Positions 1 through 64,000 of a stretch of 64,000 nt of DNA are shown here, piece by piece. The stretch covers positions 1-64,000 of the forward strand of contig JAGLDS010000006.1 in NCBI GenBank assembly GCA_023145435.1, in the 5' to 3' direction. Positions within the stretch are counted from its first letter, which is position 1, and every line of letters starts with the position of its first letter. The position numbers and the translations under genes are program-made. The notes under the pieces were generated by a model. The model was not told the origin of the DNA. It saw only the letters and a program-made list of their open reading frames with translations, and searched no databases. The DNA is from Clostridiales bacterium (GTDB lineage: Bacteria > Bacillota > Clostridia > DUPQ01).

Positions 1-1
1 G

Positions 2-942
2 ACCTATTTTAGAATACCAAATACACATAAGGCACATATTGATATTGTACATTCACATTGTCCATTTACATCGGGCTTGTTCGCACAAAAACTATCAAAG
101 CAAAATAATATTCCACACATATCAACATTTCATTCAAAATATAAAGAAGATATAAACATGCGCCTAAAGCTAAACCTTGATATACCAGGTGAATAGTTGC
201 AAAATATGTGTCGGCTTTTTATACAAGATGTGATTATGTTTGGTCTGTAAGCCATGGAACAGCAAATACACTTCGAGAATATGGATATAAGGGTGAAATC
301 ACTGTTATACCTAACGGATGTGATATGCCAATAACTCATAAAAGCGAGGATATAAAAAAAGAAATATTTAATAAATACAAATTTGATAAAAAAGTACCAC
401 TTCTATTATTTGTTGGCAGACTTACTTTTATAAAAAATACTGATATTATCATAGAAGCATTAGGAGCATTATCACGTCAAAATAAACGATTTAATATGTT
501 ATTTGTTGGAGAAGGTGAAGATAGGAAAGCGATGCAAGAAATGGTTGAGAAACAAGGTATATCTAGCATGGTTAGCTTTACTGGCAAAGTAATGGATAGA
601 GAATTACTAATGAAAATATATGTAAGTAGTGATTTACTGTTATTTCCTTCTGTATACGATAATGCACCTTTGGTGATAAGAGAGGCTGCAGCTTGTGGTT
701 GTGCATCGGTACTAATTCGCGGGAGCAATTCAGCAGAGGGATTGATAGATGGACATAATGTTTTCTTATCAAAAGAAACTACTGAGGACTTTGCATTAAC
801 TATTAATACTGCTTTAGTGTCTAACCAGATTAGAGAAGTTGGTTAAAATGCAAGAAAAGATATTTATATTTCTTGGTATGATGTTTTAGATTTGGTTGTT
901 AAGGAATATAAAAAGATACTTGCAGAATGGAACGGTAAATAA
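2..942 (+). pseudogene. Glycosyltransferase family 4-like gene, 5'-truncated by the window edge, with an apparent frameshift and a premature stop
   Basis: Frame 2 reads ...AHIDIVHSHCPFTSGLFAQKLSKQNNIPHISTFHSKYKEDINMRLKLNLDIPGE* up to 196. Frame 1 continues directly as IVAKYVSAFYTRCDYVWSVSHGT...LLLFVGRLTFIKN...ASVLIRGSNSAEGL. In-frame TAA at 844-846 is followed by NARKDIYISWYDVLDLVVKEYKKILAEWNGK* to 942. Confidence 0.8.
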
Positions 943-980
943 TTGATACAGTATAAGTGTGTATTATAGATGGAGGTATT

Positions 981-2138
981 ATGCTTGGATTAGCATTAGA
1001 AGGTGGCGGCGCAAAGGGAGCATTTCAAATGGGTGCAATAAAAGCTTTGTTAGAAGAAGGATATGAATTTGATGGAGTTGTAGGTACTTCAATAGGTGCA
1101 ATCAATGGTGCTGCCATAGCACAAGGAGATTTTGAATTAGGGTATGCCTGGTGGAAAAAAATGGATACTAGTATGCTTTTTGAACTTGATCAATTGCAAA
1201 TAAAAAACTTGTTGAATACAATAACTGATAAGGAATCTCTTAAATATATTTACTCAAAAGCAAAAGATATTATTGGAAACAAGGGACTTGACACTACAAA
1301 AATACGAGAATTTTTAGGTTCAGTAATAAATGAAGAAAAAATGCGTAATTCAAAAATAGACTATGGCTTAGTTACAGTTTCAGTCTCAGATCTGAAACCT
1401 TTAGAGCTATATAAAGAGGATATACCTAAAGGTAAAATGCTTGATTATATAATCGCAAGTGCTAACTTCCCTGTATTTAGAATTGAACCAATTGATGGGA
1501 AATATTACCTAGATGGAGGAATATATGATAACCTTCCAATAAATCTTTTAATCAGAAAAGGATATGATGAAATTATTGCAATAAGAACTCTAGGAAATGG
1601 AATTATAAGGAAAGTTGAAAACAAGAATGTAAAAATAATTAGCATTTTACCTTCAAAAAAATTAGGACCAACTTTAAATTTTAATAATGAACTTATTAAT
1701 ACAAATTTAAAAATGGGATATTGTGATGCTATGCGTATTTTGAAGAAGCTTAAAGGAAATGAATATTATATTGATATTCTAGAAGATGACAAATATATTT
1801 TTGAAAGTTTACTATCTATTCCTGATAAAGCATTATGTGAAATTGGTAATATGATGAAATTTTCTCAGATAGAACCAAAAAGAATGCTGTTTGAAAAAAT
1901 ACTTCCGAGCTTAGCACGAAAGCTTGAGCTTGATTTTTCATCCACATACCAAGATATTGTTGTTGGGGTTTTTGAATACATGGCAGAACAAAGAGAAATT
2001 GAAAAATATAAGGTCAGAAAGTTTAAAAACTTTCTATCTGAAATACAAAATATAAAAACAACTGATAAGAAGTCAAAATTTTCAAATGAAAGAATAATTG
2101 AGAGATTTGGAGAAGAAATACTAAAAGGAATAAATTGA
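981..2138 (+). CDS. Patatin-like phospholipase family protein
   Basis: MLGLALEGGGAKGAFQMGAI (GGGxKG) with nucleophile motif GTSIG and a DGG motif (YYLDGGIYDNLP). ATG at 981 is preceded by GGAGGT. Confidence 0.9.
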   Translation: MLGLALEGGGAKGAFQMGAIKALLEEGYEFDGVVGTSIGAINGAAIAQGDFELGYAWWKKMDTSMLFELDQLQIKNLLNTITDKESLKYIYSKAKDIIGNKGLDTTKIREFLGSVINEEKMRNSKIDYGLVTVSVSDLKPLELYKEDIPKGKMLDYIIASANFPVFRIEPIDGKYYLDGGIYDNLPINLLIRKGYDEIIAIRTLGNGIIRKVENKNVKIISILPSKKLGPTLNFNNELINTNLKMGYCDAMRILKKLKGNEYYIDILEDDKYIFESLLSIPDKALCEIGNMMKFSQIEPKRMLFEKILPSLARKLELDFSSTYQDIVVGVFEYMAEQREIEKYKVRKFKNFLSEIQNIKTTDKKSKFSNERIIERFGEEILKGIN

Positions 2139-2317
2139 GAGTTAGAATCTAAAACTATTTATCTCAAATTTACCACATGCTTTAAATTATGAATGTTTTA
2201 AACAAATATATTTTAAATGCCTATAATCAATCATGAGAAGCCAAAGAAAAAGAAAAAACAACATAATTTAGGTGTATCATGAAAGAGTGTTATCCTAACT
2301 ATAATAAAACTAAAGCA

Positions 2318-2343
2318 ATAAAAAGCCATTATAGGCTTTTTAT
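2318..2343. terminator. Bidirectional Rho-independent terminator between convergent genes
   Basis: Perfect stem ATAAAAAGCC-attata-GGCTTTTTAT. Confidence 0.7.
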
Positions 2344-2382
2344 CAGTTCAAAGTATAAACTAGATTAGTTTATATTTATTAA

Positions 2383-4218
2383 CTACTTCTTAATATACTC
2401 ATAAGTTGTTTTGTATGTAGTTTTAGAAGCCTTTCTTCTAACAACAATTCCATAACGTTTTTGTTCTTTGTTAGCAGTATAGCTGTTAACTAGGTAAACG
2501 GTGGTTCCTTTTTCACCTTTCATAGAAACTTTTATATCTTTATCTTCAAGTTTGAAGGTAACAAACCAATCATTATCTGTGTTAAATTGTTTAATATCAA
2601 ATAAATGTTGATACCCATCTTCTTCTCCAATTTTATCTACAGAAATTGTGTCGTATTCACAAAGCATTTCTCCTTTACAGTAGAAAAACCAGTCCATAGA
2701 ATACTCGCCCCAACCATGAACTAGAAAGTCGTCATATACTTTGTTTTTATCTAAAGTAAATGAGCGATCAAAATCAACTGCTTGATATATTCCTTTTGCT
2801 TTTGTTCTAATATGATTATGCTCTTTATCAAATTCTAAGGTATCACCTTGAACTAAACTCATTTTAAAATGATCACTTTGATCTACTGTAACGGTGTTAT
2901 GGCATAATGTCTTTCGTTGCCATTCTACAAATAATGAAGAAGCGTATCCTCCATTACCTATATCATATGAAACCACATCACCATCAAAGGCTAATTCAAA
3001 ATTCATAGTATCAGGATGTCTATGTAAATGAGTTAATGCGCCATATTTGAAAAACAACTCAGTAGTTTCATTTCTAAGCATAGCTGTACATGATTTTTCG
3101 TTGTTAACTGTACCAAAAGATGGTAGGGGCTCGCGGTTAGATTCGTGATTAAATAGTAAACGTGTAAAACTACCTACCGAAGAATCATCTTGATAAAAAG
3201 ATGCACATATTTTTTTAAATAGTTTATTATCATAAATAATTGAAGCATATTCATAATGAGCTTTATACATATCAATGGTTACTTTAGGATGAGCATCATT
3301 AGGATTTGGCAACTGACGATTAGAAAACATCATTTTTAAAGGATACTCGTACATTTTTTCTACTGTATCATAGATATATTGCATTTCAGGAATTTTAAAA
3401 TCAACTACTTTACATAAATATAGAAGATAAGCCAAAGGTTGGATGGTGTAAAAATGATAATGCATTGAACCTTCATACCACATACCCTCTTCAGTCACGC
3501 CTCGTTTTAATTGATCGAGAATACCAAACTGACCATAAAATCCTTTCTTTATATGAGTTTCTTCGTTAAAAAAGACACCAATTAATGTTTGTGCACTTTT
3601 AATCCAGACAGGAATGTTATAAATACGACTTGCAAAAAAATCAAACATGTCTGCTTCCTTAGAAAATAGATTTTCATAATAATAGGATAATTCCTTTTCT
3701 GAAAATTGATCTTTAACCATACTTAACCCTAAAATAATTATCATCATAGAAACAGCATCATCTAAATGTTGGTTTTGAATTTTACCTTCAAAGCGCTTTG
3801 CAATAGGATCACTTAATAAATCATCATAATTTTTTGCATAAAAATTTAGCACATCTTTCATATGAGTAATATATTTTGGATCACTTGTTATGTTAAAAGC
3901 GACAGCTGCGTTGTAAACGCTACTATTGGCTTTGCCTCGATAGGCGTTATACCATACGTTAGATAATGTTTGTGAACTGTTTTTATGACCACAAATTGAA
4001 CAAACGTGAATGTTTTCATCTTCAATATTAAATATTAATCTTCCTTGGCATTTTTCACAGTTATAATGATGAAACCATCCTGTAACTCTAGATGCATCAT
4101 CGTGATAATTATCAATAAACCAATCAAGATCAAGCATTGTTTGATTATATAATTTTTCTGCCCAAATTTCATTTTGTATTTTTTTTGTTATAATATTCCA
4201 GTTTAATAAATGCTTCAT
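2383..4218 (-). CDS. Heparinase II/III family protein (polysaccharide lyase-like)
   Basis: About 610 aa; central all-alpha region (EGMWYEGSMHYHFYTIQPLAYLL) and C-terminal beta region (GALTHLHRHPDTMNFELAFDGDVVSYDIGNGGY...CHNTVTVDQSDH) typical of heparinase II/III. N-terminal CxxC...CxxC. Confidence 0.8.
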   Translation of the reverse strand: MKHLLNWNIITKKIQNEIWAEKLYNQTMLDLDWFIDNYHDDASRVTGWFHHYNCEKCQGRLIFNIEDENIHVCSICGHKNSSQTLSNVWYNAYRGKANSSVYNAAVAFNITSDPKYITHMKDVLNFYAKNYDDLLSDPIAKRFEGKIQNQHLDDAVSMMIIILGLSMVKDQFSEKELSYYYENLFSKEADMFDFFASRIYNIPVWIKSAQTLIGVFFNEETHIKKGFYGQFGILDQLKRGVTEEGMWYEGSMHYHFYTIQPLAYLLYLCKVVDFKIPEMQYIYDTVEKMYEYPLKMMFSNRQLPNPNDAHPKVTIDMYKAHYEYASIIYDNKLFKKICASFYQDDSSVGSFTRLLFNHESNREPLPSFGTVNNEKSCTAMLRNETTELFFKYGALTHLHRHPDTMNFELAFDGDVVSYDIGNGGYASSLFVEWQRKTLCHNTVTVDQSDHFKMSLVQGDTLEFDKEHNHIRTKAKGIYQAVDFDRSFTLDKNKVYDDFLVHGWGEYSMDWFFYCKGEMLCEYDTISVDKIGEEDGYQHLFDIKQFNTDNDWFVTFKLEDKDIKVSMKGEKGTTVYLVNSYTANKEQKRYGIVVRRKASKTTYKTTYEYIKK

Positions 4219-4581
4219 TTGTGCTCTCACTTTCTTTTATTACATTTAGTATACATTATATAGCAATAATAGAAAAAACATATTTTAAAAATGGAAAACT
4301 CTTTACTTCGTTAAAATTAGTTCTTAAATTTCTTAATCAAGTAGCGATATTTGCAAACATTTAACTAAATCAACAGCTATTGATAAAGCAATTTTATCAG
4401 TTAGCCAATGAATGGTAGAGTTATTACCACAGGTTACGATTATAGAAGATAGATTTAAAAACAAGTATTTGGAAATTCAAGAGATGAGGAATGTGAAAAA
4501 ATACGAGAAAGCTTATCATTAATCAAAGATAATTTATGATATAATATTACTCTAAGAGAAAATATCTTTTGGAGGATAAGA

Positions 4582-5613
4582 ATGAATAAACGAGAACTAT
4601 TTTTACAAATGGGAAAAGGAATAAAACCAAGCGTTACTCCTTTTATTCCTACAATTTTTGCCCATAGCGCAAAAGTCCTTGGGGTTACCCCTTCAGCCAT
4701 TGCGCAAGATGAAAATTTATTAGTAAAAAGTCAGCTAGCATGCTATGAACTATATCAACATGATTTGATTTCTGTTGGTGTAGATATTTATAATGTAGAA
4801 TATGAAGCGCTAGGAGCAAAAGTTAAATTTCATGATAACGAAGAACTTCCTGCAATTAGCGATATTTTGGTAAAAGAAGAAAGTGATTTAGCAAAACTTA
4901 AAGTTCCAGATCCAGAAAATGCAGGGCGTATGCCTATGTTTTTATCAGCTGTGGAGGAATTACACAAAAAAGTTGGGAATGAAGTAATTGTTAACGGAAC
5001 TGTTATTGGGCCTTTTACTTTGGCTGCTATTATGAGAGGCTTTGAGAACTTTATTATGGATCTAATATATAACCCAGAATTTGCGTTTTCATTAATGGAG
5101 TTTTCAAATGAAGTTAGTTTAGCTTATGCAAAAAGTTTTATTAAGAGAGGGGTTGGGTTATCAATCAACGAATCGTGGATTGCCCCACCTTTGCTATCAC
5201 CTGCTTTTTATCAAGATTATGTAGTTAAATATGAAAAACAATTGGTTATGGCAATTAAAGAAGCTGGACAAAAAAATGTAGCATTAATAAGTGGAGGGAA
5301 TACCACAGATATTGTAGATGATATGGCAACAACAGGAACATCTTTATTATTAGCAGATAGTGAATGTGATAGATTATATTATAAAAAGGTTTGTAAAGAA
5401 AACAATATATTAATGAGAGCTAGTATTCCTTCTCAAGTGGTAGAAGAAGGCGATGATGAGATAATGAAAAAGAATGTAAAGCAAGTTATTGATGATTGTC
5501 ACGATTATACAGGGTTTATATTTGGTTGTGGTATTGTAAGCTATAACACACCACCTGAAAATGTTGTTAAATTAAAAAATATGGTTAATGAGTATACCAA
5601 AACGTTAGATTAA
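4582..5613 (+). CDS. Uroporphyrinogen decarboxylase family protein (MtaA/CmuA-like methyltransferase fold)
   Basis: NKRELFLQMGKGIKPSVTPFIPT... NGTVIGPFTLAAIMRG... SGGNTTDIVDDM; family-typical layout and length. Confidence 0.8.
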   Translation: MNKRELFLQMGKGIKPSVTPFIPTIFAHSAKVLGVTPSAIAQDENLLVKSQLACYELYQHDLISVGVDIYNVEYEALGAKVKFHDNEELPAISDILVKEESDLAKLKVPDPENAGRMPMFLSAVEELHKKVGNEVIVNGTVIGPFTLAAIMRGFENFIMDLIYNPEFAFSLMEFSNEVSLAYAKSFIKRGVGLSINESWIAPPLLSPAFYQDYVVKYEKQLVMAIKEAGQKNVALISGGNTTDIVDDMATTGTSLLLADSECDRLYYKKVCKENNILMRASIPSQVVEEGDDEIMKKNVKQVIDDCHDYTGFIFGCGIVSYNTPPENVVKLKNMVNEYTKTLD

Positions 5614-5626
5614 TAAGATTAAAACC

Positions 5627-6124
5627 TTATAAAGGAAGATCTTCGGTGAAATCTATTGTTATTGATAATTTGCTTGAGCGATACTTAGTATATGTAATAT
5701 TTACAGCATCTAGCATTTTCTTTGAAGCTTTTATAACATCTGAAGACTCATATTTATCCGACAAATAAATAATTGATGTAATTCCTGATTGAATTATAGC
5801 TTTTGTACATTCGTTACATGGAAACAAAGTAGTATATAAAGTACAATCTTTTAAATCAATACTAATCTTATTTAAAATAGCATTAAATTCAGCATGACAT
5901 ACATAAGGGTATTTTGTATCTAAAAAGTCGCCTTCAGAACTCCAAGAAAAAGCTTCATCTGGAATTCCCGTTGGAAAACCATTGTAACCTACTGCAACAA
6001 TTTTTTTTTGTTCATTAATAATACATGCGCCTACTTGAGTACTAGGATCTTTACTTCTCATACCAGATAGAAGAGCTATGCCCATAAAGTATTCATCCCA
6101 TGAAATATAATCTTCTCTTTTCAT
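5627..6124 (-). CDS. Deoxycytidylate deaminase (dCMP/cytidine deaminase family)
   Basis: Zinc motifs CHAEFNAI and PCNECTKAI; N-terminal SWDEYFMGIALLSGMRSKDPSTQVGACI. Confidence 0.92.
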   Translation of the reverse strand: MKREDYISWDEYFMGIALLSGMRSKDPSTQVGACIINEQKKIVAVGYNGFPTGIPDEAFSWSSEGDFLDTKYPYVCHAEFNAILNKISIDLKDCTLYTTLFPCNECTKAIIQSGITSIIYLSDKYESSDVIKASKKMLDAVNITYTKYRSSKLSITIDFTEDLPL

Positions 6125-6240
6125 TTTAATCCCCCAAATTTTTCTTAAAATAATTATACCATAAAATAGATTTGTAGTATCTCAAAAAAGTATAAGAATA
6201 TTGCATTTTTTCAAGTAATAGTTTATTATAAATTATGCTT

Positions 6241-6317
6241 GCGCCCATGGCTCAATTGGATAGAGCGTTTGATTACGGATCAAAAGGCTTCGGGTTCGAT
6301 TCCTGATGGGCGTGCCA
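6241..6317 (+). tRNA. tRNA-Arg (anticodon ACG), CCA encoded
   Basis: Acceptor GCGCCCA/TGGGCGT, anticodon stem-loop TTTGA-TTACGGA-TCAAA, T-arm GGGTTCGATTCC, 3' GCCA. Confidence 0.95.
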
Positions 6318-6351
6318 AGACACTAAAATTTATTTTTAGTGTCTTTTTTTG
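6318..6351 (+). terminator. Rho-independent terminator of the tRNA gene
   Basis: AGACACTAAAA...TTTTTAGTGTCT followed by a T-run. Confidence 0.85.
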
Positions 6352-6399
6352 TTACAAAAAGTAGACACATATTGAATAAGTTGTGATAAAGTATATGTT

Positions 6400-6900
6400 A
6401 TGTATACAATGAAAGCATATAAATATGATGGAGCTCTACATTATGAACAACCTCTAGAATTAGTTGAAGTAAATGAAAAATATATTGCTCTAGAAGGGCA
6501 TATAGGTAGAGAGTTAACGCATTATACAAGAGATACAGTTATTATTTTTGACAAAGAAACTATTGAGTACTTCTTTTTTGAAAAATGGTATACAGCAGCT
6601 TTTGTGTTTAATGATGAATCTATTTGTGATTATGTATATTGTAATATTTGTTTACCCTCAACACTAAATGACCAAGTGGTATCCTTTATTGATTTAGACA
6701 TTGATGTTATTTATGACAAAGGAGAAGTTAAAGTAGTTGATATTGATGAATTTGAAGAACATCTTATTTTCTATAAATATCCTAAAAAAACCATTGCTAA
6801 AGTTAAAGAAGTTACAGAAGAATTAATTTTGGCTATTAAAAGCAAAAAGTTTCCATTTAATTTATATTTAGAAAAAAAAAGAGGGAAATCCTTAACTTAA
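6400..6900 (+). CDS. DUF402 domain-containing protein
   Basis: AYKYDGALHYEQPLELVEVNEKYIALEGHIGR...YYDKGEVKVVDIDEFEEH-type DUF402 pattern (FEKWYTAAFVFNDES...YCNICLPS). Confidence 0.75.
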   Translation: MYTMKAYKYDGALHYEQPLELVEVNEKYIALEGHIGRELTHYTRDTVIIFDKETIEYFFFEKWYTAAFVFNDESICDYVYCNICLPSTLNDQVVSFIDLDIDVIYDKGEVKVVDIDEFEEHLIFYKYPKKTIAKVKEVTEELILAIKSKKFPFNLYLEKKRGKSLT

Positions 6901-7077
6901 GTAATAATTAGTCAATATAAATTATATTATTCACCTTATTTTTACTAAGGTTATTGCTATAATTTAAATATACTAGTGTGTAACAAGAGGTGTTTTACAT
7001 CCTATATTCTTTATTTACAAATAGAGGTAAATTGTATATACTGTTACATAGGAAAAATTATATATGGGAGAATGGTT

Positions 7078-7785
7078 ATGAATAAAAAATTAGTATTGTT
7101 ATTAACAATTATTATGGTGGCTACATTAGTGTTTGTTGCATGTGATCAAACTGCAGAATATGAAGGTAAATTTGATGACATTCCAGATAGAGCTTATGCT
7201 GTTGAATCTGAATATGTTGTAGAAGTAGCATATGAATTAAAATTTGGTGAGGAAGTTCCTTATCCATTAATGACAGAAATGGAAAACTTATCTAAACAAC
7301 GTGTTATTAATGGAGCGTTTTCTACTAGAGCTTTAAAAATTGGTTCTAATATAGATGGTGATCCTGGTGTAGTATTTGATACTTATGAAATTATGTTTGA
7401 ATCAGCTAATTTAATTAGTGTTAGATTTATTGCTAATGAAAAAATGAATGCACAAGATGAAGCTGTAAACTTCTTATTTGCCGCAACAAAAGATGGTAAA
7501 TTAATGATGAACGCTTTAGCACTATTTGGAAGAGTTGATGCTAATCCTAATGTTGAAACTGCTTATTCAGTATTTTCAACGTATCAAGAAGAGCAGGGAA
7601 TGGAAGCTCGTACATTTAATGAGTTTTTAACTACTTTATTTTACTTTACAGGAGAAGATGAAAAAAATCTAACTATTAATTTTATATATTTAAAAGAGAA
7701 TCAAAATACAGTTTCAATATTATTTAGTGAAATTCTTGAGTATGCAACACAAGGGAATATAGAGTTTTTTGAGTTTACAAAATAA
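7078..7785 (+). CDS. Putative lipoprotein of unknown function
   Basis: Signal peptide MNKKLVLLLTIIMVATLVFVAC with lipobox-like FVAC; SD GGGAG upstream. Confidence 0.6.
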   Translation: MNKKLVLLLTIIMVATLVFVACDQTAEYEGKFDDIPDRAYAVESEYVVEVAYELKFGEEVPYPLMTEMENLSKQRVINGAFSTRALKIGSNIDGDPGVVFDTYEIMFESANLISVRFIANEKMNAQDEAVNFLFAATKDGKLMMNALALFGRVDANPNVETAYSVFSTYQEEQGMEARTFNEFLTTLFYFTGEDEKNLTINFIYLKENQNTVSILFSEILEYATQGNIEFFEFTK

Positions 7786-7814
7786 ATAGCAAATAAATAG
7801 CAAATGATATATAA

Positions 7815-7846
7815 TATAGTTACCAATAATGGTAACTATATTTTTA
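7815..7846 (+). terminator. Rho-independent terminator
   Basis: Perfect 10-bp stem TATAGTTACC-aataat-GGTAACTATA followed by TTTTTA. Confidence 0.75.
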
Positions 7847-7866
7847 TATTAACAAGGAGGAATCTC

Positions 7867-8193
7867 ATGGCTTTTTTAAAAAAAATAGGAAAACAAGCTA
7901 ATACGCTTGTGGAAACAACAAAAATCAATAGCAGTATTAATGGAGAAAAAACTACCATCAATAAAATATACACACAAATTGGTGAGAAGGTTTATCAAGC
8001 TTATGAAAAAGAAGGAAAAGCAAACAATGACTTACTTGATTTTTGTGATCAGATAAAACAAGCAAATGATAAAATAGTAGAACTACAAGAAAAATTGTTA
8101 GAAATAAGTGGTAAAAAGATTTGCATAAGCTGTCAAAAAGAAATTGAAGTAGACGTTCAATTTTGTCCTCACTGCGGAGGAAAACAAGACTAG
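7867..8193 (+). CDS. Small zinc-ribbon protein
   Basis: C-terminal CISCQKEIEVDVQFCPHCGGKQD zinc ribbon after a coiled-coil segment; SD AAGGAGG upstream of ATG 7867. Confidence 0.75.
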   Translation: MAFLKKIGKQANTLVETTKINSSINGEKTTINKIYTQIGEKVYQAYEKEGKANNDLLDFCDQIKQANDKIVELQEKLLEISGKKICISCQKEIEVDVQFCPHCGGKQD

Positions 8194-8221
8194 ATTATTT
8201 GTTACAATATTTATAAACATA

Positions 8222-8252
8222 AAAAACACCAAATTTATTATTTGGTGTTTTT
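8222..8252. terminator. Bidirectional terminator between convergent genes
   Basis: AAAAACACCAAA-tttatta-TTTGGTGTTTTT, perfect 12-bp stem. Confidence 0.85.
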
Positions 8253-8265
8253 ATATTTATAAATA

Positions 8266-8700
8266 CTATTTTGTTAACTTAATATATCTGGTTTTATCTT
8301 TTTCATTATAGGTAGATTCAAAAAAACCATTTTTTTGAAGAAAAGAAACATATTGATTCCATGATGGGTTTACGTCCGCATACCATACTTTAGCTTCAGG
8401 AAATCTCTTAAAAAGATAAGTAAGAGTTTTTTTCCCAACACCAATATTTTGGTATTCTTCTAAAATAAACAACTTGTCTAATTGAAAATTGTGAAGACCT
8501 ATTTGAAAGACTAAAAAACTACCAATCGGTGAACCATTATATGTTATTTTAAAAAGATAGCCTGATGTTAGGCGATGTAAAAACCATTCATAGTCATTTG
8601 ACCCTTCGGGTATTTCAATATTTGTTTTGCTAAAAACTTGTCTTGAAATTGATACAATAGTATTTATATCTTCTGGCATTGCTTTTTCAAAATTAATCAT
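8266..8700 (-). CDS. GNAT family N-acetyltransferase
   Basis: LDKLFILEEYQNIGVGKKTLTYLFKRF acetyl-CoA-binding motif A; short GNAT-length protein. Confidence 0.8.
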   Translation of the reverse strand: MINFEKAMPEDINTIVSISRQVFSKTNIEIPEGSNDYEWFLHRLTSGYLFKITYNGSPIGSFLVFQIGLHNFQLDKLFILEEYQNIGVGKKTLTYLFKRFPEAKVWYADVNPSWNQYVSFLQKNGFFESTYNEKDKTRYIKLTK

Positions 8701-8732
8701 AACTATCCCCACAAAAACATATACTCTTGCTA

Positions 8733-10703
8733 TTAATATACCACAGTGACATCATATGCTTCAAGATGTATTTTGATATTTTTAGGTTTACTCAAAGTAA
8801 TGGTTATTGGAAAGTCGTTATGATTTAGTACAAAGGTAGCTTCTTGATTATCACTCCTTCGATAAATTGTCTCAACGCCATCTACTGGAGTAACAACATG
8901 TTGAATAATAGACAAGTCACTAATTACTGTTTTAAGTATTTTTTCATAAATAGGAGTTGTAACATGGCAGCCAACATAATAGACTGAACCTTCACCAAAA
9001 ATATTTTTAGTAATACAAGGTGTGTTTTTATAAAATTCACTATCATAACTTGCTAAAACTTCACTTTCTTTAGGATCAATAATATCTGCCCATAAGGTAG
9101 CTGTAGTGTCACCGGTAATTCCTTTAATCTTAATTTGTTCCTGTCCAAGAGCATCATAGTTTATAACATCAATACCAGCCATTTCTCTGAAATAACCAGG
9201 TAATGTTAATCCGTTAATTTTATTATATTCATCTCTATTTCCAGATCTAAAGGTTAAAACAACACATCCTCCATTTTTAACATATTCTTGGATTTTTTTA
9301 ACTTCGCTTTCATTTGTAATATTATATGCTGGTAAAATAATTAACTTATATTTATTTAAATCAACTGATAAATCAACCACATCACAATTAATATGCATAT
9401 TGGTTAATGCAACATGAATAGATGAAAGAATTTGATTATAATCAAATGAAGGTGAGTGCCATTGATAATCGTGTGCCCAAACATTATCAAATGAACGAAC
9501 AATGCATACCTCAGAGAGTACCTCTGTGTTATCAATTATATCTTCAAGTTCCATAAATTCTTGGCATGTTTTTTTAATTATTTTATAGCGGTCCCTAGGA
9601 ACTCCGTCATGATCTAATACACCATGCCAATACTGTTCGGTACCAAACAAGCAAGTTCTCCACCTAAAATGAACAATACCGTTGGCACCATGTGCCACTG
9701 CTTGATAATCCCATAAACGTATTTGTGCTGGGTTTGGAGTACGTCCCATGAAGTTCCAACCACCTTGTGCACTACACATTTCCATAATCCAGAAGGGTTG
9801 ATTCTTATATCCTCTCATTTTATCATGGTGATATGATACTTCTTCAATACTATCAAAAGGTCCGTGAATAATGTTTGGATAACAGTCCCATGTTATAAAG
9901 TCATATAGTTTTGCATGTTTATAATAATCAATATCATAAAAACGCGACATGAAATTATGAGTAATTGGTACTTTTACTCCATTGCTTTTTAATGTATCAA
10001 TTTGTAATTTAGCGTAATTATCAACTGATTGTGAAGAAAAACGACAATATTCAAGCCACAAACCAGGGTTATGTGCATACATATCTCCTTGTTTATAATC
10101 ACATGCTGTGTGTTTTGGTATAATTAAACTGTCAAAGGAGTAATACGTTTGGCTCCAAAAGTCCATACCTAATTCGCTATTTAATTGTTCAATAGATTCA
10201 TATTTGTTTTCAAGATAAGAAATAAATTCTTTATGACAGTCATCGCAATAACACTTAACTGTATTATGACAACCAAATTCATTATCTAACTGCCAAGTAA
10301 TAACATATGGATTGTCATGGTATCTTTTAGCCATCTTACTAACAATTTTTTTAGTATAATCTTGATAAATTGAGCTATTAAAGCAATAATGACGTCGACT
10401 ACCGTAACCTCTTATATTATTATATTCATCTTCTTGATAAATTTCTGGGTGTTTATCCATTAACCATTTAGGAGGGGTAGCTGTTGGGGTACATAAAATT
10501 GTTTTAATATTAGCTTGCCCTAGCATATCTATAATGGTATCTAACCATGAAAAATCATAATGATTTTCAGATGGTTCCATTTTGGTCCAAGCAAATTCCG
10601 CAAGACGTACAACTGTGAAATTAGCTTCTTTCATTAACTTAACATCTTTTGACCATCTCTCTTCAGGCCAGTGTTCTGGGTAATAATCTACTCCAAAGTG
10701 CAT
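8733..10703 (-). CDS. GH42 family beta-galactosidase
   Basis: MHFGVDYYPEHWPEERW, TWQLDNEFGCH (acid/base) and FWIMEMCSAQGGWNFMGR (nucleophile region) motifs. Confidence 0.93.
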   Translation of the reverse strand: MHFGVDYYPEHWPEERWSKDVKLMKEANFTVVRLAEFAWTKMEPSENHYDFSWLDTIIDMLGQANIKTILCTPTATPPKWLMDKHPEIYQEDEYNNIRGYGSRRHYCFNSSIYQDYTKKIVSKMAKRYHDNPYVITWQLDNEFGCHNTVKCYCDDCHKEFISYLENKYESIEQLNSELGMDFWSQTYYSFDSLIIPKHTACDYKQGDMYAHNPGLWLEYCRFSSQSVDNYAKLQIDTLKSNGVKVPITHNFMSRFYDIDYYKHAKLYDFITWDCYPNIIHGPFDSIEEVSYHHDKMRGYKNQPFWIMEMCSAQGGWNFMGRTPNPAQIRLWDYQAVAHGANGIVHFRWRTCLFGTEQYWHGVLDHDGVPRDRYKIIKKTCQEFMELEDIIDNTEVLSEVCIVRSFDNVWAHDYQWHSPSFDYNQILSSIHVALTNMHINCDVVDLSVDLNKYKLIILPAYNITNESEVKKIQEYVKNGGCVVLTFRSGNRDEYNKINGLTLPGYFREMAGIDVINYDALGQEQIKIKGITGDTTATLWADIIDPKESEVLASYDSEFYKNTPCITKNIFGEGSVYYVGCHVTTPIYEKILKTVISDLSIIQHVVTPVDGVETIYRRSDNQEATFVLNHNDFPITITLSKPKNIKIHLEAYDVTVVY

Positions 10704-10774
10704 TTTTTACTCCTTTTTTGCTTGTTTTCTTGACTATGTTATATAATTAACTATACTTTAGTATAGAGGTAAAT

Positions 10775-12085
10775 ATGAAGCAATACAAATATTTTAAAAG
10801 AGGGGTTAAAGTTCCCCACTATAAAAACACGGAAAATGTAGAAACTACTGTTATGCCAATTCCTGATTTGGTAGAGATACCCATGCTCCATCACATAGGT
10901 GCACCATGTGAGCCGTTGGTTAAGCCAGGAGATGAAGTATTGGTAGGACAAAAAATAGGTGATAGTGATAAGTATATTAGCGCACCAGTCCATACAGGCG
11001 TATCAGGTAAAGTAAAAAAAATCAACAGTATTTTGTTTCCTAATGGAGTTACCGTAAAATCAGTGCTAATTGAAACTGATAAAAAACAAGTTGTAGATCA
11101 ATCAATAAAACCACCAGTTATCAACTCAAAAAAAGAGTTTATTGCAGCTGTTAGAGAATCAGGTTTAGTCGGTTTAGGAGGAGCTGGATTTCCAACACAT
11201 GTAAAGTTAAATCCACCAGAGGGAATTAAAATTGAATACCTATTAATAAATGGAGCAGAATGTGAACCATATATTACATCAGATTATCGTGAGTCAATTG
11301 AAAATTCATGGAATGTTATTAGTGGAATAAATATTATTATGGAATATTTAGAAATTGATAAGGTTATAATTGGTATTGAAGACAATAAACCAAAGGCAGT
11401 TGAAGTTCTTACAGGAATTGCAAAAACAAGTGATAAAATTGATATTATGCCACTTAAATCAAAATACCCACAAGGTGCTGAAAAAATGTTAATTTATTCA
11501 CTAACTGGAAAAGTGGTTCCAGCTGGAAAATTACCTCTTGATGTAGGTGTTATTGTTATGAACGTTACATCTGTTGCTTTTATTGCAAGTTATATAAAGA
11601 CTGGGATGCCATTAACAAAGAAGAGAATAACAATAGATGGAGGTGCAATTAAGCACCCTTCAAATATTGAAGTATTTGTAGGAACAAATATAAAAGAAGC
11701 GATTAAATTCGCTGGAGGATTTAAAGAAGAACCTAAAAAGATTTTAATGGGTGGTCCTATGATGGGGGTTAGTCAATACAATTTAGAGTCACCAATATTA
11801 AAGCAAAACAATGCAATCTTAGCATTTAATGAAAAACAAAGTAAAATGCCTGAACAAACTGCATGTATCAAGTGTGGTAGATGCATAAGTGCTTGTCCAA
11901 TGAATTTAATGCCAGTATATTTTGATATTTTTAATGAAAGCAAGGATGCTGATCAATTATTAAAGTTAGATATACTTAGCTGTATTGAATGTGGGTCATG
12001 TTCATTTGTTTGTCCAGCCAACAGATACTTGGTCCAATCAATTAGAAATGGTAAATTATTAGTAAGAGCAAAGGGAAGTAAGTAA
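10775..12085 (+). CDS. rnfC: Rnf electron transport complex subunit C
   Basis: GLGGAGFPTHVKL NADH/flavin motif; two CxxCxxC...CP clusters at the C-terminus; first gene of the rnfCDGEAB order. Confidence 0.95.
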   Translation: MKQYKYFKRGVKVPHYKNTENVETTVMPIPDLVEIPMLHHIGAPCEPLVKPGDEVLVGQKIGDSDKYISAPVHTGVSGKVKKINSILFPNGVTVKSVLIETDKKQVVDQSIKPPVINSKKEFIAAVRESGLVGLGGAGFPTHVKLNPPEGIKIEYLLINGAECEPYITSDYRESIENSWNVISGINIIMEYLEIDKVIIGIEDNKPKAVEVLTGIAKTSDKIDIMPLKSKYPQGAEKMLIYSLTGKVVPAGKLPLDVGVIVMNVTSVAFIASYIKTGMPLTKKRITIDGGAIKHPSNIEVFVGTNIKEAIKFAGGFKEEPKKILMGGPMMGVSQYNLESPILKQNNAILAFNEKQSKMPEQTACIKCGRCISACPMNLMPVYFDIFNESKDADQLLKLDILSCIECGSCSFVCPANRYLVQSIRNGKLLVRAKGSK

Positions 12086-12087
12086 GT

Positions 12088-13017
12088 ATGGAACATAAAT
12101 TATATGTAAATTCTTCACCTCACATAAAAGATGTGGCAAAAACATCAAATATTATGTTTGATGTAATTATCGCTTTAATACCAGCGACTATTATTAGTAT
12201 ATATTTGTACTCGTATATGGCAGCAATTATTATCGGGGTAACCGTAGTGTCATCTGTTTTATTTGAGGCGTTATACAATTTACTAACAAAGCAAAAACAA
12301 ACAGTTGGTGATTATAGTGCAGTAGTAACAGGATTATTATTAGCGCTAAACTTACCTCCATCTGCTGCATCTATATGGTTAGGTGTTATTGGGTCGCTAG
12401 TTGCTATTATTATTGTTAAAATGATTTTTGGCGGGATTGGAAATAATATCTTTAACCCTGCAATAGCAGCAAGGGTGTTTTTAACAGTTGCGTTTTCATC
12501 ACAAATGACCACATGGTTATCTCCTGGTGCAGATGCAATATCTACAGCTACTCCATTAGCATTAGCAAGTAATGGAATAATAACATCTAACATTGATTTG
12601 TTTTTAGGAAATATTCCAGGATGTCTTGGTGAAACTAGTGCTTTAGCATTGTTACTAGGATTTGGGTGGCTATTAATTAGAAAGGTAATTAAATTAGATA
12701 TTACTTTAACTTACTTGTTAACAGTAGTTGTCTTTTCCTTCATTATTGGTGTAGATCCATTATTTCAAATTCTATCAGGTGGACTTCTATTAGGAGCTAT
12801 CTTCATGGCAACTGATTATTCAACGTCTCCAATGACCAAAAAAGGTAAAATTATATATGGGTTAGGCTTAGGTATTATTACCATGGGAATAAGAGTATAT
12901 GGTAACTTACCAGAGGGTGTTTCCTTTTCTATCTTATTTATGAACGTTCTAGTACCTCTAATCGATCGTTATACTATTCCAAAAAGTTTTGGAGGTGTGA
13001 AGAAGAAAAATGCGTGA
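12088..13017 (+). CDS. rnfD: Rnf complex subunit D
   Basis: NqrB/RnfD membrane protein (MATDYSTSPMT flavinylation motif region); operon position. Confidence 0.95.
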   Translation: MEHKLYVNSSPHIKDVAKTSNIMFDVIIALIPATIISIYLYSYMAAIIIGVTVVSSVLFEALYNLLTKQKQTVGDYSAVVTGLLLALNLPPSAASIWLGVIGSLVAIIIVKMIFGGIGNNIFNPAIAARVFLTVAFSSQMTTWLSPGADAISTATPLALASNGIITSNIDLFLGNIPGCLGETSALALLLGFGWLLIRKVIKLDITLTYLLTVVVFSFIIGVDPLFQILSGGLLLGAIFMATDYSTSPMTKKGKIIYGLGLGIITMGIRVYGNLPEGVSFSILFMNVLVPLIDRYTIPKSFGGVKKKNA

Positions 13018-13570
13018 AATTTTTAAACCCGTTTTAATATTATTAGCTATCTGTGTAATTATATCCTTATGTGTATCATTTGTATTTAATATTACAGAAG
13101 ATAGAATTCTCGCAATTGAAAAGCAAACTAACGAATTGTTAATGGAGAAAGTACTTAAAGAAGCTAAACCATTTACAGAAATAACAAGTGAAATAGTAAC
13201 TTTAAGAGAATCAGCACTAACAAATATAACCGTTAATCATGTTTACCAATCGGAAAAAGGTTTAGTTTTTAACATGAACACTAAAGGTTATGGAGGAGAT
13301 GTAGTAGTTTTTGTTGGAATTACAACTGGTGGAAACATTGAAAACGTTCGAATTGGTAAAAACAATGAAACACCTTCTGTTGGGAAGAAAGCTGAAGAAA
13401 AGGATTTTACAAAACGATTTGTTGACTTACCAGTAAATCGGAAAATAAATAATCAAGTTGATACAATTAGTGGTGCAACGATTACAACTAAAGCAGTAAT
13501 TGAGGCTGTACAAGAAGCCGTAGATTACTTTGTAATTTATAGTGCACAAGAAAAAGGAAGTGAACAGTAA
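13010..13570 (+). CDS. rnfG: Rnf complex subunit G (FMN-binding)
   Basis: Covalent FMN motif DTISGATITT; operon position. Confidence 0.95.
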   Translation: MREIFKPVLILLAICVIISLCVSFVFNITEDRILAIEKQTNELLMEKVLKEAKPFTEITSEIVTLRESALTNITVNHVYQSEKGLVFNMNTKGYGGDVVVFVGITTGGNIENVRIGKNNETPSVGKKAEEKDFTKRFVDLPVNRKINNQVDTISGATITTKAVIEAVQEAVDYFVIYSAQEKGSEQ

Positions 13571-13571
13571 A

Positions 13572-14231
13572 ATGAAAAAAGGATTTAAAGAATTTTCAAA
13601 AGGAATAATTCGGGAAAACCCAATATTTGCTTTAGTTTTAGGAATGTGTCCAACATTAGCCGTAACTACTTCTGCAGAAAATGGTGTTGGAATGGGTATT
13701 GCAGCAACAGTAGTTTTACTTGGTTCAAATATTGTTATATCACTTCTTAGAAAAGTTATTCCAGATAAGGTGAGAATTCCTGCATATATTACTGTAATAG
13801 CAGGATTTGTAACTATTATACAATTGGTTTTAAAAGCCTATTTTACTGAGTTAGATCAAGCACTTGGTATTTTTATTCCGCTAATTGTTGTTAACTGTAT
13901 TATTTTAGCTCGTGCTGAAATGTATGCAAGTAAAAATAATGTGGGTTATTCTATCCTAGATGCTCTTGGAATGGGATTTGGATTTACAGCAGCATTAGTT
14001 CTTATTGGTGGAATAAGAGAAATCTTAGGAAGCGGAACTATTTTTGGAATTGATGTTTCTTTTGGTGTAATTCCACAAGCTACTTTATTTATTTTACCAG
14101 CTGGAGGCTTTTTAATTCTTGGATTATTAATGGCAGCATATAATAAATTTACTAAAGGCAAAGAAAAAGTAGCTGATTGTGAATCGTGTCCTATTCAGTG
14201 TTTCAATGCTGAGCAAGGAGAACAATCATGA
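13572..14231 (+). CDS. rnfE: Rnf complex subunit E
   Basis: RENPIFALVLGMCPTLAVTTSAENGVGMG; operon position. ATG at 13572. Confidence 0.95.
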   Translation: MKKGFKEFSKGIIRENPIFALVLGMCPTLAVTTSAENGVGMGIAATVVLLGSNIVISLLRKVIPDKVRIPAYITVIAGFVTIIQLVLKAYFTELDQALGIFIPLIVVNCIILARAEMYASKNNVGYSILDALGMGFGFTAALVLIGGIREILGSGTIFGIDVSFGVIPQATLFILPAGGFLILGLLMAAYNKFTKGKEKVADCESCPIQCFNAEQGEQS

Positions 14232-14809
14232 TGAGAATTCTTTTTGTTATTTTAGGAACCATTTTAGTAGAAAACTTTGTATTAACAAAATTCTTAGGAA
14301 TATGTCCTTACTTAGGTGTATCAAAAAAAATGGATTCCGCTTTAGGAATGAGTGGAGCAGTTGTGTTTGTTATGACCATTGCATCTGCTGTAACGTGGGT
14401 GGTTAATGAATATGTATTATCACCATATGGATTAGGTTACTTACAGACCATTGCGTTTATTTTAGTAATTGCTTCAGTAGTTCAATTTGTTGAATTGTTA
14501 TTAAAAAGGTTTATAAAACCATTATATAATTCTTTAGGAATTTATTTACCTCTAATTACCACCAATTGTGCAGTATTAGGAGTAGCATTATTAAATATTC
14601 AAAATAGTAGTAGTTTTGGAATGTCAGTTCTATATGGATTTTCAGCCGGATTAAGTTTTACATTTGCTTTGATTCTCTTTTCAGGTATCAGAGAAAAATT
14701 AGAAACAAGTAATGTGTCTAAAAGTTTTAAAGGATTGCCAATTGCTTTAGTTACCGCTGCCTTTATGGCTCTATCGTTTATGGGCTTTCAAGGCATGTTT
14801 ACCTTTTAA
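14228..14809 (+). CDS. rnfA: Rnf complex subunit A
   Basis: ENFVLTKFLGICPYLGVSKK; ATGA overlap with rnfE. Confidence 0.95.
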   Translation: MMRILFVILGTILVENFVLTKFLGICPYLGVSKKMDSALGMSGAVVFVMTIASAVTWVVNEYVLSPYGLGYLQTIAFILVIASVVQFVELLLKRFIKPLYNSLGIYLPLITTNCAVLGVALLNIQNSSSFGMSVLYGFSAGLSFTFALILFSGIREKLETSNVSKSFKGLPIALVTAAFMALSFMGFQGMFTF

Positions 14810-14822
14810 GGAGAAAATATAA

Positions 14823-15626
14823 ATGTTTCAAAGTATTTTATCAGCAGTTGCGGCTATCAGTGTCATTGGATTAGTTTTTGGTATAGTTTTATCTATTGCT
14901 TCAAAAGTTTTTGCTGTAAAAACTGATCCAAAAATTACTGAAGTTCGAAGTGCTTTACCAGGAGCTAATTGTGGAGCATGTGGTTTTCCAGGTTGTGATC
15001 AATATGCAGAAAGCATTGCAAAAAAAGAGAGTATTATTACTTTATGCCCTGTAGGGGGACAACAAGTAATTGACGACCTTGCAGTTATTATGTGTGTAGA
15101 TGTTGAACAAACAGAAAGACATGTTGCTAGAGTACTTTGTAGGGGCACTAATGACAAAACAAAAAAAGAATATGATTATATAGGAATACCTACTTGTCAG
15201 GCAATAAATTCTATGTACAAAGGGGATAGTTCATGTAATTTTGGTTGCTTAGGTTTAGGTGATTGTGTAGTAGCTTGTGAATATAATGCTATAAAAATTG
15301 AAGATGGTATTGCATGGATTATTGAAGAAAACTGTGTTGGTTGTATGAAGTGTGTAGAAGCTTGTCCAAAAAATATAATTGTGATGGTACCTGATAAAGG
15401 ACGAGTCACAGTATCATGTATGAACACAGAGCTTGGTAAAAAGGTTATAACCGCATGTAAGGTTGGCTGCATTGCATGTAAGAAGTGTGAAAAAATTTGC
15501 AGATATGATGCTATTCATGTTATTAATGGAAAAGCAATCGTTGATTATGAAAAATGCACAAATTGTGGAGAATGTATTGATGTTTGTCCAACAAAATCTA
15601 TAAATAGATATTTGTTAAACATATAA
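14823..15626 (+). CDS. rnfB: Rnf complex subunit B (ferredoxin-type)
   Basis: ALPGANCGACGFPGCDQYAESI plus several 4Fe-4S motifs. Confidence 0.95.
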   Translation: MFQSILSAVAAISVIGLVFGIVLSIASKVFAVKTDPKITEVRSALPGANCGACGFPGCDQYAESIAKKESIITLCPVGGQQVIDDLAVIMCVDVEQTERHVARVLCRGTNDKTKKEYDYIGIPTCQAINSMYKGDSSCNFGCLGLGDCVVACEYNAIKIEDGIAWIIEENCVGCMKCVEACPKNIIVMVPDKGRVTVSCMNTELGKKVITACKVGCIACKKCEKICRYDAIHVINGKAIVDYEKCTNCGECIDVCPTKSINRYLLNI

Positions 15627-15708
15627 TTACAATAATTTCATAAAAAATCCATAAGTACATGCTATTCTAAAATAAAAGAATGGCATGAGCTATATTTAGG
15701 AGAGAAAA

Positions 15709-16569
15709 ATGACCTTATTTTTAAACATATTATTTGCATGGGCTTCCATGATATTGGCAGGATTATTAGCTGTTATAATTGTGATGCGTATTGTTAATAA
15801 GTATGCATTTAAAAACAAAAAAAACATTATATATAAGATAAATAGATATTTACGTAAAATACATAAATCAATGGGAGTAGCAATTATTGTTACAGGCTTT
15901 TATCACGGCCTTTTTTCAAGCGATGCTATTCTTTCAATAAATTATGGAACAGCTGTCTGGGTACTTACTATTATTTTAGCTGCAACTTGGATTTTTAAAG
16001 CACAATTAAAGAAAATAAAAAACTGGATGTATTGGCATAGAGTGATTGCAGCTATATTTGTAATTGTTTTAGTCATTCATGTTATTGATGTTGGTGGATT
16101 TATAGGAGTTCCAAATGCATATTCTTTAGGGTTTAATCCTCTACCACAAGCTACTCTAGCACCTATAGAAGAAATCGAAGCATTGATTGAAGATACAGGT
16201 GTTGTTTATAAAAATGGTGAGTACATAGGTGTAGCTAATGGATACGGACCAGATTTAACAGTCAAAGTTGTTATAGAAAATCAATTAATCAGTTCTGTAG
16301 AAGTTGTTTCTCATAATGAAGATAGACCAATGTATTATCAAATGCCAATGGAAAAATTACCAATAGATATTATTAAAAGTCAATCTCCTATAGTTGATAC
16401 TGTTTCTGGAGCAACCTACACTTCTTATGGAATTATTAATGCAACAATCGATGCGTTAAGTCAAGCAATACTTAGTGGTGAAATTGAAGAAAAAATCGAT
16501 GTTGAAGAGGAACATAGCAAACCTGAAGGTGAAAAAGGTGGTGGAAAAGGACAGGGTAAAAACCACTAG
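15709..16569 (+). CDS. Membrane protein with a putative bis-His heme-b transmembrane domain and C-terminal FMN-binding domain
   Basis: TM helices with paired histidines HKSMGVAIIVTGFYH and HRVIAAIFVIVLVIH; C-terminal VDTVSGATYTSYGIINATIDAL FMN-attachment motif. Confidence 0.75.
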   Translation: MTLFLNILFAWASMILAGLLAVIIVMRIVNKYAFKNKKNIIYKINRYLRKIHKSMGVAIIVTGFYHGLFSSDAILSINYGTAVWVLTIILAATWIFKAQLKKIKNWMYWHRVIAAIFVIVLVIHVIDVGGFIGVPNAYSLGFNPLPQATLAPIEEIEALIEDTGVVYKNGEYIGVANGYGPDLTVKVVIENQLISSVEVVSHNEDRPMYYQMPMEKLPIDIIKSQSPIVDTVSGATYTSYGIINATIDALSQAILSGEIEEKIDVEEEHSKPEGEKGGGKGQGKNH

Positions 16570-16653
16570 AATACACCACTAAAAACATGGACTTATAACT
16601 TCTAATAATATATAATATATATAATATATATTAAGCGATTTGGAGTGTTATAA

Positions 16654-19131
16654 ATGTCAGAAAATACCCAAGAAAATGTTAGAAGAGTTATTCCCATTGA
16701 AATAGAAGAAGAGATAAAAAAATCATTTATTGAATATGCTATGTCTGTTATTGCAGACAGAGCATTACCAGATGTCAGAGATGGATTAAAACCTGTTCAT
16801 AGGCGTATTTTATATGCAATGATGATATTAGGATTTCTACCTGAAAAGAGTTATCGTAAATGTGCTTCCACTGTTGGTGAAGTATTAGCTAAATTTCATC
16901 CTCATGGTGATCAATCTGTATATGATGCTCTAGTCCGATTGGCACAAGATTTTTCACTACGCTATCCACTAGTTGATGGTCATGGAAACTTTGGTTCAAG
17001 GGATGGTGATTCAGCAGCGGCTATGAGATATACAGAAGCTAGATTAGCTAAAATTTCATCAGAAATGTTACATGAAATAAATAAAGACACAGTTGATTTT
17101 AGATCAAACTTTGATGATCATGAAATGGAACCAACTGTACTACCTTCACGGTTTCCTAATTTATTAGCAAATGGCTCATCTGGAATTGCTGTTGGTATGG
17201 CTACAAATATTCCACCCCACAATTTAACAGAGCTAATTGATGGCATTTATGCACTAATTGATGATCGCGAAATAACAATTGAAGGATTAATGGAATATAT
17301 CAAAGGACCTGATTTTCCAACATATGGAACTATTATTGGTAGAAGTGGTATCAAACAAGCCTATATGACTGGTAGAGGGCGAATAGTGGTTCGTGGTGTA
17401 GTAGAAGTTGATGAACTTGGAAATAAGACTAGATTGATTGTGAAGTCGCTACCTTATCAAGTAAATAAAGCTAGATTAATTGAAAAAATTGCTCAACTAG
17501 TTAAAGATAAAAAAATTGACGGAATTTCTGGAATTAATGACGAATCTGACAGAAATGAAGATGTGAGAATTGTAATCGTTTTAAAAAGAGATGCTAATGT
17601 TAATGTTGTTTTAAATAGATTGTACAAACACACACAAATTCAAGATGCTTTTAATGCAAATATGTTAGCCTTAATACCTACAGAAAACAAAGGGTATGAA
17701 CCTAGAATTCTCAATTTGAAACAAGCGTTAGTTCATTATGTTGATTACCAACAAGAAATAATAAGAAGACGTACTAAATTTGATCTTGATAAGTCAGAAG
17801 CAAGAGCTCATATTTTAGAAGGACTTATTAAAGCTGTTGATATTCTAGATGAGATTATTGCTACCATTAGAAAATCAAAAAATGAGCCAGAAGCAAAAAA
17901 ACATCTTGTTGAAAACTTTGAATTTTCAGACAGACAAGCACAAGCAATTGTAGACATGAGACTAGGTCGTTTAACTGGACTTGCAATTTTAGAATTACAA
18001 AAAGATTATAACGATGTTAATAAGAAAATTGTTTACTATAAATCTATTTTATTAAATGAAGATATTGTTAATGGTATTATTAAAGATGAATTGGCAGTTA
18101 TTAAGAAAAAATTTGGCGATGATAGACGAACAGAAATAACGCACGATGAGTCAGATTTTGAAGATGAAGATTTAATTGAAGAACAAACTGTGGTCATTAC
18201 TAGAACTCAATTTGGTTATGTAAAAAGGCTACCAGTTGACACATATAAAAGCCAGAGAAGAGGAGGCAGAGGAATCACTGGTCTTAGTACTAGAGAAGAA
18301 GATTATGTAGTAGATTTATTTACAACTACTACTCATACTAATTTGCTGTTTTTCTCCAATAAAGGAAAAGTATATAAAATAAAAGGATATCAAATTCCAG
18401 AAGCAGGTCGTACAGCTAAGGGAATGGCTATTGTTAATTTATTACAATTAGACGGAGATGAAAAAATAAATACTGTTATTCCTGTTAAAGAATTTGAAGA
18501 TGGACAATTCCTATTTATGGCTACTAAAAATGGTGTTGTTAAAAAAACACCACTAACTGATTTCTTACATATTAGAAAATGTGGAATTATTGCTGTTACC
18601 CTACGTGAAGATGATCAGTTAATTGAAGTTTCACTAACAGATGGTACAACAAATATCATGTTAGCAACGTATAAAGGAATGGCTATTCGTTTTAAAGAAA
18701 GTGATGCTAGATCCATGGGACGAAATGCACAAGGTGTTATGGGTATCAGATTAGATGCAGATGACTATGTGGTTTCCATGGAAGTTGTAACAGATGATCA
18801 AACAATTTTATCAGTCACTGAAAATGGATTTGGTAAGCGAACATTTGTTGACGAATATCCTGTTCAAAAACGTGGTGGAAAAGGAGTATTAACTTATAGA
18901 GTAACTGATAGAACAGGAAATATGATTGGAACAAAAATAGTTACAGATAATGACGATTTGATTATGATTTCAATTAAAGGAATTATTATTAGAATTAGGT
19001 CATCAGAAATCAGTATTCTTGGAAGAGCAACTCAAGGAGTAACGTTAATGAGAATTGAAGAGGATAATAAAGTAGTGTCCATTGCTAGAATCGTTAATGA
19101 AGACACAGAAGAATTTACAGAGGAAAGCTAA
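16654..19131 (+). CDS. gyrA: DNA gyrase subunit A
   Basis: [32 protein letters not shown]; active-site [12 protein letters not shown]-terminal beta-pinwheel repeats with QRRGGRG GyrA box. Confidence 0.95.
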
Positions 19132-19150
19132 TAAGCTTTCCTTTTCTTTA
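19122..19150 (+). terminator. Rho-independent terminator overlapping the gyrA stop codon
   Basis: GGAAAGCT-aata-AGCTTTCC followed by TTTTCTTTA; gyrA TAA is 19129-19131. Confidence 0.75.
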
Positions 19151-19156
19151 CATTAA

Positions 19157-19184
19157 GTTAGTTAAGTATTACAATACAACTAAC
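19157..19184. promoter_or_regulatory. Inverted repeat (candidate operator or hairpin) in the nadABC leader
   Basis: GTTAGTT-aa-GTATT-ac-AATAC-AACTAAC located 17 bp before the nadA ATG. Confidence 0.5.
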
Positions 19185-19201
19185 CTAAAAAGGTGGTTTT
19201 T

Positions 19202-20119
19202 ATGAAAAAATATAACTTATTACAAGAACAGATATTACAACTAAAAAAAGAAAAAAATGCTGTCATTGTTGCACATACTTATCAATCAAAAGAAATTCAA
19301 GAAATTGCTGACCTTGTGGGAGATTCTTTACAATTAAGTCAATTTTGTGCAAATGATTCATCACAGTTAATTGTCTTTTGTGGTGTTCATTTTATGGCAG
19401 AAAGTGCAAAGATTTTATCTCCTTTAAAAACAGTTTTATTACCTGATATTCATGCTGGATGTCCCATGGCAGATATGGTAACAGCTAGTGATTTAATAGA
19501 ATTTAAAAAGGATTACCCTGAGGCTAAAGTTGTTTGCTATATTAATTCAACAGCAAAGGTAAAAGCGATAAGCGATATTTGTTGTACATCATCAAATGCT
19601 GTTGATATTGTAAAGAGTTTAAAGGCTAAACAAGTAATTTTTGTACCTGATCAGAATTTAGGAAGATATGTGTCTACATTTGTTAGAGAAACAGAATTTA
19701 TTATGTGGAATGGATTTTGTAGTGTTCATAATAATTTAAAAGCATCTGATATTCTTAAATTAAAAGAAACATATCCATCAGCCTTAGTTGCTATGCATCC
19801 TGAATGCCAAGAAGAACCCATAAAATTAGCGGATTTTGTAGGTAGTACTAAAGCTATAATTGATTATGTATTAGAGCAAGAACATGATGAATTTATCATT
19901 GCAACTGAGCAAGGGATTATTGATAGAATTAATATGTTAGATCCTTCAAAAAAACTTCACTTGGCGGGTAAATGTTTGCTTTGTAAAAACATGAAAAAAA
20001 TCACGTTAGAAAAAGTAAAAGCAGCTTTAGAAGAGAATATATATAAAGTTGAAATGGATGAAAATATTATGAATCAAGCTAGAGGAAGTCTAGTACGAAT
20101 GTTAGAGGCATCAAGATGA
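19202..20119 (+). CDS. nadA: Quinolinate synthase A
   Basis: VIVAHTYQSKEIQEIADLVGDSLQLS; VFCGVHFMAESAKIL; LPDIHAGCPMADM. Confidence 0.95.
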   Translation: MKKYNLLQEQILQLKKEKNAVIVAHTYQSKEIQEIADLVGDSLQLSQFCANDSSQLIVFCGVHFMAESAKILSPLKTVLLPDIHAGCPMADMVTASDLIEFKKDYPEAKVVCYINSTAKVKAISDICCTSSNAVDIVKSLKAKQVIFVPDQNLGRYVSTFVRETEFIMWNGFCSVHNNLKASDILKLKETYPSALVAMHPECQEEPIKLADFVGSTKAIIDYVLEQEHDEFIIATEQGIIDRINMLDPSKKLHLAGKCLLCKNMKKITLEKVKAALEENIYKVEMDENIMNQARGSLVRMLEASR

Positions 20120-21714
20120 AAAGATACCTTGTTGGTGTAGATAAAAATACAGAAACCATTGAAACCGATGTGTTAATAATTGGGAGTGGAATTGCTGGAA
20201 CGTATACGGCTCTTTGTATAAGCGAGAACATAAAAGTGACCATACTTGCAAAGGAGGCTATTGATGTTAGTAATACAGCTTTAGCACAAGGAGGCATAGC
20301 TGTTTCTTTAGGGGATGGAGATTCTCCTACTTATCACCATAATGATACATTATTTGCAGGTGCTGGTTTATCTGATGATGATATGGTCTGGTTACTAGTA
20401 AACGAAGCAAAAGATAATATTAAAAATCTTTGTGATCTAGGAGTTAAATTTGATATGTCAGATGGAATGCTTGATTTAACAAAAGAAGCTGCACATTCAA
20501 AAAGAAGAATTATACATGCAAAAGATTTCACAGGAAAAGAAGTGTGTGATAAATTATTAGCGAGTTCAAAAAAAAGAAATAATATTACATTACATGAAAA
20601 TATGTTTGCAATTGATATTATTACAGAAAATCAAACATATAAAGCAACAATTATTCTTGATCAAAAAACTGGGAAAAAGAAAATATATAAAAGTAAATAT
20701 GTGGTGTGTGCTTCAGGAGGATTTGGTCAATTATATCAAATCACTTCAAATCCAATTATTGCCACAGGAGATGGTATGGCAATGGCCTACCGTGCAGGGG
20801 CCACTTTACAAGATATGGAATTCGTACAATTTCATCCCACAGTTTTATTTCACAAAAAAGATAAAAGTTTTTTAATTTCAGAAGCCGTACGTGGTGAAGG
20901 TGCAGTACTTAGAAACAGTTTCGGCGAACAATTTATGAGCAACTATGATGAACTAAAAGAATTAGCACCAAGAGATATTGTTGCCAGAGCTATTTTTAGT
21001 GAAATGGGAAAAACACAATCAGATTGTGTTTATCTAGATATAACATTTAAGAGTAGAAAATATTTAAGTGAACGATTCCCTAAAATATTTAATACTTGCT
21101 TGAAGTATGGAATTGATATTTCAAAAGATTATATCCCAGTTGCGCCTGCAGAGCATTATTGCATGGGTGGCATAAAAACAGACTTAACAGGAAAGACAGA
21201 GATAGATAGATTATATGCTTGTGGCGAAGTGTCGTGCACAGGTATCCATGGTGCAAATCGTTTAGCTAGTAACTCTTTACTAGAGGGTTTAGTTTTTGGA
21301 AAAAGAATTGCTAATGATATTTCGATGAATCATTTACGTGTACATATTGATAAAAAAAATTATCTAATTAGTGAATCAGGAGAAACTTATTCACAACCCG
21401 TATCTGAAATAGAAAAGCGTATTAAAAAAACCATGAATCAGAATGTAGGTATTGTTAGGGATGAAAAGGGACTAAAAACTGCAAAAAAAATTATGGATGA
21501 AACTTTAGATATTCTTAATTTATATAAGTACAATTCCATGGCTCAGATACAAACAGCTAATATGGCTATAATTGGTGAAATCGTAATTTCTTCAGCACTT
21601 GCTAGAAAAGAAAGTAGAGGGGCTCACTTTAGAACTGATTATCCAAACACTTTGGATTCTTTCAAAAAACATATTACAAAGAAAAGAGAGGAAAGTAATG
21701 ATGAAACTTTCTAA
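20116..21714 (+). CDS. nadB: L-aspartate oxidase
   Basis: Rossmann VLIIGSGIAGTYTAL; HRPAPAEHY-type YIPVAPAEHYCMGGIKTD; CGEVSCTGIHGANRLASNSLLEG. Confidence 0.95.
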   Translation: MKRYLVGVDKNTETIETDVLIIGSGIAGTYTALCISENIKVTILAKEAIDVSNTALAQGGIAVSLGDGDSPTYHHNDTLFAGAGLSDDDMVWLLVNEAKDNIKNLCDLGVKFDMSDGMLDLTKEAAHSKRRIIHAKDFTGKEVCDKLLASSKKRNNITLHENMFAIDIITENQTYKATIILDQKTGKKKIYKSKYVVCASGGFGQLYQITSNPIIATGDGMAMAYRAGATLQDMEFVQFHPTVLFHKKDKSFLISEAVRGEGAVLRNSFGEQFMSNYDELKELAPRDIVARAIFSEMGKTQSDCVYLDITFKSRKYLSERFPKIFNTCLKYGIDISKDYIPVAPAEHYCMGGIKTDLTGKTEIDRLYACGEVSCTGIHGANRLASNSLLEGLVFGKRIANDISMNHLRVHIDKKNYLISESGETYSQPVSEIEKRIKKTMNQNVGIVRDEKGLKTAKKIMDETLDILNLYKYNSMAQIQTANMAIIGEIVISSALARKESRGAHFRTDYPNTLDSFKKHITKKREESNDETF

Positions 21715-22534
21715 TTTAGCTATTGATACAATTATTTTAAATGCATTACAAGAAGATATGCCTTATGGGGATATATCAACTGATAGTTTGTTTTCAAAAA
21801 TTGAGCAAAGTGAAGGTAAGTTGATTGCAAAACAAGATGGTGTTCTTGCTGGGCTAATGGTTTTTCAAAGAGTATTTTTATTAATTGATGACATGGTAAA
21901 ATTTAAATTTAATTTTAGTGATGGTGATTATGTTAAAAAAAGTGATGTGATTTTAAATATTAGTGGAGCCACTGCTAGTATATTAAAAGGTGAGAGAGTT
22001 GCACTAAATTTATTACAACGAATGTGTGGTATTGCCACTAAAACAAATAGGCTTGTTAAAGCAATTAATAATAAAAACATAAGATTAGTTGATACTAGAA
22101 AAACTACACCTAATTTACGTATTCTTGAAAAATATGCTGTTACTATGGGTGGTGGATATAACCATCGCTTTTCACTATCAGATGCTGTTATGTTAAAAGA
22201 CAATCATATTAAAGCTGTAGGTAGTATTAAAAAAGCAGTTAAGATTGTAAGAGAAAAAATTCCTCATACAATGACCATTGAAGTTGAAGCTGAAAATTTA
22301 AAACAAGTAAAAGAAGCAATTTTGGCAAAAGCGGATATTATTATGCTTGATAATATGGATGTTGAAACAATGGAAAAAGCCATAGCATTAATTAATAAAA
22401 AAGCACTTGTGGAAATTTCAGGAAATATTGATATTTATAGTATTTCTAAGAAAACTTTACCAGGTGTCGATATAATTTCATCTGGAGCAATTACCCACTC
22501 AATTGAAGCTATGGATATAAGCTTAAAATTCTAA
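21698..22534 (+). CDS. nadC: Nicotinate-nucleotide pyrophosphorylase (carboxylating)
   Basis: EDMPYGDISTDSLF; GERVALNLLQRMCGIAT; DTRKTTPNLRILEKYAVTMGGGYNHRFSLSDAVMLKDNH. Confidence 0.95.
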   Translation: MMKLSNLAIDTIILNALQEDMPYGDISTDSLFSKIEQSEGKLIAKQDGVLAGLMVFQRVFLLIDDMVKFKFNFSDGDYVKKSDVILNISGATASILKGERVALNLLQRMCGIATKTNRLVKAINNKNIRLVDTRKTTPNLRILEKYAVTMGGGYNHRFSLSDAVMLKDNHIKAVGSIKKAVKIVREKIPHTMTIEVEAENLKQVKEAILAKADIIMLDNMDVETMEKAIALINKKALVEISGNIDIYSISKKTLPGVDIISSGAITHSIEAMDISLKF

Positions 22535-22535
22535 G

Positions 22536-22795
22536 TTATCAACAGAATATAAGGGTTGTCCACAATTGCAGTAAAAAGTTAACAATATTTTAAAAAGATA
22601 TCCACAGAAAAACCAAGAAAAATTAAATAGAAAATAAAAAACCACAAAGAAGCCGGGTTTTAGTGGCTTTTTTGCCATAAAAGTTATCAACAGGGAGATA
22701 TCAACAACTGTGGAAAGAATTTTATAAAAAAACTAAAAAATCCCATTAAATAGGGCATTTCACGGTTATCCACAGAAAAACACTACTTTTCCACA
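22536..22795. promoter_or_regulatory. Cluster of DnaA-box-like 9-mers
   Basis: TTATCAACA 22536, TTGTCCACA 22556, ATATCCACA 22598, TTATCAACA 22684, ATATCAACA 22698, TTATCCACA 22766 (consensus match), TTTTCCACA 22787; also a weaker reverse site TGTGGAAAG at 22709. Confidence 0.65.
22646..22673 (+). terminator. Probable terminator downstream of nadC
   Basis: AAGAAGCC...GGCTTTTT with T-run (one G-T pair). Confidence 0.5.
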
Positions 22796-22971
22796 AACAA
22801 ATGTTCACCCCAAATAATATTAGTTTTTATGAAACCTTTTGGGCCTTTTTTTCGTCTAATATTTATGACGGCTTTTATTAGTTGTTATTAATTGTATTTC
22901 ACTTTTTCAAGTGATATACTATTAATGAAATTTTTACTAAAGAAAAAACATTATAAAGGAGGAAATAAATA

Positions 22972-25932
22972 ATGAAATCAGTAAAAAGAATTCTTTCGTC
23001 AATTCTGGTTATTACCATGCTATTAGTCATGGTTTCTTTACCAGTTAGTGCGGCTATTTCATCTCAAGCAGACACTGTTAGAATATTAGGTGTTCTAAAG
23101 GGTGATAGCGCAGCAGGTGTAACGGAAGAATATTTGGCAAAAAATACAAATAGATCTCAGGGTGCTAGAATATTACTAAGACTTATGGGATTAGAAACAG
23201 AAGCAGATGCATTTACAGGTAGCGCTACATTTAGCGACGCATCTAATGCATCAAGTTATTGGCAACACATGTTAGCTTATTTAAAAGCAAATCCAGAAGT
23301 TGGTTTCCAAGGATATCCAGATGGAACTTTTAAACCTCTTAAAGTTATGACAGCTCAAGAAATATATAAAGTGTTGTTAACTTCTTTAGGATACGTACAA
23401 GACGTAGACTATACATGGGATGAAGTTTTTACATTCGCTGCTGAAAAAGGATTAACTGCATTATATGGTACAGAAGAAATAACAAATGATGATTTAGCAA
23501 CCGCATTAGTTGAAGCATTAAATGCAACTAAAAAAGACGGTATGAGATTAATCAACTTCTTAGTACAAGAAGGTGTTGTTACTTCTACCAAAGCCGCTGA
23601 AGCTGGCTTCTTAACCATTACAGAACTTGTTTATGAAGAAACTTACCTATGTATCTATAATGGAACACCTGATTGGCCTAGTACATTAGAAGCAACTTTT
23701 GCTGATGAAACAACAGGTTCAGTTAACGTTGTTTGGTCTTCAATTGATTCAAGTGTAGTTGGTTTCCATGGTGCTACTGGTACTGTTGAAGGATATGGAA
23801 CGATTTCAGTAATCGTTGAAGTATTCCCTGAAACATTAACAGTAATGGATGCTTTCCCATCAGATGCTGATGAAATTACTGTATTAGTAAATCAACCAGT
23901 ACCTATTGGAACTACTATTACTCTTAAAAGAGGATTAGTTGGTTTAGGAACTACTGTTACTTATTCAGAAAACAGAAAATCATTTACTTTTACTCAAACA
24001 TGGAATTTCACACCTGGTGAATATACTGTAAATGTTGGAGGAAGTGAAAAAACATTTACTATTGAAGCAGAGAGAGCTGAAGGATTATACATCGATGCAG
24101 ATTATATCTATCCATTAGCTAATCAAGATTTACAAATTCATTTAGTTAACCAATATGGAATGGCTATGAATTTAACAAATGTACAAATTACTATTTCAAA
24201 TATTACTAAAGGAATTCAAGTTCCATACACAATTACTGGTGAAACAGCAATTGCTAATGGTTCTGATCCCTCAAAAGTAGAAGCCGGAGATCAATTAATG
24301 ATTTTTGTACTTCATAATACTAGTATGTTGACAGCAACAAAACAGGTAGTCGTATATGACGAACCAAGCATTCAAGCTTTACAGTTTGGAACATTAGAAA
24401 TTGCTGATAACAAATCAACAATCGTAGAATACACAACAGGACATAAAATTGAAGTATATGCAATTGATCAATATGGTAATCCATTAATGTTAACCAACGC
24501 TGACATTCAGCCTGGTGGACTAATTCAAGTTTACAGTACTTCAGAAACTATTATTAACCCAGCAAGCATTATTATAAACGGCGAAGGCGACTTAGTCTTT
24601 AATGCAGAAGCACCAGGAATTGTTACATTGCACTTAATTGTTCCAACAAAAGGAATTATTGCGCAACAGACATTAACTGTTTATGCTTCATCAGCTATTG
24701 ACAATTTTATTATTGCCGGTGCAACTGGAAGAGTTACAGCTGGAACAACTGCTGACTTAATTTCTCAAGCATATGACCAATATGGTACACCTCTTTCATT
24801 ACTTGGTAACTTTGAAGTAAGCAAATTAGTTGTTTCATCATCTAATCCAAGTGTAGTACCAAACAATGGTATTATCTATGATGCAGGAACTGGTACATTA
24901 CAAGTTATGGCAGGAATTGCAGGAACTGCACAAGTTTTCTACAGTTATGATGGTTCAACTACACAGTCATTCTCAGTTACTGTAGATGAAGCTCCAAGAC
25001 CAGTTACTCTTGTGTCATCTAACATACCTTCATACTTCCAAGTAGGAGCAATCTATGCTGCCACTGATGCTAATTTAGTTATAAAAGACCAGTATGGTGA
25101 GGCTATTGATTTAGAGGGAACAGGATATACTGTATCTATAGAATTTGTAAACGGAACAGGTACTTATATGTCTTCATCTCCAGCAAGTTTTGATGGAACA
25201 AATACTGTAACATTTACAGCATCAAGTACTGCAGGAACAGCTAATGTTCAATTATCACTACTTAATTCATCAATGACATCTGTTAGTGTTATTCAACCAA
25301 ATGTATATGTTCTTAATGCTAGTGAAATTACTAACTACACCTTAAGTGATGCACCAATCTTATATGGTGCCCCAGGAACAGCTGGAACTGACTATGAAGT
25401 AACATTAGAGATTCAAGGAAAAACAAGCACAGGTCAAACTGTTATATTAGAAGGCTCAGGTGCAGTTCCATCAGGAATTATTATGGTAACAAATTCTAAC
25501 AGCGCTGACTTTACATTGAATAATACTACATTAGAATTGTCCGCACAGGCAGCTGGAACAACGACTATTAAGATCTTCTCAGTATATGGTGAAGAAGATG
25601 CTATCACTGTAACAGCAGTAAGCGATTTACCAGAAGTCACTATATTCGCTTGGAATGCAAGTGAAGACTTTGAAATTAATGAAGGTCAAACAGCAGTTGC
25701 TTTATTAGAAGGTGACGTTGTTGTTAAAGATCAGTATGGTGTTGTGATTGATTTAACATCAGGTTCTTGGTATACATCAATTCCTGCAGCAATTAGTATT
25801 GCTACACAATCAACTAATAAGTCACCAACTGTTACTATTGGTACTGTTACCACAGACACAGCAGTATCTATTTCATACATTACAACAGATGGTAAAGTAT
25901 TAACACATACCTTCACAGTTGTAGATGACTAA
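22972..25932 (+). CDS. Secreted S-layer-homology / bacterial Ig-like repeat surface protein
   Basis: Signal peptide MKSVKRILSSILVITMLLVMVSLPVSAA; SLH-like segment GFQGYPDGTFKPLKVMTAQEIYKVLLTSLGY; multiple ~105-aa Ig-like modules with a recurring DQYG motif. Confidence 0.8.
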   Translation: MKSVKRILSSILVITMLLVMVSLPVSAAISSQADTVRILGVLKGDSAAGVTEEYLAKNTNRSQGARILLRLMGLETEADAFTGSATFSDASNASSYWQHMLAYLKANPEVGFQGYPDGTFKPLKVMTAQEIYKVLLTSLGYVQDVDYTWDEVFTFAAEKGLTALYGTEEITNDDLATALVEALNATKKDGMRLINFLVQEGVVTSTKAAEAGFLTITELVYEETYLCIYNGTPDWPSTLEATFADETTGSVNVVWSSIDSSVVGFHGATGTVEGYGTISVIVEVFPETLTVMDAFPSDADEITVLVNQPVPIGTTITLKRGLVGLGTTVTYSENRKSFTFTQTWNFTPGEYTVNVGGSEKTFTIEAERAEGLYIDADYIYPLANQDLQIHLVNQYGMAMNLTNVQITISNITKGIQVPYTITGETAIANGSDPSKVEAGDQLMIFVLHNTSMLTATKQVVVYDEPSIQALQFGTLEIADNKSTIVEYTTGHKIEVYAIDQYGNPLMLTNADIQPGGLIQVYSTSETIINPASIIINGEGDLVFNAEAPGIVTLHLIVPTKGIIAQQTLTVYASSAIDNFIIAGATGRVTAGTTADLISQAYDQYGTPLSLLGNFEVSKLVVSSSNPSVVPNNGIIYDAGTGTLQVMAGIAGTAQVFYSYDGSTTQSFSVTVDEAPRPVTLVSSNIPSYFQVGAIYAATDANLVIKDQYGEAIDLEGTGYTVSIEFVNGTGTYMSSSPASFDGTNTVTFTASSTAGTANVQLSLLNSSMTSVSVIQPNVYVLNASEITNYTLSDAPILYGAPGTAGTDYEVTLEIQGKTSTGQTVILEGSGAVPSGIIMVTNSNSADFTLNNTTLELSAQAAGTTTIKIFSVYGEEDAITVTAVSDLPEVTIFAWNASEDFEINEGQTAVALLEGDVVVKDQYGVVIDLTSGSWYTSIPAAISIATQSTNKSPTVTIGTVTTDTAVSISYITTDGKVLTHTFTVVDD

Positions 25933-25953
25933 ATAGTTTTAAACAAATTTATT

Positions 25954-25985
25954 GAAAGAGTACTTAATTGTACTCTTTCTTTTTG
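25954..25985 (+). terminator. Rho-independent terminator
   Basis: GAAAGAGTAC-ttaatt-GTACTCTTTC followed by TTTTTG. Confidence 0.9.
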
Positions 25986-26070
25986 TGAATTTTTTGTAAA
26001 CGATTATGTATTTTACTTATGAGGTCTTTTATTTATGATATAATTTGTATAGTAAAAAAAGGGGGCCATT

Positions 26071-27174
26071 TTGTTAAAGAAAATTACCAGTATAGTTTTA
26101 ATATTTTTACTAATAAGCTTACCATTAATGGCAAAAGCTTCATCCTTTAATGAATTACAAGTTGAGTACCTATCTAATAGTGAGCAATTACAATCACTTA
26201 AAGAACAATTAAATGATCAAATTGATAATTATGTAGATGATTATTATAGGTATGTTAAGATGAGTAGTAGAAGTAATCTTTCATATAATCTTGCATATTT
26301 AATGATTAATAAAATTACAGGTAAATTAAATGTTGATTGGAATATAGAAAGAACTAAAGAACAATTATTAACGACTACTAGTTCCCTTGAAATAACATTT
26401 AGAAATTTATATTTTTCTCTATACTCGTTTCATAAAAATGTAAACAGCATGCAAGATAAGTATGATAAACAAGTAGTTGCTTATGCTAATTCACAATTGT
26501 TGTTTTCACAAGGTTATATTAATCAATCTTCTCTTAGAGTAGCAAGATACACCTTAGAAACCGCAAAAGTATCTTTAAATAGTAGTAAGCGAAATTATGA
26601 GAATGCTCTATTTTCTTTTAATATAGCAATGAAACAATCAATTAACTTTTCTGATTATTCTTGGGATATAGAAGAAACTCTTTTACCCGTTTTAAAGCTT
26701 AGTGAGTATCTTGATAGTTTTATTACGTATTCAAAAGTTATCATTGAATATGATAGACAACTTTATAAAGATGAAATTAAGGTTGATTATCTTGATGGAT
26801 ATAATGTTAATGTAACAACAAATAGTGGTTCAATAGATTATAAGCAAACGATGATTACAATGGAGCTAAATCAATTATATAAAGAAACATTCATAACCTC
26901 ACAATCTAAGGAGATAAGACAATTGTTTTTCAATTTATCTCAAGAACATGACACAATTAATAATTACAAAACAAAAATTAATATTTATTATCAAGAAATG
27001 CTAGATAATAAAGCATTTGCTGAAAAAGGATATATTGACCAAGAAGAATATCAAGAATATGTAGAATGTTATGAAGCATCTCTTGTTACCTATATAGAAA
27101 AGATGTACACATACAATACACATGTATTGCAACTTGAAAATATTGCTTGCACTTATATGAAGGAGACTTTTTAA
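26071..27174 (+). CDS. Secreted TolC-like (outer-membrane-efflux-protein-like) coiled-coil protein
   Basis: TTG start after GGGGG SD; signal peptide; SQLLFSQGYINQSSLRVARYTLETAKVSLNSSKRNYENALFSFNIAM resembles the TolC/OEP helical repeat. Confidence 0.55.
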   Translation: MLKKITSIVLIFLLISLPLMAKASSFNELQVEYLSNSEQLQSLKEQLNDQIDNYVDDYYRYVKMSSRSNLSYNLAYLMINKITGKLNVDWNIERTKEQLLTTTSSLEITFRNLYFSLYSFHKNVNSMQDKYDKQVVAYANSQLLFSQGYINQSSLRVARYTLETAKVSLNSSKRNYENALFSFNIAMKQSINFSDYSWDIEETLLPVLKLSEYLDSFITYSKVIIEYDRQLYKDEIKVDYLDGYNVNVTTNSGSIDYKQTMITMELNQLYKETFITSQSKEIRQLFFNLSQEHDTINNYKTKINIYYQEMLDNKAFAEKGYIDQEEYQEYVECYEASLVTYIEKMYTYNTHVLQLENIACTYMKETF

Positions 27175-27176
27175 TC

Positions 27177-28229
27177 ATGAAGAAAAAAATTATTTTATTA
27201 GTGATCATAGCGCTGTTAATCAGCGGAGGTGTTTTAGGAGTTGAAGTAATAAAAATTTCAATTGAACAAGCTAATACTTTAGCTATTACAAATAATCCAT
27301 ATGTAGCAATTGACGAATTACGATATGATGCTGCTGTTATTTCATATGACGAGGCAAATAGAATAGCTTCAATCACAGAAAAGACAACCTACAAAGGACA
27401 AATTAAAGGGGTTTATACACCATTTAATGAAGAGACTACTTTAACTTTAATAGTAATGAATAATAATAAGAATATTAAAAATATTGAAAAAGACATTCTA
27501 AATGTGAGTTATGATTATTATCTTTTTGAAAGTAGTTTATATTTAGCTAATGAGACTTTTTTAAAGGCTAAAAGTGATTATTTGGAAATATTAGCAACAT
27601 CAGATAGTATAGAACTTGAAAAAATGAATGGAGAATATTTAGTAGAGTCTTCAAGAATTGCCTTAGAAAATGCTGAGAATGAGTTTGCAGCAATTGGCAA
27701 GCGATTAAAAAGTATGTTACCAGACAATAAAATTATTGATATTAATTTAATTGATATAATAAACCCTTATGACCTTACCTATGAAGAAGTATATGAAAGT
27801 GCAATGACAAATCATATTACGTTATATTCGTCTTCGCGTAATATGGAATCAAAAGAAATATATTTTAATATTATTAGTCAATTTTATGGAGAAACTACAG
27901 AAAAACATATTACTGCAAAGGCTAATTATGAACAAGCGTTATTAGATTATAATAAACAATTACTTTCAGTTGAAGTTTCAATTTTACGTGATATAAATAA
28001 TTTAAAAACAAAATATGACTATTTACAATTAGAAAAATTGAATCAACAAATTAAATTAGAAGACTATGAGATAGCTTTGACACAATATGAACAAGGATTT
28101 ATCTCTCTTAATATTCTACAGGGAAAAGAGAAAACCTATAAGGTGGTAGTTTCTTTAGTTTCACAAAAGGAGAAAACCTATATATTAGCATTAAAAGATT
28201 TAGAAATCAGTACAGGATATATTCGTTAA
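27177..28229 (+). CDS. Secreted TolC-like coiled-coil protein
   Basis: Signal peptide; ISIEQANTLAITNNPYV N-terminus and ALTQYEQGFISLNILQGKEKTYKVVVSLVSQKEKTYILALKDLEISTG C-terminus, both OEP-like. Confidence 0.65.
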   Translation: MKKKIILLVIIALLISGGVLGVEVIKISIEQANTLAITNNPYVAIDELRYDAAVISYDEANRIASITEKTTYKGQIKGVYTPFNEETTLTLIVMNNNKNIKNIEKDILNVSYDYYLFESSLYLANETFLKAKSDYLEILATSDSIELEKMNGEYLVESSRIALENAENEFAAIGKRLKSMLPDNKIIDINLIDIINPYDLTYEEVYESAMTNHITLYSSSRNMESKEIYFNIISQFYGETTEKHITAKANYEQALLDYNKQLLSVEVSILRDINNLKTKYDYLQLEKLNQQIKLEDYEIALTQYEQGFISLNILQGKEKTYKVVVSLVSQKEKTYILALKDLEISTGYIR

Positions 28230-28254
28230 AGGCACTTTAAAAGTGCTTTTTTCT
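28229..28254 (+). terminator. Rho-independent terminator
   Basis: GGCACTTTAAAAGTGCTTTTTTC. Confidence 0.7.
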
Positions 28255-28304
28255 CGCTTTGTTTTTATGATATAATTATGAGTATAGTAAAGGGAGGTGC
28301 TTAT

Positions 28305-28997
28305 TTGTCTGCTAAAATTTTAATTGTTGATGATGAAAGAAATATTGTTAATATTCTCAAGTTTAATTTGCAAAAAGAGGGATATACCACAATAGAAGCA
28401 TATGATGGACAAGAAGCTATTGAAAAGGGCCTAAATGAACACCCTGATTTAATCCTTTTAGATGTTATGTTACCAATTTATGATGGATTTACTGTTTGTC
28501 GTAAATTACGTGAGAGAATTCAAACACCAATTATCATGCTTACAGCTAAAGAAGAAGAATTAGATAAAGTGCTGGGGCTTGAACTAGGGGCCGATGATTA
28601 TGTAACTAAACCATTTTCTCCAAGAGAATTAATAGCTAGAATAAAATCAAATTTACGTCGAATGAAACCAAAAGATTTAAAAGATTTAAAAGAGAGCATT
28701 ACTATATTTGACTTGCAAATAAACGAAGCAAGGTATGAAGTGTTAAAAAATAATCAACCAATTGAATTATCAAGCAGAGAATTTGAATTATTATCATTTC
28801 TAGTTGAGAATAGAGGAGTTGTCATGAGTCGTGAAAAACTACTAGAATCAATTTGGGATTATAATTATTATGGTGATATGAGAACTGTGGATGTTACAAT
28901 TAGCCGTCTTAGAGATAAATTGTCAACAGATAAAAACAAGTATATTGTAACTAAACGTGGTATTGGATATTTTTTCAGAAAGGATGATAAGGAGTAA
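28305..28997 (+). CDS. walR: OmpR-family response regulator WalR (YycF)
   Basis: ILIVDDERNIVNILKFNLQKEGY, receiver plus winged helix (TVDVTISRLRDKLS, TKRGIGYFF), next to walK-yycH-yycI. TTG start after GGGAGGT; an upstream ATG at 28278 is also in frame. Confidence 0.9.
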   Translation: MSAKILIVDDERNIVNILKFNLQKEGYTTIEAYDGQEAIEKGLNEHPDLILLDVMLPIYDGFTVCRKLRERIQTPIIMLTAKEEELDKVLGLELGADDYVTKPFSPRELIARIKSNLRRMKPKDLKDLKESITIFDLQINEARYEVLKNNQPIELSSREFELLSFLVENRGVVMSREKLLESIWDYNYYGDMRTVDVTISRLRDKLSTDKNKYIVTKRGIGYFFRKDDKE

Positions 28998-30785
28998 GTG
29001 TTTAAAAAGCGATTACAATGGAAATTAGTTATATTTATCTGCTTGATTGCAGTTTGCTTAGTTATACCAATTGGTATATTTTTGAATATTAGCATAGAAA
29101 ATTTTCATTATAATCAATTTATTGAAAATATAGAAAAAGGCTTTGATATTTATGAAATTCAAGAAGGTTCACTAAATATTTCTAATGTATATCAAGATAT
29201 GAGAGATATATATGCTCCTTCATTTGGGATTTATGGAAATAATAAAAGCTATACAATCATAAATCGTAAAAACAATGAAATTTTTTCATCTGACTCATCC
29301 TTTTTGAGTAAAGATGAACAAGTTTTTCTCACAGAACTATATAGTTCGATTAATTTTATTACTGCTGTGTCAGGAGAACATATTAATCATAAGGAATTAA
29401 TAACAATTAATAACAGAGCTTTTTATGATTATGCAGTTGTTAAAGAAAATTTAGTCTTTTATTTCAGGTATTACAAAGAAGATTGGCAGTTAATGGTTTC
29501 TGAATTTAATAATTCAATTATGACAAGCTTATTAATCTCTTTGGTATTTGCCTTTATCATAGGATATTTATTATCAAAATCTATAACTAAACCTATTAAT
29601 GATATTATTGAGAAAACACAAGACATTGCTGAAGGAGAATTTGGTCAACTGCTAGAAAAAGCAGGAAATGATGAAATTGGCCAATTAACTATGTCTATTA
29701 ATGAGATGTCATTAAATCTTAAAAATATGTTAGAGGATATTTTTAATGAAAAAAACAAGATTGATGCTATTTTAACTAATATGACAGACGGAATAATTGC
29801 TTTTGATGTAAATGGAGTTATTACTCATGTTAATCCTGTTTCGCTAAAGCTACTTCATCGTAGGAAAATAAATGAGACAATACAACAGATAATAAAAGAA
29901 TATAAAATTAATATTACATTTGATGAGATTATCAAAAAAACAGATAAAGTAAATAACAGTAATCTAATCATCAACATACACGACACAATATTACATGTAG
30001 CATTTGGAATATTACGAGATAAAAATCATCATCCAGAAGGGATTATAATGATTTTAAGGGATATAACTAAGCAACAAAAACTAGATGAAATGCGAAAAGA
30101 GTTTGTTGCTAATGTGTCACATGAATTAAAAACACCATTGACCTCTATTAAAAGTTATACAGAAACCTTGCTAAATGGTATGGTTGATGATCAAGAAACT
30201 AGAGAGCAATTTTTACAAGTTATTAATAGCGAAACTGATAGAATGTATCGAATTGTAAGAGATCTTCTTCAGCTTTCTGCCATGGATTTAAATCAACTAT
30301 ACTTAAATAGACATTTACATAGTATAAATGAACTAATTATAAAAACCATTGAAAAAGTAGAAGTTGAGGCTAAAGCTAAAAATCACATGATATATACTGA
30401 AATTGAATATGAAGGAAATGCATTTTTTGATTATGATAAAATACAGCAAGTACTAATAAATGTTTTAACAAATGCAATTAAATATTCTGATGAATTTGGG
30501 AAAATTACAGTTAAATCTATTAGAAATAAAGAATATGCTTACATTAGTGTAAAAGACACAGGAATCGGTATTCCAGAAAAGGATTTACCTAGAATATTTG
30601 AGAGATTTTATACAGTTGATAAAGCTCGTTCTAGAAAAATGGGAGGAACTGGATTAGGATTAGCTATTGCCAAAGAAATAATGATTGCTCATAATGGGAA
30701 TATTATTCTTGATAGTAAAAAGAAAAAGGGGACTACTGTTACAATTATAATACCTATAGAAAGGGAGAAAATAAGTGAAGAATAA
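28998..30785 (+). CDS. walK: Sensor histidine kinase WalK (YycG)
   Basis: HAMP, PAS and HisKA (FVANVSHELKTPLTSIKSYTETLLNG), HATPase (GTGLGLAIAKEI); follows walR. GTG start. Confidence 0.9.
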   Translation: MFKKRLQWKLVIFICLIAVCLVIPIGIFLNISIENFHYNQFIENIEKGFDIYEIQEGSLNISNVYQDMRDIYAPSFGIYGNNKSYTIINRKNNEIFSSDSSFLSKDEQVFLTELYSSINFITAVSGEHINHKELITINNRAFYDYAVVKENLVFYFRYYKEDWQLMVSEFNNSIMTSLLISLVFAFIIGYLLSKSITKPINDIIEKTQDIAEGEFGQLLEKAGNDEIGQLTMSINEMSLNLKNMLEDIFNEKNKIDAILTNMTDGIIAFDVNGVITHVNPVSLKLLHRRKINETIQQIIKEYKINITFDEIIKKTDKVNNSNLIINIHDTILHVAFGILRDKNHHPEGIIMILRDITKQQKLDEMRKEFVANVSHELKTPLTSIKSYTETLLNGMVDDQETREQFLQVINSETDRMYRIVRDLLQLSAMDLNQLYLNRHLHSINELIIKTIEKVEVEAKAKNHMIYTEIEYEGNAFFDYDKIQQVLINVLTNAIKYSDEFGKITVKSIRNKEYAYISVKDTGIGIPEKDLPRIFERFYTVDKARSRKMGGTGLGLAIAKEIMIAHNGNIILDSKKKKGTTVTIIIPIEREKISEE

Positions 30786-32220
30786 AACAACTCAAATTGT
30801 TATAATGATTATTTTATTACTAGCTGTCATAGTGCAGGCTATTATTATTCTTGACTATTATCTAGATACTTATTCTTTAGGTATCTTTGACAAGGAAAAT
30901 AACATTGAAAGTTATTATCATTCCTTTGAAGAAGAAATTTACACATCATATTTACAACCATATCGGATGATTGTTAAAAGTGGAGTAAATGATTCTTGGA
31001 TTATTAAAAGAGAAGATAGTACTTTATATGAACCTATGTGGGCAGCTTACCAAGAAGTGTTAAGAAATATTTTACAAACTAACGCTTCTTATAAAACAGA
31101 AAGTAACAGTGATTGGGATAATATTTATAAAAGCGAAGGTGTTACATTAGATTTTATGCAACCAAATCCAGTTGAATTTGTAGCACTTATGGTACAAGCA
31201 AAAACCTATCAACCAATTGATGCAGAAATTGAAAAGATTCACATTAAGCCTGAAAATGATAATTTAACAACCATTTATATAAAAACCACAGATTATGTTT
31301 TGATTTACAGTAACGTGGAAGCTTTTGAGTATTTTACTAGAGAAAATTATAGTAAGTTATATAATTTATTAGAGAATACAGAACGTTATGACAGCTCAAG
31401 GTATTTTTACTATAGCCGAATTATTTCCAATAGTAAAATTGCTGACTTAAAAAATAATTTAGATATTCCTGTAAAGATTGACAATGAATATGCTAGAACA
31501 TATCAATATGTTACCGTTAATCCATTTGTGTTAATTAAAGGATATAATGAAACAAGCAATATAAAAGAGAAAAATCAAATGGTTGAAAATATAAAACGAT
31601 TATTACTAGGAGTTACTCACGATCAGCACAAAACTACTATTAATGCAGATAATGATATTTTCTTTTCAAATGAGTATAACTTATTTTCCATTGAAGATAA
31701 TAGTCGTTTTACTTACAAATTTATAGCCACTTCCGCCGAAACTACAGGAGATGTGAAAAGTGCTTTTTATAATGCCATAGAATTATTAACAGATTTCTTT
31801 TACATAAATGGTTCAGGACAACCTAAGCTGATTGTTAGAAATGTAACAAAAGAAGAGGATGGTTACTTATTTGAATTTAGTTATATATATCATGATTTAA
31901 TTATTCTATTTGAAGATGAAAATAATATGATTAAAGTTAAAGCAAATAAAACTAGGGTTTTAGAAGCTAGTGGGAAATTATTAACGATTTCACCACTGTT
32001 ATTAAGTAATACCACAACAATAGTAGAAGAAGATTATTATGCTAACTTTATAAAAGTAATAGAACAATATCAAATTAATTTATTACAACTCAGTGCAAAA
32101 AATATTTATGTTGGGTATGTAATTGGTGAAGAAGATGAAGCGTTTTTGATTCCTAAAATGATTGTTGAAGAATATTCAGGTGATAAACAAGTATATGATA
32201 TTGAACAGGCGGAAGAATAA
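30775..32220 (+). CDS. yycH: YycH-family two-component regulatory protein
   Basis: One-TM extracytoplasmic protein directly after walK; length and layout match YycH. Confidence 0.75.
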   Translation: MKNKTTQIVIMIILLLAVIVQAIIILDYYLDTYSLGIFDKENNIESYYHSFEEEIYTSYLQPYRMIVKSGVNDSWIIKREDSTLYEPMWAAYQEVLRNILQTNASYKTESNSDWDNIYKSEGVTLDFMQPNPVEFVALMVQAKTYQPIDAEIEKIHIKPENDNLTTIYIKTTDYVLIYSNVEAFEYFTRENYSKLYNLLENTERYDSSRYFYYSRIISNSKIADLKNNLDIPVKIDNEYARTYQYVTVNPFVLIKGYNETSNIKEKNQMVENIKRLLLGVTHDQHKTTINADNDIFFSNEYNLFSIEDNSRFTYKFIATSAETTGDVKSAFYNAIELLTDFFYINGSGQPKLIVRNVTKEEDGYLFEFSYIYHDLIILFEDENNMIKVKANKTRVLEASGKLLTISPLLLSNTTTIVEEDYYANFIKVIEQYQINLLQLSAKNIYVGYVIGEEDEAFLIPKMIVEEYSGDKQVYDIEQAEE

Positions 32221-33003
32221 ATGAACACAAAAAAAGCTCTTAATTTAATAATCGTATTATTATTAGTAATTAATATCTTTTTACTTGTATTTATTATTAA
32301 TTTTGATGAAGGAAGCAAAGAGTATGAAAATGAAATTACCTATGTACGTGATATCATGGCTTATCGAGGCGTAAGTATTAACGCTTCTTTTAATAACGAA
32401 CCTAGTATAGCTATTGGAATGGAATATAACGATGGAATTTTTACAAAAGATTACATTAATCAAATTAGTGAATTAATTACTGGTAATATACAAAGTAGTG
32501 AAGATGAAACTACAATATCCATCACTTTAACAGAGCGTCTAAAGATACCTAAAGAAATAAACGATAGATATGACGCAGATAGAAGAATTAGAGATTTTTT
32601 AGATAGTATTAGTTTTAATCATATTAATTATTTAGTAGATACTGTTGTTATGTCAGGTACAAGCACATATAATGTTGATTATATTTATATTGGTAATAAT
32701 AAGGTACTATATGACTTATATATATCAGCGACAATTGATGAATACGGTATGAAAAGTATAGCAATTAAATACGTTGATAATCAATTAATAGAAGGAGAAA
32801 AATCATCAATTTTACCCGTAACAACAATTTTAATGAGCCAGATAGTTTATAAAGAAAACACATATGGTAAAAATACAATTAGTCGTATTGATGAAGGATA
32901 TAAACAAGATGCCAAAGGAAAAGTATATTATTGTTATAGGTTAACAGATGGGAATCAGCAAGTTAAATATTATAATGGCGTGGATGGAAAAGAAATAAAA
33001 TGA
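32221..33003 (+). CDS. yycI: YycI-family two-component regulatory protein
   Basis: One-TM protein directly after yycH; C-terminal Y..KG.VYYCYRLTDGNQQVKYYNGVDG typical of YycI. Confidence 0.75.
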   Translation: MNTKKALNLIIVLLLVINIFLLVFIINFDEGSKEYENEITYVRDIMAYRGVSINASFNNEPSIAIGMEYNDGIFTKDYINQISELITGNIQSSEDETTISITLTERLKIPKEINDRYDADRRIRDFLDSISFNHINYLVDTVVMSGTSTYNVDYIYIGNNKVLYDLYISATIDEYGMKSIAIKYVDNQLIEGEKSSILPVTTILMSQIVYKENTYGKNTISRIDEGYKQDAKGKVYYCYRLTDGNQQVKYYNGVDGKEIK

Positions 33004-33013
33004 GGTAGTTAAA

Positions 33014-34201
33014 ATGAATCAACAATTTAAAACCAAATTGCAAACAAAATTAACAGAAATGAAAGAACTTGGAAAGTATAAAGAATATCAATATTTGCTT
33101 TCTCCTATGTCGCATAAAGCAATGATTGAAAAATTTAATGAGGTTATTATTTTATGTTCTAATAACTATTTAGGGTTTAGTGATCATCCAGACATAATAA
33201 AAGCAGGGCGTGAAGCGCTGATTAAATATGGTGTAGGTGCAGCAAGTGTAAGATTTATTTGTGGAACTTATGATATACATCGTGATTTAGAAGAAAAAGT
33301 AGCTTCTTTTTTACACACAGAAGCTAGTTTAACCTATACTTCGTGTTGGAGTGCTAATACAGCTATAATCCCTATTTTAGTAGGAGAAGGTGATTGCATC
33401 ATAAGTGATGAGTTAAACCATGCTAGTATTATAGATGGTTGTAGGTTAGCTAGTAAAAAAGTACAGAAATATATATATAAGCACTCAGATATGAATGATT
33501 TAGAAAAATTATTAAAAGAAGCAAAATCTTTTGACACAAAATTAGTTATTACAGATGGAGTATTTTCAATGGAGGGAGATATTGCAAAATTACAAACTAT
33601 TGTTTCTTTATGTAAAAAATACAATGCAATTTTAATGGTGGATGAATCACATGCTACTGGAGTTATGGGTAAAACAGGGCGAGGTACAATTGAGCATACA
33701 GGAGTATTAGGCCAAATTGATATTATTACTGGAACATTTGGCAAAGCTTTAGGTGGCGCAGGTGGCGGGTTTGTAGCTTCATCAAAAGAGGTTATTGACT
33801 TATGTATTCAAAATTCTAGACCTTCTCTTTTCTCAAATTCTCTACCACCTGTAATTGCAGCTATGTCTTTAGCCGCACTAAATTTATTAGATGAAAATCC
33901 TAAAATGGTTACATCGCTACATAATAAAACTACATATCTAAGAGAGAAGCTTCTAAAAAGTGGTATAACTCCTCTAAAAGGTGATAGCGCTATTGTTCCA
34001 ATTATTGTGGGTGAAACATCAAAAGCTATTTCCATGGCAAAAGCTATTATGGAGAAGAATGTTTATGTAACAGGATTTGGATTTCCTGTAGTTCCAGAAG
34101 GAGAAGCTAGAATTAGAATTCAATTATCAGAAAGTTTAACATATGATGATATTGATTATAGCGTTAAGGTAATTAAAGAGGTATATGATCAGTTTCAATA
34201 A
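33014..34201 (+). CDS. kbl: Glycine C-acetyltransferase / 2-amino-3-ketobutyrate CoA ligase (alpha-oxoamine synthase family)
   Basis: CSNNYLGFSDHPDIIKAG; GVGAASVRFICGTYDIHRDLEEKVASF; VDESHATGVMGKTGRGT; GTFGKALGGAGGG. Confidence 0.85.
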   Translation: MNQQFKTKLQTKLTEMKELGKYKEYQYLLSPMSHKAMIEKFNEVIILCSNNYLGFSDHPDIIKAGREALIKYGVGAASVRFICGTYDIHRDLEEKVASFLHTEASLTYTSCWSANTAIIPILVGEGDCIISDELNHASIIDGCRLASKKVQKYIYKHSDMNDLEKLLKEAKSFDTKLVITDGVFSMEGDIAKLQTIVSLCKKYNAILMVDESHATGVMGKTGRGTIEHTGVLGQIDIITGTFGKALGGAGGGFVASSKEVIDLCIQNSRPSLFSNSLPPVIAAMSLAALNLLDENPKMVTSLHNKTTYLREKLLKSGITPLKGDSAIVPIIVGETSKAISMAKAIMEKNVYVTGFGFPVVPEGEARIRIQLSESLTYDDIDYSVKVIKEVYDQFQ

Positions 34202-34267
34202 TTTTATAAAAAGTATTGAGATATGATTGAGTATTATATATAATTAAAACACAATATACGGATGAAT

Positions 34268-34450
34268 GTAGCGGGAGATTTCAAATTTATGAAAGCCGAA
34301 GAAGTAAGCAGTAAACGAGTCGGAATTTATGTGAATCTTTCAGGCAAAAAGGACCGTTACAGGACGAAACTCTGAAAAGTTATGAAGTATTACATAACAC
34401 CGAAGGGGCAATATCGTAAGATAGAATCTCTCAGGTAACAAAACGGGGAA
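34268..34450 (+). ncRNA. Tandem glycine riboswitch (two aptamers)
   Basis: Aptamer 1 GCGGGAGAtttc...GCCGAAGAAGTAAGC...AATCTTTCAGGCAAAAAGGACCG; aptamer 2 ACAGGACGAAACTCTG...CACCGAAGGGGCAA...AATCTCTCAGGTAACAAAACGGGG; upstream of gcvT. Confidence 0.93.
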
Positions 34451-34481
34451 GACGACAAATATTTTTGTTGTCTTTATTTTT
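34450..34481 (+). terminator. Riboswitch expression-platform terminator
   Basis: AGACGACAA-atattt-TTGTTGTCT followed by TTATTTTTG, between the aptamers and gcvT. Confidence 0.75.
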
Positions 34482-34503
34482 GTAGGAAATTGGAGAAATT
34501 GTT

Positions 34504-35604
34504 ATGAAAAAAACACCTATTAATGAATTGCATAAAGAACTGGGTGGAAAACTAATTGATTTTGGTGGTTGGGAGTTGCCTGTTTTATATACATCAATTA
34601 TTGAAGAGCATAATGCTGTTAGAGAAAATGCAGGATTATTTGATGTATCTCATATGGGAGAAATAACAATAAAAGGTAGAGATGCAAAAGATTTTGTGAA
34701 CTACCTTATAACCAATGACATAAAAAACATGAAGGAGCAACAAATAATATATACTCCTATGTGTTACCAAGATGGTGGGACAGTAGATGATTTACTCGTT
34801 TACAAAAAAAATGAGCAGGATTATTTTTTAGTAGTTAATGCTTCAAATGTTTTAAAAGATTTTAAATGGATAAGTGATCAAGTTAAAGATTTTAAAGTGA
34901 CTATTAACAATGTTTCTAATGACTATGCACAAATTGCCATACAAGGGCCAAAAGCTGAAATGATTTTGCAAAAACTAACTAGTACTTCATTACAACAAAT
35001 TACCTTTTTTACATTCAATGAAGCGGTTGATATAAATGGAATTAAAGCATTAGTATCAAGGACAGGTTATACAGGAGAAGATGGTTTTGAAATTTATGCA
35101 GATGCAAAAGATGGAAGTGAATTATTTTCTCTACTTTTACATGCTGGTAAAGACCATGGAATATTACCTTGTGGATTAGGCGCTAGAGATACTTTGCGTT
35201 TTGAAAGCGCGCTACCATTATATGGGCATGAACTTACAAAAGATATAACTCCAGTTGAAGCGGGACTTACTTATTTTATTAAACCTGAAAAAGACAAATT
35301 TATAGGCAAGGATAAGATTGTTAAGCAAATAGAAGAGAAACCTAAAAGAAGACTGGTTGGTTTTGAAATGATAGATAAAGGGATTGCAAGAAGTGAGTAT
35401 ACAGTACTTGACGAGGAAGGTAACAAGATTGGATTTGTTACTAGTGGTTCTTTTTCACCAAGCCTACAAAAAAACCTAGGATTGGCATTAGTTGAGCGTT
35501 CATATAGAAAACGAGACACCTTAATATATATTGAAGTTAGAAATAAAATAAAGCAAGCTAAGGTAGTTAAAAAACCTTTTTATAAAAAGAAATATAAAAA
35601 ATAA
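34504..35604 (+). CDS. gcvT: Glycine cleavage system aminomethyltransferase (T-protein)
   Basis: TPINELHKELGGKLIDFGGWELPVLYTSIIEEHNAVRENAGLFDVSHMGEI. Confidence 0.95.
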   Translation: MKKTPINELHKELGGKLIDFGGWELPVLYTSIIEEHNAVRENAGLFDVSHMGEITIKGRDAKDFVNYLITNDIKNMKEQQIIYTPMCYQDGGTVDDLLVYKKNEQDYFLVVNASNVLKDFKWISDQVKDFKVTINNVSNDYAQIAIQGPKAEMILQKLTSTSLQQITFFTFNEAVDINGIKALVSRTGYTGEDGFEIYADAKDGSELFSLLLHAGKDHGILPCGLGARDTLRFESALPLYGHELTKDITPVEAGLTYFIKPEKDKFIGKDKIVKQIEEKPKRRLVGFEMIDKGIARSEYTVLDEEGNKIGFVTSGSFSPSLQKNLGLALVERSYRKRDTLIYIEVRNKIKQAKVVKKPFYKKKYKK

Positions 35605-35618
35605 TGGAGGAAAAAAGA

Positions 35619-36002
35619 ATGAATCTAGTACCAGGATTATTATACTCAAAGGAACATGAGTGGGTTAAGGTAGAAGGAAATGATGCTTATGTTGGAATCA
35701 CTAATTATGCTCAATTACAATTAGGTGATATCGTATATGTTGAAATTCCAGAAGTAGATGATAACATAAAAAAAGGAGAAGTATTGTGTACTGTTGAATC
35801 AGTTAAAACAGCAGCAGATGTATTTTCTCCACTTTCAGGAATTATAACTAAAGTAAACGAAGAACTAGATGATGAACCTGAAAAAGTTAATGAGCAACCT
35901 TATGAAGCATGGCTTGCTGTTATTACCATGAGCGATTTAACACAATTAGATGAGCTATTAGATGAAAAAGCTTATGCTAAATATTGTGAAGAAGAGGAAT
36001 AA
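35619..36002 (+). CDS. gcvH: Glycine cleavage system H-protein
   Basis: YSKEHEWVKVEGNDAYVGITNYAQLQLGDIVYVEIP; lipoyl-Lys motif VESVKTAADVFSP. Confidence 0.95.
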   Translation: MNLVPGLLYSKEHEWVKVEGNDAYVGITNYAQLQLGDIVYVEIPEVDDNIKKGEVLCTVESVKTAADVFSPLSGIITKVNEELDDEPEKVNEQPYEAWLAVITMSDLTQLDELLDEKAYAKYCEEEE

Positions 36003-36004
36003 CA

Positions 36005-37312
36005 ATGGCAAGATATATACCTAATACTAATGAGCAACAAGTTGAAATGCTGCATGCTATTGGTGTAAAAAATATAGAGCAGTTATTTGATATAATTCCA
36101 AAAGCAGTTAAATTTAATGGACTACTTAATATTCCTGGTGGGTTAACTGAAATGGAAATTATAAAATATTTTTCCTCTTTAGCTAATTTAAATAAAACCA
36201 CAGATGACTATATATGTTTTTTAGGGGCAGGTGCTTATGATCACTATGTACCATCAGTAATAGACCATATGTTGAGCCGACAAGAGTTTTATACCTCATA
36301 TACGCCATATCAACCAGAGATTTCACAAGGAATGTTACAAGCTATTTTTGAATATCAGACAATGATATGTCAATTAACGAGTATGGATGCTTGTAATGCT
36401 TCAATGTACGATGGACCAACAGCTTTAGCTGAAGCGTGCGTTATGGCCTATTCAACACAAAAAAGAAAAAACAAGATTCTATTATTAGATAGTATTCATC
36501 CAGAAGCTAAACAAGTAGTGTCTACATATTTGCAGTATAGAGATGTAGATATTGTACAAACTACTTTAGAAACACTTGTTGATGATATAGATGAAAACAC
36601 TGCATGTCTTTGTGTACAAACACCAAACTATTATGGACAAGTTGAAAAGTTAAAAGAATTAGGTGAAGCTATTCATAAAGTAAAAGGATTATTAGTTGTA
36701 TATACAGATCCAATATCTTTAGGGATTTTACAACCTCCTGGAGATTTTGGGGCAGATATTGTTGTAGGCGAAGGACAAGTTTTAGGAAATCCTTTAGCCT
36801 ATGGAGGTCCTTATCTTGGCTTTTTTGCAGTAACTGGAAAATTAGTTAGAAAAATGCCAGGACGGATTGTTGGGCAAACAGTTGACACAGAGGGAAAGAG
36901 AGCATTTGTTTTAACGTTACAGGCGAGAGAACAACATATTAGGCGAGAAAAAGCTACATCAAATATTTGCTCAAATCAATCACTAAATGCATTGGCTGCA
37001 ACAATCTATTTATCAGTAATAGGGAAAAAAGGGATAAAAGACATTGCTAAACGTTGTCTTGTTAATGCCCATTATACTTATGAGCAATTAATTGATACAG
37101 GTTTATTTGAAAAAGTATCAGATAAACCGTTTTTTAAAGAATTTGTTGTTAAATGTAAAGCTAATGTAAGTAAGATTAATGACCACTTAATAGAGAATGG
37201 ATTTTTAGGAGGTTATGATTTAGGAGACGGATTGTGGCTAGTGGCAGTTACGGAGAAGAGGACAAAAGAAGAAATTGATTTATTTGTGAAAGTGGCAGGT
37301 GAAGTAGTATGA
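36005..37312 (+). CDS. gcvPA: Glycine dehydrogenase (decarboxylating) subunit 1
   Basis: [50 protein letters not shown]-type motif. Confidence 0.95.
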
Positions 37313-38754
37313 AAAAATTGATTTTTGAAATATCACAACCAGGACGAAGTGCTTTTTCTTTACCACCAACTTTAATAAAAGAACAACCACTAGAAAATTA
37401 TTTACCAAAAGAATTAATTAGAAAAGAAAGTGCACCTCTTCCAGAAGTAAGCGAAGTAGATGTAATTAGACATTTTACACATCTAAGTCAGCGAAATTTT
37501 GGAGTAGATCAAGGGTTTTATCCATTAGGATCTTGTACAATGAAATATAACCCTAAAATAAATGAAGATATTGCCAGATTAAATGGGTTTGTAAATGTGC
37601 ATCCTTATCAACCTTATAACACAACACAAGGCGCTTTAAAAGCCTTGTATCATCTTGAATTGTTGTTGTGTGAAATTACAGGCATGGATCAAATGACTTT
37701 ACAGCCAGCAGCAGGAGCTCATGGAGAAATGGCTGGATTAATGATGATAAAAGCTTATCATGAAGCAAAAAGCGATCATAAACGTACTAAAATAATATGT
37801 CCAGACTCTGCTCATGGAACAAATCCTGCATCAGCTGCCATATCAGGATTTGATGTTGTAACTGTTCATTCCAATGACAAAGGACTAGTAGATATTAATG
37901 ATTTAAAAGAATTAATGGATGATCAAGTTGCTGGATTAATGTTAACTAACCCAAATACTTTAGGCCTTTTTGAAGAAGAAATTATGGAAATAGCAACTAT
38001 TGTTCATGAAAAAGGTGGCCTTCTATATTATGATGGAGCTAATGCAAATGCAATTTTAGGAAAAGTTAGACCAGGTGACATGGGCTTTGATGTTGTTCAC
38101 TTAAATTTACATAAAACATTTTCCACACCACATGGTGGTGGTGGACCAGGTTCAGGACCAGTTGGAGTAAAAAAAGAGTTAATTCCCTATCTTCCCATAC
38201 CAATAGTGAAAGAAAATAATAATGAGTTTTATCTTTCATATAACCATCCTTTAACAATAGGAAAAATCAGATCTTTTTATGGTAATTTTTCTGTGTTAAT
38301 TAAAGCTTATGCATATATTTTAACTATGGGCAATAAAGGATTAAAAGAAGTTTCAGAAAATGCAGTGTTAAATGCTAATTATGTTATGTCACAAATTAAA
38401 GATGATTTCATAGTTCCTTTTGGTACATCGTGTATGCATGAGTTTGTATTATCAGGACAATTACAAAAAGAAAAGGGTGCTTCTACGTTAGATATGGCTA
38501 AACGATTACTTGATTATGGTTATCATCCGCCAACTATCTATTTCCCTTTAATCGTCAAAGAGGCTATGATGATTGAACCTACAGAAACAGAAGGTAAAGA
38601 AACATTAGATGAGTTTATAAAAGTTATGAAAGATATTGTGGCTGAAGTTGATAAAAATCAAAGTTTAGTTCATAATGCGCCACATACCACAGTGGTTAAA
38701 CGTCTAGATGAAGTTATGGCTGCTAGAAAACCAATTGTAAAGTACACACCTTAA
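37309..38754 (+). CDS. gcvPB: Glycine dehydrogenase (decarboxylating) subunit 2
   Basis: [33 protein letters not shown]-lysine motif [23 protein letters not shown]. Confidence 0.95.
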
Positions 38755-39848
38755 TTGTGTTTACCTAAAATGTGTTTTCTAAAAAATGCTTTCCATAAAG
38801 AACAATAAGAGTCATAGGGAGAATTCATTAGAACATCTTTTGGAAACCCTATGATTTTTTTGTACAATGATAAATCATTATTTGTCATTGTATAACCATG
38901 CCATCCTAGTTTTCCAAAAACAGTTTTTGGTGGAGTTAAGTTCTTTTTAGAACAAACCATGTTTTTTTTATTATTCCCATACTTTTTACAATCTAATAAA
39001 ACCCATTCATCAATTTTAATAGAAGAGACTTCATTAAAAAATGAAAGCATAATATATATTGTATAAGAATAAGAACTATTCTTTATTATATTAATAATCT
39101 CTTTCCAGTTAATAGCATCTTCGTTTTCTAAAATTGTATATAAATCAGTTACCCATCTTATAATAAAAACAGGATCCCAAGTAGCCGCATGGAGTAGAGT
39201 GTTTATAATTTGATTTTCAGGCGTTAGTACATTTACAGCTACTCCTTTATAATTAAGTGCAATAGTTTTAGTAAGAGTAATATTTATATTTCTAAGATAA
39301 TTGCTTTTCCAATGTAAATCGATTTCAAAACCAAGGCTATTAGAAAAAGCGAAGGAATGCCTAGTATCTATATTAGTAGCAACATCATATGAAAATTGTG
39401 GTGAAAAGCCATGTGATTGTAAAACAGAAATAGTATCAGGGATTTGTTTTTTTGTAACAAGTAAATCTATATCATTCATATGCCTTAACCCTTTATCTTG
39501 GTCATAGGTTAATATAATTGCTAATCCTTTTATTACTGTGAATGGAATATGATTTTTATTTAATTCTCTTCCAACTGATAATAAGTTATTAAAATGAATA
39601 CTATTTTTGAATAGAGTTTTCTTATAAACACCTTTATATCTATTGATGTTTTCATCAACTATGTTGCCTTTTACTAGTCGTTTATATAGTAAAGGAAGAA
39701 GACGATAGCTTTCTCCATCAATATAATCAACAATATTAACTTGGTTTATCCAAGCATCATAATAGATAGGTAAATCAAAAACATTACCAACAATAGCTTG
39801 TAATAAATATTTTTGAGAAGAAGTAATTGAAAGCTTAAGATGTTTCAT
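38751..39848 (-). CDS. Nucleotidyltransferase family protein (NTP_transf_5-like)
   Basis: [31 protein letters not shown] motif of the uncharacterised nucleotidyltransferase family; next to PqqD and HprK-like genes. Confidence 0.75.
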
Positions 39849-42235
39849 TTTCTTTTTTCCTTAATTCGTTTAGCAAATACTTTAGCAAAATCTTGACGGT
39901 TTTGCTTATTAATAATACCAAAATTATTATAGTGCATTCTACGATACATAAGAACTTTTGGGATAATAGCAGAGCGTAATTGACTATCATCTAAACGTCC
40001 AATCCAATCAATAGATTCTCCAACTCTTAGCTGTTCATCAAAAAAACCAACAGTTAGAAAATCTTCTTTTTTTATAAGCATAGTTCCTGCATGACGTCCC
40101 TTTGAAGGGTTGGTGGGACATATGTACTTTGACTTATATGCTTGATTAACTTCGCTAGAATAAAATTGACTTATGTGTCCAAAGACCACATCAGTAGTAA
40201 CGTCAAAAAGAAGTCTCTCAAGTTGAATTTGTAATTTGTAAGGAACCCACACATCATCATGATCTATAAAAGCCAAGTAATTTCCCCTAGCTTTTCTAAC
40301 ACCTGTATTTCTAGCACCACCTATTCCTTTGTTCTCTTGATAACAGTAAATAATTCTATCATCTTTATAACTGTCAACTAATTGTTTAGTGTTATTAGTT
40401 GAACCATCATCTACTATAATAATTTCAAAAACAGAATGTGTTTGAGCAACAACTGAATCAAGGCATGTAAGCAAATGAGTAGTTGAATTATATGCTGGAA
40501 TAATTAAACTAATTAATACATCTTCTTTTCTTTTTTTTCGCTTAATGGAAGTTGATAAAATCTTAAATATAAATTGTCTATTTTTTTGAATATCACTTGA
40601 AATGTTATTATCGTGAATTAATTTATCATATAATATTTCATCTAGAGTATGAATTTGTAACGATGATTCAATTATCCTATTTAAAAAATCAAAGTCTTCA
40701 CCTAATTTTAGAGATTCATTGAAAAGACCAAGTTGATTTAAAACTGATTTCTCTAGAAGTTGACTACTTGGAACTCTAGTTGAATATCTCTTTTGGTGTT
40801 CAATTGTTTGAACCCAACTATAATCTTTAGTTGGATCTTCAAAAACTAAATTATGTTTAGTAAAAAGAACAGATACATCTGGATGATATCTATGATAAGT
40901 AATTTGTTTGAAAAGCTTATCTTTATACCATACATCATCGTGATCAATAAAAGCGATTAATGACCCTTTTGCATAATTTATACCTAAATTTCTAGCAGCA
41001 CCAGGTCCGCTATTTTCTTGGTAGTAGTAAGAAATATTTTCACTTTTATATGATTTAATAAGAGTAGCAGTATTATCAGTTGAACCATCATCAACTATTA
41101 TTAATTCTACTTGTTTATGAGATTGGTTTAACACACTATCTATTGCTTTTTTTATGTACTTTTGTCCGTTATATACTGCCATTATGACTGATACCAGTGG
41201 GTGGTGGGTAATAAAGGTCTGTAAACCTAATATATTTTTTTCAATTTGATTACTTAATGTATATTCATATACTGGAAAACTTTTTACTAGTTTTGAGATA
41301 TGCTTAATAAATGAATGATTTGCTCCTGGTAATTGAAACATAGTACTAGCACCAATTGTGGCTAAGGCTCTTGTTTTTGGTATTTTTTCTATGTGAACTT
41401 GTTTTAAATCTTGTCTATTAATAAAGATAATTCCTTCTAACTTGAATCGCTTACCAATGGTTTTATGAGGAATATCTGTTATAAATAAATAACCCTTTTC
41501 TTCATTGGTAGGTTTATTTACTAAGAAATTATTTACTATTGGGAAAAGTTTAATCATATCGTTATTAATTTTAATAGTATTATAAATAGAGGTGACATAA
41601 GGGTGATCATTATTTTCAATTATGACATAATCATCACCTAATAAGGTACTACCTTCAAATAAACTTAACATGGATAAAGTGGATTTTCCAACACCACCTC
41701 GCCCTGCAAGAAGATAACCACTATCACTATTTGAAATAGCCGCTGAATGAATAAGTGTCATATTGTTTTTAACGCAAAACCAATGAAGTAACATTCTCAT
41801 TGGGCAAGCTTTTTCATAATAAGGCATGGTTTCTAATGAATTAACAACATAATAAGCATTTTGATTTGGAAAATCAATAAATGTCATCATTGATGTTAAA
41901 ATATTATAGAGTAAATGAGTATCTTCATGATTAAAAAAGTAAGTGGCGTTTACAACATTATTTGCATTTTCTCCTGTAATTATATCATAGGGCATTTTAA
42001 TTGATGTAGATAATTCATCAAAAATATGAACAGTTAATACATAATTGTCACATGGTTTCACAAGAAGATGTTCAAAAGGTTTACAGAGTACATTAACCAA
42101 TGTATCGTTGGCAAATAAAAAGCGAATAGGGATATTGTTTATTATTAAGTACTTTTCAACTGGTTCGAAAGAACAAGCTTCATTCCAATATTGTTTAATA
42201 ATGTTTTTAATTGCGCTATATCGTTTTTCACTCAT
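39845..42235 (-). CDS. Fusion protein: HprK-like kinase domain followed by two family-2 glycosyltransferase domains
   Basis: N-terminal Walker A LLAGRGGVGKSTLSMLSLFEGSTLLGDDYVII; then VSVIMAVYNGQKYIKKAIDSVLNQS...VDDGSTDNT...FIDHDDVW and SLIIPAYNSTTHLLTCLDSVVAQT...VDDGSTNNT...FIDHDDVW. Confidence 0.85.
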   Translation of the reverse strand: MSEKRYSAIKNIIKQYWNEACSFEPVEKYLIINNIPIRFLFANDTLVNVLCKPFEHLLVKPCDNYVLTVHIFDELSTSIKMPYDIITGENANNVVNATYFFNHEDTHLLYNILTSMMTFIDFPNQNAYYVVNSLETMPYYEKACPMRMLLHWFCVKNNMTLIHSAAISNSDSGYLLAGRGGVGKSTLSMLSLFEGSTLLGDDYVIIENNDHPYVTSIYNTIKINNDMIKLFPIVNNFLVNKPTNEEKGYLFITDIPHKTIGKRFKLEGIIFINRQDLKQVHIEKIPKTRALATIGASTMFQLPGANHSFIKHISKLVKSFPVYEYTLSNQIEKNILGLQTFITHHPLVSVIMAVYNGQKYIKKAIDSVLNQSHKQVELIIVDDGSTDNTATLIKSYKSENISYYYQENSGPGAARNLGINYAKGSLIAFIDHDDVWYKDKLFKQITYHRYHPDVSVLFTKHNLVFEDPTKDYSWVQTIEHQKRYSTRVPSSQLLEKSVLNQLGLFNESLKLGEDFDFLNRIIESSLQIHTLDEILYDKLIHDNNISSDIQKNRQFIFKILSTSIKRKKRKEDVLISLIIPAYNSTTHLLTCLDSVVAQTHSVFEIIIVDDGSTNNTKQLVDSYKDDRIIYCYQENKGIGGARNTGVRKARGNYLAFIDHDDVWVPYKLQIQLERLLFDVTTDVVFGHISQFYSSEVNQAYKSKYICPTNPSKGRHAGTMLIKKEDFLTVGFFDEQLRVGESIDWIGRLDDSQLRSAIIPKVLMYRRMHYNNFGIINKQNRQDFAKVFAKRIKEKRK

Positions 42236-42644
42236 CTTTTTTATGAGGCCATCCTTCTTCTTTTACTTCATGAATTGGATCTAGTAATAACATTTCACGC
42301 ATATCATCAAATTCTTCAATAAGAGGAGCTATATATGGTTGAGGTATATGATTTGTATCTGATGTTTGAGAAGAGATACCTTCTGTTAGTAATTGCTTAT
42401 CTAATAAGTATGAAAGTATTTTAGTAATATCACTAGTAGCAGTATTTTTATCAACTGAAAATACTAATTGATATCCTTTTATAACTTGCTCTTGGATATC
42501 TCCATTATTAAAGGTAAAAAAGATATATGAGGCTGTTTCATTAAAGCTATAATAGCAACCTGTTTCAAGATTGATAACAACAGTATCTTTGTCAATTTCT
42601 TCACTGATAATGCGTTCATCATCAATAAAATATTGTTTATTCAT
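42228..42644 (-). CDS. PqqD family peptide-binding chaperone-like protein
   Basis: VVINLETGCYYSFNETASYIFFTFNNGDIQEQVIKGYQ...DITKILSYLLDKQLL, the PqqD fold pattern. Confidence 0.8.
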   Translation of the reverse strand: MNKQYFIDDERIISEEIDKDTVVINLETGCYYSFNETASYIFFTFNNGDIQEQVIKGYQLVFSVDKNTATSDITKILSYLLDKQLLTEGISSQTSDTNHIPQPYIAPLIEEFDDMREMLLLDPIHEVKEEGWPHKKDE

Positions 42645-42723
42645 AACCCCTCCTTGTCCTAACTAATCACACAAAATTATATCATTTATGATATAATAAA
42701 ACAAATTATAGGAGGCTATTAAC

Positions 42724-43839
42724 ATGGGATTAAAGAAGATAAAAGATGTTTTAATTTATAAAGATGCAAGATATTATTCAACGTTTCCAAACATTATAAA
42801 ATTAAAAGATGACACTTTATTGGTGTCATTTAGACAAGCTCCTAATCGTTTAGAAACCTATGGGGATATTACACATGGTGATCCTGCTTCAAAAGGAGTT
42901 TTTATTACTTCAAAAGATAATGGGAAAACATGGGATAGTGATGTGTCTATAATTCATGATCACTTTTTTTATGGAGTACAAGACCCATGTGTTAACTATC
43001 TAGAGGATGGAACGATTCTCTCAACTTTTTTCATGTGGAAATTTGGTGAAGCAAAAGATTATCCTAATGCAACTAGAAAAATGCATGCAGGCTACAGTGA
43101 GCATGTAATGTTTTTAAAAGATGCCTATACTACTCGCTCTCATGATGAGGGAAAAACCTTTGAAAAACCATTAAAAATTGACTTTTATGGAAAAGAAAAG
43201 ACTAATACTGTTAGGGGAAATGTGGCTAAACTACCTGATGGAAGTATTGTTTTAGCAGTTGCAGGTTATCATGATGTTATGAATTTAAGAAAAATAAGCA
43301 TAATACAAAGTTACGATCAAGGGAAAACTTGGAAACGATTAAACACTATTCCAGTGGTACCTAATGCATTTATGGGAGAACCAAATCTGTTTTTAACAAA
43401 AGGCGAAAAACTTGTATGTATGTTGCGAACACATAAAGAAGATGGAGACAAAAGTGTATATGATGATGGTAATAATGATATGGCATATATGCATTATTCA
43501 GTTTCTCTAGATTTTGGTAAAACCTGGTCACAACCTAAAAAAACACCATACACATCACCATCACCTTTTGAAGCCATACAATTAAAAAGTGGAAATGTGC
43601 TAATGACTTATGGAAACAGATATAAACCATATGGAATTAAAGCAATTTTATTAGATGGTGAAATGAATAATATTGAAAGTGCAAGCGAAATGCAAATAAG
43701 AGACTGCGGTATAAATCATGACTTAGGATATACACGTTCTGTTCAATTACCAAATGATGATATTTTAGTAGTTTATTACATGTATGATGAAAAAGATAAA
43801 ATAAGACATATTGAAGGGACAATACTAAGAGAAATATAA
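42724..43839 (+). CDS. BNR/Asp-box sialidase-like protein, copy 1
   Basis: Asp-box motifs SKDNGKTWD, SHDEGKTFE, SYDQGKTWK, SLDFGKTWS; 371 aa. Confidence 0.8.
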   Translation: MGLKKIKDVLIYKDARYYSTFPNIIKLKDDTLLVSFRQAPNRLETYGDITHGDPASKGVFITSKDNGKTWDSDVSIIHDHFFYGVQDPCVNYLEDGTILSTFFMWKFGEAKDYPNATRKMHAGYSEHVMFLKDAYTTRSHDEGKTFEKPLKIDFYGKEKTNTVRGNVAKLPDGSIVLAVAGYHDVMNLRKISIIQSYDQGKTWKRLNTIPVVPNAFMGEPNLFLTKGEKLVCMLRTHKEDGDKSVYDDGNNDMAYMHYSVSLDFGKTWSQPKKTPYTSPSPFEAIQLKSGNVLMTYGNRYKPYGIKAILLDGEMNNIESASEMQIRDCGINHDLGYTRSVQLPNDDILVVYYMYDEKDKIRHIEGTILREI

Positions 43840-43848
43840 GAGGTAAAA

Positions 43849-44964
43849 ATGCTATTAAAAAAAATCAAAGATATACTTATCTACAAAGATAAAAGATTTT
43901 ACTCCACATTTCCAAATGTAATTAAACTAAAAGACAATACCTTAATGGTTTCTTTTAGACAAGCTCCTAATCGTTTAGAAACACATGGTGACTTTACACA
44001 TAATGACCCTGCCTCAAAAGCTGTATATGTAACATCAAAGGACAACGGAAAAACATGGGATAAAAATGTTAGTGTAATATATGATCACTTTTTTCATGGA
44101 GTACAAGATCCTTCAATGAACTATTTAGAAGATGGAACAATTCTTTCCATGTTTTTTACATGGAAGTATGGAGAAAAAAATGATTTTCCAAATGAGACTA
44201 GAATAATGCATGCAGGATATTCTGATCATGTAGCAATGATGGTAGATACATTTTCGACACGTTCATATGATAATGGGAAAACTTGGGAAAAACCAATACT
44301 TGTTGATTATTACAAGAAAGAGTCAAAAGTTGCAGTAAGGGGAAATTGTGTCGTACTTGATGATGGAAGTCTTGTTTTAGCAATCGCTTGGTATAACAAT
44401 GATTTTACTAAAAGACTAAATGATATTATTAAAAGTAAAGATAAAGGGAAAACTTGGGAGAAATTATATACATTTCGTAAAATAAAAAATTTATTTATGA
44501 CGGAGCCAAATCTTTTTAGGACCAAAAGCGGTAAATTAGTATGTATGATGAGAACACATAAAGAAGATGAAAGTAAAAACATATATGATGATGGAAACAA
44601 CGATATGGCATATATGTATTACTCAGAATCATTAGATGAAGGTAAAACATGGAAAGATCCTAAAAAAACACCGTATACTTCACCATCACCCTTTGAAGCT
44701 ATTCAATTGAAAAGTGGAAATGTTTTAATGACTTATGGAAATAGATATAAACCATATGGAATTAAAGCAGTACTTTTAGATGGTGAAATGAATAACATTG
44801 AAAGTGCTAATGAATTACAAATAAGAAATTGTTGCACTAATCATGACTTAGGATATACACGTTCTGTTCAATTACCAAATGATGATATTTTAGTGACTTA
44901 TTATATGTATGATGAAATTGATAATATAAGACATATAGAAGGAACTATTTTAAGAGAAGTATGA
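43849..44964 (+). CDS. BNR/Asp-box sialidase-like protein, copy 2 (tandem paralog)
   Basis: SKDNGKTWD, SYDNGKTWE, SKDKGKTWE, SLDEGKTWK; 371 aa, co-linear with the preceding gene. Confidence 0.8.
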   Translation: MLLKKIKDILIYKDKRFYSTFPNVIKLKDNTLMVSFRQAPNRLETHGDFTHNDPASKAVYVTSKDNGKTWDKNVSVIYDHFFHGVQDPSMNYLEDGTILSMFFTWKYGEKNDFPNETRIMHAGYSDHVAMMVDTFSTRSYDNGKTWEKPILVDYYKKESKVAVRGNCVVLDDGSLVLAIAWYNNDFTKRLNDIIKSKDKGKTWEKLYTFRKIKNLFMTEPNLFRTKSGKLVCMMRTHKEDESKNIYDDGNNDMAYMYYSESLDEGKTWKDPKKTPYTSPSPFEAIQLKSGNVLMTYGNRYKPYGIKAVLLDGEMNNIESANELQIRNCCTNHDLGYTRSVQLPNDDILVTYYMYDEIDNIRHIEGTILREV

Positions 44965-45242
44965 TTTATCACATAACAACATATGATGAATATGAAATTG
45001 CTTGTAAAAAAGGCTCCTATGAAACAATGACGTTACAAACGGAAGGTTTCACGCATTGCTCCTATCTTACGCAAGTTATAGCAATTGCCAATGAGTTTTT
45101 TAGCAGTAAGAAAAAGTTATGTTTACTATATGATTTAGGAGAGAAGTATCCTCATATTTACGGACCACTAAATCTAGATGCCATTGTTATGGTAAAACCG
45201 TTAGAGGAAGAAAATGGAACATTTAACTTACCAATTATCTAA
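44961..45242 (+). CDS. DUF952 domain-containing protein
   Basis: MIYHITTYDEYEIACKKGSYETMTLQTEGFTHCSYLTQV...LCLLYDLGEKYPHIYGPLNLDAIV. Confidence 0.8.
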   Translation: MIYHITTYDEYEIACKKGSYETMTLQTEGFTHCSYLTQVIAIANEFFSSKKKLCLLYDLGEKYPHIYGPLNLDAIVMVKPLEEENGTFNLPII

Positions 45243-45756
45243 AGAAACTATAACCTTTAAAAGTGACTCAAAACTATTTTCACCAAGAGCTATTGATAAG
45301 GGTACTTTAGCTATGTTATCCATAGTTACACCTAATGAAAATAATAGCATATTAGATTTAGGATGTGGTTATGGTTTTGTTGGAATTTATATAGCTAAGG
45401 AGTATAAAGTTAGAGAAATAACATTCTGCGATATTGATAATAGAGCAATAGAAACAACAAAAGAAAATGTAATAATTAATAAAATAAAAAATGCAGTGGT
45501 GTTACAAAGTGATGGGTTTTCAAAAGTTTTAAAAAAAGATTTTTCAATTATTTTAAGTAATCCACCTTATCATACGGATTTTTCTGTGGCCAAAAGATTT
45601 ATTGAACAAGGCTTTCATCATTTAACTAATGGAGGAAAATTTTACATGGTAACCAAAAGAAAAGAATGGTATAAACGAAAATTTATAAAGATTTTTGGAG
45701 GAGTAAAAATCACAGAAATAGATGGATATTTTGTGTTTATGGCAGAGAAAAGATAA
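45214..45756 (+). CDS. Class I SAM-dependent methyltransferase (RsmC-like small domain)
   Basis: ILDLGCGYGFVGIYIA and ILSNPPYHTDFSVAKRFIEQGFHHLTNGGKFYMVTKR. Confidence 0.85.
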   Translation: MEHLTYQLSKETITFKSDSKLFSPRAIDKGTLAMLSIVTPNENNSILDLGCGYGFVGIYIAKEYKVREITFCDIDNRAIETTKENVIINKIKNAVVLQSDGFSKVLKKDFSIILSNPPYHTDFSVAKRFIEQGFHHLTNGGKFYMVTKRKEWYKRKFIKIFGGVKITEIDGYFVFMAEKR

Positions 45757-45761
45757 ATAGA

Positions 45762-46415
45762 ATGGAGAATACCTTGAAATATAAATGTTTAGTATTAGAT
45801 CATGATGACACAATGGTAAAGAGTACCCCCTTTATGCACTATCCCTCGTTTTTAGAAACCCTTAATTTACTACGTCCAGGAATGGAAATATCACTAGAGC
45901 AATTTTTTGAATATGGTTTTGAGCCAGGATTTTTTGAAATGTGTACAGACATTATTGGTTACAATGAAGAAGAAATGGCAAAACAGTATGAAATATGGCA
46001 TAAAAACATAGACCATAAAACACCTGATTTTTTTGAAGAAGCACTAAAGGTAGTAACTGATTTTAAAAAGCAAGGTGGGATTGTTACTGTAGTTTCTCAT
46101 TCATCTGTTGCCATGATAAAAAGGCATTATGAAGAAAAAGCTACATTTATACCAGATATGATATTTGGATATGATTCAAAACTAATGAAACCAGATCCTT
46201 ATCCATTAATTGAAATTATGAAGAAATATAATTTAAAACCAAATGAATTAGTAGTCATTGATGATTTAAAACCAGGATATGATATGGCTAAAGCCATGGG
46301 TGTTGATTTTATATGGGCTGGATGGACTCATCAAATTGACAAACTAATAGCATTTATGAAAGAGAATGCAACGGTATGTTTGATGAATCCAAAAGAGTTA
46401 TACAAATATATTTAA
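45762..46415 (+). CDS. HAD family hydrolase
   Basis: CLVLDHDDTMVKSTP, VTVVSHSS, GYDSKLMKPDPYPL, VVIDDLKPGYDMAKAMG. Confidence 0.85.
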   Translation: MENTLKYKCLVLDHDDTMVKSTPFMHYPSFLETLNLLRPGMEISLEQFFEYGFEPGFFEMCTDIIGYNEEEMAKQYEIWHKNIDHKTPDFFEEALKVVTDFKKQGGIVTVVSHSSVAMIKRHYEEKATFIPDMIFGYDSKLMKPDPYPLIEIMKKYNLKPNELVVIDDLKPGYDMAKAMGVDFIWAGWTHQIDKLIAFMKENATVCLMNPKELYKYI

Positions 46416-48124
46416 GAAGAAATATAAGTTGGTGTAATTGTTAAAATAACGGTTGTTTCTTTGTTTTTTTCACTAATCACAGTAACACCATAATCGTTTC
46501 CATAATAAAGTTTTAACCGTTTATCAATGTTACTAAGACCAACTCCACCAAGTTTTAATGAAGATGAATCCCCATGTTTTTTAGTTACATCAAAACCAAC
46601 ACCATTATCTGTTATAGTAAAAAGGATATCCTTATTCTTTTTAGTAACTGTAATAGTAATTTTACCAATACCAACTAATTCTTTAATTCCGTGGTATATG
46701 CTATTTTCTACAATTGGCTGTAAAATTAGTTTAGGGATTTTTATTGCTAAAAGAGTGTCATCTGTTTTTATTTCGTAAGTAAGTTTATCTTGATAGCGTT
46801 GTTTTTGTATAAATAAATATTGTTTCACGTGTTCAATTTCTTCATTAATGGTTGTTATTTCACTACCACCATGTAATGACAAACGAAAGAATGTAGCCAA
46901 GGCTTTAGTTAAATCAATAACCTTTTCGCTGTCTTTAAATTCTGCTGCCCATAAAATAGTATCCAATGTGTTATATAGAAAATGAGGATTAATTTGTGAG
47001 TAAAGCACTTGTAGTTCACTACTTCTAAGTACCATTTCTTTTTCTTTTATTTCTGTTAATAATTTTTTTATTTTAATCATCATATTAGTATAGTAAGTGG
47101 CTAAACTTTCAGCTTCTTTACTGCCTTTTACGATAACAGTTTGATTTAAGTTTCCTTGGTCAACTTGTTCCATGGCTCTTTCTAATTTTTTTAAAGGTGA
47201 AACAACTCGCCTTGAAAAAACAATGGAACTACCAAGAGCAATTAAAAACATAAAAAGCCCTACTATGATTAATGCCACAATTAAATCTTGTTGAATAGAA
47301 TGAAGAGAATCAAGAGACGCAACACCAACTAGTGTCCAGTTTGCATGAATAAATGGATATCTGAAAATATATTGATTTGTTGATTGATCAACTAAGAGTA
47401 GTTGCTCTAGTTTTTCTTGGTCAGTAAAGTATTTAAAATCTTTATGATAAACTAATTCATTGTCACTATTAATAATATATGTATAACCTTCATTACCTAA
47501 ATGCAAATCATCTAAGATTTCTTCAATGACAGCATAATTCATGTCAATTAATAGTACTCCAATATTTTCCTGACAATCACTTTTAATTTCACGGCTTAAC
47601 GAAATGACCCAAGTATCTTTATCCATTGAAAATTCATTCATTCTAGCAGAGGTTAGAACAGGCATTTTATTACCAATGGCATCTTGATACCAAGCCATGG
47701 CCATCATGTCTTCTGATACTTCCATTGAAAGATTGCTATCTGTTGAAATTACTAAGCCATCTTGTCCCACTAATGTTATCGATTCAATATCTTTATTTCC
47801 ATTAATTATGGTGTTTATAAGAAATTCTAATTCACGCTTATCTTTTTTAAAATCAATATGAGTATGATTATCATCAAACAATGTACAAGTATTAACGTTA
47901 TCAGCCAAAGAAACAGATAATCCTTTTATTGAATCAATATACCTATCTAATTGGCTCCCACTTTTATTAATAATCATATTTGTAGAAGATGTAATTTCTT
48001 CTTCTAAAACATTAGAAAAATTAGAATATAGCACCAAACCCATTATGATAAGAATAATACTAGTAGTAAACATAAAATAAATAAAAATCTGTGAACGAAT
48101 ACTACTTGATGTTTTTTTCTTCAT
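46412..48124 (-). CDS. YesM-type sensor histidine kinase (cache, HAMP, His_kinase)
   Basis: SQINPHFLYNTLDTILWAAEFKD motif; two TMs with extracellular cache-like domain; next to an AraC-type regulator. Confidence 0.9.
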   Translation of the reverse strand: MKKKTSSSIRSQIFIYFMFTTSIILIIMGLVLYSNFSNVLEEEITSSTNMIINKSGSQLDRYIDSIKGLSVSLADNVNTCTLFDDNHTHIDFKKDKRELEFLINTIINGNKDIESITLVGQDGLVISTDSNLSMEVSEDMMAMAWYQDAIGNKMPVLTSARMNEFSMDKDTWVISLSREIKSDCQENIGVLLIDMNYAVIEEILDDLHLGNEGYTYIINSDNELVYHKDFKYFTDQEKLEQLLLVDQSTNQYIFRYPFIHANWTLVGVASLDSLHSIQQDLIVALIIVGLFMFLIALGSSIVFSRRVVSPLKKLERAMEQVDQGNLNQTVIVKGSKEAESLATYYTNMMIKIKKLLTEIKEKEMVLRSSELQVLYSQINPHFLYNTLDTILWAAEFKDSEKVIDLTKALATFFRLSLHGGSEITTINEEIEHVKQYLFIQKQRYQDKLTYEIKTDDTLLAIKIPKLILQPIVENSIYHGIKELVGIGKITITVTKKNKDILFTITDNGVGFDVTKKHGDSSSLKLGGVGLSNIDKRLKLYYGNDYGVTVISEKNKETTVILTITPTYISS

Positions 48125-48900
48125 TTAGCCATACCCTCTTTCATTTTTCTATAATGAGTAGGAGACATACCATATTTCTTTTTAAAAGCAGTACTAAAAT
48201 AGTTAGGATCAATAAATCCTAATTGTTCAGATATTTCGTAATTCTTATATATAGTTGTTAGTAAAAGAATCTTTGCCCGTTCTAATCTAAGAGTTAAAAG
48301 GTATTCAGAAAATGTTTTAGTAAATAATTCTTTAAATAATGAACTAAGATAACCTGGACTTAAATTTACTTTTTTAGCTAACTTGGTTAAAGAAAACTGT
48401 GTGTCACTGTAGTTGTCTTTAAGTATTTGAAGAATAAGAGGCTTATAATCATCATTATTTTCACTGTCTTTTGATAAGTTGGCAATGTTTTGTAAAGCAG
48501 ATAAAGCACCTTGTTGTTTCTTTTCATCTTTGATTACTTGTCCCATTTTTAGTAAAAGTTGTTCAATATCTTTTTTTGAGACAGGTTTTAAAATAAAATC
48601 ATCAACTTTGGCTTTTAAGGCGGCTAAGGCATAATCAAAATAGTCATACCCTGTAATCATAGCAATTTTTATATTAGGGTCAATTTCCTTAATATGTTTA
48701 GCTAGTAATAGTCCATCCATTCTTGGCATATTAATATCTGCTAAAACCATATCTGGATGATGTTCTTTTACTAATTGTAATCCATGGATTCCATCAGAAG
48801 CTAAGTAAACTTTATCTATAGATAATGATGCAAAATCAACTAATTGACTCATACCTTGACGAAAAAGAGGCTCGTCATCAACAATTAATAATGTAAACAT
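48121..48900 (-). CDS. YesN-type response regulator (receiver plus AraC HTH)
   Basis: LLIVDDEPLFRQGMSQLV; C-terminal LSPGYLSSLFKELF...FIDPNYFSTAFKKKYGMSPTHYRK. Confidence 0.9.
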   Translation of the reverse strand: MFTLLIVDDEPLFRQGMSQLVDFASLSIDKVYLASDGIHGLQLVKEHHPDMVLADINMPRMDGLLLAKHIKEIDPNIKIAMITGYDYFDYALAALKAKVDDFILKPVSKKDIEQLLLKMGQVIKDEKKQQGALSALQNIANLSKDSENNDDYKPLILQILKDNYSDTQFSLTKLAKKVNLSPGYLSSLFKELFTKTFSEYLLTLRLERAKILLLTTIYKNYEISEQLGFIDPNYFSTAFKKKYGMSPTHYRKMKEGMAK

Positions 48901-48938
48901 TGATTTCTTACCTCCTCATCTATATATTATAGCAATAT

Positions 48939-50063
48939 TTATCTTTTTTCTACAAGTGAAATTAAATAACCATATCCGCGATCAACCATATCACCAATTG
49001 GAATAAATTCAAGTGACACAGAGTTTATGCAGTAACGAAGGCCACCTAATTTTGATGGTCCATCATTAAAAAGATGACCTAAGTGGGCATTACCAGAACG
49101 GGATCTAACTTCTGTTCTGATTAATCCATAACCTGCATCTTCAACATAAGTTACTACTTCTGGTACAATTGGTCTTGAAAAACTAGGCCAACCACATCCA
49201 GAATCAAATTTATCTTTAGAGCTAAAAAGTGGTTCACCTGTTGTTATATCTACATATAGACCAGCAGTCGTGGTTAACCAGTATTCGTTTGTAAATGCTT
49301 TCTCAGTATCTGCTAATTGAGTAACTTTGTATTGCTCATCTGTCAGTGTTTCTTTTAAATATTCATCACTTGGTTTTGGATACAAAGCAGGATTTACTTT
49401 AACAGATGATTGCAATGTTGTAAAATCAACATGACAATATCCATTTGGATTTTTATACAAATAATCTTGATGATAATCTTCTGCTAAATAATATGTAATT
49501 AATGGTAGAACTTCTACAACAATTGGTTTGTCATATTCTACTTGTTTTTCTTTTATAAATTGATTAATAATTTCTTTTTCACTACTATCTATATAATAAA
49601 TACCAGTTCTGTACTGAGAACCTACATCATTTCCTTGACGATGTAAGGTGGTTGGGTCAATTGTATTAAAATAGTAATTTAATAAACTATTAATATCAAT
49701 AATATTTGAGTCATATCTTATGTGAACAGTTTCAACATAACCCGTTTCACGTACAGATACATCCTCATAGCTTGGGTTAGGAAAATTTATGCTACCATTT
49801 GCATAACCAACTGTCACATCAAACACACCTGGTACTCGTTCCATATAGGCTTCAACACCCCAGAAACAACCACCTGCTAAATAGATTTCACTTAGATTAT
49901 CTTCATCGAAAACTATTAGTTTATTTGGATTTGGTGGTAATAATGATTTGGTTAATTCATTTTCAATATATAAGTTACTTTCCACAAATCTATCTCCTTG
50001 GCATGAAGTCAAAACAACAACTAACATAAATACTATCAATAAAATTAATATGCCTTTTTTCAT
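48939..50063 (-). CDS. msrAB: Lipoprotein MsrA/MsrB fusion peptide-methionine sulfoxide reductase
   Basis: Lipobox VVLTSC; MsrA GGCFWGVEAYMERVPGV; MsrB DSGCGWPSFSRP and LGGLRYCINSVSLEF. Confidence 0.92.
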   Translation of the reverse strand: MKKGILILLIVFMLVVVLTSCQGDRFVESNLYIENELTKSLLPPNPNKLIVFDEDNLSEIYLAGGCFWGVEAYMERVPGVFDVTVGYANGSINFPNPSYEDVSVRETGYVETVHIRYDSNIIDINSLLNYYFNTIDPTTLHRQGNDVGSQYRTGIYYIDSSEKEIINQFIKEKQVEYDKPIVVEVLPLITYYLAEDYHQDYLYKNPNGYCHVDFTTLQSSVKVNPALYPKPSDEYLKETLTDEQYKVTQLADTEKAFTNEYWLTTTAGLYVDITTGEPLFSSKDKFDSGCGWPSFSRPIVPEVVTYVEDAGYGLIRTEVRSRSGNAHLGHLFNDGPSKLGGLRYCINSVSLEFIPIGDMVDRGYGYLISLVEKR

Positions 50064-50091
50064 TGGCTTCGCCTCCTTATTATATAACTGC

Positions 50092-50667
50092 TTATTTCAT
50101 ACTATCAAGTGTTTCATTAATGGATTCATTACTATGATGTCCAATTTGCACATCAAATAGTTGACCATCAGTGGTAATAAAAGCTGACGTTGGAAAAGCT
50201 CTAATACCAAATTCAATAAATGTCTCTGCAGTTGGATCTAGTAAAACAACAAATTCATATCCTTGCATTTCGTACCATTCAATAAATCTCTCTTCACTAA
50301 CTTCACCACTAAGAGAAGGTGCGATTAAGGTTAATATAACCGTATCTGAATCTAGTTTTTCTTCATGTAGTTTAGTTAATTCAGGTAATCCAGAAACACA
50401 TGCAGGACACCATGTACCCCAAAATTTAATATATACTTTTTTCCCTTTATAGTCAGATAGACTATGGTATTTTCCATCAATACCTAATAATGTGAAATTA
50501 TAAGCCATATTTTTATCTTCCACAGGGGCTATGGTACTACTTGGGGTAGTAACTGTGTTTTCTTTACTGCTTGTATCATTAACAACAGTAGCGCTACAAG
50601 CTGAAATGGTAAATGAGATAATCATTACCAGTACTAGTATTAATAATCCTTTAAAATTTTTGTTCAT
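50092..50667 (-). CDS. TlpA-like thioredoxin-fold lipoprotein
   Basis: Lipobox TISAC; redox motif FWGTWCPACVSGLPEL. Confidence 0.9.
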   Translation of the reverse strand: MNKNFKGLLILVLVMIISFTISACSATVVNDTSSKENTVTTPSSTIAPVEDKNMAYNFTLLGIDGKYHSLSDYKGKKVYIKFWGTWCPACVSGLPELTKLHEEKLDSDTVILTLIAPSLSGEVSEERFIEWYEMQGYEFVVLLDPTAETFIEFGIRAFPTSAFITTDGQLFDVQIGHHSNESINETLDSMK

Positions 50668-50679
50668 ATTTTTCTCCTT

Positions 50680-51390
50680 TTATATGCCGGTAAATATATT
50701 ACTGATCAGATAAAGACTGTCAGTCATTAATAAAATACCCATAGCGATAATTAATATACCACCGACTATTCGTATTTTATTTAAGTGCTTATTTGCTTTT
50801 TTAAGTTTTTGCAAGAAAAAGCCTGCAAATAGCGATATTATAATAAATGGCAAAGCTAAACCAAGTGAATAAATAGCCATTAAAAATCCTCCATATAGGG
50901 CTTGTCCATTGCTAGATGCTAAACCTAAAACAGTTGCTAAAACAGGACCTACACAAGGAGTCCAGCCTAAAGAGAAAGTTAAGCCTAATAAATAAGAACC
51001 AATAATGCCTCCACGAGTTGAACCGTCTACACGAACTTTTCGCTCACGTTCTAGAAAGTTTAAATGAAATACACCTAGCTGATGTAATCCAAGAATAATA
51101 ACTATACCTCCACTAACCATCAAAGTAATTCTGTTGTTAAGTAAGTTGCCAAGCAGACCAAAACCAAATCCTAAAATAATAAAGGTGGTTGATAAACCAA
51201 TTGCAAATACTGCTGTTTGTATCATTAAGCGTTTGTTAACCCCTTTTGGAATGGCGATTTCTTCTTCACTTTTTGCAGAAGAAGATAATGATCCCATATA
51301 CACAGGTAGTAGGGGAACAATACATGGTGAAAAAAACGATAAAATACCAGCAATAAAAACAGTTAATGGTAAAAAGATTCCTTGATCCAT
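50680..51390 (-). CDS. ccdA: CcdA/DsbD-type thiol-disulfide transmembrane protein
   Basis: FFSPCIVPLLPVYMG and TFSLGWTPCVGPVLATVLGLAS. Confidence 0.92.
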   Translation of the reverse strand: MDQGIFLPLTVFIAGILSFFSPCIVPLLPVYMGSLSSSAKSEEEIAIPKGVNKRLMIQTAVFAIGLSTTFIILGFGFGLLGNLLNNRITLMVSGGIVIILGLHQLGVFHLNFLERERKVRVDGSTRGGIIGSYLLGLTFSLGWTPCVGPVLATVLGLASSNGQALYGGFLMAIYSLGLALPFIIISLFAGFFLQKLKKANKHLNKIRIVGGILIIAMGILLMTDSLYLISNIFTGI

Positions 51391-51556
51391 AATGTGATTC
51401 TCCTTTCTTATTTATACATTATGACAAAAGTTTTATTAAATATATATACTATGATGTAAGGTAAATCTTTGATTTCATCATATCAGAAACAAGTATACTA
51501 AGATTTTGTTTTTAGTTACGTAAGAATTTTGATATAATATTGTTAGAAGGAATATT

Positions 51557-52177
51557 ATGAAACCATTAAAGACGAGTCAAATTATAAAAAACATATCCTG
51601 TGTTAAAACAGGTATAGCTAACTTCTATTTATATAAGTACAGTAAAGGTTATATTGCCATTGACTGCGGATCTGATACTAAGAAAGCAAATAAAGGACTA
51701 AATAAGCTAGGTATTTCCCCTGAAAACATTACCCATGTATTGTTAACGCATAGTGACTATGATCATGTAAAAGGATTGCCTCTTTTTACTAAAGCAGCAG
51801 TTTATATGGGTCGCGGAGAAGAACAGATGATTAACAAAACAACACCTCGCTTTAATACATTTAAATTTAACAAACCATTAGCCACAAAGGAATATAATTT
51901 ATTATTAGATACAGAAGAATTATTAATTGGAGATGTAGTAGTTTTTTGTATTGCTACTCCTGGCCATACTCCTGGTTCAATGACATATTTAATAGATAAT
52001 ACTTATTTATTTTCAGGAGATGCATTATCTATAAAAAAAGGAAAAATAGAACCGTTTTTTAGTGGTTTTGTTATGGATTATTTTGAACATTTAAAATCGA
52101 TTAAAAAAATTAAAGATATTAGAAGAGCAAAGATGATTTTTACAGGGCATCACGGGTATAAAAATTATGAAAAATAA
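51557..52177 (+). CDS. Metallo-beta-lactamase fold hydrolase
   Basis: VLLTHSDYDHVKGLPLF (HxxxDH variant) and ATPGHTPGSMTYLI, SGDAL. Confidence 0.88.
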   Translation: MKPLKTSQIIKNISCVKTGIANFYLYKYSKGYIAIDCGSDTKKANKGLNKLGISPENITHVLLTHSDYDHVKGLPLFTKAAVYMGRGEEQMINKTTPRFNTFKFNKPLATKEYNLLLDTEELLIGDVVVFCIATPGHTPGSMTYLIDNTYLFSGDALSIKKGKIEPFFSGFVMDYFEHLKSIKKIKDIRRAKMIFTGHHGYKNYEK

Positions 52178-53036
52178 AAATTGTATTATAAGGGAGATAG
52201 CAATTGATTCTATACAACCTACTAAGCTTTTTTTGTCAAAAAGTAAATATGATCAGGTGACTATAAATGAACAAGACTATAATCCAATACTTGTGAGAAA
52301 AACAGGAGATATTACCTATCTAATTGACCACCATGAAGAATTATTATATATGGCTAATAAAGGTCATGAAAAAATTAACGTTTGCTATTATGATAATGAT
52401 AGTATTGATACATTATTATATTTTACAAGGATTAATCAATGTAATAACAAGGGAATAAAATGTATTAAAGATTTATCAATTTATCTACTTAATGATAAAG
52501 ACTACAAGCGAAAGTGGGAAAAACCAAGTGTAAAATTAACTGAACATTTATATAAGACACCATATGAAGGACTAGATTTTGTCAGAGAGACAAACCCTAG
52601 CCGTAAAAGTGTTGTTTGTGATAAAATTCTAAGAACATTGCCAGAGTGGTTTGGAATAGAATCAGCCATTGTAGAATATAACCAAAAAGTAAAACAATTA
52701 GATTTTATTAAAATTAAATATCAACAAGAGGTCATTGGGTTTTGTGCATATCAGGTGAATTATGGGATAAATTGTGACTTGTATGTACTAGGAATTTACC
52801 GTGATTTTCATAGGTTTGGAATTGGTAGTAAACTTATAGAATATATTAATGATGAGGTAAAAAAACAAGAAGTTAAATATTTATCTGTTAAAACATTAAG
52901 TGATAAGCATGTAGACTCTTATTATGAAAGAACAAGAAACTTTTATATAAAAAATGGATTTTATCCATTTGAAGAATTTAAAGATTTATGGGGCAAGGAA
53001 AACCCTTGCTTATTGATGATTAAGGAGGTCCAGTAA
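52167..53036 (+). CDS. GNAT N-acetyltransferase with an N-terminal ParB/Srx-like segment
   Basis: N-terminus IDSIQPTKLFLSKSK...NPILVRKTGDITYLIDHHEELLYMANKGHEKINVCYYD; C-terminus LYVLGIYRDFHRFGIGSKLIEYINDEV GNAT motif A. Confidence 0.65.
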   Translation: MKNKNCIIREIAIDSIQPTKLFLSKSKYDQVTINEQDYNPILVRKTGDITYLIDHHEELLYMANKGHEKINVCYYDNDSIDTLLYFTRINQCNNKGIKCIKDLSIYLLNDKDYKRKWEKPSVKLTEHLYKTPYEGLDFVRETNPSRKSVVCDKILRTLPEWFGIESAIVEYNQKVKQLDFIKIKYQQEVIGFCAYQVNYGINCDLYVLGIYRDFHRFGIGSKLIEYINDEVKKQEVKYLSVKTLSDKHVDSYYERTRNFYIKNGFYPFEEFKDLWGKENPCLLMIKEVQ

Positions 53037-53167
53037 TGACTATTTGTTATGAAGCAGGTGAACTCTTTGATTTTACTAAGATAGAAAACTTATTTCACAA
53101 TATTTATTGGACTAAACTAGTTATAGGTGATTTTGAAAAGCAAAAACTGGGAAAAGGTGACAAATGA
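53036..53167 (+). CDS. Small ORF, 43 aa (MTICYEAGELFDFTKIENLFHNIYWTKLVIGDFEKQKLGKGDK)
   Basis: Not in the supplied ORF track. Strong SD AAGGAGG; start overlaps the upstream stop (TAATG) and its stop overlaps the gpsA start (ATGA). Confidence 0.5.
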   Translation: MTICYEAGELFDFTKIENLFHNIYWTKLVIGDFEKQKLGKGDK

Positions 53168-54129
53168 AAATTAGTGTTATAGGTTGTGGTCGTTGGGGTT
53201 CATTTATTGGGTATTATGTTAATAAATTAGGTCATGAAACAATCATTTATGGAAGAGAACAGTCGAAAAACTTAAAAAGGTTACAAAAAACAAGTAAAAA
53301 CGATTATATAAGTTTAGACAAAAGCATTACTTTAACAAGTGAGTTATCTTTTGCTATATCAAGTAGTGAAGTTATAGCTATTTCCATAAACTCACAACAA
53401 TTGAGAAATGTAGCAAAGCAATTAGCGAAGGTAGAATATCAAAATAAGATTTTTGTTTTATGTATGAAAGGGATTGAACAAGACACAGGTAAACGATTAA
53501 CAACAATTATGAAAGAAGAATTAGGAGAAAGTACACAAGTTGCCATATGGGTTGGACCTGGACATGTAGAAGATTTTGCAAAAGGAATCCCAAATTGTAT
53601 GGTAATTGATTGTGATAACGATATAATCAAAAAGAAATTGGTAAAAGAATTAAGCAGTAAGTTAATCAGATTCTATTATGGTCATGATTTAATTGGTAAT
53701 GAAATAGGCGCTGCTGCTAAGAATGTTATTGGTATTGCAGCTGGTTTGCTAGATGGACTTAATTTTTCTAGTTTAAAAGGAGCTCTAATGGCTAGAGGTG
53801 CTAGGGAAGTTTCTAGATTAATTGAAGCCATGGGTGGCCATAAGGTAACAGCTTATGGATTAAGTCATTTAGGGGACTATCAGGCTACTTTGTTCTCACC
53901 CTTTAGCCACAATCGTCGATATGGACAAGCGTTAGTAACAAAAGAAGATTATAAACAATTAGCAGAAGGTGTGAAAACTGTAAAAGCATTAACTTTACTT
54001 GGTAAAAAATATGGAGTAGATTTACCTATTTCTCAGGCAGTATATGAAATTATTTATGAGCAATGTGATGTAAAAGAAACCTTGTTAACTCTATTTGAAC
54101 GACCTGTGAAATTTGAATTTAAAAATTAG
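53164..54129 (+). CDS. gpsA: NAD(P)H-dependent glycerol-3-phosphate dehydrogenase
   Basis: ISVIGCGRWGSFIGYYV; CMKGIEQDTGKRLTTIM; EIGAAAKNVIGIAAGLLDGLNF. Confidence 0.9.
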   Translation: MKISVIGCGRWGSFIGYYVNKLGHETIIYGREQSKNLKRLQKTSKNDYISLDKSITLTSELSFAISSSEVIAISINSQQLRNVAKQLAKVEYQNKIFVLCMKGIEQDTGKRLTTIMKEELGESTQVAIWVGPGHVEDFAKGIPNCMVIDCDNDIIKKKLVKELSSKLIRFYYGHDLIGNEIGAAAKNVIGIAAGLLDGLNFSSLKGALMARGAREVSRLIEAMGGHKVTAYGLSHLGDYQATLFSPFSHNRRYGQALVTKEDYKQLAEGVKTVKALTLLGKKYGVDLPISQAVYEIIYEQCDVKETLLTLFERPVKFEFKN

Positions 54130-54172
54130 TACTAATATATTAATACCTATAAAATAAAAAGATAGAAAAAAA

Positions 54173-54200
54173 ACAGCAAGAGTACTTGCTGTCTTTTAAA
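54173..54200. terminator. Terminator between convergent gpsA and permease genes
   Basis: ACAGCAAG-agta-CTTGCTGT followed by CTTTTAAATTT. Confidence 0.75.
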
Positions 54201-54216
54201 TTTATATATACTTTTT

Positions 54217-54945
54217 TTATTTTTTGTGGTTAAGTGAAATTGCATTTACAGGACATTCATCTATAGAGGCTTCGATTATTTTTTTGTTATCTTTTGTAAC
54301 AATAGGTGATTTAACTTTTGCCTTGTCATTATTCATTTCAAAATATTCAGGGTAAACTCGTGCACAAATTCCACAACCAATACAATGTTGCTTGTTAATT
54401 TTAAAAGAAGTATTTGAAATACTTGCATCATTACTATTAAGTATATCTTCTTTTTTAACAAATAGTGAAATTATGTATCCCATGAATAATATGGTGATAA
54501 CAGTTAATACCCATCTAACAATCATAAAATTAACACCTAAAAATTTAGCTTCATTTAATAACATTGGTACCTTAATAACAGCCCAAGAACTTAATATAAT
54601 AACAATATTTGCAACACTTGCTCCTTTTTTAAGTAATAATTTACTTAATGGAAAAGCAGCATAGATAGGCCCTGCTGATAAACTACCTAAAAGAATAGAA
54701 AATAAATTACCAGAAAAACCTGATTTTGCACCAAGTTTTTTGGTGATTAACTCTTTTGGGACCCAAGCATCAATAAGGATTGTTAATAAAAATATAACAG
54801 GAAGTACTTGTAGCATTTCTAGTAAATAGTAAACACTATTATTCGCTGAAGTAAGAGCTATGTCAGGGGCAAATATAAATAATCCTAAATAGGAGAGAGT
54901 TACTAATACTAACCTTTTATGCTTTTTTATTTTTTTCATTATCAT
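54217..54945 (-). CDS. Permease half fused to a C-terminal 4Fe-4S ferredoxin domain
   Basis: LGSLSAGPIYAAFPLSKLLLKKGASVANIVIILSSWAVIKVPMLLNEAKFLG (permease-family motif) plus CIGCGICARVYPEYF...DECPVNAI. Confidence 0.75.
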   Translation of the reverse strand: MIMKKIKKHKRLVLVTLSYLGLFIFAPDIALTSANNSVYYLLEMLQVLPVIFLLTILIDAWVPKELITKKLGAKSGFSGNLFSILLGSLSAGPIYAAFPLSKLLLKKGASVANIVIILSSWAVIKVPMLLNEAKFLGVNFMIVRWVLTVITILFMGYIISLFVKKEDILNSNDASISNTSFKINKQHCIGCGICARVYPEYFEMNNDKAKVKSPIVTKDNKKIIEASIDECPVNAISLNHKK

Positions 54946-55424
54946 AATATAACCCCCATTGTTAATGCAATTACTATGGCGAAAGAAAAGCTAAGAACAT
55001 TTCTAACTATAGCAAATTTAAAACCAAATTCTCTTTTTTCAAGGGGAAAGGTTACAATGCCTACCATGGTTAAGGTTGTTAAAAAAGCAACTGCAGGTAC
55101 AATACTTGCACCAACATCAACAAATGAGCCAACTAGGGGAAAGGCTACAAATGCAGGTATTAAAGTTATACTACCCACGATAGCAGCTGCAACCGTTGAT
55201 AAAAATACGTTAGTTGAACCTAAAACGCTACTAATTGAGTCAGGGGGAATGATAGTTAAAACAAGTCCAATTAGAAAAATAATTGAAATAATTTCAATAA
55301 CCATTGATCCCATCATTTTTTTTGACTTCTTCATTGAGACAAATGTTTTTTTCTTGTCTTTGATAAGGGATATAATTGTTAAAACAATTGTTATACCCCA
55401 AAAAGAAAGCACAAAGATATCCAT
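54942..55424 (-). CDS. Permease half (partner of the downstream gene)
   Basis: AAIVGSITLIPAFVAFPLVGSFVDVGASIVPAVAFLTTLTMVGIVTFPLEKREFG; ATGA overlap with the next gene. Confidence 0.7.
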   Translation of the reverse strand: MDIFVLSFWGITIVLTIISLIKDKKKTFVSMKKSKKMMGSMVIEIISIIFLIGLVLTIIPPDSISSVLGSTNVFLSTVAAAIVGSITLIPAFVAFPLVGSFVDVGASIVPAVAFLTTLTMVGIVTFPLEKREFGFKFAIVRNVLSFSFAIVIALTMGVIL

Positions 55425-55479
55425 AAATTAGTTTCCTCCAAAATCTTTTTCTTAATATTATAGTATTATACCCATATTA

Positions 55480-55497
55480 GTAACATAAGAATGTTAC
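55480..55497. promoter_or_regulatory. 18-bp inverted repeat, candidate operator for the permease pair
   Basis: GTAACAT-aaga-ATGTTAC, 56-73 bp upstream of the permease start codon (minus strand). Confidence 0.5.
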
Positions 55498-55555
55498 CCA
55501 GGTTACATATAGAGAGATTTTTTATAATTAATTTTAAAAAGTAACGTATAAAATG

Positions 55556-55585
55556 ACATAATGTATGCTATAGCATACATTATGT
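55556..55585. promoter_or_regulatory. Perfect 30-bp palindrome, candidate operator
   Basis: ACATAATGTATGCTA|TAGCATACATTATGT, about 65 bp upstream of the XRE regulator ATG. Confidence 0.6.
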
Positions 55586-55651
55586 ATTAGTTGTGATGTT
55601 CTAAATATAGTCAATTAATTGTACCCTATATATAAGTATAGGGGTAAAATT

Positions 55652-55984
55652 ATGGATGTATACAAGACAATTGGAAAGAATATGGTAAAAAGGCGAAAGC
55701 AATTGAATATGACTCAAATGCAATTAGCTGAAAAATGTGGTGTTAATAGGCCATATATGTCAAATATTGAGAATGGAAAAAGTCAAGTTAGTTGCCATAT
55801 ACTAATTAATATAGCTAATAAATTAAGCGTTAGTCTTGAATATTTAGCCGGTAATTCCTTGGAAAGTAACAGTGATGGTTTTAGCGAAGAAATCGCGATT
55901 TACTGTGCAGCTGTTCCAAAAGAACATCGAGATGATGTTAGAACTGTTTTAAAAACAATATCAAAAAGCTATCAACTCAAATAA
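55652..55984 (+). CDS. XRE-family HTH transcriptional regulator
   Basis: IGKNMVKRRKQLNMTQMQLAEKCGVNRPYMSNIENGKSQVSCHILINIANKLSVSLEYL. Confidence 0.92.
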   Translation: MDVYKTIGKNMVKRRKQLNMTQMQLAEKCGVNRPYMSNIENGKSQVSCHILINIANKLSVSLEYLAGNSLESNSDGFSEEIAIYCAAVPKEHRDDVRTVLKTISKSYQLK

Positions 55985-56768
55985 GTGTTTTTAATATCTT
56001 AATTTCACGAGGTAAGTGTATAGAATAATGGTCCCAACTAATCCATTCACCACTTAGTGCGCCTTTATAATTAATTGACTTTAAATAAGTAAAAGCTTCT
56101 TTGTGATCTATGGTTCCTTGTCCAGTAGTAATTAATCCAAGAGATTTATTATTAAGAATACCTTTACCATCGTGTATATGAACATGCTTAATATATGGTT
56201 TAAGTATATTAAATGATTCTTCCATGGTAAAACCATGTGTAATAGGGTGCATTATATCCCAATTTACTTGAATATATTCACTATTTACATAAGCTAAAAT
56301 TTCTGCTACATCATAAGGACTACACCACATATCATGGGTTTCAAAACAAACATAAACTTTATGTTTTTTTGCAAGAGGTGCTAATTGCGAATATGCTTTT
56401 TTTAGTAATGAACGAGCTTTGTTTTTTGAAGTATCATCAGGGTATTTGCCACCAAAGGTTCTAATTACTGGTACATTAAGTGCTGATGCTAATTTAATTG
56501 CATCCTTTGCATCTGATATATTTTTATCAAAAGTTACTTCATTTGCAAAAGAACATGATGTGGCAATTGCCACAATTAAAATGCCGCTTTCACTAATTGT
56601 TTTTTTGGCTTCCGCTATTTCTTTTTCTGACATTGTTGTTTCTACACCGTGGGCATGATTGGCAGCAATTCGTAATTCAACTCCAACATATCCATAGTTT
56701 TTAGCAACATCTAAAACTTCACTTAGAGTTAGTGTAGGGGTTGAAAAGGTCATAAATGATAATTTCAT
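55977..56768 (-). CDS. Sugar phosphate isomerase/epimerase (xylose isomerase-like TIM barrel)
   Basis: YGYVGVELRIAANHAHGVE...VCFETHDMWCSPYDVAEIL...VNWDIMHPITHG...HVHIHDGKG...GQGTIDHKEAFTYL. Confidence 0.85.
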   Translation of the reverse strand: MKLSFMTFSTPTLTLSEVLDVAKNYGYVGVELRIAANHAHGVETTMSEKEIAEAKKTISESGILIVAIATSCSFANEVTFDKNISDAKDAIKLASALNVPVIRTFGGKYPDDTSKNKARSLLKKAYSQLAPLAKKHKVYVCFETHDMWCSPYDVAEILAYVNSEYIQVNWDIMHPITHGFTMEESFNILKPYIKHVHIHDGKGILNNKSLGLITTGQGTIDHKEAFTYLKSINYKGALSGEWISWDHYSIHLPREIKILKTLI

Positions 56769-56778
56769 AGTAGTCTCC

Positions 56779-58263
56779 TTATGGAAGATAGGTTATACCC
56801 ATTAAGGATAAATCAACAGCTCTTGCTGCTTGTCTTCCTTCTTGTATTGCCCAGACAATCAATGACTGGCCTCTTCTAGTATCACCTGCTGCAAAAACTT
56901 TGTCAATATTAGTTGCGTGATTTTTATATTCAGCTTTAATATTACTTCGTTTATCAGTTTCTAGAGCAAAATGATTAACTAATTCACTATCAGGACCTAT
57001 AAAGCCCATGGCCAATAGAACCAAATCAGCTTGGTACTTTTTATTAGATCCAGTAATTTCTCTTGGAAAGAAATTATTATCATAATCTTTACTCCATTCA
57101 ACTTTAACAGTATTAAGTGCAATTACTTGTTGGTTTTCATCTTGTTCAAAACCCTTAGTAGATATTTGGTAGATTCTTGGATCTTCTTTAAAAAGTGCAA
57201 TGGCTTCTTTTTGCCCATAATCAGTTTTTTTATAGCGGGGGAATTCAGGCCAAGGATTCTCGGTTGTTCTTTCTTTTGACGCCTCTGGCATAATTTCAAA
57301 TTGATGAACACTCTTACAACCTTGTCTAATGGCTGTAGCAACACAATCGTTTCCTGTATCTCCACCACCAATTACAATAACCTTTTTATCTTTTGCAGAT
57401 ATATATTGATTATCTTTATGAGTTGAATCAAGTAAACTTTTTGTATTTTTTGATAAGTAATCAACTGCGAAATATATGCCATTTGCATTTCTGTTTTCTA
57501 CTTTTAAATCCCTTGGAGTTGTACTTCCTGTACAAAAAACAATAGCATCAAAGTTGCTTTGTAATTCATCTTTTGTAATGTCTTTTCCTACTTCAGTATT
57601 TAAAATAAAAGTAATTCCAGATTTTTCCATTAATTCTGTTCGTCTTAATACAAACTTTTTATCTAGTTTCATATTTGGAATGCCATACATTAGCAAACCA
57701 CCTGGACGGTCATCTCGTTCATAAATAGTAACTAAGTGACCTACCTTATTTAACTGTTCGGCACAAGCTAATCCTGAAGGACCTGAACCAATTACTGCAA
57801 TTTTTTTGCCTGTTCTCTTAACAGGTATAAAAGGATGTATCCAACCTTCTTGAAAACCCATTTCAATAATAGCTAATTCATTATTTTTAATGGTCACTTT
57901 TGGATTTGTAATTCCTAAAGTACAAGCACCTTCACAAGGCGCGGGACATACTCGCCCTGTAAATTCAGGGAAGTTATTTGTCATTAATAAACGACTAAGA
58001 GCATCTTCCCATTTACCGTTATATAGTAAGTCATTCCATTCAGGTATTAAGTTATTTAATGGGCAACCACTTGGTAGTCCGTTATATATTATTCCACTAT
58101 GACAAAAAGGTGTACCACAGTCCATACATCTTGCTGCTTGTTCTAACCGTATGGTTTCGCTAACAGGAAGATAAAGTTCATTCCAGTCTTTAATTCTCTC
58201 TAAGGCATCTCGATAAGGAGATTCTTGCCTGTCATATTCCATAAAACCAGTTGCTTTTCCCAT
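56779..58263 (-). CDS. gltD: Glutamate synthase small subunit
   Basis: QAARCMDCGTPFCHSG; GRVCPAPCEGACTLGI; IAVIGSGPSGLACAEQL; VIVIGGGDTGNDCVATAIRQG. Confidence 0.95.
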   Translation of the reverse strand: MGKATGFMEYDRQESPYRDALERIKDWNELYLPVSETIRLEQAARCMDCGTPFCHSGIIYNGLPSGCPLNNLIPEWNDLLYNGKWEDALSRLLMTNNFPEFTGRVCPAPCEGACTLGITNPKVTIKNNELAIIEMGFQEGWIHPFIPVKRTGKKIAVIGSGPSGLACAEQLNKVGHLVTIYERDDRPGGLLMYGIPNMKLDKKFVLRRTELMEKSGITFILNTEVGKDITKDELQSNFDAIVFCTGSTTPRDLKVENRNANGIYFAVDYLSKNTKSLLDSTHKDNQYISAKDKKVIVIGGGDTGNDCVATAIRQGCKSVHQFEIMPEASKERTTENPWPEFPRYKKTDYGQKEAIALFKEDPRIYQISTKGFEQDENQQVIALNTVKVEWSKDYDNNFFPREITGSNKKYQADLVLLAMGFIGPDSELVNHFALETDKRSNIKAEYKNHATNIDKVFAAGDTRRGQSLIVWAIQEGRQAARAVDLSLMGITYLP

Positions 58264-58274
58264 AGTTGCCTCCT

Positions 58275-61200
58275 CTACTTAGTTACACTAGCTCTAAAAG
58301 CTTGTAAATTAGCATCATCTTCATTAAGTCCCTCGTCTATTAACAATTTTATATGCTCCGTGATTGCCTTATATTCTATGGGAATAACCTTTACTAGATT
58401 TTCCAATGTTTCTTCCCATGCATCAAGTAATCGCTCTGCTAATAAACTACCAGTGTAATTATAGTGTTTTTTTATCATACTTCGTACAGTATCGGCTTCT
58501 TCATTACTAGATATTTCTTCAAGAAGCACCATTTCTTGGTTTACATAATCTTTAAATGTGTCGTCTCTGTTATATACATAGGCAATTCCACCAGACATAC
58601 CAGCTGCAAAGTTTCTACCAACAGATCCAAGAACAACAACTTTGCCACCGGTCATATACTCACAACCATGGTCGCCAACACCTTCTACAACAGCGTGAAC
58701 TCCTGAATTTCTAACACAGAAACGTTCTCCTGCAATACCATTAATATATGCCTCGCCTTTAGTAGCACCATAAAACGCTACATTTCCAATAATAATATTT
58801 TCTTCTGCTTTAAAGATTGCTTCGTCAGGGCATTTAACTATAATTTTTCCACCAGATAAGCCTTTTCCCACATAGTCATTACTATCTCCGTCTAAAATTA
58901 ATGTCATTCCTGTTGGTATAAATGCACCAAAGCTTTGACCGGCTGATCCTTTTAAATGTAAAGTAATTGTATCTTCTTTTAGACCCTTATCTGCGTAAAT
59001 TCGACTTATTTTACTACCAACAAATGTTCCCACATCTCTATCTGTATTTCTAATAGGTAAAATTGCTGTTGTTGGTTTACCACTTGCAATTGCATCATGA
59101 AGTAAATGGTCTAATATTCTAGCATCAAAAGTTTTATCAATTTTATGATCTTGTTTTTTTACACGATAATGTTTTGATCCTTCTGGTAATTTTGGAGAAT
59201 AGAAAACAGAAGATAAATCTAGTTTAGCTGTTTTAAAGTTTTTAGATAAATCTTTAGTAGTTAAAACGCTTGTTTGACCAACCATATCATTAATAGTTGA
59301 AAAACCAAGGCTTGCCATTATTTCTCTCATCTCTTTAGCAATAAAACGCATAAAATTTTCAATATATTCAGGTTTCCCATTAAAATTCTTACGAAGTTCA
59401 GGATTTTGTGTAGCTACACCTACAGGGCAAGTGTCTAGATTACAAACTCTCATCATGACACAGCCAATAGCTATTAATGGAGCGGTTGAAAAACCAAATT
59501 CCTCAGCACCTAATAAGGTTGCAATAACAACATCTCTTCCAGTCATTAACTTACCGTCAGTTTCTAATTTTACTCTATCACGTAAATTGTTTAATATTAA
59601 TGTTTGGTTAGTTTCGGCTAATCCTAGTTCCCAAGGTAGACCTGTATGTTTCATGCTAGTTCTAGGAGCAGCACCTGTTCCGCCATCATAACCAGAAATT
59701 AAAATAACATCAGCTTTTCCCTTAGCCACACCTGCTGCAATGGTTCCAACACCAACTTCTGATACTAATTTAACATTAATCTCAGCTTGGGAATTAGCCA
59801 TTTTTAAATCGTGTATTAATTGAGATAAATCTTCAATTGAATATATATCATGATGAGGTGGAGGAGAAATTAATCCTACACCAGGTGTAGATAATCTAGC
59901 TTTTGCAATCCATGGATAAACTTTTTTCCCAGGTAGTTGACCGCCTTCTCCAGGTTTTGCACCTTGTGCCATTTTAATTTGTATTTCTTGGGAATTAACT
60001 AAATAGTGACTAGTAACACCAAAACGACCAGAAGCAACTTGCTTAATGGCAGAACATCTAGAATCACCGTTACTATCATTAATGAACCGATCTACAATTT
60101 CACCACCTTCGCCTGTATTGCTTTTACCGTGTAATCGGTTCATTGCAATGGCCAAAGTCTCATGGGTTTCTTGTGAAATGGAACCATAGGACATAGCTCC
60201 TGTTTTAAAACGTTTAACAATGTCATCAATACTTTCTACTTTCTCTAAAGGAATAGGGTCATTTGGAGAATTAAAATCCATAAGACTTCGTAAAGTAGCG
60301 CGACTTTCTTGGTTTATTAAATTTGAATATTGTGTAAATTGTTCATATTTTCCAGAACGACAAGCCATTTGTAGTAAATGGATAGTTTTAGGATTATATA
60401 AATGGTATTCGCCATTACTTCTATAGCGGTAATCTCCACCTACATCTAATTGGAAATTTTTCCTATACATATGGTAAGTGTTCTTATGACGCATAATTAC
60501 TTCTTTAGCAATATCCTCTAAAGACATTCCTTTTATTCTAGAAGGTGTGCCTGTAAAGTATGTTTTAATTACTTTCTCAGAAATTCCTAGTGCTTCAAAT
60601 ATTTGAGCACCTTGATAACTTAATAAGGTTGAAATTCCCATTTTAGACATAACTTTTACAATACCTGTGGTAATAGCTTTAACAATGTTTTTTTCAGCTT
60701 GTTTTAAGGTAATATCACCTAGCAAGGTTTTTTTATGTAATTGTTTAACACTTTCAAAAGCTAAATAAGGATTTATTGCAGAAGCTCCATAACCTATTAA
60801 TACTGCAAAATGATGAACTTCTCTTGGTTCACCAGATTGCACAATAATTGAAACTCTAGTTCTCTTTCCTGTTTTAATTAAATGGTGATGTAAACCACTA
60901 GCTGCAAGTAAAGCGGGTATAGGAGCTTTTATTGCATTACATGATTTATCGGATAAAATCAAAATATTGGCATTTTCTTCTATGGCTTGGTCAGCTTTAT
61001 CAAATAATCTATAAAGAGCTTCTTTTAAACCTTCACCACTTTCATCAGGAGTGAAAACAGTGGGTAATGTTGCAGATTTAAAACCTTCTTCTTGAATATA
61101 TTCTAGTTTATGTAATTGCTCGTTAGTTAATATGGGACCATCTATTTTAATTTGTCTAACACTTTTTTCTTCTGCCTGTAAAAGATTTTGCTGTGAACCA

Positions 61201-62834
61201 ATATACATTTCAGTACCAGTTACAATTTCTTCTCTAATGGCATCTATTGGTGGATTTGTTACTTGAGCAAATAATTGTTTAAAATAGTTGTATAGCATTT
61301 GTGGTTTATCACTTAATACTGCTAAAGGAGCATCATTTCCCATTGCACCAATTGATTCTTTACCAGTTGCTGCCATGGTTTTTAATAGAATGGTTACATC
61401 TTCATAGGTATAACCAAAAGCACATTGCAATTTATTTAGATTTATAATTTTTTCATTATTTAAAGGTTTAAAAGGAATTAGTTTATCAATGGTTTTCATA
61501 TTATCTTTTAGCCAAGTTCCATATGGCTTTTCAGTAGCAATTTCTTTTTTTAATTCTTCATCGCCAATAATACACCCTTTTTCTGTGTCAACTAATAGCA
61601 TTCTACCTGGTCGAAGACGCTCTTTATAAAGGATTTCATCTTCTTCTAGATCTAATACTCCTACCTCAGATGCAAGGATTAGTGTATTGTCTGTTGTAAC
61701 GTAATATCTAGATGGACGTAATCCATTTCTATCTAAAACAGCACCAACAATTTTTCCATCACTAAACACAATAGATGCAGGACCATCCCATGGCTCCATT
61801 AAACAAGAATGAAACTCATAGAAGTCTTTTTTATACTTAGGCATGATTTTGCTTTTTGACCATGGTTCAGGAATCATCATCATAGCTGAATGAGCTAGTG
61901 AACGACCTGATAGATGTAAAAATTCCATGGAGTTATCAAACATAGCAGAGTCAGAACCTTCAGAATTAATAATGGGATATACTTTAGTTAAATCATCTCC
62001 GAAAATTTTTGAATCTAACATAGATTTCCTAGCATTTACCCAGTTTACATTTCCATGAAGTGTATTAATTTCCCCATTATGAATAATATATCTATTTGGA
62101 TGAGCTCGCTCCCAACTTGGAAAAGTATTTGTTGAATATCTTGAATGGACTAAAGCAATTGCTGATTTAACGGATGGATGGGTAAGGTCTTTATAAAAAG
62201 CACCTACTTGATCTGCTAGAAGCATTCCTTTATATACAATAGTACGAGAAGATAAAGATGATATATAAAAAGAGTCAATTTTTTCTCTTTTTAGTGTATT
62301 TTCTGTTTGTTTTCTAATTATATATAGTTTTCTTTCCATATCCATCTCATTATTTATGTTACTTTTACTACCGATAAAAGCTTGCATAATATATGGCATA
62401 CATTTATATGCTTCAGGACCAAGGCAAGTATATTCTAATGGAAGTGAACGCCAACCCAAGAAAGTTTGTCCCTCGTTGGCAACTGCTTGTTCGAAAATAT
62501 ATTGACAGTGTTGACGAAGTTCAATATCTTGTGGGAAAAAGAACATACCTACTCCATATTTTCCTTGTTTAGGAAGAGAAAACTTCATTTGCTTGGCAAC
62601 TTTTTTAAAAAACACATGAGGTATTTGAATTAAAATTCCAGCACCATCACCAGAGTTTTCGTCAGAACCACTGGCTCCACGATGCTCTAAGTTAATAAGG
62701 ATTTGTAGGGCTTTAGAAACCACCTTATGTGAACGTCGCCCATCTATATTAACAACAGCACCAATCCCGCATGCATCATGTTCGTTTTTTGGATTATATA
62801 AACCTTGTTTGTGTGGATAACCATTTGTAACCAT
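58275..62834 (-). CDS. gltB: Glutamate synthase large subunit
   Basis: N-terminal Ntn Cys motif HDACGIGAVVNIDGRRSHKVV; FMN domain GVGLISPPPHHDIYSIEDL; C-terminal GXGXG beta-helix; 1519 aa. Confidence 0.95.
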   Translation of the reverse strand: MVTNGYPHKQGLYNPKNEHDACGIGAVVNIDGRRSHKVVSKALQILINLEHRGASGSDENSGDGAGILIQIPHVFFKKVAKQMKFSLPKQGKYGVGMFFFPQDIELRQHCQYIFEQAVANEGQTFLGWRSLPLEYTCLGPEAYKCMPYIMQAFIGSKSNINNEMDMERKLYIIRKQTENTLKREKIDSFYISSLSSRTIVYKGMLLADQVGAFYKDLTHPSVKSAIALVHSRYSTNTFPSWERAHPNRYIIHNGEINTLHGNVNWVNARKSMLDSKIFGDDLTKVYPIINSEGSDSAMFDNSMEFLHLSGRSLAHSAMMMIPEPWSKSKIMPKYKKDFYEFHSCLMEPWDGPASIVFSDGKIVGAVLDRNGLRPSRYYVTTDNTLILASEVGVLDLEEDEILYKERLRPGRMLLVDTEKGCIIGDEELKKEIATEKPYGTWLKDNMKTIDKLIPFKPLNNEKIINLNKLQCAFGYTYEDVTILLKTMAATGKESIGAMGNDAPLAVLSDKPQMLYNYFKQLFAQVTNPPIDAIREEIVTGTEMYIGSQQNLLQAEEKSVRQIKIDGPILTNEQLHKLEYIQEEGFKSATLPTVFTPDESGEGLKEALYRLFDKADQAIEENANILILSDKSCNAIKAPIPALLAASGLHHHLIKTGKRTRVSIIVQSGEPREVHHFAVLIGYGASAINPYLAFESVKQLHKKTLLGDITLKQAEKNIVKAITTGIVKVMSKMGISTLLSYQGAQIFEALGISEKVIKTYFTGTPSRIKGMSLEDIAKEVIMRHKNTYHMYRKNFQLDVGGDYRYRSNGEYHLYNPKTIHLLQMACRSGKYEQFTQYSNLINQESRATLRSLMDFNSPNDPIPLEKVESIDDIVKRFKTGAMSYGSISQETHETLAIAMNRLHGKSNTGEGGEIVDRFINDSNGDSRCSAIKQVASGRFGVTSHYLVNSQEIQIKMAQGAKPGEGGQLPGKKVYPWIAKARLSTPGVGLISPPPHHDIYSIEDLSQLIHDLKMANSQAEINVKLVSEVGVGTIAAGVAKGKADVILISGYDGGTGAAPRTSMKHTGLPWELGLAETNQTLILNNLRDRVKLETDGKLMTGRDVVIATLLGAEEFGFSTAPLIAIGCVMMRVCNLDTCPVGVATQNPELRKNFNGKPEYIENFMRFIAKEMREIMASLGFSTINDMVGQTSVLTTKDLSKNFKTAKLDLSSVFYSPKLPEGSKHYRVKKQDHKIDKTFDARILDHLLHDAIASGKPTTAILPIRNTDRDVGTFVGSKISRIYADKGLKEDTITLHLKGSAGQSFGAFIPTGMTLILDGDSNDYVGKGLSGGKIIVKCPDEAIFKAEENIIIGNVAFYGATKGEAYINGIAGERFCVRNSGVHAVVEGVGDHGCEYMTGGKVVVLGSVGRNFAAGMSGGIAYVYNRDDTFKDYVNQEMVLLEEISSNEEADTVRSMIKKHYNYTGSLLAERLLDAWEETLENLVKVIPIEYKAITEHIKLLIDEGLNEDDANLQAFRASVTK

Positions 62835-63020
62835 TAGTCATTTTCCCTTTCATAATTGCACAAAATGCAATATCGGTATAAAGTGAATTGTATTATACCA
62901 TTTAAAAAAGATGTAATCAATGAAATAAACATAAAATATGCAAGATTGATGTAGTTGAACTTGCAAAAATATTAAAAATGAAAGATGAAAATATTTTTAT
63001 GACATAATATTAGATAAGTA

Positions 63021-63770
63021 TTATTTAGTTTCAAGCATATCGACCCAGTCTGCCAATGTATAAACAAAACCATTCTTAAGAGCAGTTATCCATAACCCAT
63101 ATTCTTTATGACCTTGTATCTTTGCTGATTCTTTGTTTTCAACTGCTGTTATACATTCTTTGATTGTGGAGCAAATAAAACCACGACTAGACATTTCATT
63201 CATATTTCCAGGAGAAAATTGTAAACACCAATTAATTGCAAAACCAACATATATAAGATGATTTATTCCATCTTCTAAGCATTGTTTGTGAAGTTGTTCG
63301 CCATTATATACTATGGGTTCTAAGGCATTAATTAATAAAGGAGACCTACCTTTTTTTATAATATCGTCTATATTATGTTTCCCAGGGAATACATTATTAT
63401 TTTTAAAAGAAGATAATTGTTTGAACACAGTATCTTTAGTAGGAATTGGTAACTTAGTAATTGGCGTTTTTTGTTCATCAGCCATGTGATAAATTTTTAT
63501 ATGATTATTTCTACATAAAGTTAGTAATTGTGGTAATTGATTATTAATAATAGATTGTGCTCTATTTAAATACTCAACTGCCCTATAACTACCTGGATAA
63601 GTTTCGATTTTTAAAGGATCCCAAATATGCATTAATATAATAGCTGTTTTTTCAAGATTAATGGGTAATGATTTTTTCTGCCATCCACCATATCCTTCAC
63701 CTGGATATTGAAGGGAATAATCAGCGTCAAATTGTTGATAATATTCTGTTGGAATTTGTTGTGTTTTCAT
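63021..63770 (-). CDS. Cysteine hydrolase / isochorismatase family protein
   Basis: EKTAIILMHIWDP...LLTLCRNNHIKIYHMADEQ...HLIYVGFAINWCLQFSPGNMNEMSSRGF. Confidence 0.7.
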   Translation of the reverse strand: MKTQQIPTEYYQQFDADYSLQYPGEGYGGWQKKSLPINLEKTAIILMHIWDPLKIETYPGSYRAVEYLNRAQSIINNQLPQLLTLCRNNHIKIYHMADEQKTPITKLPIPTKDTVFKQLSSFKNNNVFPGKHNIDDIIKKGRSPLLINALEPIVYNGEQLHKQCLEDGINHLIYVGFAINWCLQFSPGNMNEMSSRGFICSTIKECITAVENKESAKIQGHKEYGLWITALKNGFVYTLADWVDMLETK

Positions 63771-63802
63771 AGTATGATTATATCATTAATGAAGGGATAA
63801 AA

Positions 63803-64000
63803 ATGATGAAATCAAAAGATAAATTATTACAAGCAATAAAAGGCGAAAGCATAGGAAAAATTCCAATTAGTATTTATTTTAATAGAAATCTTAGAATTTT
63901 AAATTATGATCTAACTAAGTTAGAGCAAACTGTAAAAGCTTATCTTTCGTTAGGTTGTGAACCTGTGATTGATGTTGAGATACCACAACCTGAATTACAT
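63803..64000 (+). CDS. Uroporphyrinogen decarboxylase-like protein, 3'-truncated by the window edge
   Basis: Partial ORF MMKSKDKLLQAIKGESIGKIPISIYFNRNLRILNYDL...AYLSLGCEPVIDVEIPQPELH, open to the window end. Confidence 0.45.
   Translation, partial: MMKSKDKLLQAIKGESIGKIPISIYFNRNLRILNYDLTKLEQTVKAYLSLGCEPVIDVEIPQPELH

Follow-up and report, generated by a model that had tools for sequence, protein, structure and literature searches.

What is known of DnaA control at sites away from oriC comes mainly from E. coli, with datA and DARS, and from B. subtilis, with DnaA-box clusters that lack a strong single role. Deletion of six extra-oriC clusters in B. subtilis leads to early initiation (PMC5295017, PMC13220808). 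The E. coli locus datA needs IHF, which is missing from B. subtilis (PMC13220808), and the DnaA-trio of the C. difficile origin is CACCTACTACTATTACTACTATGA (PMC7561715). Our literature search found no paper on the cluster described here, including DnaA boxes and nadC considered together, and nothing on oriC-proximal boxes in Clostridium.

The window, i.e., the whole 64,000-nucleotide stretch of clostridial DNA that was analysed, carries a DnaA-box cluster at 22536..22795 on the + strand, within the 437-bp gap between nadC and a surface-protein gene. The sequence-only reading had counted about seven DnaA-box-like sites in 260 bp, almost all in the same orientation; seven 9-mers were indeed located, and all seven main boxes lie on the + strand. 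Box 1 (TTATCAACA, 22536..22544) and box 2 (TTGTCCACA, 22556..22564) read TTATCCACA and TTATACACA, respectively, in the congeners G002 and G003. They are followed by box 3 (ATATCCACA, 22598..22606), box 4 (TTATCAACA, 22684..22692), box 5 (ATATCAACA, 22698..22706), box 6 (TTATCCACA, 22766..22774), which is the exact consensus, and box 7 (TTTTCCACA, 22787..22795), which is invariant in four congeners. A degenerate eighth box (CTTTCCACA, 22709..22717) is opposed to these on the - strand and is an exact TTATCCACA in the congener G003. With seven boxes in 260 bp, the locus is a cluster in the B. subtilis sense, i.e., at least three boxes at a mean spacing below 100 bp outside oriC; not every such cluster has to lie near oriC.

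The cluster starts 2 bases past the stop codon (22534) of nadC, which encodes quinolinate phosphoribosyltransferase (21701..22534, +; Pfam PF01729 and PF02749, and alignment). Upstream lie gyrA, nadA and nadB (16654..21714, +), identified using Pfam and synteny as the ancestral neighbours of nadC on the oriC side. Within the cluster, RNA folding placed a terminator-like hairpin followed by a T run at 22643..22674 (+, approximate limits); it is kept in G002 and G003, is absent from the output of the consensus scan, and probably marks where the nadABC transcript ends. On the other side, the gene at 22972..25932 (+) encodes a secreted, repeat-containing surface protein. Two adjacent proteins at 26071-28229 weakly matched outer-membrane efflux proteins (OEP), in one case below the cut-off; such a pair is odd for a Gram-positive-type clostridium.

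How exceptional the cluster appears within its own genome varies with the motif. When TTATNCACA was used with at most one mismatch, six sites fell in 260 bp, the joint-highest count in the 1.44-Mb draft, and approximately 0.04 stretches of this density were expected; when TTWTNCACA was used with at most one mismatch, the count at the cluster was not exceptional. Using nine 9-mers typical of the locus and of oriC, a set picked after the window had been seen, the cluster ranked first in density across the genome (7 vs 0.06 expected). The within-genome significance with the plain consensus alone is only moderate. Since the density depends on the motif and the 9-mer set is post hoc, the significance of the cluster rests on the comparison across species, and it was conservation that ruled out a chance origin. 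Two other groups of sites were seen in the genome. Six more one-mismatch box-like sites at 9863-10098 of the window lie in a coding region and are probably due to chance, and a second box group at G000:C1:140793-140842 (L347) consists of three copies of ATATCCACA and one of TTATTAACA, including the perfect inverted pair TATCCACAATTGTGGATA.

In the congeners G001-G003, the boxes stand at nearly identical offsets from the nadC stop. Among the four congeners, 53 of 72 box columns are invariant vs 115 of 251 columns in the rest of the region (Fisher P = 3e-5, calculated on columns that are not independent). Two genomes of another genus (G004 and G006) have four to five boxes at similar spacing, with the same surface-protein gene downstream. 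At least three boxes within 400 bp after nadC were found in ten families (f1, f7, f12, f13, f15, f16, f26, f50, f71 and f75), and two boxes or fewer in genomes sampled from approximately 27 other families. The class sample was ranked by similarity to the NadC of the cluster-bearing clade, after which 40 more genomes were taken from the remaining list; the relatives compared are mostly drafts, and the data are sequence throughout. When mapped on a tree of NadC from 75 genomes, the presence of at least two boxes is explained by only four changes, and shuffling gave far less clustering of the presence classes. Across 80 named loci, the box rate was 0.35 per 400 bp after nadC, a value carried by a few loci such as that of Hungateiclostridiaceae UBA1305, vs 0.055 elsewhere. 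The cluster was lost in f63, in G285 and in relatives without nadC. In one complete genome (G035:C1, approximately 25.4 kb left of the contig start; L257), an eight-box cluster occurs besides the nadC cluster and oriC.

The gene downstream of the cluster varies by family and encodes a surface protein, a CBS-domain protein, a small acid-soluble spore protein or others, as read from the sequences; therefore, we place the surface-protein gene outside the element. A tie between the cluster and the surface protein was rejected, as paralogues and g3 homologues of this protein without nadC have no cluster upstream and in G001 the cluster is still there but is followed by another sequence. On our best reading, the cluster would be an ancient element linked to the 3' side of nadC that originally lay within a few tens of kb of oriC.

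The same comparison bears on whether DnaA serves here as a transcription regulator of a neighbour, either of nadABC by read-through or of the downstream gene. DnaA regulates sda, ywlC, vpr and other genes in B. subtilis (PMC4447404), and the window cluster lies upstream of the surface-protein gene, with a likely -35 element (TTGTAT, 22892, by eye) approximately 96 bp past the last box. However, the cluster stays while the gene beyond it is exchanged between families, it adjoins the 3' end of nadC and not the nadA promoter, and it does not overlap the surface-protein promoter that was read by eye. We consider a regulatory role of this type unlikely.

The boxes of the window's family are mostly direct repeats. 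Most clusters outside this family contain an inverted pair A, TGTGGATA-N8to11-TATCCACA, and approximately 100 bp beyond it an inverted pair B, TATCCACA-N3to4-TGTGGATA. In ten whole genomes (1.4-4.9 Mb), pair B occurred once in five, always after nadC, and was absent from four; the window genome has one copy, which is not at nadC. Pair A occurred after nadC, with one additional copy each in G208 and G242. The fixed-spacing inverted pairs are almost unique within whole genomes. A further motif, GATGTAATGACGACC, precedes pair A by approximately 20 bp in clusters of many families (L140, L144, G016, G022, G109, G242, G257, G288 and others) and is a possible candidate site of a second protein.

In six complete genomes with the cluster, nadC is 20.5, 21.2, 21.6, 22.8, 40.4 and 74.4 kb from dnaA, whereas in eight complete genomes without it the distance is 0.50-1.48 Mb; the chance of such a split is 1 in 3003 assuming independent genomes, which they are not. 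In the draft G025, nadC is approximately 30 kb from dnaA on one contig. Leftward from oriC, G131, G208 and G257 carry rnpA, yidC, jag, mnmE, mnmG, rsmG, gyrA, a gap, nadA, nadB, nadC and the cluster, where the gene names beyond gyrA and nadABC were given by position and homology to contig C5 of the window genome. The gap between gyrA and nadA has no long conserved ORFs and is probably rRNA, and the nad genes in this ancestral order point away from oriC. In G006, which belongs to a sister genus in the window's family, an 18-kb contig carries yidC, rsmG, gyrA, nadABC, the cluster and the surface protein, which puts the cluster at a distance of about 15 kb from dnaA. The window's genus has the rnf operon ahead of gyrA, and neither the 41 kb left of dnaA on C5 of the window genome nor the 53 kb right of dnaA in G001 contains the cluster; therefore, the gyrA-nadABC-cluster block has moved in this genus. 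The boxes were kept despite the move. With the block off the oriC arm, either a place near oriC is not a strict requirement or the cluster has lost part of its role.

Conserved proximity to oriC and fixed box geometry would fit a structured complex, and the cluster could accordingly be imagined to activate initiation, through DARS-like recharging or as an enhancer looping to oriC, with GATGTAATGACGACC beside pair A binding a second factor. However, GATGTAATGACGACC is missing in f1, f26 and f49, and the only Gram-positive precedent that we found, that of B. subtilis, is negative (PMC5295017). Activation is, in our estimate, quite improbable.

The family f49 provides the closest link between the cluster and DnaA itself. 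In two related species of this family (G079 and G298), the box-recognition signature in domain IV of DnaA is changed from GGRDHTTVxH to NGIHHTSVxG; the residues named in PMC7561715 include D433 and H439 of E. coli. The dnaA-dnaN gaps of both species carry TTTCCCACA. Their nadC 3' regions, which lie on the dnaN side at 10 kb from dnaA, contain four copies of TTTCCCACA, arranged as two inverted pairs, whereas TTATCCACA is absent. The boxes of oriC and those of the nadC cluster have thus become TTTCCCACA alike as the DnaA motif changed. In this way, the cluster follows DnaA specificity, and the joint switch, seen in two related species, is strong evidence, the best available from sequence, that DnaA binds at the cluster. 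In another f49 draft (G238; L369 and L375), the family cut-off is passed by two full-length DnaA proteins that differ in their domain IV signatures, for which contamination (3%) is a possible cause.

A further possibility is that the repeats serve as terminator stems, or as an RNA element in the nadC 3' UTR, and resemble DnaA boxes by chance. Paired boxes give rise in several families to long stems with a T run behind them (G131, G208 and L149), and the inverted pairs of some relatives may double as terminators. However, if only a stem were needed, the box sequence would not have lasted through ten families or changed in step with the recognition motif of DnaA, as it did in f49. Direct repeats such as those of the window's family cannot pair as stems; the RNA fold here is ordinary (z = -0.69), and the Rfam search gave no family at its cut-off. 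An RNA element or terminator was therefore rejected for the window, and we regard this explanation as very improbable.

The window genome (G000) is a draft of 19 contigs and is 69% complete. Its single dnaA over the family cut-off (G000:C5:3347-4642) lies with dnaN on contig C5 in the standard rpmH-dnaA-dnaN arrangement, and the cluster lies on contig C16. The rpmH-dnaA gap contains three copies of TTATCAACA and one of TTTTCCACA, and the dnaA-dnaN gap contains TTTCCACAACACCTACTACTACTACTACTA, which is a box with a DnaA-trio; no trio was found in the nadC gap. GC skew is positive on both sides of the nadC gap, with no sign change at 22.6 kb, where a minimum had been proposed as a mark of an origin. 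In five complete relatives (G131, G208, G257, G035 and G189), the skew changes sign abruptly at dnaA and retains its left-arm sign across the nadC interval. Although the boxes are dense, the gap is AT-rich and gyrA is near, the location of dnaA, the trio on C5 and the skew led us to reject the cluster as the chromosomal replication origin, the probability of which is negligible. The sequence-only reading had considered an origin and a DnaA-titration or DnaA-regulated locus equally likely; the latter is supported as an extra-oriC DnaA locus, and the former fails. Its hint from gyrA was sound, as oriC, rsmG, gyrA, nadABC and the cluster are the ancestral order. The name walRK that it gave to the genes at 28278-30785 is not secure; the response regulator and kinase resemble YycF/WalK, but both fall below the curated YycF and WalK cut-offs.

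We favour the reading that the locus is a cluster of DnaA boxes outside oriC and that, like the B. subtilis clusters, it keeps DnaA bound and curbs initiation, which we consider reasonably likely. The cluster shares its box vocabulary with the oriC of its own genome (TTATCAACA and TTTTCCACA), and judging from the sequence comparisons, DnaA very probably binds it in vivo. That the cluster has a negative effect on initiation has an even chance or slightly better. Because the cluster is kept by nadC, usually near the origin, in at least ten families, it probably helps to time chromosome copying. DnaA would bind the cluster cooperatively, and the cluster would be copied within approximately a minute of initiation, so that the DnaA-holding sites near the origin would double at once. 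The doubled sites would lower free or ATP-bound DnaA, and re-initiation would be restrained, similar to the effect of the B. subtilis clusters and E. coli datA. If so, the cluster would represent a long-conserved initiation-control site in anaerobic Bacillota that follows the change in the specificity of DnaA itself. A more elaborate and speculative proposal, to which we give only limited credence, is a datA-like element of Clostridia, in which two fixed-spacing inverted pairs and GATGTAATGACGACC for a partner protein are kept at nadC near oriC in many families, set the timing of initiation and co-evolve with DnaA specificity.

Compared with known systems, the nadC cluster has the same box type as the bipartite clostridial origin of C. 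difficile (oriC1/oriC2). The window genome's own oriC matches that of C. difficile, with the trio CACCTACTACTACTACTACTA vs CACCTACTACTATTACTACTATGA, whereas the nadC cluster has no trio, no identified unwinding element and no adjacent dnaA. Similar to E. coli datA, it is a compact multi-box locus outside oriC and would hold or inactivate DnaA; the context differs, and no shared sequence is claimed, and datA itself is defined by an IHF-dependent stimulation of DnaA-ATP hydrolysis. The extra-oriC clusters of B. subtilis likewise consist of several DnaA boxes that lie between genes and away from oriC, and the gcp/ydiF site, like the nadC cluster, adjoins the 3' end of a gene and not a promoter (PMC4447404). 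However, the clusters described here lie beside other genes than those of B. subtilis, are tied to nadC across ten families near oriC, and mostly have a fixed inverted-pair spacing.
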